This document shows, one piece after another, positions 1-43,941 of a stretch of DNA of 43,941 nucleotides (position 1 is its first letter; each line of letters opens with the position of its first letter). Both the position numbers and the translations under genes were made by a program. Below the pieces are notes generated by a model. It worked only from the letters and a program-made list of their open reading frames with translations. It was not told where the DNA came from and did not search any database. The stretch spans positions 1 through 43,941 of the forward strand of contig NZ_ATZE01000029.1 in NCBI RefSeq assembly GCF_000428045.1, given 5' to 3'. The DNA is from Sedimenticola selenatireducens DSM 17993 (GTDB lineage: Bacteria; Pseudomonadota; Gammaproteobacteria; Chromatiales; Chromatiaceae).

Positions 1-320
1 CAACCGGAGGAGATGACAAACCTACCCAGAGTTGCGAAGGCAAGAGACCCTCGATGACAACACAGGTCAGACCGGCATACCGAAAACCTGGCGTGCCCAC
101 AGTTTACGAGAACGATAGGGTGATAAGGACGGTATGTGCGCATGCTCATCAAGGCCAGAAGCCAAGAGTCGCTTCGATAACAGGCCGGATATATGGTAGC
201 AACTTGTCCCTGCCATCGAGATCTAATGCCTTGCAAATGGGGAGGAGACCATATATGGGCACGTTTTTTGTGCTCACACTGCACTCCATCTGACTTCGAT
301 CACACCCCTGCGGAGTCACA
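1..320. other. Leader region without a supported gene
   Basis: This stretch opens the window. A 79-codon plus-strand reading frame at 54-293 is open, but its translation is rich in Arg, Pro and Ser, has no recognisable motif and no clear ribosome site, so I do not call it a gene. The only structure I see is at about 255-278, where TGGGCAC, a T-rich loop and GTGCTCA form an imperfect palindrome. It resembles the GTGGGCACG...GTGCCCAC repeat seen elsewhere in the window. The region could be the decayed end of a gene or mobile element lying to the left. Confidence 0.4.
255..278. repeat. Degenerate copy of the GTGGGCAC palindromic repeat
   Basis: The arms TGGGCAC and GTGCTCA surround a run of six T, matching the core of the repeat at 26659-26690 and 28486-28523. 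The GTAG head is absent, so this would be a decayed copy or a chance match. It lies about 310 bases upstream of galU. Confidence 0.3.
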
Positions 321-349
321 CGGACAGATCATATTTTTCATGGCATAAT
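321..349 (+). promoter_or_regulatory. Candidate sigma-70 promoter for galU
   Basis: A -35-like CGGACA (321-326) is separated by 17 bases from a -10-like CATAAT (344-349). These match the consensus at 4 of 6 and 5 of 6 positions with ideal spacing. It would give galU a leader of a little over 200 bases. The prediction rests on consensus matching only. Confidence 0.35.
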
Positions 350-564
350 CGCGCACCCGAAGTCGTTGGATAGGCGGCTGGTTGACTCCGTGGAGAATTA
401 ATAGGCGTTACAAGGCCAATTGCAGCTACAGCTAGACCTGTTGCAATACGTTAACCGTCTCTTGGCGCCAGCTTATTGCTCACCATATTCATCCTGACGA
501 CAACAGTATCCACAGTGTGCCTTGACCGTAACAAAAGTGGAGGTGCCGAATAAGGAGCGAATTT

Positions 565-1437
565 ATGAAGGTGAAAAAAGCCGTATTTCCTGTGGCGGGC
601 ATGGGAACGCGTTTTTTGCCGGCCACCAAGGCCAACCCAAAAGAGATGCTGCCGATCGTCGATAAGCCGCTGATTCAATATGCGGTCGAGGAGGCAGTGG
701 CGGCGGGGATCAACGAACTGATTTTTGTCACGAACAGCAGCAAGCGCGCTATTGAGGATCACTTCGACAAGAATTATGAGATGGAGGCCGAGCTTGACAA
801 GCGGGGCAAGCATGACCTGCTCAGTCAACTCAGACGTATCGTCCCCGAAGGTGTCTCCTGTGTCTATGTACGTCAGCCGGAGGCACTGGGGCTGGGGCAT
901 GCCGTACTGTGCGCCAGGCGAGTGGTTGGTGATGAACCGTTTGCGGTGATTCTGGCTGATGACTTGATCAGTGGACATGGAATGTCCTGCCTGGGCCAGA
1001 TGATGCAGGCTTTCGATGAGAGTCAGGTATCTGTACTTGGCGTGGAACGAGTCGATCCAAAAATGACCGAGAAGTACGGCATCGTGAAAATCGATGAAGA
1101 GGGCGCGCGTTTATCCCGGGTCAGTGCAATTGTTGAGAAGCCCCGAATGGAGGACGCGCCCTCAAATCTTGCCGTGGTTGGTCGCTATCTGTTGAGACCT
1201 GAGATTTTCAACCTGCTTGAGAATACCGGGCGGGGTTCGGGCGGGGAGATTCAACTGACCGATGCGATTGCCCAGTTACTCCGCCAACAGGCGGTGATGG
1301 CCTACGAATTTGCCGGCAAACGCTATGATTGCGGCAGCAAGCTCGGCTACCTGCAGGCGACGGTAGAATATGCGCTTGAGCACAATGAAGTGGGTGATGC
1401 GTTTCGTCGTTATCTGCAGGACTTTAGAGAAAAGTGA
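565..1437 (+). CDS. galU: UTP--glucose-1-phosphate uridylyltransferase
   Basis: This cytoplasmic enzyme makes UDP-glucose from UTP and glucose-1-phosphate, the entry point for many envelope sugars. The 290-residue length is normal for bacterial GalU. The N-terminal nucleotide-binding signature [18 protein letters not shown], followed by [14 protein letters not shown], is diagnostic. The middle of the protein has the LADDLI stretch and the IVEKP segment carrying the lysine expected near the sugar phosphate, and [10 protein letters not shown] lies towards the C-terminus. The ATG at 565 follows an AAGGAG ribosome site with good spacing. The gene stands alone on this strand, with a possible promoter at 321-349. 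Its product probably feeds the glycan genes further right, which is inferred from function. Confidence 0.96.
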
Positions 1438-1611
1438 TATCTTGCGGTCTCTTTAAATGCCTCAAGTTTCGGAGTTCAGATTCACCGTCCGTCGGCGGAA
1501 TTTGCCGATGTCGATGGAAGATATTTCCTCTCGCCAGGCACACCAAGAGCGCATAGCATAACCGCGTGGGCACAAGCGGCGTGTCATCCCTATTGGATTT
1601 TGGCGCCTGAT

Positions 1612-2268
1612 TTACTCAACAGCAACATCCAGAAAATCCTCAAAGGTGGCTGAAATACTATCCCCGTCCGTATTGGTGTAGACGAATAGTCCATAGGGTT
1701 TCGGGGCGTCATAGAGATCTACCTGGCCGAGGAGATCCACGCTTATTATGTGTCCACGCGTGTCACTGTAAAAAATCACGTCGTCCCCTTCAAGGCCAAT
1801 GCCAACTCCAATCTTTTCATCAATATTCCATTCACTGCCATCTGAGTTCCCAAAAAATCCTCGGGAAATCTGTTCCGTGTATGTGCCGAGGTCAGAATCC
1901 CAGACCCGGATTCGGTATTCGGCCGCTTTGACCCCGCCGTCCCAACTGCTGATACGCACTTCTGCTCTAACATCCTTTCCGTTAATGGTGCCAATCCAGC
2001 GGTCCAGTCTGACCATGCAGTAATCAGGGCAGTTTGCAGTGTTGATAGTCACATTGGCCGTAAATGCATCCGCTGTACTGTCGGTGACGACCGTCTCGGA
2101 ATCGCCAGCGCCCGATGCGGACAGAGTAATCATGCCGCCAATTGGCATGGTATCCCAGCCCGAGAAATCGCTAATCGGTGAAACAGCTATGTCGATCGCC
2201 AGGGATTGTCCGGTGAAGGCTATCAGCCCTGAGGTAATGATTCCCTTAATAGTGCTTTTTGTATTCAT
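1612..2268 (-). CDS. Exported protein of unknown function
   Basis: I do not recognise this 218-residue protein. It starts with a Lys-containing N-region and hydrophobic core and has a good signal peptidase I site after residue 24 (GQSLA, then IDIAVSP). The mature part is rich in Asp, Gly, Ser and Thr, with predicted beta-rich stretches, and has one close cysteine pair (NCPDYC) that could form a disulfide. It is acidic, which suits a periplasmic or secreted protein. The ATG at 2268 is preceded on the minus strand by a GAGGAT ribosome-like site. It lies downstream of the lipoprotein gene on the same strand with a gap of about 60 bases, so the two may be co-transcribed. Base composition looks more AT-rich than the secretion operon. 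Confidence 0.7.
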   Translation of the reverse strand: MNTKSTIKGIITSGLIAFTGQSLAIDIAVSPISDFSGWDTMPIGGMITLSASGAGDSETVVTDSTADAFTANVTINTANCPDYCMVRLDRWIGTINGKDVRAEVRISSWDGGVKAAEYRIRVWDSDLGTYTEQISRGFFGNSDGSEWNIDEKIGVGIGLEGDDVIFYSDTRGHIISVDLLGQVDLYDAPKPYGLFVYTNTDGDSISATFEDFLDVAVE

Positions 2269-2326
2269 TGTTCATCCTCGCTAAAGACAAGATCAAATTC
2301 TGAAGGGTACGTCTGGGTGCCGCCGG

Positions 2327-2719
2327 CTAGTTGAGGATTCTGTAGTTAAAGCGCATACCAGATCCACGGTTTCGGATAACGCGCAACGAGTCTCGGTTGT
2401 TCGATAATTCGAATTGTTGGCAGTCCTCCGATTTTCCGGTATTAATCGTGCGGCAGAAGGCGCCGTCGACCCACTTCCAGCCCCCATGAATAACATCTCC
2501 ACCCCAGTCGCCGCGCCATGTCCCGTTGGGGGAGATGGTGACAACATGGTCAGTTTTGTATTCAAGTTTTTTTCCCACAACGGTTTCATTAAAAACGGCA
2601 ATGCTATCGATTCTTGTGTAGTCTGTGTCCGCAGTCTTTGTACCGCTGGATGTTTGGCATGCCGATACGAATAACGGAATCATTATGACTGCAGGTAGGA
2701 TTCGCAGATTCTGATACAT
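2327..2719 (-). CDS. Small lipoprotein of unknown function
   Basis: The protein has a short signal sequence ending in a lipobox (LFVSAC), so it should be lipidated on cysteine and anchored in the inner or outer membrane. The mature part of about 110 residues has aromatic, Gly-rich beta segments such as SPNGTWRGDWGG and HGGWKWVDGAFC, and ends YRILN. It resembles small lipocalin-like or beta-sandwich lipoproteins in style only; I cannot name a family. I chose the ATG at 2719 rather than the in-frame ATG at 2731, because GGAGAG lies at the right distance before 2719 and overlaps the upstream codons. It is probably the first gene of a pair with the exported protein to its left. Confidence 0.72.
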   Translation of the reverse strand: MYQNLRILPAVIMIPLFVSACQTSSGTKTADTDYTRIDSIAVFNETVVGKKLEYKTDHVVTISPNGTWRGDWGGDVIHGGWKWVDGAFCRTINTGKSEDCQQFELSNNRDSLRVIRNRGSGMRFNYRILN

Positions 2720-2928
2720 AGGTCTCTCCATTTTTTAACTTATGATTAAGTAATGCCGGCTGTGCGTATGGCTGGATATGAGCCAAGCGGTTTGTGTCCA
2801 TCCATTGCCGTTTGCTGGATCGGTTATGACCTGAATCTGATATCAGCAGGAACCATGCCAGATGTCTCGAATGGCTGTTCGATAGTATCTTCTCAGGGTT
2901 AAAATTATTCGTATGTTAAATTGAAAGA

Positions 2929-2946
2929 ATCCCCCGAATGGGGGAT
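2929..2946. other. Perfect short hairpin ATCCCCC-GAAT-GGGGGAT
   Basis: A 7-base perfect inverted repeat with a 4-base loop lies in the AT-rich gap of about 570 bases between the divergent lipoprotein and LuxR-type genes. No T-run follows on either strand, so it does not look like a terminator. It could be an operator for the adjacent regulator or an RNA hairpin. Apart from this I see nothing definite in 2732-3293. Confidence 0.4.
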
Positions 2947-3293
2947 ATTTGAATATAACTCATTGAATTTTTTATCTGGTTGCTTTACCAGTGTCGTGTT
3001 TTTTCTGTCTCAGGGTGTAAAATTCATTGACAAGTACATACAGAAAGCGGTGTTGCTGATTCGTCCCGCTGTGTGTGGCGGAGACCAAAATTAAGCTTGG
3101 GCCGTTGCCGGGTGACGTGTACCTGCTTGAGTGAATGATATTGCCGAATGTGGCTCCCGGTGAACAAGCAAGTATCTTGGGAGCATGTGTGGTTTCTCAT
3201 ATATGCAACCGGTTGGCGATCCCTGACGTTTACACTGAGTGAAGTCTTGATTCTCGTTTGGCAGGGATAGGTGGAAAATCCAGGAGGGTTGTT

Positions 3294-4460
3294 ATGGATG
3301 ATACGCAACAGTATCTGCCGCTGCTTCTGAAAGCGCTCTATCAGGCGCCTGGAAATAAAGCGGCATGGAGCGATTTCATAGCGCTGTTGACCGGAATCTT
3401 TGCTGCCGAGCAGGGACTTTTTGTCCATCATGATCAGGAACATCAGCAGACGGGATTGGCCAATACCTACAACTTTGAACAGGAGTTCATTGACTCCTAT
3501 GAAGAGTACTATCAGTTCATCAACCCCTATCTGGCCTTACCCTCTTCGCCCTTGCCTGCACAGGGAAGCTTTGGCCTGCTGAATCAAACCCTGCCTGACC
3601 ACGTGGTTAAAAAAACAGAATTTTTCAACGACTATGTCGTACCGCAGGGATTAACGGTGGAAAATGCTGTTCGTCTGACACCTCTTCAGGCTGATGGGGT
3701 TCACACCTCTATCGCTTTGCACTACCCCATCAATAATGACGGATCGCACGTTACACGGGCGTTGGCATTGTGCGCGCATATCATGCCGCATCTGCAAACC
3801 GCCCTTGGCCTGCACAAAAGAATTTGTGGACTGGAGGTGCAATTCTCTGCACTTAGAAAGTCCATTGATAAAGTCCCGTTCGGGATGGTCATGCTGGATC
3901 GATCTGGTAATGTGCTTGTGATGAACGATCCGGCGAGTAAGATTCTGTTACAGAACGATGGTCTCAGAGTATGTAACAATAAACTCCAGACCATGGTCGC
4001 CAGGAACACTGAAAAGTTGAATATTCTGGTTGCATCGGTACAGCAGGCGGCCAGCGGCAAGCCGGAGGGAAGGCGTGGCGTGTTCCGGGTATTTCGCAGA
4101 TCGGGTAAGCGTCCGTATGAGTTACTTGTTATTCCGGTCTATGAGCAGGAGGAGGAAGGTAATGACAAGGACTGTGCGGTGGCGATTTTTATCCAGGATC
4201 CGGATTTTCAGCCGCTGTCTCTCGGCGCCATGATTCAGCATATGTATGGACTGACAAGGGCGGAAGTGAGCGTGACGCTGCTTCTGATTCAGGGCTGTGA
4301 TTGCAGGACAATCGGAGAGCATCTCAATATCAGCAGGGAGACAATGAAAACCCATTTAAGCCATATTTTTCGAAAAACCCAAACCCGACGACAGGGTGAG
4401 TTGATAGCAATGATCCTGAGAGGTCCGGTCCTCATGTGTGGTAGTCGTGTCACTGTTTGA
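3294..4460 (+). CDS. LuxR-type transcriptional regulator with N-terminal sensor region
   Basis: This is a DNA-binding regulator of 388 residues. The C-terminal 65 residues are a LuxR/GerE helix-turn-helix: MYGLTRAEVSVTLLLIQG, then the recognition region TIGEHLNISRETMKTHLSHI. The middle contains a PAS-like segment (VPFGMVMLDRSGNVLVMNDPA). The N-terminal 180 residues probably sense a signal, but I see no autoinducer-domain signature. The ATG at 3294 is preceded by AGGAGGG at ideal spacing. An upstream TTG at 3258 extends the frame but has no ribosome site. It is transcribed alone and divergent from the exported-protein pair. Its targets are unknown; those divergent genes or the downstream GT2 and T2SS genes are possibilities. 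Confidence 0.88.
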   Translation: MDDTQQYLPLLLKALYQAPGNKAAWSDFIALLTGIFAAEQGLFVHHDQEHQQTGLANTYNFEQEFIDSYEEYYQFINPYLALPSSPLPAQGSFGLLNQTLPDHVVKKTEFFNDYVVPQGLTVENAVRLTPLQADGVHTSIALHYPINNDGSHVTRALALCAHIMPHLQTALGLHKRICGLEVQFSALRKSIDKVPFGMVMLDRSGNVLVMNDPASKILLQNDGLRVCNNKLQTMVARNTEKLNILVASVQQAASGKPEGRRGVFRVFRRSGKRPYELLVIPVYEQEEEGNDKDCAVAIFIQDPDFQPLSLGAMIQHMYGLTRAEVSVTLLLIQGCDCRTIGEHLNISRETMKTHLSHIFRKTQTRRQGELIAMILRGPVLMCGSRVTV

Positions 4461-4496
4461 TTGGGTTCAGGCGGCACTGTAGGATCGGCAATTACC

Positions 4497-4567
4497 CGTA
4501 GGAGCGGCTTCAGCCGCGAAGGATTCTCCAGCGGCACATCGATCGCAGCTAAAACAGCTCCTCCGAC
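4497..4567. repeat. REP-type inverted repeat pair, copy 1
   Basis: One arm reads GTAGGAGCGGCTTCAGCCGC, itself a palindrome around CGGCT/AGCCG. About 30 bases on, the other arm (TCGCAGCTAAAACAGCTCCT) is a degenerate reverse complement of the first. The GTAG head and the paired inverted arrangement are the hallmarks of gammaproteobacterial REP/BIME elements. A second copy lies at 37998-38070. It sits just after the LuxR-type gene and could affect transcript 3-prime ends. Confidence 0.85.
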
Positions 4568-4725
4568 CGGGGGTTTTCGGGCGGTTGGTTATCTCGCAGA
4601 ACTTCCACGCGTGCTATAGTCCTTTTCGTCGTGGAGGGCGGGGGTTGTTGCAAGAGTCAATTGCCGCGCTCTATTTTTTTCATTACTTCAATGAGTTGTG
4701 AAGCGAAACCAGTCGTGCTATCGGG

Positions 4726-5634
4726 ATGAATACTGTCGCTGTAATTGTTACTTATGGCCCGGATCTAAAGGCACTGGATGGTCTTGTCAGGACGCTGCAG
4801 TCTGAGGTGAGCGCCGTGATTGTAGTGGACAATGGGTCCGGCGTTTCGGTCCGGCAGTGGCTGGAGCGTATTGATAATCCCGCAGTCATGGTTCATGCTC
4901 TCCCGGGCAATACGGGCGTGGCGAGTGCCCAGAATACGGGTATTCAGCGAGCCCGCAAGCTGGGCGCCGACTACGTGGCCCTGTTTGACCAGGATAGTCG
5001 TCCGCAGCCCGGCATGATCGATGCCCTGGCCTCGGCGGCTGAGCGATTGACTGCAGAGGGTTGCAAGGTGGCCGTGGTCGGGCCGCGTATTATCGATCTC
5101 CGCAATGATCAGCATCATGCATTCCTGCGTGCCCATCTCTTCCACGTTGAGAAGATCCCCTGCGCTATGTCGGGGGGGGTCGTGGTGTCGGATGTGATCA
5201 TCGCTTCCGGTTCTCTGATCCCCCTGTCGACCCTGGACCAGGTGGGCGACATGATGGAAGCCCTGTTCATCGACCAAGTGGATGTGGAGTGGTGCCTGCG
5301 CGCCCGGTCCAGGGGTTACCTGTCGTACGGTCTTTGCGATGTGCAGATGGAGCACTCCCTGGGAGAGGCCCCGGTACGGGTTTTCGGGTGCGCCTTCACC
5401 CGCCATCGACCGTTCCGATACTACTATATCTTCCGCAATTCACTCTGGCTGGTTGGTAGGAGATATGTCACTTTAGCCTGGAAACTGCGTTTTCTTCGTG
5501 CTCTCTGTGTCCGCATGCTCTTCTTTCCCCTGTTTGTCACGCCGCGGGTCGAATACTTGAAGATGATGGGTTTGGGAGGCTGGCATGGTATTATTGGGCG
5601 TTTAGGTCGTCTGCACCGAACCGAGGTGCGATGA
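4726..5634 (+). CDS. GT2 glycosyltransferase, rhamnosyltransferase-like
   Basis: This 302-residue cytoplasmic, membrane-associated glycosyltransferase has a GT-A fold. It begins MNTVAVIVTYGPDLKAL and has the VVDNGSG nucleotide-binding turn, the NTGVASAQNTGI segment and a metal-binding DQDS (LFDQDSRP). FIDQVDVEWCLRARSRGY matches the catalytic C-terminal half of the RfbF/WbbL-like rhamnosyltransferases. It probably adds a deoxyhexose to a lipid-linked glycan. The C-terminal 60 residues are basic and hydrophobic, fitting membrane association. It precedes gspE by 27 bases, so it may share the T2SS transcript, an unusual pairing for a secretion operon. The donor sugar cannot be read from sequence. 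Confidence 0.85.
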   Translation: MNTVAVIVTYGPDLKALDGLVRTLQSEVSAVIVVDNGSGVSVRQWLERIDNPAVMVHALPGNTGVASAQNTGIQRARKLGADYVALFDQDSRPQPGMIDALASAAERLTAEGCKVAVVGPRIIDLRNDQHHAFLRAHLFHVEKIPCAMSGGVVVSDVIIASGSLIPLSTLDQVGDMMEALFIDQVDVEWCLRARSRGYLSYGLCDVQMEHSLGEAPVRVFGCAFTRHRPFRYYYIFRNSLWLVGRRYVTLAWKLRFLRALCVRMLFFPLFVTPRVEYLKMMGLGGWHGIIGRLGRLHRTEVR

Positions 5635-5661
5635 CCCCCGACAACTGCCGTTGGCGGCTGG

Positions 5662-7404
5662 ATGAACAGGATCATGCCTTACGAAACACACCACCATCTC
5701 ACCCCCGGGATCGACTACGGATCGGAGGTCGCCCAATGTCTGCAGGAGAACGGAAAGCTCACGCCGTCTGATCTGCAGCGTGTGACCCGTTTGGCCGAGG
5801 AGTCCGGGGAAGCGTTTTCCTCCATTTTGAATAAGCTGGGCCTGGTTTCAGAGCGAGACATGGCCGATGCGCTGAGCAAGGTGTATGACCTGCCGTCTGT
5901 TGCCGAGGACGAGTACCCTGATGTGCTGGTTCTGGATGAGATGCTGTCGCTGCGTTTTATGCGCGAGAATCATGTTGTGCCGCTCTACCTGCAGGATGAT
6001 CGGGTGATTCTGGCGGTGGCTGACCCCGGAACCGGGTATCTGCAGAGTGCGGTCACTATGGCCACCGGTCATGGCGTAGGATATAAAATCGGTACGCCGT
6101 CGGCAATTGAGTCGGCGATAGAGCGTCTCTACGGTTCAGGACGCACCGCCATGGGCGAAATTGTCGATACCCTGGGTGATGAGGGCGATGGTGATCATGG
6201 TGATGATGTTGAGCATTTGAAGGACATGGCCAGCGAGGCGCCGGTGATCCGTCTGGTGAACCTGATCATGCAGCGCTCCCTCGAGTTGCGGGCTTCCGAT
6301 ATTCATCTTGAACCGTTTGAAGGGCGTCTCAAGGTCCGTTGCCGTATTGATGGCGTGCTGCAAGAGGTCGAAGCGCCTCCGGCCCACTCCACCGCCGCGG
6401 TTATATCGCGGATCAAGATCATGGCCAATCTCAATATTGCGGAACGGCGTATCCCCCAGGATGGGCGCATCACCCTGCGTATCCAGGGAAAAGAGCTGGA
6501 TATGCGGGTATCCACTGTGCCCACGCTGTATGGGGAGAGCGTGGTGATCCGGCTGCTGAACAAGGAGAGCGTCTTGTTGGATTTCACGGCGCTGGGGTTT
6601 GAGGGGGAAGCGCTAAGGCGGGTCAACCAGATGCTTGACTTGCCCCACGGCGTGATACTGGTCACAGGACCGACTGGAAGTGGCAAAAGTACAACGCTGT
6701 ATACCGCGTTGCACCGGCTCAACAAGCCGCAGCGAAAAATCATCACGGTGGAAGATCCGGTAGAGTACCAGTTGGAAGGGGTCAATCAGATCCAGGTCAA
6801 AACCCAGGTGGGTCTCAATTTTTCCAGCGCCCTGAGAGCGATTGTGCGGCAGGACCCTGACGTGATCATGGTCGGTGAGATGCGTGATACGGAAACCGCG
6901 CGCATCGCTGTGCAGTCGGCGTTGACCGGGCACCTGGTGTTGTCCACACTGCATACCAATGATGCCGCCGGTGCTGTCGCGCGCCTGATGGACATGGGTG
7001 TGGAGGAGTTTCTTCTCACCTCCACCATCAACGGTATTGTGGCCCAGCGGCTGGTGCGTCGCCTGTGTCAGGATTGTCGCGAGACGGGCACTATCACGCC
7101 GGAGATCGAAAAGGAGTTTGCCTTCTCCCGTTTTTTGCCGAACGGTCAGCCGGGGCGTATCTACCATGCCAAGGGGTGTTCGCAGTGTGGCGGTACCGGT
7201 TACCACGGACGCCTCTCCATTGTTGAGGTGATGCTGATGACCGATCCGCTGCGCCAGTTGGTTATGCAGCATGCGGACGCCTCAAAGATCAACCAGCTGG
7301 CGCTGGCGGAAGGCATGCAGAGTATGTACCAGGATGGCATCAAAAAAGTGCTGGCCGGCCTGACCACGCTGGAAGAGGTGATGCGCGTATGCGAGGAAGA
7401 TTAG
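5662..7404 (+). CDS. gspE: Type II secretion ATPase GspE
   Basis: This cytoplasmic AAA-type ATPase powers pseudopilus assembly. In order it shows an N1E/T2SSE-N region (residues about 15-155), an Asp/Gly/His-rich linker (GDEGDGDHGDD) and the ATPase core. Walker A is GPTGSGKST at residues 336-344. An Asp box (VEDPVEYQ) and a Walker-B-like segment with VGEMRDTETARIA follow; most homologues have Ile in place of this Met. A zinc-type tetracysteine site has Cys469, Cys472, Cys506 and Cys509. Length is normal at about 580. Two start codons are possible (5662 and 5674) and neither has a strong ribosome site. It is the first gene of the gsp operon and ends 4 bases before gspF. Confidence 0.96.
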   Translation: MNRIMPYETHHHLTPGIDYGSEVAQCLQENGKLTPSDLQRVTRLAEESGEAFSSILNKLGLVSERDMADALSKVYDLPSVAEDEYPDVLVLDEMLSLRFMRENHVVPLYLQDDRVILAVADPGTGYLQSAVTMATGHGVGYKIGTPSAIESAIERLYGSGRTAMGEIVDTLGDEGDGDHGDDVEHLKDMASEAPVIRLVNLIMQRSLELRASDIHLEPFEGRLKVRCRIDGVLQEVEAPPAHSTAAVISRIKIMANLNIAERRIPQDGRITLRIQGKELDMRVSTVPTLYGESVVIRLLNKESVLLDFTALGFEGEALRRVNQMLDLPHGVILVTGPTGSGKSTTLYTALHRLNKPQRKIITVEDPVEYQLEGVNQIQVKTQVGLNFSSALRAIVRQDPDVIMVGEMRDTETARIAVQSALTGHLVLSTLHTNDAAGAVARLMDMGVEEFLLTSTINGIVAQRLVRRLCQDCRETGTITPEIEKEFAFSRFLPNGQPGRIYHAKGCSQCGGTGYHGRLSIVEVMLMTDPLRQLVMQHADASKINQLALAEGMQSMYQDGIKKVLAGLTTLEEVMRVCEED

Positions 7405-7408
7405 GCGC

Positions 7409-8626
7409 ATGACAGTTTATCTCTACAAGGCGGTTCGGCCGAGTGGCGAGATGCTGGAGGGGGAGATGGAGGCCGCTGATGAGATGGAGCTGGCGCGCAT
7501 CCTCCAGCAACAGGGCGCGATCCCGGTCAAGGTGACACGGCCGGGCGGGTTGGCCGCTATCCTTCGCCGCGTCGGGCGTTTCCGGAGTGACAGGCTGCCG
7601 CCGAAGCAGCTGGCGTTGTTGACACGGGAGCTTGCGACCCTGCTTGAGGCAGGAATGACCCTCGACCGATCGTTGCAGATTCTCACTGATCTTACCCCCG
7701 AAGGGCCGATCCGGGAACTGCTTGGTTCACTGAAAGAGTCGGTTCGTGGCGGCTCAACCTTTGCCGCTGCCCTGGAAACAGAAGGCAGGCACTTCTCGCG
7801 TCTTTATATCAACATGGTAAAGGCCGGCGAGGCTGCCGGCGCCCTGCAGGCGGTACTCTCCCGCCTGGCTGACTATCTCGAAAGCACGGAAGAACTAAAA
7901 GAGAGTGTCCGTTCGGCGCTGGTCTATCCGACCATTCTGCTGACGGTTTCCGGTCTCTCTGTGATACTGTTGCTGATGTTTGTGGTGCCGCAGTTCAGCC
8001 AGATGTTCGAAGACATGGGGCAGACGCTGCCGTTGCCGACCCAGATCGTGATCGCCCTGGGTGACCTGTTGCGTGGTTACTGGTGGGTACTGTTTTCCTG
8101 CGTGTTGCTGTTGATCGCTTTCATCCAGTCAAGGCTGGCGCTGCCGGAAGTGCGTTATCGCTGGGACAAGCGATTGCTTGCAACACCGTTACTCGGAGAC
8201 TTGATTGCCAAGATCGAAACCGCCCGCTTCTCGCGCACACTGTCAACGCTGTTGGCCAATGGGCTGACACTGCTTGCTGCCCTGAACTTGGTGAAGGATG
8301 TAATATCCAACCGGATCATTGCAGAGGGGGTAGAGGAGGCCGCGCTCAGTCTGAAACGGGGCAAGGGATTTGCCGACCCATTGGCCCAGAACAAAGTTCT
8401 GCCGCCGCTGGCGCTGCAGATGATCAAGGTGGGTGAGGAGTCAGGCAGCCTTGAATCCATGTTGACCAGGGTCGCGGATACCTATGACAAGGAGGTTCGG
8501 GTTACGGTAAAAAGGATGCTGACGCTGCTGGAACCGGCCCTGATTGTGGGGTTGGGAGTGATCGTGGCGGGCATCATTGTCTCCATACTGCTCGCCATCC
8601 TGAAGGCGAATCAATTGGTTTTTTAA
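7409..8626 (+). CDS. gspF: Type II secretion inner-membrane platform protein GspF
   Basis: This polytopic inner-membrane protein couples the GspE ATPase to the pseudopilus. At 405 residues it has the usual size. It has two repeated T2SSF domains: the first around residues 70-190 (ALLTRELATLLEAGMTLDRS) and the second around 270-395 (ARFSRTLSTLLANGLTLLAA). Hydrophobic segments lie near residues 170-195, 215-235 and 375-400, giving the typical three-helix topology. The N-terminal region (YLYKAVRPSGEMLEGEMEAADE) matches GspF. The start lies 4 bases after the gspE stop, with GAGGAAG upstream. Confidence 0.95.
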   Translation: MTVYLYKAVRPSGEMLEGEMEAADEMELARILQQQGAIPVKVTRPGGLAAILRRVGRFRSDRLPPKQLALLTRELATLLEAGMTLDRSLQILTDLTPEGPIRELLGSLKESVRGGSTFAAALETEGRHFSRLYINMVKAGEAAGALQAVLSRLADYLESTEELKESVRSALVYPTILLTVSGLSVILLLMFVVPQFSQMFEDMGQTLPLPTQIVIALGDLLRGYWWVLFSCVLLLIAFIQSRLALPEVRYRWDKRLLATPLLGDLIAKIETARFSRTLSTLLANGLTLLAALNLVKDVISNRIIAEGVEEAALSLKRGKGFADPLAQNKVLPPLALQMIKVGEESGSLESMLTRVADTYDKEVRVTVKRMLTLLEPALIVGLGVIVAGIIVSILLAILKANQLVF

Positions 8627-8646
8627 TAGCTCAATCTGGACAGGAT

Positions 8647-9078
8647 ATGAACAAGTGGTTTAATTCAAGGCGTGATCGGGGCTTTACCCTGATCGAGTTA
8701 CTGGTGGTTCTGGCCATCCTCGGGTTGCTGGTGGGTCTGGTTGGTCCGCAGGTTATGGATCAGCTGGGTGGTTCAAAAACAAAGGCAGCCCGGGTGCAGG
8801 TGGCTGACCTGGGTGCTGCACTGGACCTGTATCGGCTGGACGTGGGTCACTACCCGAACAGTGCCGAAGGGCTGGAGGCACTGGTTAGCAAACCTTCCGG
8901 TCAAAGCAAATGGAATGGCCCTTACCTGAAAAAGAGCAAAGTCCCGACCGATCCCTGGGGCAACGAGTATAGCTATCGCTTCCCGGGTGAACACGGCGCC
9001 TATGACATTATTTCACTCGGTGCGGACAATGCCGAGGGTGGCGACGGCGAGGACCAGGACGTGGTCAGTTGGGAGTGA
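8647..9078 (+). CDS. gspG: Major pseudopilin GspG
   Basis: This is the main subunit of the periplasmic pseudopilus. The prepilin peptidase site is RDRG|FTLIELLVVLAILG, with Glu at +5, and the short leader is about 11 residues. The body shows ALDLYRLDVGHYPNSAEGL and DPWGNEYSYRFPGEHGAYD, then the Asp-rich GADNAEGGDGEDQD loop expected to bind calcium. The length of 143 residues is typical. It lies 20 bases after gspF. No prepilin peptidase gene is in the window, so a shared PilD elsewhere is expected. Confidence 0.96.
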   Translation: MNKWFNSRRDRGFTLIELLVVLAILGLLVGLVGPQVMDQLGGSKTKAARVQVADLGAALDLYRLDVGHYPNSAEGLEALVSKPSGQSKWNGPYLKKSKVPTDPWGNEYSYRFPGEHGAYDIISLGADNAEGGDGEDQDVVSWE

Positions 9079-9541
9079 CCCGCTGAACGGTACGCGCATC
9101 CGGGGGTTTACCCTGCTGGAAATACTGGTCGTGCTCTCCCTGGCGGCCCTATTACTGGCTATTGTCGCACCGGTGGTTAGCAATATGTTGCCGGGGGTAA
9201 AGTACCGGGGGGCTGCCCAGGAGCTGGCGGCGGCCTTGCGCTACAGCCGCAATCGGGCCATTGTCAGCGGGCAGTCAAGCCGGGTGTCCATTGACCTGGA
9301 CAGCAAGCAGTATCAAGTCAGTGGCCGGGAAAAACGCTCCTCGCTGCCGCAGGCTGTGCGGGTCGATGTTGTGGTTGCCGAATCCGAGGTAGAGCAAGGT
9401 GCGGCCAGGTTGGCATCGATCCGTTTTTTCCCCGATGGGAGCTCGACCGGTGGCTTGGTCAAACTGGCCCACGAGGGGTCTATGTATACAATCGCGGTTG
9501 ATTGGTTGACAGGACAGGTCAGGTCCCATGACGGGGAGTAG
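9029..9541 (+). CDS. gspH: Minor pseudopilin GspH
   Basis: This is a minor pseudopilin of the tip complex. The class III signal is RIRG|FTLLEILVVLSLAALL with Glu at +5, and the body has AAALRYSRNRAIVSGQSSRV and FFPDGSSTGG, typical of the GspH/FimT fold. The frame is open back to 8987 within gspG. Any start before the prepilin site overlaps gspG unless a rare codon such as CTG at 9083 is used. I chose the ATG at 9029, which gives a 25-residue leader, but no candidate has a good ribosome site. The start is therefore uncertain while the gene itself is secure. The end overlaps gspI by 14 bases. Confidence 0.88.
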   Translation: MPRVATARTRTWSVGSDPLNGTRIRGFTLLEILVVLSLAALLLAIVAPVVSNMLPGVKYRGAAQELAAALRYSRNRAIVSGQSSRVSIDLDSKQYQVSGREKRSSLPQAVRVDVVVAESEVEQGAARLASIRFFPDGSSTGGLVKLAHEGSMYTIAVDWLTGQVRSHDGE

Positions 9542-9932
9542 GTTTTCACGGCTCGCCGAGCAAGGCTTCTCCCTGCTTGAGGTTCTGGTTGCGTTTGCCA
9601 TTCTCGCCATCTCGATGGGGATACTGTTTCAGAGTTATTCAACCGGTGTCAGGGGCGTCACCCTTAGCCGGGAGTATGCCAAGGCGACTGAACTGGCGCA
9701 GTCGCAGCTGGCACAGGTGGGTAGCGCCATCCCGCTGCAGGACGGCACGCTGTCTGGCGAATGGGCTGATCAATACCAGTGGATGGTCGCCATCAGGCGT
9801 GCCAGCGAACTGCAGCGGCCTGACTCGGTCTATGTCCTGTATTCGGTCGATATCCGGGTAGGCTGGCTCGAAGGTGAGCGTCAGCGCAGTGTCAATCTGT
9901 CGACCCTGAAGCTGGCCTCGGGGCCGTCCTGA
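9528..9932 (+). CDS. gspI: Minor pseudopilin GspI
   Basis: This minor pseudopilin works with GspJ and GspK at the pseudopilus tip. It has a short leader and the cleavage motif EQG|FSLLEVLVAFAILA, with Glu at +5. The remainder includes the ATELAQSQLAQVG segment usual for GspI, and the length of 134 residues is normal. The ATG at 9528 lies inside the end of gspH, and the last base of its stop codon is the first base of gspJ. This implies tightly coupled translation. Confidence 0.93.
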   Translation: MTGSRFSRLAEQGFSLLEVLVAFAILAISMGILFQSYSTGVRGVTLSREYAKATELAQSQLAQVGSAIPLQDGTLSGEWADQYQWMVAIRRASELQRPDSVYVLYSVDIRVGWLEGERQRSVNLSTLKLASGPS

Positions 9933-10654
9933 TGTACCGCCGGGAGCATGGTTTTACCCTGATCGAATTTTTGATCGCACTGGTTCTCATCAGCCTGATC
10001 AGCAGCCTGCTGTTTGCCGGTGTCAGGCTGGGCGGGCGAAGCTGGGAATCGGTTGAATCGACCGCCGCCGGGCTGGATGAGATGCGCCTGGCGCGGGACT
10101 TTCTCCGCCGTACGCTTAGCCGGGCTCAGGCCATCAGGCTGACCGATAAGCAGGGTTCCCGGCTGCTGTTCCAGGGCGATCAACAGATACTGGAGTGGGT
10201 CGCCCCCCTGCCCGAGCAGAGCGGCCAAGGCGGACTGGCCCTGTTCCGGCTCTCCCGAATGACTGATACCACCGGTTCACGGCTGCTCCTCGATCGCTGG
10301 CTTTATCACCCGGACATCATCCGGGAAGGCCAGCTCATGGATGGGGTGCCGCTCTGGCAGCCGCTGACCCCAGTGGCTATACGCAAGGATCAGCCGCTGC
10401 AGGCGAGCCCGCTGTACGGGCAACATCTCCTGCTGCAATCAATCGGTGACTTCTCGCTCGCCTACTACGGCCAGCGGGCCGGGGAGAACGGGGCGTCATG
10501 GGGCGATCAGTGGTTGCAGCAGGAGACGTTTCCCGACCTGCTTCGAATCAGGATGCGTAGCGCGGACGATGACTGGCCCGACATGTTGATTGCCTTGCAT
10601 CAGTTGGGTGGGGAGAGTGCGGCCGGTGGTGGATTTGTCAGTGGGCCGAGGTAG
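9932..10654 (+). CDS. gspJ: Minor pseudopilin GspJ
   Basis: This tip-complex minor pseudopilin has the motif REHG|FTLIEFLIALVLISLI with Glu at +5, followed by GVRLGGRSWESVE and a long variable C-terminal domain. The 240-residue length is within the GspJ range. The ATG shares a base with the gspI stop (TGATG arrangement). The region after about residue 60 has the usual low conservation, and nothing looks broken. Confidence 0.93.
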   Translation: MYRREHGFTLIEFLIALVLISLISSLLFAGVRLGGRSWESVESTAAGLDEMRLARDFLRRTLSRAQAIRLTDKQGSRLLFQGDQQILEWVAPLPEQSGQGGLALFRLSRMTDTTGSRLLLDRWLYHPDIIREGQLMDGVPLWQPLTPVAIRKDQPLQASPLYGQHLLLQSIGDFSLAYYGQRAGENGASWGDQWLQQETFPDLLRIRMRSADDDWPDMLIALHQLGGESAAGGGFVSGPR

Positions 10655-10658
10655 TTCC

Positions 10659-11558
10659 ATGAGCGCCGCCCCCGGTCCGACAACAGGAGCCCAGCAGGGT
10701 ATGGTGCTGGTCATTGTCCTCTGGATGTTGGTGCTGATGACGGTCATTGCCGCCACCATCGCCACAACCCAGAAGGCGCAGGTGCGATTGACCAGCAGCC
10801 AGGTTTCAAGGACCGAAGGGCGGGCCCTGGCGCTGGCGGGCATTCACTACGCGGTGACGCGCCTGGCTGATTCCGATCGGGAGTTGGCCTGGTTGGCCGA
10901 TGGCGTGACCCGAACCTGGCGCTACCGGGAGCAGCCAATTGACATCACCGTTACAGAAGAGAGCGGGCGGGTCGATATCAATGCAGCCGACCGGCTTCTG
11001 TTGATCCGGTTGCTGGCGGCTATTGGGCTCGATTCCAGTCGCCAGCAACAGCTGGCGGGGGCGATCATCGACTGGCGTGACCCGGACGGCAACAGTCTGC
11101 CGGGTGGTGCCGAAGATGTCGCCTATCAGCAGGCTGGGCTCGACTACGGGGCCAAGGACGACCGCTTTGATGATGTGTCTGAATTGCGCCTGGTTATGGG
11201 CATGGACCCGACAGTATATAATCGGCTGCGACCGGCGGTGACCGTTGACACCGGCCGTGCGGCCCCCGACCCGGCCTACGCCACGCCACTGGTGCGGGCC
11301 GCCCTGGCCGGCGAAGTATGGGAAACCGGGGGAACGGCGGCGCTGCAGATAGGCAACCGGGATGGCAGCGGAGCGGGGTCAGCAGCCTCGGCGGATGGGT
11401 TTTTGCTCGGTGTGGTGCGTATCCGTTGTCGGCTGACGCTACCCAATGGCGAGGAGTATTCCGCCGAGGCCGTCGTCAGCGCAGACCGGCAGGCCAAAAG
11501 CGGGATCAGCATCGGCCGTTGGAGAGAAAATGTACACAGTGAAGAGACAGGGGAGTGA
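10659..11558 (+). CDS. gspK: Minor pseudopilin GspK
   Basis: This is the largest minor pseudopilin, at about 299 residues, and it caps the pseudopilus tip. The N-terminus is Gln-Gly followed by MVLVIVLWMLVLMTVIAATI. It lacks Glu at +5, which is normal for GspK. The body has a helix-hairpin-helix-like SAM region (VDINAADRLLLIRLLAAIG) and AGAIIDWRDPDGNSLPGGAE, matching GspK. The open frame extends upstream to 10590 in gspJ, but the ATG at 10659, 4 bases after the gspJ stop, gives the expected short leader. Confidence 0.92.
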   Translation: MSAAPGPTTGAQQGMVLVIVLWMLVLMTVIAATIATTQKAQVRLTSSQVSRTEGRALALAGIHYAVTRLADSDRELAWLADGVTRTWRYREQPIDITVTEESGRVDINAADRLLLIRLLAAIGLDSSRQQQLAGAIIDWRDPDGNSLPGGAEDVAYQQAGLDYGAKDDRFDDVSELRLVMGMDPTVYNRLRPAVTVDTGRAAPDPAYATPLVRAALAGEVWETGGTAALQIGNRDGSGAGSAASADGFLLGVVRIRCRLTLPNGEEYSAEAVVSADRQAKSGISIGRWRENVHSEETGE

Positions 11559-11564
11559 TCGAGA

Positions 11565-12650
11565 TTGAGTTCGTGGCTGACTGATTTGCCTGTATGGGGT
11601 TTACGCTTCAACCGGCCTGACCAGGGGTGGTTCGGCTGGTGGCTGGAGGGGCTGCTGCGCTGCTTGCCGGGCAAGCTGAAGCCGGCCCGGGCCGGGGACA
11701 ATGCCCTGCTTCTGGATATTGAAGACCAGCGCGCGGTGTTCCTGCGACGCACGGCGGGTGAGGCGCAAAGGCTTGGCGCACTGCCGCTGGATGGCGATGC
11801 CAGTCTGCTGCGCGAGCAGGCCCGGGGGCAGTCGATAAACCTGCGCTTGCCGCCCGAAGCGGTATTCACGCGAACCGTCAGGCTGCCGTTGGCAGTGGAA
11901 GGGAACCTGGGTCAGGCGCTCAAATTTGAAATGGATCGCCTGACCCCGTTTGCCGCTGACCAGGTCTATTATGATTACCGGGTGTTGTCGCGTGATCCGC
12001 AACGGCAAACCATCGCCGCTGAACTGGCGGTCATCAGGCAGGACCAGGTCGAGCCGTGGCTCGAATTCCTCAAGCTCAACCATGTTCCGGTAGCCCGGGT
12101 TACCAGCCGGGAGCTGTGGCCAAAAGCCAACCTCCTGCCGGGGCCGCTCAAGGGTAGGGTCCGAACCCGTGGTCGCCATCAGCTGTGGCTGCTGCTGTTG
12201 CTGGTGATTTTACTCACCGCCGCGGCCGCGCTGGGGCCCCTGCTGCAGAAGAGAGCGGCGGTGCTAGCGCTGGGCGAACAGATCAACCAGGTGAGACAGG
12301 AGGCTGGGGTGGTACTCGAACTGAGAGAGCGGCTGGATCAGCGCCGCCTCCTTTCTGGTCATGTGCGCAAACTGCGCGCTGATTACCTGCCCGTGGTCGA
12401 CGTGTTGCGCGAACTGACCGGCAAGCTGCCCGATGACACCTGGCTGCAACAGTTCGACCTGCGTGGTGGAAAGGTTGAGATTCGCGGCCAATCCCGACGT
12501 TCCACCGAACTCATCGCCATTCTTGAAGATTCGCAGCTCTTTCAATCGGTCGCTTTTCGTTCGCCCGTGGTGCAACGACCGGCGACCGGCGACGAAGTGT
12601 TCCATATCGGGATGGATTTGGCCGTCAGGCCGCTGGGTGGTGAGCAATGA
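11565..12650 (+). CDS. gspL: Type II secretion inner-membrane protein GspL (PilM/PilN-like)
   Basis: GspL links the cytoplasmic ATPase to the periplasmic part of the secreton. This 361-residue version has a cytoplasmic actin-like/PilM-type region (LRLPPEAVFTRTVRLPLAVE, FEMDRLTPFAADQVYYDYRV). A membrane helix lies near residues 205-225 (QLWLLLLLVILLTAAAALGP), followed by a coiled coil (LGEQINQVRQEAGVVLELRE). The periplasmic PilN-like domain is DDTWLQQFDLRGGKVEIRGQ. This PilMN-like form is the one found with xps-type operons. It starts with TTG at 11565, 6 bases after gspK, with GGGGAG upstream. The end overlaps gspM by 4 bases (ATGA). Confidence 0.87.
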   Translation: MSSWLTDLPVWGLRFNRPDQGWFGWWLEGLLRCLPGKLKPARAGDNALLLDIEDQRAVFLRRTAGEAQRLGALPLDGDASLLREQARGQSINLRLPPEAVFTRTVRLPLAVEGNLGQALKFEMDRLTPFAADQVYYDYRVLSRDPQRQTIAAELAVIRQDQVEPWLEFLKLNHVPVARVTSRELWPKANLLPGPLKGRVRTRGRHQLWLLLLLVILLTAAAALGPLLQKRAAVLALGEQINQVRQEAGVVLELRERLDQRRLLSGHVRKLRADYLPVVDVLRELTGKLPDDTWLQQFDLRGGKVEIRGQSRRSTELIAILEDSQLFQSVAFRSPVVQRPATGDEVFHIGMDLAVRPLGGEQ

Positions 12651-13222
12651 GCGGACTCTCCCCTGGCCGTCACTGTCTGCTTTCATGGTCCCTGCTACTG
12701 CTCGTTCTGCTGCTGCTGTTTCTGTTGGTCGTACTGCCCTGGCAGCGGCAAAATGCCACCTATGACGAGACCCTGCGTGACTGGCAGGTGCGGCTGCAGC
12801 AGTTTCGCGAGAAAACGGAAGATCGCGCCGCCCTGGAGGCGCAGCTCAACGATCCCGGGCATGACGCCAGTGTACGCACCGATTATCTGCGCGGGAGTAC
12901 CCCCGCCCTGACCGGGGCAGAGCTCCAGCAAAAGATAAAGACCATGGTGGAAGCGACCGGTGGGCAACTGCTCAGTACCCAGCTGGTCCTGCCGTCCGGG
13001 GAGGAGGCGCGGGTCCCCAAAGTCTCGGTCAAGGTGCGCATGATAGGCGATACCGCCGATCTCCTGAAAACCCTGTATGCGATCGAGTCGAGCCGGCCGA
13101 TACTGTTCGTCGAGGATGTAGCGGTGCGCAGCGCCAGAAAAAGACCCTCGGAGCTGTCGGAAATGCTCAATATCAACCTGACTGTGGTCGGCTACATGCA
13201 CCAGGGGGAGGCGGCACAATGA
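12647..13222 (+). CDS. gspM: Type II secretion protein GspM (xpsM/GspMb type)
   Basis: This is a bitopic inner-membrane protein of 191 residues. It has one Leu-rich helix near the N-terminus (LLLLVLLLLFLLVVLPW), a coiled-coil stretch and a periplasmic ferredoxin-like/PilO-like domain (GAELQQKIKTMVEATGGQLL, then VSVKVRMIGDTADLLKTLYA). It pairs with GspL to form the assembly platform. The non-canonical PilO-like form matches the XpsM branch rather than the E. coli/Klebsiella GspM. Its ATG overlaps the gspL stop (ATGA) and its stop overlaps the next start (ATGA), so the three genes are translationally coupled. Confidence 0.85.
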   Translation: MSGLSPGRHCLLSWSLLLLVLLLLFLLVVLPWQRQNATYDETLRDWQVRLQQFREKTEDRAALEAQLNDPGHDASVRTDYLRGSTPALTGAELQQKIKTMVEATGGQLLSTQLVLPSGEEARVPKVSVKVRMIGDTADLLKTLYAIESSRPILFVEDVAVRSARKRPSELSEMLNINLTVVGYMHQGEAAQ

Positions 13223-13782
13223 GACACCTGTTGCTGTTGATCGCCGCCGCACTGGGCCTGCTGGTCGCCTACCAATGGTATGCGCCCGGGGTGGGCGTGG
13301 CGCCGTTGCCCCTTGTTGCTGCCAGCAAGGACCAGCCGCAGCGGCCACTGAATCGGCCGCAGGCCAGTCTGCAGACGCTGCCGGCCATGGCTTTCTACCA
13401 GCCGGTTATCGATCGTCCCCTGTTCAACCCCACTCGCACTCCCGCTCAGCCACCGCAGGAGGAGGGCGTGTCCGGTGAGGTCGAAACCGATCACGCGCTT
13501 GAACTAAAGGGTGTCGTGCTTACCTCTGAGGGACGTGTTGCCTTGGTCGAGGGGCCTGGCGGACGCGTGGAACGCCTCCGGGAGCAGGATACCTGGCGCG
13601 GCTGGCGTGTTGATCACATCGGGCCGCAGGCGCTTGTGCTGAGCCAGGGTGCAGAAAAAAGAGAGCTGCCGTTAAGGGTGTATGCCAAGGTGCCGATCAC
13701 CGGGCCACCACCGAAACGGCGACCACAAACGGCCCGCCCCAAGCCTGTCCCGTCACACGGCCGGCCGGCGGGCAAGGAGTGA
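13219..13782 (+). CDS. GspC/XpsN-like secreton linker protein
   Basis: This 187-residue protein has an N-terminal membrane anchor (HLLLLIAAALGLLVAYQW), a Pro/Gln-rich linker and a central HR-like domain (ALELKGVVLTSEGRVALVEG, then WRGWRVDHIGPQALVLSQG). The C-terminal tail is Pro- and Arg-rich. Such a domain contacts the N0 domain of the secretin. In the xps gene order this position is called XpsN, and the domain looks like the GspC homology region. There is no PDZ domain. It overlaps gspM by 4 bases. Assignment as the GspC equivalent is inference from position, topology and the HR-like motif. Confidence 0.75.
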   Translation: MRHLLLLIAAALGLLVAYQWYAPGVGVAPLPLVAASKDQPQRPLNRPQASLQTLPAMAFYQPVIDRPLFNPTRTPAQPPQEEGVSGEVETDHALELKGVVLTSEGRVALVEGPGGRVERLREQDTWRGWRVDHIGPQALVLSQGAEKRELPLRVYAKVPITGPPPKRRPQTARPKPVPSHGRPAGKE

Positions 13783-13840
13783 TCCTTCCTCCACCGTTCC
13801 TCGATCTACCGCCGTGGCAATGGAGTTGTGGAGGATTTTA

Positions 13841-16045
13841 ATGGACAATATGCCAATTACCCTATTGCGAAGAAATGACCCGATGACGCCGCGTTTAAAC
13901 AAGATCAAAAAACAGCTTCTACTGCTTCCGTTTATCCTGGCCCTGGCCGGATGCGCCGGGTTTTATGAGCGGACTGCACCGCAGTCGAACGTGCCATCCC
14001 CGCTGGCCCGGGAAGGCGCGCCCTTGCAACACCAGTTGCCGCCGGTGCCCGAAACTCTGCAGGCTGGGCTGTCTGAGGTAGAGAACAGAAAGCCGGCAGA
14101 GGCAAAGATCTTTCCCGGTAACGGACGCTTTATCGATACCACCCCCCGGCCCGCCACCAGTCCGTCAGGCGAGGGGAGTATCACCCTCAATTTCGAGAAC
14201 ACCGATATACGGGAAGTGATCAAGGTTATCCTCAATGACCAGTTGGGGGTCGGCTACGTGATCGATCCGGCGGTACAGGGTGGGGTGACCTTTCAGACTG
14301 GCAGGCCGCTGCGGCTGGAGGATCTCCTGCCGACCCTGGAGATGCTGCTAAGAATGCGCGGTGCCGCCATGATCAATGATCACGGCCTGTACCGTATTGT
14401 CCCAATGCAGGGCGTGTTGAACGGCAATCTCTCGGCCCAGTTGGGAGACTCGACCGCGCCGTTACCGGATGGCTACTCGGTAAGAGTGGTTCCGCTGCGC
14501 TACATTGCCGCCGCCGAGATGTCCAATATCCTCATGCCGATGGTCTCGGAAGGCAGCGTGGTGCGTACCGACTCGCTGCGCAACCTGCTGATCCTGGCTG
14601 GCAGCGCCAGCGAACTCTCCAGCATGCTGGAGACTATCCGGGTCTTTGATGTGGACTGGATGAGCGGCCTCTCGGTGGGCTTCTTTCCGTTGGCTCACGC
14701 CAGCAGTGAGCAGGTTGCTGAACAGATCCAAACCATTATCGGCAGTGAAGAGGGCGGGCCGGTACAGGGCCTGATAAAGGTTATGCCCATGCAGTCGACC
14801 AATGGCCTGCTGGTGGTCACGCCGCAGAAAGAGTACCTGCACAAAATCCAGTTGTGGATAGAGCGTTTTGACCGGCTCGAAGTGCTCGGAGGTGGTGGCG
14901 CCGGACAGCAGTTCCATGTCTATAAGATCAAAAACGGCCAGGCCGCCGAATTGTCGGAGCTGCTGGGTCAGCTTTTCGGCGATCAGCCGGCGGCGGAAAA
15001 ATCCACCGGCGCGGCTATTGCGCCCGGGCAGAAGGCGGTCAGCCTCTCCTCGGAGCGGGAGACGGGTACGCAATCCTCGGCGGCTGGCTCATCTGTCGGC
15101 ACCCTGTCGCTTGGTTCGCCAGGCTCGGACAGTAGCGCCACACCGGTCCGGGTGGTTGCCGACGAAACTCGCAACCTGTTGCTGGTCAACGCCTCGTCGC
15201 AACAGTATGCGAAAATAGAGCGGGTGCTGCAGCAGGTCGATATCACCCCGCTGCAGGTGCTGATTGAGGCGCGGATTATCGAGGTGACCCTGCAGGGTGA
15301 CCTCAAGTATGGACTGCAGTGGTTCTTCAAGGGGGCGGGCATCAACGGCACCTCCGGTAGGGGGTCGCTGGACGGTACCCTGGACTCGGCCACCAGTGCT
15401 GGCCTAGGTGGTATCTTCCCCGGCTTCAACTACTCACTGGTGAGTACCGCCGGCCAAGTGCGGGCGCTGTTCAGCGCGCTCGCCGAGGACACCTCGGTCA
15501 AGGTGCTCTCATCCCCCTCGGTCATGGTGTTGGACAATCACGAGGCCCGAATCCAGGTTGGTGATCAGGTGCCGATTGCCACCCAGCAGCAGCAGGCCAC
15601 CGGAACCGACAGCACCATCATCAACTCGATCGAGTACCGCGATACCGGCATCGTCCTCGAAGTCAAGCCGCGCGTCACCCCCGGCGGTCTGGTCACCCTG
15701 GATGTGGAGCAGGAGGTGAGCGATGTCTCGGCCACCCAAACCTCCACTCTCGATTCGCCCACCATCTCGACCCGCAAGATCACCAGCTCCATCGCGGTGC
15801 AGAACGGCCATGCCATTATCATGGGCGGCCTGATCAGGGATCGTGATGAAAACGGCAGCGGTGGCGTGCCGGGGCTGCACAATCTGCCGCTGGTGGGCTG
15901 GCTGTTTGGCCAGAAGAGCCGTGTAAACAACCGCACTGAGCTGGTGGTCATGTTGGTGCCGCGGGTGATTGGCAACAGTGCCGATGCCGCCCGGCTGGTC
16001 GAGGATTATCGGCTAAAACTGAAAGGGCTTGAGGGCGAGTTTTAA
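13841..16045 (+). CDS. gspD: Type II secretion outer-membrane secretin GspD (lipoprotein form)
   Basis: This outer-membrane channel of the T2SS has about 734 residues. It carries its own lipobox (LALAGC at about residue 40), as XpsD does, so it may reach the outer membrane without a separate pilotin. An N0 domain (ITLNFENTDIREVIKVILND) and N1-N3 repeats follow, with a Ser/Gly-rich loop rich in SSAAGSSVGTLSLGSPGS. The secretin domain contains VKVLSSPSVMVLDNHEARIQ, the TQQQQATGTDSTI gate-like region and the VPGLHNLPLVGWLF signature. The frame is open back to 13682, but GGAGG sits 7 bases before the ATG at 13841, so I chose that start. It closes the operon. Confidence 0.94.
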   Translation: MDNMPITLLRRNDPMTPRLNKIKKQLLLLPFILALAGCAGFYERTAPQSNVPSPLAREGAPLQHQLPPVPETLQAGLSEVENRKPAEAKIFPGNGRFIDTTPRPATSPSGEGSITLNFENTDIREVIKVILNDQLGVGYVIDPAVQGGVTFQTGRPLRLEDLLPTLEMLLRMRGAAMINDHGLYRIVPMQGVLNGNLSAQLGDSTAPLPDGYSVRVVPLRYIAAAEMSNILMPMVSEGSVVRTDSLRNLLILAGSASELSSMLETIRVFDVDWMSGLSVGFFPLAHASSEQVAEQIQTIIGSEEGGPVQGLIKVMPMQSTNGLLVVTPQKEYLHKIQLWIERFDRLEVLGGGGAGQQFHVYKIKNGQAAELSELLGQLFGDQPAAEKSTGAAIAPGQKAVSLSSERETGTQSSAAGSSVGTLSLGSPGSDSSATPVRVVADETRNLLLVNASSQQYAKIERVLQQVDITPLQVLIEARIIEVTLQGDLKYGLQWFFKGAGINGTSGRGSLDGTLDSATSAGLGGIFPGFNYSLVSTAGQVRALFSALAEDTSVKVLSSPSVMVLDNHEARIQVGDQVPIATQQQQATGTDSTIINSIEYRDTGIVLEVKPRVTPGGLVTLDVEQEVSDVSATQTSTLDSPTISTRKITSSIAVQNGHAIIMGGLIRDRDENGSGGVPGLHNLPLVGWLFGQKSRVNNRTELVVMLVPRVIGNSADAARLVEDYRLKLKGLEGEF

Positions 16046-16065
16046 TTAATCTGGCCGGGGATCGG

Positions 16066-16120
16066 GTAGGGTGGGTTTACGCTCGGGTCGGATTCAGCCG
16101 CGAATTTTGTGCCCACGCGG
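16066..16120. repeat. Decayed or hybrid REP-like repeat after gspD
   Basis: GTAGGGTGGG (16066-16075) and TTTTGTGCCCACGCGG (ending 16120) are the two flanks of the repeat seen at 26659-26690. Between them lies GATTCAGCCGCGAA, which resembles the core of the other REP family (4497, 37998). The element may be a recombinant of the two families or a copy interrupted by the second. It lies 20 bases after the secretin stop. Confidence 0.5.
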
Positions 16121-16711
16121 TTATGCTGACCGCTGGGGATGGATGCGATCTGTAAGCGGTTCGCCCGGGACCGAGTTCGCGGCGGGGCACGTGCCTGCCG
16201 CTACGCGTTGGCCGCCAGCGGGCATTGATCTGCCATCTTTACATGCAGGGGAGTCTGAATGATGATAGCTCAGACTCTGACGAGTCCCCCGATTGTATTG
16301 GGCGCGCCCCTCCAGAGAACTATTTTTGTTGCAAAAATGAAACATTTTTTCCGGTTGTATGCGAAAAAACGAATACTCCTGGAAAAAATATAAAAAAAGT
16401 AGCCTAATCGCTTGCGGTGCTTTAAAAATATGTGCTATGTTCGCCTCTGCAAGCGATTGCGGAAGTCATGTTAAATGTTTATCGCAACGAGGCTGTCACG
16501 GGCTCTGCGTAGTAAACGAGCAACATGCAGCAACAGGGGGAGTGCCGCTGTCGAGACAGAACCACATACCTGCAGGTGCGTAGCTTCGTGTCAGCCTGTT
16601 GTTGAAACGATTCGGGGATGTGGTAGCCTATGCGCCGCAGACCCGAAAAATAAACTTTGAAGATCGGTTAAGATCTACATTTGTAGCAAACCATATGGAG
16701 TGAATAAATTG
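16121..16711. other. Long leader region of the surface-protein gene
   Basis: No convincing gene is present here. Short open frames exist at 16225-16407 and 16475-16660, but they lack motifs and ribosome sites. The stretch 16320-16440 is markedly AT-rich compared with its surroundings. It contains the inverted repeat and promoter-like hexamers described separately at 16406-16458. The remaining 250 bases up to the ATG at 16712 would be a long 5-prime untranslated leader if that promoter is used. Confidence 0.45.
16406..16458 (+). promoter_or_regulatory. Candidate promoter flanked by a 10-base inverted repeat
   Basis: AATCGCTTGC (16406-16415) and GCAAGCGATT (16449-16458) are perfect reverse complements. 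Between and overlapping them, TTGCGG (16413-16418) and TATGTT (16436-16441) are spaced by exactly 17 bases and match sigma-70 hexamers at 3 and 4 positions. One arm would overlap the -35 and the other would lie just after the start point, a layout suited to a dimeric or looping repressor. In RNA the arms could also pair into a stem. Function is inferred. Confidence 0.35.
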
Positions 16712-18229
16712 ATGAACAAGAAGCTTCTCGTAGCGAGCGTGGCCGGTGTGCTGGGTGGTATGGTTCTTAATGCCGCCAACGCCGCGACCGTTGTCTCCCC
16801 GTCGGGCATTGGCCAGACCGTGCTGGTGCCTTACTTTACCGCACAGGGCGGCAACGCCACCCTGATTAATATCGTCAACACCGACAGCACCAACGCCAAG
16901 ATCGTGAAGGTTCGCTTCCGTGGCGCCGAGTTCTCGGATGACGTGTTCGACTTCACCCTGTTCCTGTCGCCGAACGACGTCTTTACCGGCGCGGTGAGCC
17001 AGAACGCCGGCGGCGGCGCCACCTTCTCCACCAGTGACAAGTCGTGCACCCTGCCCGCCAGTGTCAGCCAGGACTTCGTGACCAGCCGTGTTGCCAGTGG
17101 CGCCGCCGGCACCCTGGAGGGCTATGTCGAGATCTTTATCATGGCCGACCTGGTGAACGGCGCTGCTCCGCCACCCGCGGTCGATATCTGGGACAAGGTG
17201 CTGCACAGCGCCGGTGTTGCCCCCTGTGGCATCACCAACGCCGATATCACTGCACTCGGTCTGGACCCCTCGGTCGGCTGGCCGGGTGATGCTCCTGGTC
17301 CATATGACACTGCCGTCGCTGCTGCCGCCCCGCTGGGTATCGCGGCTCCGACCCCGACCCTGATGGCCAACAGCTTCATCGTCGACGGCCCCCGTGCCGC
17401 CGGTTATGGTGTTGAAGCCACGGCACTGGTAGAAGCCTTAGGTGGTCCCTACCACGTCACCTTCAGCCCGCAGCTGGCCACCCAGGTGCCCGCCGGTCGC
17501 TGGGATGACTGGTCGTCCGATCAGGGCCTGGCTGATACCCCGGCCGCCGTCGGCGGTGATGTGGCTCGCGCCGCCTACTACGATCTGCCGGATCTCTCCA
17601 CCCAGGCGAATGCTGTTGTTAACGGAGCGCCTGTCGCGGCTAACCATGGCACTACCAACACGGCCATTGCTGATGTCTCGGCCGCCATCGCCAGCCGCTA
17701 CGTGGCCAACGAGTTCCTGACCGACTCCACGGTAGCCGCTGCCACCGACTGGGTCTTCTCGATGCCGACCCGCCGTTACTACATGCAGTACGTCCCGGCT
17801 GTTGCGCCGGCCACGGGCTTCGTGTTTGATGGTGCCGGTGCGGTGCCGATCGGTCCCTACTTCACCGGTGTTACCGCCGCCAACGAGCAGCCGCTGGCCA
17901 GCTTCGATGTCTATGATCGGGAAGAGCAGACCTCGGCCCCGGCCTCGTTCGTGATCTCTCCGGGCGTTCCGGGCGTTCTGAACCTGACCGGCGAAGTGGG
18001 CGTGATCGGCTTCAACGGCAGTGCCACCACCTCCGAGGTGCTCTCGGCCAAGCTGACCCTGCAGAATGTCGATACCGCAGGCTATGCCGACGGCTGGATG
18101 GCGATCGATATCACCGGTGGTGTTCCGGTTGAGCCGGTGATCGGCTTTGCCGCCATCCGTGCCAGCAACAACCCGGCCGGTGGCGACTCCTTCAACTACG
18201 GTGCGGCAATTAACCACCGTTTCTACTAA
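16712..18229 (+). CDS. Abundant exported surface-type protein
   Basis: This 505-residue protein has a clear signal peptide (MNKKLLVASVAGVLGGMVLN, cleavage after AANA at residue 24). The mature N-terminus has VVSPSGIGQTVLVPYFTAQG and a repeated-looking beta motif (VKVRFRGAEFSDDVFDF, LFLSPNDVFTG). I recognise this as a style of secreted protein common in marine and sulfur-oxidising gammaproteobacteria, but I know no established function. It is rich in Ala, Gly, Val and Thr, with few Lys and only two Cys. Codon choice is strongly biased to C-ending codons, more than in its neighbours, which suggests high expression. The ATG at 16712 follows GGAG by 11 bases; GTG at 16700 is the alternative. It sits between gspD and a strong terminator. 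A T2SS substrate or surface-layer role is inference. Confidence 0.8.
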   Translation: MNKKLLVASVAGVLGGMVLNAANAATVVSPSGIGQTVLVPYFTAQGGNATLINIVNTDSTNAKIVKVRFRGAEFSDDVFDFTLFLSPNDVFTGAVSQNAGGGATFSTSDKSCTLPASVSQDFVTSRVASGAAGTLEGYVEIFIMADLVNGAAPPPAVDIWDKVLHSAGVAPCGITNADITALGLDPSVGWPGDAPGPYDTAVAAAAPLGIAAPTPTLMANSFIVDGPRAAGYGVEATALVEALGGPYHVTFSPQLATQVPAGRWDDWSSDQGLADTPAAVGGDVARAAYYDLPDLSTQANAVVNGAPVAANHGTTNTAIADVSAAIASRYVANEFLTDSTVAAATDWVFSMPTRRYYMQYVPAVAPATGFVFDGAGAVPIGPYFTGVTAANEQPLASFDVYDREEQTSAPASFVISPGVPGVLNLTGEVGVIGFNGSATTSEVLSAKLTLQNVDTAGYADGWMAIDITGGVPVEPVIGFAAIRASNNPAGGDSFNYGAAINHRFY

Positions 18230-18292
18230 GCTGATAAAGTTAGTATCGAAGGTGCTGCTTGCGGTCTGATCTCTGGATCGCAAGCGGCAGAT

Positions 18293-18325
18293 AAAAACAA
18301 CCCGCTGCAAGGCGGGTTGTTTTTT
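18293..18325 (+). terminator. Strong intrinsic terminator after the surface protein
   Basis: The stem ACAACCCGC/GCGGGTTGT with a 6-base loop TGCAAG is flanked by A5 upstream and T6 downstream. It is a classic bidirectional-looking rho-independent terminator, about 65 bases after the stop of the surface protein gene. It isolates that gene from the lipoprotein gene to the right. Confidence 0.93.
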
Positions 18326-18493
18326 AGCGCCAATTTTTTCTGGGTGTCGCTGATCGGTGCTTGAAAATCGACCCGTCTGGCCCTATAGTCTGTCCGGTTT
18401 TCGGCCGCCACGGGTGAATGCCGCCCGGCGACTTCGCAGCAACAGGCCGAGATAGCAATTCTCTCTTTTTTCGCAGATCTTCAGGTTGAATTT

Positions 18494-18922
18494 ATGAGCA
18501 GGTTATATCCGTCCAACGTGTCACGGTCCGTTCTTCTGTTGCTTGCCGGCGTTCTGCTGAGCGCCTGTGCGAGTACCCCGAGCCCCCCCCTGTCACCCGA
18601 GCAGCAGGTCACGCAGCGTGCCGAGGCCTACTGGTCCGCCCTGCGCGCCAGCCAGCGCGACCAGGCCTACGCCTACCTGGCTCCGGCCTACCGCAAGCTG
18701 GTCGATCTGGACGCCTTCTGGCGCCACGCCAAGGGCCATCTGGTATGGGATTCGGTGGCACTGGCCAAGGTGGAGTGCGAGGGCGAGCCGGCCGATGCCT
18801 GCGTTGCGGTGATGCGGGTCAGCTACCCGCCCGCCCTGACCCGCCGTATCGAGGTGGATACCCACCTGCGGGAGAACTGGGTCCGGCTGAATGGCGAATG
18901 GTGGCTGCTGCCCGAGAAGTAA
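18494..18922 (+). CDS. Lipoprotein with small NTF2-like or DUF-type domain
   Basis: This 142-residue lipoprotein has its lipobox at LLSAC with Cys25. The mature part includes a helical stretch EQQVTQRAEAYWSALRASQR, then AYAYLAPAYRKLVDLDAFWR. It ends with beta segments rich in Val, Arg and Trp (RENWVRLNGEWWLLPEK). The helix-then-sheet pattern with Trp-rich final strand fits an NTF2-like/SnoaL-type lipoprotein, without catalytic residues that I can name. It lies 76 bases before the parvulin gene in the same direction. Two cysteines (VECEGEPADAC) could pair in the periplasm. Function is unknown. Confidence 0.75.
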   Translation: MSRLYPSNVSRSVLLLLAGVLLSACASTPSPPLSPEQQVTQRAEAYWSALRASQRDQAYAYLAPAYRKLVDLDAFWRHAKGHLVWDSVALAKVECEGEPADACVAVMRVSYPPALTRRIEVDTHLRENWVRLNGEWWLLPEK

Positions 18923-18997
18923 CCAACTGCACGGCCGCGTCGTTCTGCGGCCAGGTTAGTTTGAATCGTATACCTACAACATCTCAGGAGTTTGCAT

Positions 18998-19897
18998 ATG
19001 TCGAAACTGTTGTCCCGTGCCGGGTTGCTGGCCGCTCTCTGTCTCATCGTCTGGAGCGCCCAGGCGCAGCAGGCGAATAACCCGGTGGTGATGCAGGGTG
19101 GCGGGGTGGAGATCACCCTGCAGGATCTGCAGGCGGCGCTGGCCGCGATGTCACCGGAGCGTGCCGAGCGGGCGCGTACCAAGCAGGTGCACCTGCAGTC
19201 CATCGCCGAGAATCTGCTGATCTGGCGCAGCCTGGCCGAGCGCGCCGAGGCCGAGGGCCTGACCGATGACCCGCTGATACAGAAGAGCCTGCAGTTGCAG
19301 CGTGAGCAGACCCTGGGCGAGCTGATGCTCAGCCGCGCCGAAGGCCAGGTGCAGGCAGCGGACGTGGAGGAGCTGGCAGAGCTGGAGTACCAGGCCAACA
19401 AGTCGCAGATGGCCTCGCTGCCGGTGATCCAGGCCAGCCATATCCTGATCCGTATCGGCGAGGAGGGTGAAGCTGCCGCCCGCGGCAAGGCCGAATCCAT
19501 TCTGCAGCAGTTGCGCCAGGGACAGGACTTCTCGCGCCTGGCGCGCGAAAACTCGCAGGACGCCAGCGCGGCGCGCGGTGGACGGCTGGGGCGGCTCAAG
19601 ATGGATCGCCTGGTGCCGGAGTTCAAGGAGGCGCTGCTGCAGTTGACTGAACCGGGGCAGATCTCCGGGGTGGTCAAGAGCGATTTCGGTTTCCACATTA
19701 TTCGCCTGGAGGAGCGCAGCGATGCGAAGATACCCGACTACGCGGAGGTCAAGGACAAGCTGATCGCCGAGAAGGTGTTGCAGATGCGTAACGTGCGCCG
19801 CCAGGCCCTGGTGGATCCGATCCGTGATCCGGAGAAGGTGACCCTTCATGAAGAGGCTCTGGAGAGCCTGCTGCTGCCTGCCGATGCGGCAGAGTAA
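18998..19897 (+). CDS. Periplasmic parvulin-type peptidyl-prolyl isomerase (PpiC/SurA-like)
   Basis: This is an exported folding factor of 299 residues. The signal peptide is MSKLLSRAGLLAALCLIVWS with cleavage after AQA (residue 23). A helical SurA_N-like region follows (residues 25-130, with SPERAERARTKQVHLQS). One parvulin domain lies at about residues 140-235: VIQASHILIRIGEEGEA, FSRLARENSQDASAARGG and SDFGFHIIRLEE. The end is helical and basic, then acidic. The ATG at 18998 has AGGAG seven bases upstream, so the in-frame TTG at 18992 is rejected. Its place next to a secreted protein and the T2SS suggests a role in folding exported cargo, which is inference. Confidence 0.9.
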   Translation: MSKLLSRAGLLAALCLIVWSAQAQQANNPVVMQGGGVEITLQDLQAALAAMSPERAERARTKQVHLQSIAENLLIWRSLAERAEAEGLTDDPLIQKSLQLQREQTLGELMLSRAEGQVQAADVEELAELEYQANKSQMASLPVIQASHILIRIGEEGEAAARGKAESILQQLRQGQDFSRLARENSQDASAARGGRLGRLKMDRLVPEFKEALLQLTEPGQISGVVKSDFGFHIIRLEERSDAKIPDYAEVKDKLIAEKVLQMRNVRRQALVDPIRDPEKVTLHEEALESLLLPADAAE

Positions 19898-19942
19898 ATG
19901 GTGCGGCGCCCGGTGCTGGCGTAAGACCGGGAGCGCACTGTC

Positions 19943-20743
19943 GTGAGCCTGTTACTGAACGATCTGTGGATCAATCTTCGCAGCCAGGGGTTGTTGCAAC
20001 CCCTGGTGCGGCGCGAGATCAGTGCGCGTACCGCCGGCACCGGCCTGGGCGTTGCCTGGCTCTACCTGCAGCCGCTGGCGATGATGGCGGTGTACCTGTT
20101 TCTGTTTGATATCATATTCGCCATCCGCCTCGGTGAGGCCGGCACCAGCGAACGCATGGGGCTGTTCCTGATCGTCGGCATGACCCCCTGGCTGGCTTTC
20201 GCTGACGGCCTCAAGCGTGCCGCCAACAGCTTGGTGGCGGTGGGCAACATGTTGCAGAAAAATCCTTTACCGATACTGCTGTTTCCACTACGCACGGTGC
20301 TCGCCTCCTTTCTTATCTACCTGCCACTGTTCCTGGTGATGGTCGGCCTGGCACTCTATTACAAGGGGTTTACCTGGGCGGTGCTCTGGTTTGTGCCCCT
20401 GTGGTTGTCGTTGGGGCTGTTGATCCTGCTGGCGGGTAGCCTGCTCTCGCTGATGACCGCGGCCAGTCGCGATAGTGCCGAGGTGCTGGGTCTGTTTCTT
20501 TCGGTGGGGTTCTTTGTGGCGCCCATCATCTACCCCATGAGTCGGGTGCCGGAGGTGCTGCGACCGGTGCTCTGGTTGAACCCGGCAACCCCCTGGGTGA
20601 CCGGGATGCGTTCCGTGTTGTTGACCGGGGAGACCCCGTCAGCCGGCGTGTTCATCGCTATTGCCGCGTGGCTGGCGTTGCTGTTACTGCTGCTCTCCTG
20701 GACCTACCAGCGCTGCAGTGAACAGGTGGTGGACTGGCTGTGA
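19943..20743 (+). CDS. wzm: ABC-2 type glycan exporter permease (Wzm/KpsM-like)
   Basis: This inner-membrane permease of 266 residues has six predicted membrane helices. It begins with a cytoplasmic amphipathic segment (LLVRREISARTAGTGLGVAW in this family; here QPLVRREISARTAGTGLG). Helix-rich stretches include MMAVYLFLFDIIFAI and WVLFVPLWLSLGLLILLAG-like sequence. The C-terminal periplasmic loop WLNPATPWVTGMRSVLLTGE is typical of O-antigen and capsule exporters. It starts with GTG at 19943 with GGGAG upstream and overlaps the ATPase gene by 4 bases (GTGA). It exports a lipid-linked glycan together with the next gene. Confidence 0.9.
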   Translation: MSLLLNDLWINLRSQGLLQPLVRREISARTAGTGLGVAWLYLQPLAMMAVYLFLFDIIFAIRLGEAGTSERMGLFLIVGMTPWLAFADGLKRAANSLVAVGNMLQKNPLPILLFPLRTVLASFLIYLPLFLVMVGLALYYKGFTWAVLWFVPLWLSLGLLILLAGSLLSLMTAASRDSAEVLGLFLSVGFFVAPIIYPMSRVPEVLRPVLWLNPATPWVTGMRSVLLTGETPSAGVFIAIAAWLALLLLLLSWTYQRCSEQVVDWL

Positions 20744-21963
20744 CGGCGCTGGATAAAACGCAGCGGATACTCAGGGTCGACCACCTGGGCAAGTCCTACA
20801 AGCTGTACGATTCACCCTCGGATCGGCTCAAAGAGATCCTCGGGCGGCGCGACCGACACCGGGTCCACTGGGCGTTGCGCGATGTCAGTTTTGAGCTGAA
20901 TCGCGGTGAGTGTCTCGGCGTGGTGGGTGATAACGGCGCCGGCAAGAGCACCCTGCTCAAGCTGATTACGCAAACCCTGCGCCCCACCACCGGCTCGCTG
21001 CAACGTGAGGGCCGGGTGACCGCAATCCTGGAGCTGGGGGCCGGCTTTCACCCGGCCTTCACCGGTCGGGAGAATCTCTACTTTTCCGGCGCCATTATCG
21101 GCATTCCGAAGCCGGAGATGCAGCGACTGGAGGCGTCCATTATCGAGTTTTCCGAGCTGGAGGCGGCGATAGACCGCCCGGTCAAGACCTACTCTTCCGG
21201 TATGGTGGTGCGCCTGGCTTTTGCACTGGTAACGGCGGTGATACCGGACATCCTGATTATCGATGAGGCGCTGGCCGTGGGCGATCAGCATTTCCAGAAA
21301 AAATGTGCCAAGCGAATTCAGGAGTTCAGGCAGCGCGGCTGCGCCATCCTGTTCTGTTCTCACAGCATGTACCACGTCAGAAAACTGTGTGACCAGGCGA
21401 TCTGGCTGGACGAAGGGGGCGTGCGAGCGATCGGCGAAGTAGAGCCGGTTATCGCCGACTACGAACAGTACGTGCGCGGCCTGGATAGTGAGCCAGAGCA
21501 GCCACCCGCCCCGGATGCCGTCGTCCTGCATCCGCCACCTGTTGCAGCAGAGGCGCACAAGGTGCGGGCCGAGCTGATCTCGGTGGAGATCGGCGAGCTG
21601 GACCACAGTCAGCCACCCCAGTTGCTGGGCAGTGACCTGCTGGTGACGGTGACCGCGCTGGCCCGCCAGGAGGAGCCGCCGAGTATCGCGGTGATGCTGG
21701 AGCGTGCCGACGGTGTCGGCATCACGGCGGTTGGCAGTCACCATGACCGGGTCTGGCCACGCCGTCTGGACAATGATCGCTGGCAGACCTGTCTGCGCTT
21801 TCCCGATCTCCCTCTCTACTCCGGTGAGTACCGGGTGAGCGCCTACCTGTTCGATCATGAGGGTGTGCTGGTTCTCGATGAGTGGTTGCAGCATGCCGCG
21901 TTCCGGGTCGTCTATCCAACCCTGGAGGTGGGGTTGGTCCGTTTGCCCCATGAGTGGTTATGA
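20740..21963 (+). CDS. wzt: ABC glycan exporter ATPase with C-terminal recognition domain (Wzt-like)
   Basis: This 407-residue ATP-binding subunit has Walker A GDNGAGKST at residues 63-71, signature YSSGMVVRLAFAL, Walker B ILIIDEALAVGD and the switch His in FCSHSMYH. GAGFHPAFTGRENLYFSG is characteristic of the Wzt/KpsT family. After a Pro-rich linker (PEQPPAPDAVVLHPPPVA) comes a beta-sandwich region at about residues 275-400, matching the Wzt C-terminal domain that in characterised O-antigen systems binds the chain cap. That implies a capped glycan. The GTG start overlaps the permease stop and the stop overlaps the next ATG. Confidence 0.93.
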   Translation: MTALDKTQRILRVDHLGKSYKLYDSPSDRLKEILGRRDRHRVHWALRDVSFELNRGECLGVVGDNGAGKSTLLKLITQTLRPTTGSLQREGRVTAILELGAGFHPAFTGRENLYFSGAIIGIPKPEMQRLEASIIEFSELEAAIDRPVKTYSSGMVVRLAFALVTAVIPDILIIDEALAVGDQHFQKKCAKRIQEFRQRGCAILFCSHSMYHVRKLCDQAIWLDEGGVRAIGEVEPVIADYEQYVRGLDSEPEQPPAPDAVVLHPPPVAAEAHKVRAELISVEIGELDHSQPPQLLGSDLLVTVTALARQEEPPSIAVMLERADGVGITAVGSHHDRVWPRRLDNDRWQTCLRFPDLPLYSGEYRVSAYLFDHEGVLVLDEWLQHAAFRVVYPTLEVGLVRLPHEWL

Positions 21964-22874
21964 GGGTATTGTCTCTGGTCAGACGTCTGCGCGCAGAGTT
22001 CAAGGCGCTGATCGAGCTGGTGTTGCTGCCCGGGCTGGCGCTTATTCTACCCTGGTCTCTCTGCTACCGGCTGTTCTGGCAGCTGAGCCGGGCGCCGTTT
22101 TTCTACCGCGCGCGTTGTCGGCAGAGCCTGGCGGCGGCGCAACGGGCAGGTTTTGTCGATGACCCGGTGCGTTGGATTCGGCGCTATCGCCTGATGATCA
22201 TGATTGATCACGCCGATCTCTACCTGTCACGCAGCCGCGGTGACCGCTGGATGGAACGGCACCTGCGCCGGGAGGGCTCATGGCCCGACCCGGGTAACGC
22301 GTTTGTCGGTTGTACATTCCATTGGGGTGCCGGTATGTGGGGGCTGAGAGATATCGCCCGCGCCGGGTTGCGCGCCCATGCCCTGGTCGGGCGTCTGCAG
22401 AAGGCGGCTTTTCGCGGGCAGTATATTATCGGTCGCTACAGTTTTGCGCGTGTGGCCGAGGTGGGGCGCGCGCTGGGCACCCGGCCACTGGATGTAAGCC
22501 GGGACCTGAGCCAGTTATTACGGTTGATACGCCAGCAGGATGTGCTGGTGGCGGCCGTGGATGTGCCTCCGGACGAAGTGGGCGGGTCGATTCCTGTGCG
22601 CTTTCTGGGACGCCAGATCAGCGTTCCGCGAGGTATTTTCAGGCTGGCCGCCGGCAAGCGGCTGCCCGTCGTGTTCTACCTCACGGGGTTTGATTTTTCC
22701 ACAGGGGAACGCTTTCTCCATATCACCGATCCGGTCGTTTCCGGGGATGCGGCGGTGCTGGCGGAGCAGGCGTTTGCCGAACTTGAATCATGGGTCACCA
22801 GGCAGCCGGAGTGTTGGCACTTCTGGTTTGCCCTGAATCGATTTACACGGGGGAAGGCCGAGCATCCGGCCTGA
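21960..22874 (+). CDS. LpxL/HtrB-like acyltransferase homologue
   Basis: This 304-residue protein resembles the lysophospholipid/lipid A acyltransferase family. It has an N-terminal hydrophobic segment (LVLLPGLALILPWSLCYRLF), an HWGAGMW block where acyltransferases have their HX4D/E motif, and a later PVRFLGRQISVPRG block like the family's fourth conserved region. The expected acidic residue five positions after the His is Met here, so catalysis as in LpxL is doubtful or uses another residue. The ATG at 21960 overlaps the Wzt stop (ATGA). Its placement behind an exporter suggests a role in glycolipid modification or handover. The symbol is left empty. Confidence 0.75.
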   Translation: MRVLSLVRRLRAEFKALIELVLLPGLALILPWSLCYRLFWQLSRAPFFYRARCRQSLAAAQRAGFVDDPVRWIRRYRLMIMIDHADLYLSRSRGDRWMERHLRREGSWPDPGNAFVGCTFHWGAGMWGLRDIARAGLRAHALVGRLQKAAFRGQYIIGRYSFARVAEVGRALGTRPLDVSRDLSQLLRLIRQQDVLVAAVDVPPDEVGGSIPVRFLGRQISVPRGIFRLAAGKRLPVVFYLTGFDFSTGERFLHITDPVVSGDAAVLAEQAFAELESWVTRQPECWHFWFALNRFTRGKAEHPA

Positions 22875-22879
22875 CGGGG

Positions 22880-24304
22880 ATGAGCAGAATTCACGCGCAG
22901 GAGGATCACACACCCGGGGCACCGTCTGAACAGGCGTCGTCTTGCTTGCTGCTGGTCTGTCCGCAGGCGTGGCCGGGCAAGGCCCGGTTGGGCGGCGATT
23001 GCCGCTTTATGGAGTATCGATTTGTCGATGCCGCCGCCCGCGATGGCCTGACCGCCTGGTGGGCGGAAGGGGAGCATGGGGCGGGTTCAGACTGTGTCGA
23101 AGTCGTCGCCTCATCACGTGCTCTGGAAGGGGGCTTTTCCCAGCAGTCGCTGAACCGGCTGTTTTCACAACAGCTTGCCGACTATCGGCCATCGGCGGTG
23201 GTGGTGGTTGGGATCCATGGCTGTACGGTCGATCTTGTCCGCATCGCCGACCTGATGGGTACCCCGGCGGCCTTCATTCTCGACCGCGCGGCGCTGGCCG
23301 CCATCGATGCGCTGCAGCCGGCTGGTGGCGATGCCCACTGGGTGGCGGATGCGCTGGCACGCGCCTGCGCCCTGGTGTGGATGGATGCGGGAGAGCCGCC
23401 CGCGAACAGGGCAATGGAGTGGGTCGGGATCGAGCAACTGGGTGAGACACTGACAATCGCCGGCCGGGAGAAAAACCGGGCGCGGGGGTTTGATTATGCC
23501 CGCTATGAGTTCTGTCTGCGGGATCACCCGCTGTTGCTGCAGATGCAGGCGGCTGATGTCAGCCATTTCAGGGGCTGTGAGCGGGTGCTGGACCTGGGCT
23601 GTGGGGCCGGGATCTTTCTCGAACTGCTGCGCCGGGCCGGCATTGAGGGCGAGGGTGTTGAGCGCAGCGAGGCGATTGCCGACTATGCGCGCGGCATGGG
23701 GCTGCAGATAGAGACGGGCAATGCGCTTGCCTGGCTGCAACAGGCCGGGCAGCGTTATGACGGCATCTACTGTTCGCACTTCATCGAGCACCTCGACTTC
23801 GACCAGGTGCAGGATCTGCTGCAACAGATCACTGAAAAACTGCGTCCGGGCGGGGTTCTGGTATTGGCGTTTCCCGATCCCGAGTCGATACGCAGCCAGT
23901 TGCTCGGGTTCTGGCGTGACCCGGAGCATGTGCGCTTCTATCATCCCGAGTTGATTGCCACGCTTGCCGTTTCCCTGGGGCTGAGCTGCGAGTGGCGCAG
24001 CTATGATGATCAGCCGCACCGGGTGGTCTCCTTTCCCCTGGCCCCACCACCGGTGGCAGAGGCCCCGGGTGGTGTAATGTCCGGGCCGGTGCCGGCCGGG
24101 GGGCGCTGGATCGGCCGTCTGCTCGCCCGTCTTGGCCTGGTTAGTGTCAGCCAGTACCAGGAACTGCTGCATGAGGTGAACCGGGTGATGGAGAGGCAGA
24201 ACCGGGTGTTGCAGCAGTTGGAGGCGCGGACCGATACCCTGTGGGCGGTGAATCAGACCTGGGCGTGGAATGATAATGCGCTGCTCAGGTTCAGGAAGCG
24301 ATAG
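22880..24304 (+). CDS. SAM-dependent methyltransferase with N-terminal orphan domain
   Basis: The 474-residue protein has an N-terminal region (about residues 1-190) that looks alpha/beta (SAVVVVGIHGCTVDLVRIAD, GTPAAFILDRAALAAIDALQ). A class I methyltransferase domain follows, with motif I VLDLGCGAGIFLELL, the acidic strand end GVERSEAI and EHLDFDQVQDLLQQ, then LRPGGVLVLAFPDPES. The C-terminal 80 residues include a helix (LLHEVNRVMERQNRVLQQLE) that could be a coiled coil. The ATG at 22880 lies 5 bases after the previous stop; a longer open frame from 22790 would overlap it. In this setting it may methylate the glycan end, consistent with the Wzt recognition domain. The target is inferred. Confidence 0.85.
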   Translation: MSRIHAQEDHTPGAPSEQASSCLLLVCPQAWPGKARLGGDCRFMEYRFVDAAARDGLTAWWAEGEHGAGSDCVEVVASSRALEGGFSQQSLNRLFSQQLADYRPSAVVVVGIHGCTVDLVRIADLMGTPAAFILDRAALAAIDALQPAGGDAHWVADALARACALVWMDAGEPPANRAMEWVGIEQLGETLTIAGREKNRARGFDYARYEFCLRDHPLLLQMQAADVSHFRGCERVLDLGCGAGIFLELLRRAGIEGEGVERSEAIADYARGMGLQIETGNALAWLQQAGQRYDGIYCSHFIEHLDFDQVQDLLQQITEKLRPGGVLVLAFPDPESIRSQLLGFWRDPEHVRFYHPELIATLAVSLGLSCEWRSYDDQPHRVVSFPLAPPPVAEAPGGVMSGPVPAGGRWIGRLLARLGLVSVSQYQELLHEVNRVMERQNRVLQQLEARTDTLWAVNQTWAWNDNALLRFRKR

Positions 24305-24347
24305 TGTCGGCATCCGCTTTTTTTGCCCCACGGGCTGTTTATAGGGA

Positions 24348-24380
24348 CACAGAGCAGGGGCGTTGCCAGCCCTCTCTGTG
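24348..24380 (+). terminator. Hairpin between the methyltransferase and DUF3144 genes
   Basis: CACAGAG then AGGG pairs with CCCT then CTCTGTG, eleven base pairs with one bulged C and a 10-base loop. The sequence after it (GTATCAATTTTGATTTAG) is AT-rich but has no clean T-run, so it may be a weak terminator or a leader structure of the next gene. A small palindrome ATCAATTTTGAT follows at 24383-24394. Confidence 0.45.
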
Positions 24381-24416
24381 GTATCAATTTTGATTTAGTT
24401 TGAAAGGGTTAATGTT

Positions 24417-24692
24417 ATGTCACAACAGAAGAAGCCGGATAATCGGGTTGAACCCCTGCTGAAACGATTCATCGATCTGGCCAACCAGATGCGTGAGGAG
24501 GGGGTTCCGGTTGAGTTGGTTAATGCCGGATTGATGTTTGCCTCCTGCACCTACGCGACCTACTTCAGTGCGGGTAATGAGGGGTATCTGGAGCAGAGCG
24601 GTGTGGAGAAGGTGATGGAGGCCTACCGGCGCAACCTGGAGAGCCTGCAGAAGGTGAAGAAGGCGCAGGTCAATCCGGATGGAAAGGGTTAA
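24417..24692 (+). CDS. DUF3144 family protein
   Basis: This small cytoplasmic protein of 91 residues matches the DUF3144 family as I know it. The recognisable core is FIDLANQMREEGVPVELVNA, then GLMFASCTYATYFSAGNEGY. It is mostly helical with charged ends, and has no signal peptide or membrane segment. Family function is unknown. The ATG is preceded by GAAAGGGTTAATGTT, giving a moderate ribosome site. It lies between glycan genes, 54 bases before the large glycosyltransferase, but DUF3144 genes are not specific to glycan loci, so the link may be accidental. Confidence 0.85.
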   Translation: MSQQKKPDNRVEPLLKRFIDLANQMREEGVPVELVNAGLMFASCTYATYFSAGNEGYLEQSGVEKVMEAYRRNLESLQKVKKAQVNPDGKG

Positions 24693-24746
24693 GTTGATGC
24701 CGGGCAGCGTCGGCCGGTCGGCCGTGTGAAACCCGGGGAATAGCCG

Positions 24747-27488
24747 GTGCAGGCGTTCATGCAAAGCCAGCGTCCACAGGTGGATGTGATCATCCCGGTG
24801 TACCGCGATCTGGCGGTGACACGCCGCTGTATCGAGTCGGTATTGAATACGTCCGCTGATCGCCGTGGCGAGGTTGTCGTGGTTGACGACGCCTCTCCCG
24901 ATGACGGTCTTTCAGGCTGGTGTGAGCGGCTATCTGCAAGCGGGCGGGTGACCCTGCTGCGCAACGACAGGAACCAGGGTTTCGTGGCCTCGGTCAACCG
25001 TGCCATGCGGCACTGCGCCGGGCACGATGTGGTGCTTCTGAACAGCGATACCGAGGTCGCCAATGACTGGCTGCAGCGGCTGGCGGATACCGCCTACGCA
25101 GCACCGGACATTGCCAGCGTCACCCCCTTCTCCAATAACGCCACCATCTGCAGCTATCCCTACCCCGAATGGCCGGGCGGGCTGCCGGGCGCACTCTCCC
25201 TGCAGGCGTTGGACAACTGCTTTGCGCAGGCCAATGCGGGTGCGTTTGTCGATATACCCACCGCCGTCGGGTTCTGCATGTATATCCGCAGGGCGGCCCT
25301 GGACCAGGTCGGCTATTTCGATGAAGCGGCCTTTGGCCGCGGTTACGGGGAAGAGAACGATTTCTGTCGGCGCGCCCTGGCCAGTGGCTGGCGCAATGTG
25401 CTCTGCGCCGGCCTGTTTGTCTATCACCAGGGCTCGGTCAGCTTCGGCGCGGACAAGGATGCCTTGGGCGACAGTGCCATGGCGGTGATTGAGCAGCGCT
25501 ACCCGGATTACCTACCGCAGGTCAGGCGCTTCATTGCACAGGATCCCCTGGAACCCCTGCGCAAAGCGGTGGACAGGGTGCGTGCCGCGTGCGGCGACCT
25601 GTTTCCGCTTGCCCTGCTCGCCACCGCCAACAGCAGCGAGGCGGAGGTGCTGGCCACGCTGCAGGATCTGCGGGTTCGTGGTCGTGATGAGGGGGTCACG
25701 CTGTTTTGTGAAGAAGAGGCCCTGCAGCGGGTGTTGAAGCGACGCCTGGCGGCGCGTCACGAGGTGATTTTCATGCCCGGACTGTGGGCGGCAGATGGAA
25801 TCCGCCGCCTGATGCAGAGTCGTTATGGCCCGGTTGACTATGTTCTGTTGCATGCCGGGGCCAGACTGCCGCCTGGCGGACCGGCCCTGCTGCATGTGGT
25901 ACATAGTTGGGGCGGCGGCGTGGAGCGCTGGGTGGAGCAGTTCTGCAAGGCGGATACGGCACATGAACACTATGTTCTGAGCGCCGCGGGCTGTGACTTT
26001 GCCCAGGGGGAGCGACTGCTGCTGCGCCGGGATGCTCCGGCAGGTGAGCTGATCGCAGAGTGGCGGCTTGCGCGACCGATCCATGCAACCGCGCTGTCAC
26101 ATAGCGAGTATCGACAAATACTGAGTGCGATTATCGCCCTCTTCGGTATTGATCGGGTGATGCTCTCCTCGTTGATCGGGCATGCGCTGGATGCGCTGGA
26201 AACGGGCTTGCCGACGATATGGGTCGCCCACGATCACTACCCCTGGTGTTCGTCCATCGTGCACTACTTTGAAGGCGTCTGTGAGCAGTGTGACTACGAT
26301 CGTTTGCAGCGTTGCCTGCAGCACAACCGGTTCGATTTCCTGAGCCGCTATTATAGTGCCGACGAAGCGATGCTGCTGCGGCAGCGTCTGCGCCGGCTGG
26401 TAAACTCCGAGCAGTTGACACTGGTGGCGCCGACCCGAGGCGTGAGTGAGCGTATCGGCGCACTGGTGCCGGGACTGGATACGACGCGCTGGCCGGTTAT
26501 TCCACACGGCCTGGAACTGAGCGAGCAACACCCCTCGTCAGCGGCTGCCGGGCCGGTGAAAAAATCAGCAAGAGCGGGTACGGCGCCTACGCGGGATACT
26601 GCAAAGACTTCGGGTGGGGTGGGCACGGCACCCATGCGGGATACTGCAAAAAAGTCAGGTAGGGTGGACACGCTTTTTGTGCCCACGCGGATACCTGGAG
26701 AGAGAAAAAGAGCGCTGGTGCTGGGACGCCTGCATCCCCACAAGGGGCAGCAGTTACTGCAGCAGGCCCTGCCCCGCCTGACACAACTGTGTGACATTGT
26801 GCTGCTGGGTGGGGGAGATGCTGCCCACCAGTTCGAGTCGGTTCCCGGCATCGAGATCATTCCCGTTTATGCGCATCATGCACTTGAACAGCATGTCCAT
26901 GACATCAACCCGGATTTCGCCATTCTCGCCTCCATTGTGCCGGAGACCTTTAGTTATACCCTCAGCGAGTTGTGGGCGCTGGGTGTTCCGCCGCTGGCTA
27001 CCGATATCGGGGCCTTTCATGAGCGCATAACGAATGGTGAAGACGGGTTACTGTACAGCCCGGATGCGGACGCTCTGGTGCAGGCCGTTCAGCGAATGGT
27101 GAATGATGAGCAACTGCTTGAGCATATTGCCGGAGTGGTAAGAGACAAATCACCCGTCACCATCGGCCAGATGGTCGAGGCGTACCTGGACTTGTTTACC
27201 GCACTGGAAGGCAGTGGCCGGCAACGCCAGCCGGTATCGAAAAGAGGCTATACGCTGGCGCAGTTCAGGGTGGTACTCGAGGCCCTCGTGTCACCGGCAC
27301 GTGCAGAGGCACAGCATGGCATTGCGCAGGTTGAAATCCTGCGCCAGGCGTTGCGTGTCTGCGAGTCCGACAAGCGGGAATTGGATGCACGGTTGAATGC
27401 CATACAGGGCTCCAGGGCATGGCGCTGGATCAAGGGCTTGCGTGGGTTTCGGCAGCGCTTGCTGAACAGGTTTGGAGATAAAAGATGA
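24747..27488 (+). CDS. Large two-domain glycosyltransferase (GT2 + GT4)
   Basis: This 913-residue cytoplasmic enzyme has two catalytic modules. Residues about 12-250 are GT2: VDVIIPVYRDLAVTRRCIES, the VVVDDASPDD nucleotide turn, the LLNSDTEV metal site and GRGYGEENDFCRRALASGW. Residues about 375-800 are GT-B/GT4: VVHSWGGGVERWVEQF, then VLGRLHPHKGQQLL, and PETFSYTLSELWALGVPPLA with the donor-binding Glu. A C-terminal helix ends SRAWRWIKGLRG, a motif common in such multidomain enzymes. A Lys/Thr-rich repeat insertion occupies residues 605-650 inside the GT4 module (separate entry). It starts with GTG at 24747; ATG at 24759 is the alternative. The stop overlaps the sulfotransferase ATG. It probably adds two residues or builds a repeat; the sugars are unknown. 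Confidence 0.88.
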   Translation: MQAFMQSQRPQVDVIIPVYRDLAVTRRCIESVLNTSADRRGEVVVVDDASPDDGLSGWCERLSASGRVTLLRNDRNQGFVASVNRAMRHCAGHDVVLLNSDTEVANDWLQRLADTAYAAPDIASVTPFSNNATICSYPYPEWPGGLPGALSLQALDNCFAQANAGAFVDIPTAVGFCMYIRRAALDQVGYFDEAAFGRGYGEENDFCRRALASGWRNVLCAGLFVYHQGSVSFGADKDALGDSAMAVIEQRYPDYLPQVRRFIAQDPLEPLRKAVDRVRAACGDLFPLALLATANSSEAEVLATLQDLRVRGRDEGVTLFCEEEALQRVLKRRLAARHEVIFMPGLWAADGIRRLMQSRYGPVDYVLLHAGARLPPGGPALLHVVHSWGGGVERWVEQFCKADTAHEHYVLSAAGCDFAQGERLLLRRDAPAGELIAEWRLARPIHATALSHSEYRQILSAIIALFGIDRVMLSSLIGHALDALETGLPTIWVAHDHYPWCSSIVHYFEGVCEQCDYDRLQRCLQHNRFDFLSRYYSADEAMLLRQRLRRLVNSEQLTLVAPTRGVSERIGALVPGLDTTRWPVIPHGLELSEQHPSSAAAGPVKKSARAGTAPTRDTAKTSGGVGTAPMRDTAKKSGRVDTLFVPTRIPGERKRALVLGRLHPHKGQQLLQQALPRLTQLCDIVLLGGGDAAHQFESVPGIEIIPVYAHHALEQHVHDINPDFAILASIVPETFSYTLSELWALGVPPLATDIGAFHERITNGEDGLLYSPDADALVQAVQRMVNDEQLLEHIAGVVRDKSPVTIGQMVEAYLDLFTALEGSGRQRQPVSKRGYTLAQFRVVLEALVSPARAEAQHGIAQVEILRQALRVCESDKRELDARLNAIQGSRAWRWIKGLRGFRQRLLNRFGDKR
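26559..26697 (+). repeat. In-frame tandem REP-derived insertion within the GT2-GT4 gene
   Basis: Three successive units of about 45 bases each contain a G-rich start, GGCACGGCNCC or similar, and GCGGGATACTGC. They translate as KSARAGTAPTRDTA, KTSGGVGTAPMRDTA and KKSGRVDTLFVPTRIPG. The third contains GTAGGGTGGACACGC and TTTTTGTGCCCACGCGG (26659-26690), the same palindromic repeat found free at 28486-28523. The whole insert keeps the reading frame. It falls just before the VLGRLHPHKG strand of the GT4 fold, probably as a surface loop. Confidence 0.8.
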
Positions 27489-28489
27489 CAGATCCAAAGG
27501 TTCTGTTTGGATTGCACATTACGAAATGTGCCGGCACCTCGATTCTCAAGGCGGCACAGTCGCAGTTGCCTGCTAGCCAGATCTACCAGGCCACGGCCCT
27601 GATCGAGAACTTCTGGCAGAACAGTAACGAGTTTTACGAGATTACCAATCACCAGGGGATACGGTTTTTTTTCGGTCATCATGTCTATGACGAGATGGTC
27701 AAGCTGTTCAACGATGTCTATCTCTTCACCTTCCTGCGGGATCCGATCGACAGGCATGTCAGCAACTTCAAGTTCCTCAACCGGCTTCGTTCCGATCTCT
27801 CGCTTCCCGCCATGTCGGTCGAAGAGTATATCGGCAGGGAGAACAGCATGTACAGTGAGTACAGCATGTGTGGTTTTATCCTGTCCAGATTTTCCGGCTT
27901 TGTTGACCCTGCAGCAGAGACAGCGGCAGAGAAGGCGATATCCGCCCTCAGCAAATTTGATTATGTCGGCGACCTGGCGACCCTGTCTGGTTTTTCCGAT
28001 GTCATGGCGGAATATCTTGGACTGGAGTTTTCCGGGATAACCAAAGAGAACGTCTCTCTGGCGGATGAAAATATCAATGATGAGGTTCTGGATGAGCTGG
28101 TTGAGTCACTCAATGCGGCTGATGATATTGAACTTTACCGGGCCTTCAAATCATCACCCGGCGGATTGCGGAATCCATTCCAGACCAGGCAGGCAGTGGA
28201 GTGGCGGAGTACGGTATTTGCTGCAGGCGAGTACGACTACGGGAAACTGGAGGACAGGTTGGTCAACAGTCTCTACTGGGAGTACCGTGATCATGGTGTC
28301 CTTGATCAGTTTCTCGATCTGATACCGCAGAAATTGTCGTTCCTTAACAAGTTTGTCGAAAAGGCGACACCGCAGCCTGAGGTCGTCGACGATCAGGATG
28401 GGACTGCACCGATCGAAATCGACACGCTGCTGGATACGCAGGATGGGTGGCTGAAACGGATTGCCAGGGCGGTTAAAAATTTAGGGTAG
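27485..28489 (+). CDS. Sulfotransferase family protein
   Basis: This 334-residue protein carries the two PAPS-binding signatures of sulfotransferases: the 5-prime phosphosulfate loop HITKCAGTSIL near the N-terminus, and the 3-prime phosphate site TFLRDPIDRHVSNFKFL around residues 78-95. The HH in FFGHHVYDEM is in the position typical of the sulfotransferase-2 / heparan-like group. It should transfer sulfate from PAPS to a hydroxyl, here probably on a glycan given the neighbours. The ATG overlaps the preceding stop (ATGA), so it is translationally coupled to the large glycosyltransferase. The C-terminal 50 residues are less conserved and acidic. The stop codon lies inside the flank of a palindromic repeat. 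Confidence 0.85.
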   Translation: MTDPKVLFGLHITKCAGTSILKAAQSQLPASQIYQATALIENFWQNSNEFYEITNHQGIRFFFGHHVYDEMVKLFNDVYLFTFLRDPIDRHVSNFKFLNRLRSDLSLPAMSVEEYIGRENSMYSEYSMCGFILSRFSGFVDPAAETAAEKAISALSKFDYVGDLATLSGFSDVMAEYLGLEFSGITKENVSLADENINDEVLDELVESLNAADDIELYRAFKSSPGGLRNPFQTRQAVEWRSTVFAAGEYDYGKLEDRLVNSLYWEYRDHGVLDQFLDLIPQKLSFLNKFVEKATPQPEVVDDQDGTAPIEIDTLLDTQDGWLKRIARAVKNLG

Positions 28490-28523
28490 GGTGGGCACGA
28501 AAAACGTGCCCGCCCTGCCACGC
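28486..28523. repeat. Intact GTAG-headed palindromic repeat between convergent genes
   Basis: GTAGGGTGGGCACG, a 4-base A loop and CGTGCCCGCCCTGCC form a strong hairpin (arms GGGCACG/CGTGCCC, extended by AGGG/CCCT). The repeat head supplies the TAG stop codon of the sulfotransferase. It sits between genes that converge, so it may also serve as a transcript end, though no T-run follows. Related copies are at 26659-26690 and, decayed, 16066-16120. Confidence 0.8.
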
Positions 28524-28551
28524 TTCAGATCCAGTGCCGGCGCAGGAACGG

Positions 28552-30591
28552 TTATCGTCTGAGAAGGCGGTTGCGGAGCCACAGCATTTTCACCATCATA
28601 CGAAGGGAAAGTTTGAATGATGTGCTGATCCCCGGATTTGCGTACAGGCCGGGAAGCCAGCCGATTTCCCGCAGATAGTCTCTGGTTCTTGCGCGGTGTT
28701 TTGTTGAATAGGGCGATCTCAGGATATCCCAGGTACTGACGCTTTGCGCCTTGTTTGAAAACCCGCCGGCGCCGAATGTTTCATTGTGGTTGAGCCTGAA
28801 GTAGGCGTGGGCCAGGAAGGCGGGGGGCGTGTTGATGATCCCGTGCCACATTTTCAAGGCGCAGGGCCTGATCTCCTGCGCGCTGTATGCCTGGATGCGG
28901 ATCAGCCTGGCCCAGAAAGCAATGCTGTCGATTACACCGGCTTGGTAGTGGCGGATGCTCTCCTCGAAGACACGGTTCTCCTGCTGATCGACAAGGCGTA
29001 TTGCCTGGACCCCCCGGGCTGTCCTTTGATAGCCGGTGACGCTGCCATTGGGTGAGTTACATAGCATCTCAAATGGCGCTACGGAATCCAGCAGTTCGGC
29101 GAATCGATTATTCACGTTCAGGTTTGTCGCCCAGGCGTTTTTGCTGCTGTTGCCCGGTTGGTGGTTGAGGAACCTGTTCAGCGCAAGATAGTAGCCATGC
29201 CAGGTTATTTCTGGCAGGGTGTGTGCTAGGTTGTCCTGAATGCTGCCGCGCCATCCGATATCGACAATGCCCAGGTTGCGACTGCTGTCACTGTCGATAC
29301 CGTGGGTCTGCAGGTAACCGAGGAGTTGCTCCCGCTTGTTGCCAAGATGCGCATTCAGTCGCTGCTGTGTCTCAGGCTGTTGCAGGAAGTTTTGCATGCG
29401 CGGGTCTTTCCAGGGGAGCTGGATCGGGGTGTCGATATCCATACCCAGTCTATCAAGTGCCTCTTGAAACGCTTCCGGCTCAATATCCAGTGATGCAAAA
29501 AGCGCACGCGGAGATTGTATGCTGTACTGGCTCCACAGGCGCATCAGCTCGTCACTGGATGCCTGTTTTAATGAGGCTGAAAAAGTGGCGATACGACTCA
29601 CTTCAAGTAGCTGGGCGGGAGGTGGCGTGATACCGATGGGATCCTCGGCGGCAAGCTTTTGGTAGAGGCGGTGAAAGAACTCCCCTTCACGGGTGAAGAA
29701 GAACAGCTGTTCCACTTTGTCGGTGATGGCATGCTGCATGATATGCAGAATGAAACCGATCCATAGAAGTGAGGTCTGGCGACCGTACTGGTATGCCGGA
29801 TGGGGTGTTTCACCCTGAACAGTTTCGTTTGTCCAGTCTGCAGAGGCTTTCTCCAGGGCAGCCTGTCGTGCGTTGAATGCACGCGCGTGTTGCAGTCGCT
29901 TGTTGTGCTCCGCTTGCGGTTGGAAGTGAATGGCCTCAATGCCCAGTTTTTTTGCGGCAAAGACGTCGGCGTTTGGGTTGTCACCAATATGAATATGCTG
30001 CTGTGGCTGAATACCGAGTTCACCCTGGACCTGAGTGAACAGTCTTCCAGACCGTTTGTTGTAACCGATATCGCATGATGACCAGCCGTTGGGAACCAGT
30101 TCACTCAGTCTATGGTGATCCAGTAAGGCGCGCAATTGTGTTGCCGGCATGTAAAAATCTGACAGGAACATCCGCTGCTCAACCTCGATCTCTTCAATGG
30201 TTGTGCGGATCGTCGGGTCGGGATAAGTGACCCGTTGCTCCTGCTCCAGTTCGATGCTGGCGATCGACTCGATCAGTGCGCTGCGCTGCGGCGATCCTCG
30301 GGTAATCTGCGTGATACCGATCAGGTCCAGCCAGCGATCATAAACATCAAGCAGGCTGTACTCGTCATCCAGCCCGGCGTTTTTGGCCTCGCTCCCAATA
30401 TGTTTTTCCGCCAGTTGTCGCTGGCGCATGAGTGTCCAGGCATCGCGTTTTTCTTCAGGCAGCAGATTGCCATAAAGTGTCAGCAGGTAACGGGAGACGT
30501 GCAGCTTGACGCAGTCCGGATGACACTCCCTCCTGAGCAGGGTGTCCCAGATATCAATTGTCAGCACTGTCCGGCGCTGCGCTTGATTCAC
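28552..30591 (-). CDS. HAD-like protein with large uncharacterised C-terminal region
   Basis: This 679-residue cytoplasmic protein has an N-terminal haloacid dehalogenase-like domain (about residues 8-240). It shows motif I TIDIWDTLLRRE, motif II FLSDFYMP, the Lys region GYNKRSGRLFTQV and the acidic IHIGDNPNADVFAA. The residue two positions after the motif I Asp is Trp rather than Asp, so simple phosphatase chemistry is uncertain. The following 430 residues contain FFFTREGEFFHRLYQKLA and LGIVDIGWRGSIQDNL, which I recognise as recurrent in glycan-locus HAD proteins but cannot name. The open frame extends upstream to 30942. I place the start at GTG 30591, which overlaps the GT4 stop (GTGA) and gives a normal HAD N-terminus. 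Confidence 0.8.
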   Translation of the reverse strand: MNQAQRRTVLTIDIWDTLLRRECHPDCVKLHVSRYLLTLYGNLLPEEKRDAWTLMRQRQLAEKHIGSEAKNAGLDDEYSLLDVYDRWLDLIGITQITRGSPQRSALIESIASIELEQEQRVTYPDPTIRTTIEEIEVEQRMFLSDFYMPATQLRALLDHHRLSELVPNGWSSCDIGYNKRSGRLFTQVQGELGIQPQQHIHIGDNPNADVFAAKKLGIEAIHFQPQAEHNKRLQHARAFNARQAALEKASADWTNETVQGETPHPAYQYGRQTSLLWIGFILHIMQHAITDKVEQLFFFTREGEFFHRLYQKLAAEDPIGITPPPAQLLEVSRIATFSASLKQASSDELMRLWSQYSIQSPRALFASLDIEPEAFQEALDRLGMDIDTPIQLPWKDPRMQNFLQQPETQQRLNAHLGNKREQLLGYLQTHGIDSDSSRNLGIVDIGWRGSIQDNLAHTLPEITWHGYYLALNRFLNHQPGNSSKNAWATNLNVNNRFAELLDSVAPFEMLCNSPNGSVTGYQRTARGVQAIRLVDQQENRVFEESIRHYQAGVIDSIAFWARLIRIQAYSAQEIRPCALKMWHGIINTPPAFLAHAYFRLNHNETFGAGGFSNKAQSVSTWDILRSPYSTKHRARTRDYLREIGWLPGLYANPGISTSFKLSLRMMVKMLWLRNRLLRR

Positions 30592-31784
30592 AGGAGTGCC
30601 CTGCGCAGCCGATGGTAGATGAAGCGCGCGACCTTGCGTGGAAACGGGGGTAGAAATGCCAGTCGGCCGATGTCGTGCGCCTGGGATTGACTTTTGTCGG
30701 CCGGACATAATTGCAGGTCGGCTTTTACCGCCTCCTGTCGATAGAGCGGTGTCGGCTCGGTCGGCGAAACCGGGTCGCCTGCCAGCAGTTCGGTTACCGT
30801 ATCCAGGAACTGGGACAGTCCCTGATTGATAGGGCGCGATTTCATAAATTCGATGCAACGTTGTCCCATAGCGGCCGCCTTGCCACTTGAAGATAACAAC
30901 TCCATGAGGCCGGTTGCGATTGCTTCTGGTGTCTGTTCGCACAACAGCATGGCGTCATCGGGAAAATCATATAGCGTATTCTCACGGTGTATCTCTACCA
31001 CCGGAAGACCTGCTGCCATCATTTCGAAGGGTATGCGTGACGGGTTGCTGGCGCTTATACAGAGCCCCACCTGGCATCGATTATAGAGTTCGTTGCAGGA
31101 TTTCAGATCAATCAGTCCAAGGTTGGTATGCTCGAACCAGATATTCTGTTTCTCCCTGGAGCCATAGAGATATATCGTTACATCAGGCAGGTGACGCTTT
31201 ACGATGCCCAGTGCCTCCAGTCCGATGCGTGCACAGCGACGCGGTTTTTCCGGTTGGTAAATAAAACAGATTGCCCTCTCTTTTTCTACAGCCGGAAGCG
31301 GCTTGTAGATATTGAGGTCGGCGCAGAAATCGAAGTAATTTGCTAGTACCCTGTGTTGCTGGTTCAGCTTGGCCGGTAGCCACCTGCCGATCGTGATTGG
31401 ATGCAGACCATAACAGTAGGAGTTTTCGGCCAGCAGGAAGCCATCACCCATGGGATTGAACCAAGCCTCGTAGTCCTGCACGAAATAGCACTTGGTGCAG
31501 GGAAACGGTAGTGCGCGGACCACCTTGGCAGAGTACCAGATGGTCGCGAAGATCATGTCGGCCGGTTCGATATCAGACCAGCTTGAACGAACATCGGAAA
31601 ACTCAAAACCAAAAATCCGGTTGATTTCGCTTTTCAGGCGATGGCTGCTCTCGGCGCCTTTGTTTTCCATGTAGAGTATGCATTCATGACCTGAGCGCTG
31701 CAGGTGATCAGCGTGTTGAAGTATGGTTCTGTGTCCACCGGAGCCTTCAAGTAATCCCGGTACAAGCCATGCGATTGTAGCCAT
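30588..31784 (-). CDS. GT4-like glycosyltransferase (WsaF-type)
   Basis: This 398-residue GT-B glycosyltransferase begins with a Rossmann strand and glycine turn (IAWLVPGLLEGSGGHRTILQ). It has KCYFVQDYEAWFNPMGDGFL, typical of the WsaF-like rhamnosyltransferase branch. The C-terminal donor domain has ASNPSRIPFEMMAAGLPVVE with the Glu expected to bind the nucleotide sugar. It ends with a basic tail (KVARFIYHRLRRALL) suited to membrane association. The stop overlaps the HAD gene start (GTGA). It lies downstream of the GT2 gene on the same strand with a 68-base gap. The sugar is not deducible. Confidence 0.83.
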   Translation of the reverse strand: MATIAWLVPGLLEGSGGHRTILQHADHLQRSGHECILYMENKGAESSHRLKSEINRIFGFEFSDVRSSWSDIEPADMIFATIWYSAKVVRALPFPCTKCYFVQDYEAWFNPMGDGFLLAENSYCYGLHPITIGRWLPAKLNQQHRVLANYFDFCADLNIYKPLPAVEKERAICFIYQPEKPRRCARIGLEALGIVKRHLPDVTIYLYGSREKQNIWFEHTNLGLIDLKSCNELYNRCQVGLCISASNPSRIPFEMMAAGLPVVEIHRENTLYDFPDDAMLLCEQTPEAIATGLMELLSSSGKAAAMGQRCIEFMKSRPINQGLSQFLDTVTELLAGDPVSPTEPTPLYRQEAVKADLQLCPADKSQSQAHDIGRLAFLPPFPRKVARFIYHRLRRALL

Positions 31785-31852
31785 GTTTTAAACCTTGTGT
31801 TCGCGCCTGGCGATCTGTTCTGATGTAGGGTGAGTCACTTTTGAGCGGCCTT

Positions 31853-33259
31853 TTATCGTCCTGGAATCAGGCGGCCGAGAAAACGTGCCAGACGGATTGC
31901 GCGACTTGAATTGAGCGTTGTGTAATCCTGGAACAGCTTGTCATGCCTGGTTTGCAGGGTCTGGTACTCTTCGGCTTTTGCGTCAAGTCTTTGGTCTCGC
32001 TCCTTGATCATGGCGTCCATGTTGTGGATCGCTTGCAGCCTTTCAACAAGTAACTCTTTTTGTGTTTCGATTGTCTGGTTCCGGTGTGTGATCATGTTCT
32101 CCATGTTTTGCATCGCATTCCAGCGTTCCCTGACCAGTTTTTTCAGGGTTTCAATAGTGTTCGCCTGTTCGAAAAGAGCGTTCAGCGAGCGAAAAAGTGT
32201 ACCCGATATTTGGTTCTCTTTGGCCAGTTTCTCCAGCCACCATGCATGATCCGCAGACGGACTGCACTGCTGTAGAAGATCGTTGTCACTGACGCCCTGG
32301 AGGCGGGCGATCAAGAAACAGAGTAGCGAGAGTGGGTGCAGACTGTCGTTGTGGAGCAGGTGCTGGCAGGTTCTGGAACTGTTTTCCAGGTCGTCGTTAT
32401 TACCCGACTCCCCGCTCTGCTGAATAGCCCGTGACTGGATATACGAATTCTCATGAATGTGGCGCCAGTGGTCGCCTTCGGCCAGGGTGTTCCCGCTATG
32501 AATCCGGTAGTAGACAAGCGGTTCCTTCAGCCACACCGGCTGGGTGTACTCCAGGGATCTTGCGGCCCAGTCCCAGTCATGAGTATAACGCAGTGCTTGA
32601 AATGGTCCGACCCTGTCAAAAAGGGTTCGGGAGAAAAAGAAATTGGATGTGCTGATAGCCGGGTTCCCGGCCAGGAACCACGCTTCCGGGGCCAGGGTAT
32701 CGCAGTATGCCAGGAGTTGCCGGTGAAGGCGAATGCGCTCTTCAGCTATGCCCGGGGTGGCTTGAGAATAGATGAACTCAGTGTTGGAGAATGCAAAAAA
32801 AACGCAACTATTGTCCTGCTCTGCCACTGATACCAGTTGCTCGATGCGCGAGGTGTGATAGCGATCATCGGAGTTCAGGATGCTTATGTACTTTCCCCGT
32901 GATCTGCCGATTGCAAGATTCAGGGTTGCATGCGCGCCTAGATTGGTCTGGTTGCGTGTCGCGTTGATTCTGGGGTCTGCCAGGCTCGTGATCACGTCCC
33001 AGGTATTGTCGCTGGATGCATCATCGATAATGATGACTTCGATCTCCCGCCAGCTCTGTTGCAGCGCGCTTTCTATGGCCTCCTTGACATGCTCCTGGTG
33101 GTTATACGCAGGAATAATGATGCTAACGATTGGGTCGCCACTTTCTGTTTGCTGGTTCATTGGGCTGGCGGAGGTCATGTTTTCGGATAGTGGTGCCCTT
33201 TTGAGCGGGCTGCCGGATGGTATCATAGAGATGATAAGCGGGCTAATACCGTGTGCCAA
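31853..33259 (-). CDS. GT2 glycosyltransferase with C-terminal repeated coiled coil
   Basis: The catalytic part has the GT-A/GT2 features IVSIIIPAYNHQEHVKEAIE, the IIIDDASSDNTW turn, the SILNSDDRYHTSR metal site and THDWDWAARSLEY. From about residue 355 the protein is a charged coiled coil, including two 28-residue repeats (368-395 and 396-423). It ends with LNSSRAIRLARFLGRLIPGR. The open frame allows starts at 33259, 33226, 33178 and 33160, and none has a clear ribosome site. 33178 or 33160 seem more natural because the GT2 fold begins at about residue 43. It leads a minus-strand set of three genes. Confidence 0.8.
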   Translation of the reverse strand: MAHGISPLIISMIPSGSPLKRAPLSENMTSASPMNQQTESGDPIVSIIIPAYNHQEHVKEAIESALQQSWREIEVIIIDDASSDNTWDVITSLADPRINATRNQTNLGAHATLNLAIGRSRGKYISILNSDDRYHTSRIEQLVSVAEQDNSCVFFAFSNTEFIYSQATPGIAEERIRLHRQLLAYCDTLAPEAWFLAGNPAISTSNFFFSRTLFDRVGPFQALRYTHDWDWAARSLEYTQPVWLKEPLVYYRIHSGNTLAEGDHWRHIHENSYIQSRAIQQSGESGNNDDLENSSRTCQHLLHNDSLHPLSLLCFLIARLQGVSDNDLLQQCSPSADHAWWLEKLAKENQISGTLFRSLNALFEQANTIETLKKLVRERWNAMQNMENMITHRNQTIETQKELLVERLQAIHNMDAMIKERDQRLDAKAEEYQTLQTRHDKLFQDYTTLNSSRAIRLARFLGRLIPGR

Positions 33260-33642
33260 AGGTCACAAAATCGTTAACTCCAGGGGGTGGTTAAGGTATA
33301 CTCACCGGCCGTGGAAGTCCTTGTTGCAAAAAGGGAATTGCCGTCTGGGATGGCCCTGGTCGGGCGCTGCGGTGTTTGTGGAATCATTATCGGGATGGGG
33401 CACCGTTCGGCATGGCGTCGTCAGCGGTTATCGGTATCGTGACAGAACGGGGCCGTGGGAAACCGCTTGATGCGCGTTTAGGATGCGAGGTAAAGGTGCG
33501 GGGTTCCCACGGTTCTCCCTCTTCCCGGATGGGCATGTTGCCGGTCCTCCGGATAGCCGATTGTGTCGATGGTCATGATGGCGGATTCCGGGCCGGGTCC
33601 GGAGACGGAAAAAATATGTTAAATAGGGTGAAATGCGGATAG
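33260..33642. other. Divergent intergenic region between two GT2 genes
   Basis: I see no credible gene here. An 88-codon plus-strand frame at 33376-33642 lacks motifs and codon bias. On the plus strand TTAACT (33274-33279) and TATACT (33297-33302), 17 bases apart, form a candidate promoter. A separated inverted repeat, CCGTGGGAA (33453-33461) and TTCCCACGG (33504-33512), lies between it and the next gene and could be an operator. No terminator is needed because the flanking genes diverge. Confidence 0.4.
33274..33302 (+). promoter_or_regulatory. Candidate promoter for the right-hand glycan genes
   Basis: TTAACT and TATACT are separated by exactly 17 bases, matching 3 or 4 and 5 of 6 consensus positions. 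It would start transcription about 330 bases before the GT2 gene at 33643, which is a long leader, so the assignment is tentative. Confidence 0.3.
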
Positions 33643-34557
33643 ATGACAACCGCCAGTAAAGACCAGGTGGCGAGCGTAGATGGGACCGGTAGGGTATCGC
33701 TGGTTGTAGTCAACCATAATTCAGGTTCGCTATTGCAGGCGTGTATTCAGTCCGCCCGGCATCAGGTCGATGAGCTACTGATAGTGGATAATGCGTCGAG
33801 CGATTTGAGTCTGGCTGAGTGCGAGGCGCGGTTTGCGAAAGAGCGGAAAATCCGGTTTATAAAAAATGCTGCAAATCTCGGGTTTGCGGCAGCCTGCAAT
33901 ATCGGTCTTGCGCACTCAAAAGGGAAATTAGTTCTTTTTTTGAACCCGGATAGCCAGCTCGACGAGGGGGCTGTTGAGCATCTCTGCAAGGCGATAGCTG
34001 GCGATCCTGCGGTCGGCATGGTCGGTGGGCTGCTGGTCAACCCCGATGGCAGCGAGCAGGGTGGAGGTCGGCGCGCCATCCCGACACCCTGGCGTTCGTT
34101 TGTGCGTGCGTTTGGTCTGTACCGTTTGCAGTACCGATGGCCGCGCATTTTCTATGATTTTTACCTGCATAAACTGCCATTGCCGGAGGAAGCCGTTGAA
34201 GTGGAGTCGATATCAGGCGCCTGCATGATGGTGAAACGTGAAGCGGTTTCCGATGTCGGGGAGTGGGATGATAACTATTTTCTGCATTGCGAAGACCTGG
34301 ATTGGTGTATGCGGTTTCGCGCCGGCGGCTGGAAAATCCTTTTTGTTCCCTCAGCCCGGGTGGTGCACATGCTGGGTGCCTGTAGTCGTGCCAGGCCCAT
34401 TTTTGTAGAATGGCACAAACACAAGGGGATGTTGCGCTTTTATCGTAAATTTTTTCGACACCAGTACCCCTATGGCCTGATGGGTCTGGTAGCGGTCGGC
34501 GTGTGGGTGAGATTTGCCATGGTGGCTTCGTTTAAGATGGTGCATAGGAAACAGTGA
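33643..34557 (+). CDS. GT2 glycosyltransferase (WbbL-like)
   Basis: This 304-residue GT-A enzyme shows VSLVVVNHNSGSLLQACIQS, the LIVDNASSD turn, KNAANLGFAAACNIGLAHSK and a metal-binding LFLNPDSQL. ISGACMMVKREAVSDVGEWD, then FLHCEDLDWCMRFRAGGWKI, is the typical acceptor/catalytic block of WbbL-type rhamnosyl and related transferases. The C-terminal 60 residues contain an amphipathic basic helix (HKGMLRFYRKFFRHQYPYG) and a hydrophobic stretch, so it probably sits at the inner membrane. It overlaps the next gene by 4 bases (GTGA). Confidence 0.87.
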   Translation: MTTASKDQVASVDGTGRVSLVVVNHNSGSLLQACIQSARHQVDELLIVDNASSDLSLAECEARFAKERKIRFIKNAANLGFAAACNIGLAHSKGKLVLFLNPDSQLDEGAVEHLCKAIAGDPAVGMVGGLLVNPDGSEQGGGRRAIPTPWRSFVRAFGLYRLQYRWPRIFYDFYLHKLPLPEEAVEVESISGACMMVKREAVSDVGEWDDNYFLHCEDLDWCMRFRAGGWKILFVPSARVVHMLGACSRARPIFVEWHKHKGMLRFYRKFFRHQYPYGLMGLVAVGVWVRFAMVASFKMVHRKQ

Positions 34558-35456
34558 TAGCTTCCGCAGCTTGTCCCCGCTCTGTTGGGGTTCTAGGTGG
34601 GTCCAGTTATGTAGGGCGGTCGCTTTTACCTGAATTGCGTGTCTCTGGCTGCCGGGTGGTCGCTTTTTCGCGCACTCCGGAGGCGCGCGCGGATGCGGAT
34701 GGGATTGATTGGCGCGGTTTGCCTGACAGGAACTCTTTACCACTTGCTCCCGTGCCTGCCGATGAAATACTGGCCTGGTGGGTTGCACTGATGCCAATCT
34801 GGGCGCTACCGGACCATTTTGCCCTGCTGGAGTCTTATGGCGTTCGACGTATCGTGGTGCTCTCATCAACCAGCCAGTTTACCAAGTGCAACTCCTCAAG
34901 CCGTTATGAAAAGGATCTGGCCAGGCGGCTTGCCGAGTCGGAGGTCGAGGTGCAGGCGTGGGCAGATACGCAGGGTGTGGAGTGGATCGTCTTGCGGCCA
35001 ACGTTGATCTACGGTTATGGCCAAGACAGGAATATAACCGAAATTGCCCGGTTTATACGGCGCTTCGGTTTTTTTCCGCTTCTGGGCAGTGCCGGTGGAT
35101 TGCGTCAGCCAGTCCATGCCGATGATGTTGCCAAGGCCTGTGTTTCCGCTCTTTTTCAAAGCGACGTGGCTGGCTGGGCCTTTAATATCTCCGGGGGTGA
35201 GGTGATCACCTATCGCGAGATGGTTGAGCGGATATTTCGGGCACTACAGCGGCAAAGCCGATTTGTTGTTGTTCCCTTGTGGGGGTTTCAGCTGGTGATG
35301 ATATCCCTGCGGCTGTTTTCCAAGTACCGCCACTGGTCGATAGAGATGATTCAGCGCATGAACAGTGACCTGGTTTTCGATCATGAGGATGCCAGGCACC
35401 GGTTTGGCTTCAATCCGCGGGTTTTCACGCTCTCTTCGGATGATGTGTCGCCATGA
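34554..35456 (+). CDS. SDR-type NAD(P)-dependent epimerase/dehydratase-like protein
   Basis: This 300-residue extended short-chain dehydrogenase-like protein has the N-terminal nucleotide motif VGVLGGSSYVGRSLLPEL. RIVVLSSTSQFTK is at the catalytic Ser strand. SRYEKDLARRLAES follows where YxxxK would be; here the Tyr is followed by Glu-Lys-Asp-Leu, so the classic YxxxK spacing is absent. LRPTLIYGYGQDRN and RQPVHADDVAKA match NAD-epimerase proteins in glycan loci. It probably acts on a nucleotide sugar or a lipid-linked sugar, with reduced or altered chemistry possible. The GTG start overlaps the preceding stop, coupling it to the GT2. Confidence 0.8.
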   Translation: MIASAACPRSVGVLGGSSYVGRSLLPELRVSGCRVVAFSRTPEARADADGIDWRGLPDRNSLPLAPVPADEILAWWVALMPIWALPDHFALLESYGVRRIVVLSSTSQFTKCNSSSRYEKDLARRLAESEVEVQAWADTQGVEWIVLRPTLIYGYGQDRNITEIARFIRRFGFFPLLGSAGGLRQPVHADDVAKACVSALFQSDVAGWAFNISGGEVITYREMVERIFRALQRQSRFVVVPLWGFQLVMISLRLFSKYRHWSIEMIQRMNSDLVFDHEDARHRFGFNPRVFTLSSDDVSP

Positions 35457-35602
35457 GTTCGGGGGAACTGCTCTTTATCCCGATCTCTGTATTGCCGTTG
35501 CCCGGGGGGGCTGTCGTGGTTGACGCTGACCGACTGTGGAAAATCCAAAGGTTTCCTGATGAAACGCTTTCTAGTTTACGATAATAGTCGGGGTGTGTTC
35601 TG

Positions 35603-37294
35603 TTGAGCGGTACAGGTGCTACCACAGAAAACCAGCAGCAAGCCGAGTGTATTACACAGAGTCCGGCATGGAAAGCCTTGCTGAAACATCGGGAAACGAT
35701 AAAAGATCGCCACCTGCGCGATTGGTTTCAGGCTGATCCGGACCGTTCTGTAAAATTGTCCTTCCAGGTTGAAGGACTGCGGGTGGATTTTTCACGGCAA
35801 AGGCTCGGTCTGGAGACTTTCCGCCTGCTGCAAAACCTTGCGCAAACGGCAGGGGTGGCAGCCTGTCGTGATCGTATGTTTGCCGGCGCCAAGGTCAATA
35901 GCAGTGAAGATCGCAGGGTGCTCCATCCCGCCTTACGCTATCTGGGGCCGGGTGCGTTTCCGTCGTCGTCGCTCGACGTGATGCCTGACATAAGGGAAGA
36001 GCGTGCCAGGATGCGCTCGTTTTCAGACCAAGTGCGTAATGGAAAATGGCGTGGATTTTCCGGTGATACAATTCGCGATGTTGTGAATATTGGTATCGGT
36101 GGTTCAGTGCTTGGGCCAAAGCTGGTGGTGCATGCGTTGGCGGCTTCGCGGCATCCGCGGCTGAGATTTCATTTTGTCTCGAACCCCGATAGCGCAAGTC
36201 TGGCCCCTCTGCTGGATTCGCTTGATCCGCGCACAACCCTTTTTGTGCTGGCGAGTAAATCATTTACCACCCGCGAGACGATGCTCAATACCGCATCCGC
36301 ATGCGACTGGCTGTGTGCCGCATTCAAGGGGCAGAGAGAGACCGTGCTTTCCAGGCACTGCGTTGCTGTGACGGCCTGTCCGGACTATGCCCGGGAGTTG
36401 GGATTGGGTGATGCGAATATATTCCGCATATGGGACTGGGTGGGTGGTCGCTACTCCCTCTGGTCTGCCGTTGGCATCACTATTGCGCTTGCAGCTGGCA
36501 TGGAGCGTTTCGAGCAGTTGCTATCAGGCGCGCAGGAGATGGATCAGCATTTCATGCAGGCTCCACTGGCAGGAAATCTGCCCGTGCTCATGGCTCTGGT
36601 GGATATATGGAATACAAATTTTCTCGGCGCACAAACCCGTACGATTTTACCTTATTGTGAATTATTACGTTTTCTGCCGGCATTTCTCCAGCAACTTGAA
36701 ATGGAGTCAAATGGTAAAAGTGTCGGTACTCTTGGCCAGTGCCTGGATTATCGAACCAGTCCGGTTATCTGGGGTCAAATCGGCCCTGAGGGGCAGCATG
36801 CCTTTTTTCAGTTGCTACATCAGGGAAGTTGGCTTGTACCTTGTGAAATTATTGTTAGCGCCCGGAGCAATTTCCCTTTGTCTGGTCACCAGGAGTCGCT
36901 GTTGGCAAACTGTTTTGCACAGGCTACGGCGCTTGCATTCGGTAGGACTGCGTCAGAAGTGCGCATGGATCTTGAGTCCGCCGGCTACGCTGATGATGAA
37001 ATAGCCAGGCTGCTGCCGCACAAGGTGTTGCCGGGTAACCAGCCCTCCACAATGCTACTGCTGCCCCAATTGGACCCTTATCATCTCGGGTTATTGTTGG
37101 CGTTTTATGAGCATAAAACCTTCACTCAGGGAGTTATCTGGGGGGTTAACCCGTTCGACCAGTGGGGTGTTGAGTTTGGCAAGCAGATTGCCGAATGCCT
37201 ACAGCCTGCCTTACGTGGAGAAGTTGAATTGGATGGTTTTGACCAATCCACGGCGGAGTATATCCGGTGGTACCGCAGGTATGGTACCTCCTGA
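35603..37294 (+). CDS. pgi: Glucose-6-phosphate isomerase
   Basis: This cytoplasmic enzyme interconverts glucose-6-phosphate and fructose-6-phosphate, feeding glycolysis and amino-sugar precursors. Its 563 residues are normal. The key features are all present: GIGGSVLGPKLVVHAL, the SKSFTTRETMLN phosphate-binding loop, catalytic Glu368 in EMESNGKS, His399 in GQHAFFQLLHQG and Lys527 in GVEFGKQIAE. The first supported start is TTG at 35603, because no in-frame ATG or GTG lies closer to the conserved start; a ribosome site is not obvious. Its place within a glycan cluster is reasonable but it may be the organism's housekeeping copy. Confidence 0.95.
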   Translation: MSGTGATTENQQQAECITQSPAWKALLKHRETIKDRHLRDWFQADPDRSVKLSFQVEGLRVDFSRQRLGLETFRLLQNLAQTAGVAACRDRMFAGAKVNSSEDRRVLHPALRYLGPGAFPSSSLDVMPDIREERARMRSFSDQVRNGKWRGFSGDTIRDVVNIGIGGSVLGPKLVVHALAASRHPRLRFHFVSNPDSASLAPLLDSLDPRTTLFVLASKSFTTRETMLNTASACDWLCAAFKGQRETVLSRHCVAVTACPDYARELGLGDANIFRIWDWVGGRYSLWSAVGITIALAAGMERFEQLLSGAQEMDQHFMQAPLAGNLPVLMALVDIWNTNFLGAQTRTILPYCELLRFLPAFLQQLEMESNGKSVGTLGQCLDYRTSPVIWGQIGPEGQHAFFQLLHQGSWLVPCEIIVSARSNFPLSGHQESLLANCFAQATALAFGRTASEVRMDLESAGYADDEIARLLPHKVLPGNQPSTMLLLPQLDPYHLGLLLAFYEHKTFTQGVIWGVNPFDQWGVEFGKQIAECLQPALRGEVELDGFDQSTAEYIRWYRRYGTS

Positions 37295-37402
37295 GTCAGC
37301 TCGGGGAGGCTGTAAAGGAACTTTTGATATCCATATGGAGCCGGGCGGGGGTCTGGATTGCGGTCGGGCAGAAAGCCGGCGGTGCCTGGGAGGTGTTGAG
37401 TA

Positions 37403-37981
37403 ATGTCCTGCTATGACATGGCCAAACGAATGCTTGATCTGTTGCTGCTGGGAGTGGTAACCGGCCTGGCCAGCCTTCCGCTTGTTTTACTGGCAGTTCT
37501 GATCAAAGTGACCTCACCCGGACCGGTTCTGTACTGGTCTGACCGCGTTGGGCGCGAGAATAGAATTTTTCGTATGCCCAAGTTCCGGACGATGCATGTG
37601 GATACACCCGCAGTAGCCACCCATCTGCTCAAGGATCCGCAACACTGCATGACCCCGCTGGGCCCTGTTTTACGCAGGACCAGCCTGGATGAGTTGCCCC
37701 AGTTGTGGAGTATTCTGACGGGTGATATGAGCTTTGTCGGGCCGCGTCCGGCACTGTACAACCAGGATGATCTGATAGCCCTGAGGAGTGCCTCCGGGGT
37801 TCATAGGTTGATCCCTGGCCTGACTGGCTGGGCGCAGGTAAATGGTCGTGATGAGTTGCCGATCCCCGAGAAGGTCAAGCTGGATGAGGAGTATATACGC
37901 AGGCGGTCGCTTGCTTTTGATCTCAGGATTCTGTGGTTGACTCTACTAAGTGTGCTACGGCGTGCAGGTGTTTCACACTGA
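37403..37981 (+). CDS. Monotopic phosphoglycosyl transferase (PglC/WcaJ C-domain type)
   Basis: This small 192-residue inner-membrane enzyme transfers a sugar-1-phosphate from a nucleotide sugar to undecaprenyl phosphate, starting glycan assembly. It has a re-entrant hydrophobic segment (LLLLGVVTGLASLPLVLLAV), then GPVLYWSDRVGRENRIFRMP, KFRTM and the catalytic Asp-Glu pair in LRRTSLDELPQLWSIL. MSFVGPRPALYNQDD and PGLTGWAQVNGRDELP complete the family signature. Length is right for the short PglC form without the extra N-terminal membrane domain of WcaJ/WbaP. GGGAGG lies 9 bases before the ATG. WbpM at 39812 could supply its substrate. Confidence 0.92.
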   Translation: MSCYDMAKRMLDLLLLGVVTGLASLPLVLLAVLIKVTSPGPVLYWSDRVGRENRIFRMPKFRTMHVDTPAVATHLLKDPQHCMTPLGPVLRRTSLDELPQLWSILTGDMSFVGPRPALYNQDDLIALRSASGVHRLIPGLTGWAQVNGRDELPIPEKVKLDEEYIRRRSLAFDLRILWLTLLSVLRRAGVSH

Positions 37982-37997
37982 CTCGGCACGGATCTTC

Positions 37998-38070
37998 CCG
38001 TAGGCGCGGCTTCAGCCGCGATGGCTCATTCTGGTGGCGTGATGGTATCGCAGCTAAAGCAACTCCTACA
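37998..38070. repeat. REP-type inverted repeat pair, copy 2
   Basis: CCGTAGGCGCGGCTTCAGCCGCGA followed about 30 bases later by TCGCAGCTAAAGCAACTCCTACA repeats the arrangement at 4497-4567, with the same GTAG head and degenerate inverted second arm. It fills the gap after the phosphoglycosyl transferase and just before the decayed RNase gene. Confidence 0.85.
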
Positions 38071-38161
38071 AAAAACACCCTCCTTATGCAACAGATAACT
38101 CGGACAGGGTGAAAAACATGGTAAACTCGTCGTCAGGATAGGATAAGTTTCAAACACGGAA

Positions 38162-39630
38162 GTGGATCAAAAAACAGTTATGGATTTGCAAGGTGAATGC
38201 GGCTCTTCAACCGCGAATGGCACATTTTCCGTCCATCATCACGGTGCTGTCACTGGTGTGACCGGCTCCTGCCATGAGTTACGGCTGGCTGATGGCCGCT
38301 CCCTGCTTGTCGATTGCGGGCTGTTCCAGGGGGCGGATCAATCGGTGCGAGGTGTCTCCGGAGAGGGGCTGTAGATCGAGTTTCCTGTGGATGATTTGCT
38401 GGGGTAGGTGGTGACCTATGTGCATATTGACCATGTGGGGCGTATTCCCTATCTCCTTGTGGCCGGATTTCGCGGGCCAATCTACTGCAGCGAGGCGTCG
38501 GCGCTGCTTCCGCCGCTGGTGCCGGAGGATGCGTTGAAGGTTGGGGTGAACCGCAATGCTTCCCTGATTAAGCGTTTTCTTGGGCAGATCTGGCGCCAAG
38601 TGGTTGCGCTGCCGTATAAAAAGTGGCGCTCGGTGACGCAGGGGGTCTCTGTCAAGCTGCATCCCGCGGGCCATATCCTGGGTTCGGCCTATGTGGAGTT
38701 CAAGGTTGAGAGTTCAAGTATGGAGAATGCGCTTGCCAAAAGGAACCACCGGGTGGTCTTTTTCGGCGACTTGGGCGCCTCCCATACGCCACTGTTGCCT
38801 GCGCCGAGGCCTCCCTGGCGGGCTGATCTGCTGGTTCTTGAGAGCACCTACGGTGACCGCTTGCATGAAAATCGGACTCAGCGCCAGATGCGTCTCGGGC
38901 ACGCCATTGAACACGCCCTGGTCAATCGTGGAACGATACTGGTTCCCGCCTTCTCGATTGGCCGGACCCAGGAGCTGCTCTATGACTTGGAGAGCCTGAT
39001 TCATCGCATGGGTGGTCGGCGGTTGACGGGCAGTATGTGCTGGAGTGATCTGGAGGTCATTGTCGATTCTCCCCTGGCAGCGAAAATGACTGACTGCTAT
39101 CTCCGGCTACGCCATCTGTGGGACAATGAGGCGCGCAGACGCGTCAATAGCGGGCGTTATCCGCTGAATTTCGAACAACTCTACACGGTGGAGAGCCATG
39201 ATGAGCATCGGCAGACGGTCGCCTACCTGGCAAGCAGCGGACGACACCAGCGGTGGTGATTGCAGCCAGTGGCATGTGCAGCGGCGGCAGGGTGGTCAAC
39301 TACCTGAAATCGATGCTTGGTGACCCGCGTCACAGCGTGTTGTTGGTCGGCTACCAGGCTACCGCTACTCCAGGGCGGATTATCCAGAAGTATGGTCCTG
39401 CGGGTGGTTACGTCGATCTGGATGGAGAGCGTTTTTCGATACGCACCAGGGTGCATACTGTGGATGGATATTCCGCCCATGCTGATCAGGACGATCTGAT
39501 TCGTTTTGTGAAGGGTATTCGTCAGCGCCCACGAGAGATTCGCCTGGTACATGGGGAAGAGGCGGCAAAGCGGGAACTGCGGCGCCGGTTGCAACGCTTG
39601 CTGCCCGGGACCGCTGTCGGAATTGCTTAG
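38162..39630 (+). pseudogene. Decayed metallo-beta-lactamase/beta-CASP RNase gene
   Basis: Read as one gene, this encodes a Ysh1/CPSF-type MBL fold RNase of about 485 residues, but it is interrupted. The N-terminal part (HHHGAVTGVTGSCHELRLAD) runs to TAG at 38372. The same frame continues through EFPVDDLLG to a second TAG at 38405, then VHIDHVGRIPYLL. A one-base frameshift near 39240 moves the remainder (VVIAASGMCSGGRVVNYLKS, then SAHADQDDL) into another frame. The first His of the HxHxDH metal site is Tyr (TYVHIDH). Late motifs such as HPAGHILGSAY, LVLESTYGDR and DSPLA are intact, so decay looks recent. Sequencing error cannot explain all four lesions easily, though I cannot exclude it for the frameshift. 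Confidence 0.88.
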
Positions 39631-39773
39631 CAAGCCATTGATTTTTTATATTGGTTAGTCCATTTTTCATTCTTTGGTTACCCATGAAGGGGATAGCCGG
39701 GGCCGGTTTGGCGATTCGACAGATTGCCACTCAACCCAGGCCACCTGAAGCGCCTGCATGGATAAGCGCTATA

Positions 39774-39794
39774 TGCCGTCAACGGCACTATAAT
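39774..39794 (+). promoter_or_regulatory. Consensus -10 preceded by a perfect palindrome
   Basis: TATAAT (39789-39794) lies 18 bases before the wbpM-type start codon. Just before it TGCCGTCAACGGCA (39774-39787) is a perfect palindrome with 6-base arms. No good -35 is seen at 16-18 bases. That pattern suits an activator-dependent or repressed promoter with a bound dimer over the spacer. Such a short leader would barely hold the GATGAG ribosome site. Confidence 0.4.
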
Positions 39795-39811
39795 GGACAG
39801 ATGAGATATTA

Positions 39812-41773
39812 ATGCTGGAATCATTTCATAATCGTACCGCACTACCGGTGCTTGCCTTGCCGCGCTATGTGAAGCGGATTATCGCGCTGACAGTGGATGC
39901 CAGTCTCTGCCTGTTGACAGTCTGGCTGGCATACTATTTGCGGCTAGGTGAATGGGTATCACTGGCCGGCCAACCGACCTGGGTGGTGGTTGCCTCATTG
40001 GGGCTGGCGCTACCGATTTTTATCGTGTCGGGACTGTACCGGGCCATATTTCGTTATTCTGGGTGGCCCGCCTTGCTAACGGTTACCAGGGCAGTGGCGA
40101 TTTATGGGTTGCTGTTCTCATCTGTTTTTACGCTCATCGGTGTTGACGGTATTCCCCGGACGATCGGTTTGATTCAGCCCCTGTTGCTGCTGTTTACCGT
40201 GGCTGGATCGCGCATTCTGGCGCGCTACTGGCTTGGCGGGATGTACCAGAGCCAACTGCGAATGGCGGACCTGCCGAAGGCCCTGATCTATGGCGCTGGA
40301 ATAACCGGACGGCAGCTTGCCAATGCGATGGCGAATAGTACCGATCTGCGGGTGACCGGTTTTCTGGATGATGATGATCGGCTGCATGGCCATATCCTCA
40401 ATGGATTGCCTGTGTACTCGCCGGAGGATCTGCCCGGGCTGATAGAATCCAATGGCATGACCGATGTGCTTTTGGCATTGCCGTCGGTTCAGCGTAATAG
40501 ACGAAACGAGATATTGGAGCAGATGCTGAATTACCACGTGGCCGTGCGTACCCTACCAAGCCTGGATGACTTGGCGCAGGGCAAGGTCACTATTTCGGAT
40601 ATCAGGGAGCTGGATATTGATGATCTGCTAGGGCGTGAGCCGGTTGTTCCAAATCATATCCTGCTGGGTAAGTGCGTGACTGATAAGATCGTTCTGGTGA
40701 CGGGTGCAGGCGGCTCTATCGGTGGTGAGCTTTGTCGACAGATCATCAAGCTTTCTCCCGCAACACTGTTATTGGTCGAGCAGAGTGAATTTGCCTTGTA
40801 TAATCTTCACCAGGAGTTGCTGGGTCGATTGTCCGCTCAGGACGAAAAGGGGATTATCCTGATACCTCTTTTGGCCTCGGTACGTGATGAGGTGCGGATG
40901 CGGGAGATCATGGCTACCTGGAGACCGCATACCGTTTACCATGCGGCCGCCTACAAGCATGTTCCTCTGGTAGAGCACAATCCTGCCGAGGGTGTCAGAA
41001 ATAATGTATTGGGTACCCTGGCCGCCGCCAGGGCGGCGATGGAGCAGGGTGTGGCAGACTTCGTTCTTGTCAGTACCGATAAGGCAGTACGGCCCACCAA
41101 CATCATGGGTGCAAGTAAGCGGCTCTCGGAAATCGTGTTGCAGGCACTGGCGGCCCGCTCTTCATTCACCAGATTCTGCATGGTGCGTTTTGGCAATGTG
41201 CTCGGTTCTTCGGGCTCGGTAGTCCCCAAGTTTCGTCAGCAAGTCAGGGATGGCGGCCCCATTACCCTGACTCACCCGGATATCACCCGTTATTTCATGA
41301 CAATTCCCGAGGCGGCCCAATTGGTTATTCAGGCAGGAGCCATGGCAAAAGGAGGGGACGTTTTTGTGCTGGACATGGGACAGCCGGTGAAGATCATGGA
41401 TCTTGCCCGGCGTATGGTAGAGTTATCGGGCCTGACAGTGCAGGACGAGGATAATCCTGAAGGTGATATTGAGATTCAGATCACCAGTTTGCGGCCGGGC
41501 GAAAAGCTCTATGAGGAACTCCTGATTGGTGACAACCCCGGGGTCACTTCTCATCCAAGGATCATGAAAGCGCACGATGATTTTCTGCCTTGGGCACTGC
41601 TCGAAGAGAAGTTGAGTGCCCTGGTTGTTGCGTTGGATGCGAATGATGTCGATGTAATCAAGGTTATGTTGAAGCAGATGGTCCCCGGTTACCAGCCAGA
41701 TCAATCTATTGTGGACTGGGTCTATCTGGAGCAGCAGTCTATAGTGGAACAGGGCGTGATCAGTGGTAGCTAG
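39812..41773 (+). CDS. wbpM: Membrane nucleotide-sugar 4,6-dehydratase (WbpM/PglF/CapD-like)
   Basis: This 653-residue enzyme has an N-terminal membrane domain of about four helices (residues 20-140), then a first Rossmann region (ALIYGAGITGRQLANAMANS). The catalytic SDR domain starts near residue 290 with VLVTGAGGSIGGELCRQI. FVLVSTDKAVRPTNIMGASK carries the Ser-Met-Lys triad characteristic of WbpM-type UDP-GlcNAc 4,6-dehydratases. ITSLRPGEKLYEELL is the usual C-terminal motif. The product would be a 4-keto-6-deoxy amino-sugar intermediate for QuiNAc, FucNAc or bacillosamine-like residues. It probably supplies the phosphoglycosyl transferase at 37403. It lies 23 bases before waaA. Confidence 0.92.
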   Translation: MLESFHNRTALPVLALPRYVKRIIALTVDASLCLLTVWLAYYLRLGEWVSLAGQPTWVVVASLGLALPIFIVSGLYRAIFRYSGWPALLTVTRAVAIYGLLFSSVFTLIGVDGIPRTIGLIQPLLLLFTVAGSRILARYWLGGMYQSQLRMADLPKALIYGAGITGRQLANAMANSTDLRVTGFLDDDDRLHGHILNGLPVYSPEDLPGLIESNGMTDVLLALPSVQRNRRNEILEQMLNYHVAVRTLPSLDDLAQGKVTISDIRELDIDDLLGREPVVPNHILLGKCVTDKIVLVTGAGGSIGGELCRQIIKLSPATLLLVEQSEFALYNLHQELLGRLSAQDEKGIILIPLLASVRDEVRMREIMATWRPHTVYHAAAYKHVPLVEHNPAEGVRNNVLGTLAAARAAMEQGVADFVLVSTDKAVRPTNIMGASKRLSEIVLQALAARSSFTRFCMVRFGNVLGSSGSVVPKFRQQVRDGGPITLTHPDITRYFMTIPEAAQLVIQAGAMAKGGDVFVLDMGQPVKIMDLARRMVELSGLTVQDEDNPEGDIEIQITSLRPGEKLYEELLIGDNPGVTSHPRIMKAHDDFLPWALLEEKLSALVVALDANDVDVIKVMLKQMVPGYQPDQSIVDWVYLEQQSIVEQGVISGS

Positions 41774-41796
41774 CAGCGGGTAGCCTAGCCGTCAAC

Positions 41797-43062
41797 ATGA
41801 GAGCACTATATACCTTCTTTCTCTACCTAGCGTTCCCTATCGTTCTGCTCCGTCTCTTCTGGCGGAGCTTGAAGAATCCCGACTACCGGCGACGTATACC
41901 TGAGCGCCTGGGTTGGCTGCCATTTAATGTATTGAAAGAGAGTCTGTGGCTGCACACGGTTTCGGTGGGCGAAACCCAGGCGGCTGAACCGCTGGTGCGG
42001 CGTTTGCAGGAACAATTCCCCGGTATTCCCATTGTGCTCACCACCACCACACCTACCGGCTCTGACCGGGTGAAGCGGCTGTTTGGCGATTCGGTGATCC
42101 ATGCCTATTTCCCCTACGATCTGCCGTTTGCCATCAAGGGGTTTCTGAAGACCCTGCAGCCAAGGCTGCTGGTGATGATGGAAACCGAGGTCTGGCCCAA
42201 TTTGCTGGCCCTGTGCGAGCAGCATTCCATACCCACTATCCTGGCCAACGCCCGTCTCTCGGAGCGCTCCGCCAGGGGCTATGCACGGCTGGGTCCGTTC
42301 ACACGGGAGACCTTCGGTCGTATCGGTCTGGTGGCTGCCCAGTCGCCGGCGGATGCGGAGCGCTTTCTTGGTCTGGGACTGGGGTCGGACCGGGTCCGCG
42401 TCACCGGCAGCATCAAGTTCGATGTCCGCCTGCCGGCGAGCCTGAAGGAGCAGGGCGAGGCGCTACGCCGTACCTGGGAGGGGCGTCCCGTCTGGGTGGC
42501 AGCCAGCACCCGGGAAGGAGAGGATGAGCAGATCCTGGACGCTCATCGCAAGGTGCTGCGGGCACTGCCTGAAGCGCTGCTGGTGCTGGTGCCGCGTCAT
42601 CCGGAGCGATTCGATAAGGTGGCCCTGCTCTGTCAGCGGGAAGGGTTTACATCGGCGCGGCGAACAACGGGTGAGTCCTGTGGCCCGGATATCCAGGTGT
42701 TGCTGGGTGATACCATGGGTGAGCTGACGCTGTTCCTGGCGGCGGCGGATGTCGCCTTCGTGGGCGGCAGCCTGGTGCCGACCGGGGGTCACAATGTGCT
42801 GGAGCCGGCGGCCCTTGGGCTACCGGTTGTGTTCGGTCCCCACATGTTCAATTTTTCCATGATCAGCCGCATGCTGTTGGTCGAGGGCGCCGCGCTTGAG
42901 GTGACTAACACCGAGGCGTTGGCAGAAGTGATTATTGAGTGGTTGTCTGATGCCAGCCTGCGCGCGCGCTTTGGCGAGAACGGACTGCGGGTGGTTGAGG
43001 CCAATCGTGGCGCGCTGGACAGGCTGTTCGATATCATTAGCGGATACCTGGAAGCGGGTTGA
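41797..43062 (+). CDS. waaA: 3-deoxy-D-manno-octulosonic acid (Kdo) transferase
   Basis: WaaA (KdtA) adds Kdo from CMP-Kdo to lipid IVA at the inner membrane, making the LPS inner core. The 421 residues start with an N-terminal membrane anchor (YTFFLYLAFPIVLLRLFW). WLHTVSVGETQAAEPL contains the catalytic Glu (residue 59). FPYDLPFAIKGFLKTLQPRL and METEVWPNLL follow. The C-terminal GT-B domain has FVGGSLVPTGGHNVLEPAAL and VVFGPHMFNF, diagnostic of the family. It follows the wbpM-like gene in the same direction. Presence of waaA supports a Gram-negative LPS producer. Confidence 0.96.
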   Translation: MRALYTFFLYLAFPIVLLRLFWRSLKNPDYRRRIPERLGWLPFNVLKESLWLHTVSVGETQAAEPLVRRLQEQFPGIPIVLTTTTPTGSDRVKRLFGDSVIHAYFPYDLPFAIKGFLKTLQPRLLVMMETEVWPNLLALCEQHSIPTILANARLSERSARGYARLGPFTRETFGRIGLVAAQSPADAERFLGLGLGSDRVRVTGSIKFDVRLPASLKEQGEALRRTWEGRPVWVAASTREGEDEQILDAHRKVLRALPEALLVLVPRHPERFDKVALLCQREGFTSARRTTGESCGPDIQVLLGDTMGELTLFLAAADVAFVGGSLVPTGGHNVLEPAALGLPVVFGPHMFNFSMISRMLLVEGAALEVTNTEALAEVIIEWLSDASLRARFGENGLRVVEANRGALDRLFDIISGYLEAG

Positions 43063-43129
43063 TCTTTGCTGTGGCAATTGGCGGACTCTGAAATAAGAAA
43101 ATTCCTACCCAGGCTTTCCTGAATGACGC

Positions 43130-43153
43130 TATAACTGAAGTCGTTAAACGACT
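43130..43153 (+). promoter_or_regulatory. Candidate -10 and palindrome upstream of the ComEA-like gene
   Basis: TATAAC (43130-43135) is followed by the perfect inverted repeat AGTCGTT-A-AACGACT (43139-43153), which would sit at the transcription start. That is a plausible operator position. No matching -35 is evident. The gene starts at 43200 after AAGGAG. Confidence 0.35.
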
Positions 43154-43199
43154 AGGATGTCATCTCTTTTGATGGGATGTTCTTACAAGGAGTGTATAA

Positions 43200-43472
43200 A
43201 TGAAGCGTTTTAAATTGTTAGTTGGTACCGCTTTGCTGTTGGCGTCCGCCGTCCTTTCGGCCGGCCAGGTGAATATCAATACTGCCACAGCAGAGCAGAT
43301 TGCCACCGAATTGAAGGGGATCGGTGATTCCAAGGCCCAGGCTATCGTGGCCTATCGAACGCAAAACGGTGCCTTCAAAACGGCCGATGATCTGGCCATG
43401 GTCAAGGGTATTGGTGAGAAGACCGTCGCGGCCAACCGGGAAAATATTTTGATCGGCGAGCCGGGTAAGTAG
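43200..43472 (+). CDS. Small exported helix-hairpin-helix protein (ComEA-like)
   Basis: This 90-residue protein has a signal peptide (MKRFKLLVGTALLLASAVLS, cut near SAG) and a tandem helix-hairpin-helix domain. The domain begins VNINTATAEQIATELKGIGD, then AQAIVAYRTQNGAFKTADDL and VKGIGEKTVAANRENIL. This is the standalone ComEA-type protein that binds double-stranded DNA in the periplasm and takes part in DNA uptake in competent bacteria; many non-competent species also have it. AAGGAG lies at good distance before the ATG. A terminator follows directly, so it is a single-gene unit. Confidence 0.92.
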   Translation: MKRFKLLVGTALLLASAVLSAGQVNINTATAEQIATELKGIGDSKAQAIVAYRTQNGAFKTADDLAMVKGIGEKTVAANRENILIGEPGK

Positions 43473-43486
43473 TACGGTAGTAAGTA

Positions 43487-43522
43487 AAAAAAGGGCGCCC
43501 ATACAGGTGGCGCCCTTTTTTT
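43487..43522 (+). terminator. Strong intrinsic terminator after the ComEA-like gene
   Basis: GGGCGCC and GGCGCCC form a 7-base-pair stem around a 9-base loop, flanked by an A-run before and a T-run of seven after it. It is a clear rho-independent terminator that could work in both directions. Confidence 0.95.
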
Positions 43523-43564
43523 GTGTTGCGATCAACTTCGATTGTCGGGTTACGTCTTCGACTA

Positions 43565-43662
43565 GGGCCTGTTAACGCTAATTAGCGCATCTGTAATTAG
43601 TGCGAAATGGATGAAGAACATGAAAAACGGAGGGTGTAAATAATTCTGTGTAACCGCCGGGG
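43565..43662. mobile_element. Insertion-sequence terminal region
   Basis: GGGCCTGTTAACGC (43565-43578) directly after CTA looks like an IS terminus, probably of the IS5-type element whose transposase fragment lies to the right. AGGGTGTAAATAATTCTGTG (43631-43650) just beyond the IS256-type stop codon resembles an IS256-type end. The boundaries are inferred, because the opposite ends are outside the window or lost. Confidence 0.45.
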
Positions 43663-43785
43663 TTATACATAGTCGCTGATGCGGTCCTCAAACTCGATCA
43701 TAAACCGGTTCAGTGCAGCCTTCCAATTTCTGATCGGCATTGTCCATTTTTTTGATGCGTCCATGATTGCGAGGTAGACCACCTT
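43663..43785 (-). pseudogene. IS256-family (mutator) transposase, C-terminal fragment
   Basis: On the minus strand about 40 codons read KVVYLAIMDASKKWTMPIRN then WKAALNRFMIEFEDRISDYV and stop. This is the well-known C-terminus of IS256-type transposases. Everything upstream, including the DDE domain, is missing, replaced at about 43783 by the IS5-type fragment. It is not functional. Confidence 0.87.
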
Positions 43786-43941
43786 CCGGGGCATCCCCCG
43801 CATTTCCCGGCGACAGAGAAAATGTCACCGCCGTTTGTGCGCCGGCTGCAACCATATGAATTTTGGTTGTCCATCCGGCTCGCGATTTACCGATAGATTG
43901 TTCACCGTTTTTTTTAACGCTCCAGTGCCATCGGGATGAAC
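43783..43941 (-). pseudogene. IS5-family (IS427-like) transposase, partial
   Basis: Minus-strand sequence entering from the window edge reads VHPDGTGALKK in one frame. After a run of eight A it reads NGEQSIGKSRAGWTTKIHMV, then AVTFSLSPGNAGDAPEG in the frame shifted by -1. This is the central part of IS5/IS427-type DDE transposases. In that group orfA and orfB are joined by a frameshift at an A-run, so the shift at 43908-43915 may be original rather than damage. The copy is cut at about 43785 where IS256-type sequence begins. Confidence 0.85.

Follow-up and report, generated by a model that had tools for sequence, protein, structure and literature searches.

The window, that is, the whole stretch of DNA that was analysed (43,941 nt), contains a glycosyltransferase gene whose reading frame runs through a tandem array of three units of 45, 45 and 50 nt (26556-26695; Table 1). 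Pfam domains were detected in its product at residues 14-188 (PF00535, GT2) and 654-787 (PF13692, GT4), and the frame is open across all 913 codons, array included. ORF and domains agree with the first-pass annotation, which had placed an in-frame insert in the GT4 half of the enzyme. A single E-x7-E stretch, which we take to be the GT4 motif, is present in the protein. The next gene, coding for a sulfotransferase-like protein (27485-28489), holds an 18-nt tandem repeat (1.9 copies, 88% match) at 27835-27869 and ends within a GTAG-headed palindrome.

Table 1. Features of the locus, with positions in the window
Feature	Position	Strand	Description and basis
GT2-GT4 glycosyltransferase gene hosting the insert	24747..27488	+	GTG start, 913 aa; ORF list, translation, Pfam
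Inserted segment	26556..26690	+	135 nt, 45 residues (604-648); missing from the 19 aligned GT4 modules of homologues; ends may shift by a few codons
Unit 1 (45 nt)	26556..26600	+	A-rich leader and degenerate REP, hairpin lost; -4.5 kcal/mol, z -0.05
Unit 2 (45 nt)	26601..26645	+	pairwise comparison; R1 match 15.2 bits (E 0.049) at 26608-26644
Unit 3 (50 nt)	26646..26695	+	A-rich leader plus full-length GTAG REP; model match 26653-26695, 62.4 bits
GTAG-headed symmetric palindrome, end of next gene	28485..28519	.	R1 22.5 bits on minus strand; fold -17.3 kcal/mol

An in-frame array in the linker of a GT4 module

The three units encode the peptides VKKSARAGTAPTRDT, AKTSGGVGTAPMRDT and AKKSGRVDTLFVPTR (residues 604-648). 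Three tandem units of about 45 bases had been proposed at 26559-26697, with about 46 extra residues at 605-650; the units are borne out at the coordinates given above, and the residue count is close to the 45 obtained from the alignment, on which the ends depend. TRF detected a 45-base period with 2.2 copies at 26576-26672. Pairwise identities were 30/45 (units 1 and 2), 34/44 (units 2 and 3) and 32/44 (units 1 and 3), and for each pair the observed score was reached in 0 of 1000 dinucleotide-preserving shuffles. Relative to unit 3, units 1 and 2 have a 6-nt loop deletion and one extra G in common, and are therefore probably sisters. An A-rich leader is common to all units, with agreement at 10 of 13 positions between units 1 and 3 and at 9 of 13 between units 2 and 3 (counted by hand from the pairwise comparison). 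The stem of unit 3 is mismatched, with one broken pair (-6.9 kcal/mol as DNA, z -0.8), and units 1 and 2 fold no better than shuffles.

An assembly artefact was considered and set aside, because a collapsed or expanded repeat is unlikely when the units are only 67-77% alike. Import of the array from elsewhere was likewise rejected: in a search of 55 genomes, with at most 15 first-look candidates scored per genome, no match to unit 1 or 2 was found among the scored candidates at E up to 0.01, and, apart from the match of the array to itself, none began before query position 90.

The two halves of the GT4 module were compared by tblastn with 121 loci from relatives and public genomes, the public loci being the best 80 of 593 confirmed stretches. 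The first half yielded 25 matches at E up to 1e-3. Two of these (L036, L037) hit places already counted and were dropped, as were four matches below the 1e-10 cut (L116, L128, L140, L143), whose linkers also appear short when judged by eye. A check for the absence of residues 605-650 from homologues had been suggested by the first-pass annotation, and all 19 homologous modules compared (17 loci, all in frame) lack the segment. The stretch from a conserved HG to a conserved G comprises 71 residues in the window protein as against 21-33 (median 24) in the homologues, and the motif RDTAK.SG had no occurrence in the six frames of the 121 loci. These homologues are only 32-44% identical to the window module (20-row alignment), and in the eight other genomes of the genus the protein has weak partial matches in five and none in three. 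For this reason the insertion is undatable, and its exact ends and any target duplication are unreadable; an insert-free allele from a close relative was not found among the homologues compared.

In the PDB, the AlphaFold2 model based on the 20-row alignment (pLDDT 80.8, pTM 0.81) matches GT-B glycosyltransferases best, GlgM, PglA and PimA among them, at TM-scores by query of about 0.5-0.57. Residues 594-647 form a low-confidence loop (pLDDT below 50), and the next strand, at 655-659, is the first of the C-terminal domain, in keeping with the earlier placement of the insert just before the first strand of the donor domain. The insert is thus predicted to be a longer disordered tether between the two domains of the GT4 module. 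A tolerated surface loop had been one of two suggestions made for it; the model agrees as far as a disordered linker is predicted, and passive tolerance of the array in a variable linker is the best reading. As the host linker varies in length anyway, the enzyme would tolerate the extension, and we infer that it is active.

Two other readings bear on the same data. A decaying gene, in which REP insertion would have inactivated the GT4 module and left the frame open by accident, is very unlikely. It could be argued from the lengthening of the interdomain linker and from departures of the window protein at 1 of 37 columns invariant in the 19 homologous modules (residue 409) and at 3 of 23 columns conserved in 18 of the 19 (residues 502, 503 and 530). 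Against it stand the 36 invariant residues that are kept, alongside 20 of the 23 nearly invariant ones, and the 913 open codons. In addition, the sequences beside the array have coding scores of 0.27 and 0.59 (coding median 0.52) by a dicodon score whose training set, 157 long frames (186,213 nt), includes those of the window itself. This score separates coding from shifted frames (5th percentile of coding, -0.04; 95th percentile of shifted, -0.18).

The other reading holds that the array is a selected functional linker. The spacing of the two GT4 domains would depend on how many 45-nt units are present, or the array would provide a binding segment, and strain variants would arise by slippage between units. 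The step from unit 1 to unit 2 is a multiple of three nucleotides, and differences between these units lean to third codon positions (9 of 15, with 1 and 5 at positions 1 and 2). This bias is based on only 15 differences, however, slippage should be damped between units just 67-77% alike, and the segment is predicted to be disordered; we regard such selection as most improbable. Even harder to credit is a contingency linker, by which gain or loss of whole 15-codon units would alter domain spacing and hence the surface-polysaccharide product between strains. If true, it would represent a REP domesticated at the protein level.

The REP family of unit 3 and its transposase

The family of unit 3 was described by an alignment of 41 copies (A1), including unit 3 and two other copies from its own genome, and a covariance model, R1, was built from it. 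The consensus is AGnCnG-GTAG-GGTGGGCACG-TTTTTT-GTGCCCACGCGGAT with an 8-bp stem, in which 97.2% of cells are paired over the 41 copies (slid controls, 12-62%). As no pair changed on both sides in the 41 copies, covariation does not support the stem. GTAG lies unpaired at one end, in columns 7-10 of A1, with columns 7 and 10 invariant and columns 8 and 9 conserved at 90% or more.

The earlier description of all three units as REP-derived applies clearly only to unit 3. Scoring of 150 of the 1776 first-look candidates in the own genome gave 20 listed R1 matches at E up to 1; five lie below 1e-5, and unit 3 has the highest score of all. Within the window, R1 has 18 matches when E values up to 10 are allowed; unit 2 is a weak one, and unit 1 is not one of them. 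Exact heads of the family (GTAGGGTGGGCAC) occur 4 times in the own genome; the eight other genomes of the genus (G001 to G008), in four of which the family is abundant, have 50, 42, 6, 9, 26, 48, 0 and 8, as against 0-1 for the reversed control. Outside the genus, there are 15 in G032, 2 in G012, 1 in G048 and none in the other 43 of the 55 genomes searched. In stretches around exact heads of three relatives (all 98 heads in G001 and G006, 31 of 42 in G002), R1 found 151 copies at E up to 0.001, with 48 inverted and no direct close pairs among them. A run of four A at the leader position occurs in just 7 of 170 REP copies, the window copy included, and a longer leader as part of the REP is unsupported by this count. 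About 10 nt of the leader are common to single copies in G002 and G008 and to single places in G040 and G054. In G054, a genome of another family, AAAAAGTCAGGTAGGGTGGACA (L170:1501-1550; G054:C57) matches the leader and head of unit 3, within a long symmetric palindrome of different loop.

The palindrome at 28486 had been considered the same as that of the last unit. The left arm is indeed common to both; the right arm is different, and the palindrome at 28486 is a near-symmetric 15-bp hairpin (z -5.7 as DNA). Its TAG at 28487-28489 is the stop codon of the sulfotransferase-like gene, and the coding score upstream is 0.5. A REP-like end has here turned into a gene end (28486-28489); among copies in relatives, the test for a GTAG-supplied stop was positive in 1 of 146. 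This second, near-symmetric form also occurs at two other places of the own genome, G000 (L006 about 1506-1540 and L012:1481-1513).

A 182-aa gene of G006 that is framed by REPs codes for a REP-associated tyrosine transposase, or RAYT (NCBIfam NF047646, E 2.2e-59; Pfam Y1_Tnp). Inverted REPs were present on both sides of the gene at all five fetched loci whose RAYT is at least 65% identical to it (in G002, G003, G004, G005 and G006, the G002 copy with an internal TGA), and REP matches were lacking at all eight fetched loci whose RAYT is 49-55% identical. A close relative of this cognate RAYT was not found in the own genome (best identity 27%, plus a 38% fragment with stops). Two distant RAYTs exceed the NF047646 cut-off there, and R1 matched none of the three RAYT-like loci L150, L151 and L325. 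G001 has its 50 exact heads, yet no RAYT above 57% identity, so that REP number is not simply tied to the RAYT. In G002, with 42 exact heads, the two RAYTs nearest the cognate type have an internal TGA or are split by stops (L299 G002:C26:369065, L294 G002:C24). A G006 locus (L259:1-2120, G006:C9) has a series of RAYT sequences separated by REPs, consisting of two genes that are 87% identical to each other and, as the third member, a gene fragment. This locus is close to a gene that is presumably mobA; a REP cluster in G002 (L290) lies beside a gene similar to this mobA-like gene.

REP copies and coding frames

Coding potential of both flanks was scored for 19 of the 20 listed own-genome matches, the weak 66-nt match C18:16060 being left out. 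No single REP passes. The window REP fails because its upstream flank consists of units 1 and 2 (-0.10); taken as a whole, the window array passes. In two other copies the frame runs on into a coding-like flank at one end and stays open for 5 and 20 codons, respectively, at the other. A search for the repeat elsewhere in the genome, and for its coding frames, had been proposed; the repeat does recur, and among the 19 copies tested only that of the window is in frame within a gene.

The corresponding test in relatives covers three of the eight other genomes of the genus, G001, G002 and G006. None of the 151 copies had both flanks in one frame in the first coding test; in six, both flanks look coding on one strand but the frames differ, as expected of gene junctions or interrupted genes. 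With a laxer cut, 1 of 151 passes (L214); it has no start codon before the REP and, in our judgement, looks like an antisense-frame artefact. Frames that cross the REP without a stop and look coding on at least one side numbered 26 in the relatives and 3 in the own genome, one of the latter being the window copy. Six of the 26 were read out, and the others are presumably gene starts, gene ends or antisense frames. With 1 of 19 own copies and 1 artefact-like copy of 151 in the relatives, read-through residence in genes looks rare in this REP family. The alternative suggestion of the first-pass annotation, a mobile element able to diversify proteins, is unsupported by these counts.

Origin of the array and relation to known elements

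Insertion of a REP, local in-frame tandem duplication and passive tolerance in a variable linker together very probably explain the array. A GTAG-family REP, probably moved by a RAYT, would have inserted where the gene encodes the linker leading to the C-terminal domain of the GT4 module. Together with about 13 nt of flank, this REP would then have been duplicated in tandem, the 45-nt (15-codon) step between units 1 and 2 keeping the frame. Units 1 and 2 would have decayed with loss of the hairpin while unit 3 stayed near consensus. If expressed, the array would be translated as an unstructured 45-residue linker extension that the enzyme tolerates, presumably at neutral cost. Duplication of one REP with its flank is indicated by the A-rich leader, which is present in all three units and rare in the family.

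What speaks against this explanation is the state of unit 3, which lies far nearer the consensus than the other two units; had all three decayed evenly after duplication, no such difference would be expected. For this reason, REPs that arrived separately, in two or three insertions at the same place, are a rival to be reckoned with: units 1 and 2 would be the decayed remains of an old REP, one unit being a duplicate of the other, and unit 3 a younger REP that landed beside them. Such a history would fit the common derived changes of the two decayed units (6-nt deletion, extra G) as well. It is less easily reconciled with the leader of all three units, given how few family copies have the four-A run, or with the lack of direct neighbours beside the inverted close pairs, and we consider it rather unlikely.

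Palindromic elements of Rickettsia (RPE) persist in frame within proteins, and by description the window case resembles them in that a palindromic repeat is kept in frame in a protein. It differs in its GTAG head, as the intragenic RPE-4 and RPE-6 of R. conorii correspond to CGTC repeats (PMC3733652). Text passages of the same report (Di Nocera et al., 2013) describe GTAG and CGTC REPs inside ORFs of several species, as well as clusters encoding 43-82 residues in Thauera and R. conorii. The passages also describe tandem reiteration with flanking DNA, direct dimers being rare, and TAG stops supplied to neighbouring genes by GTAG ends, and name flexible linkers or loops as likely neutral sites for intragenic REPs. 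With the GTAG/CGTC REPs of these passages the window case has in common a small GTAG palindrome in an ORF, a tandem arrangement with flank, a TAG stop (28486) and a linker site; it differs in its host, a GT2-GT4 enzyme, and in its REP, GTAGGGTGGGCACG-N6-GTGCCCACGCGGAT, a consensus not found in the text passages (Figure 1 and Additional file 3 aside). The earlier remark that no account was known for this repeat family may thus hold at most for the exact sequence, but not for intragenic REPs of the GTAG superfamily.

In passages of Nunvar et al. (2010; PMC2817692), inverted REPs are described on both sides of RAYT genes. The present family resembles these systems in its GTAG head and in the inverted REPs around the RAYT gene of relatives, and differs in that few copies are listed for its own genome, where a close RAYT was not found, and in that the window array is direct. 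In REPINs the unit is two REPs in inverted orientation; such pairs are seen in the genus relatives (48 inverted close pairs), whereas the window array is direct and no inverted pair. Given the precedents in the passages of PMC3733652 and PMC2817692, the window case belongs to a known kind of event: a translated REP is something already known to happen, and the present one is a well-documented further example.

It is a well-resolved case of a REP read as protein, with a homologue gap, an element family, a cognate transposase in sister species and a predicted disordered site. The counts hint at how seldom REPs of the unit 3 family are read as protein. As the best-scoring REP among the own-genome matches listed sits in a gene, 'extragenic' is for this family a tendency rather than a rule.
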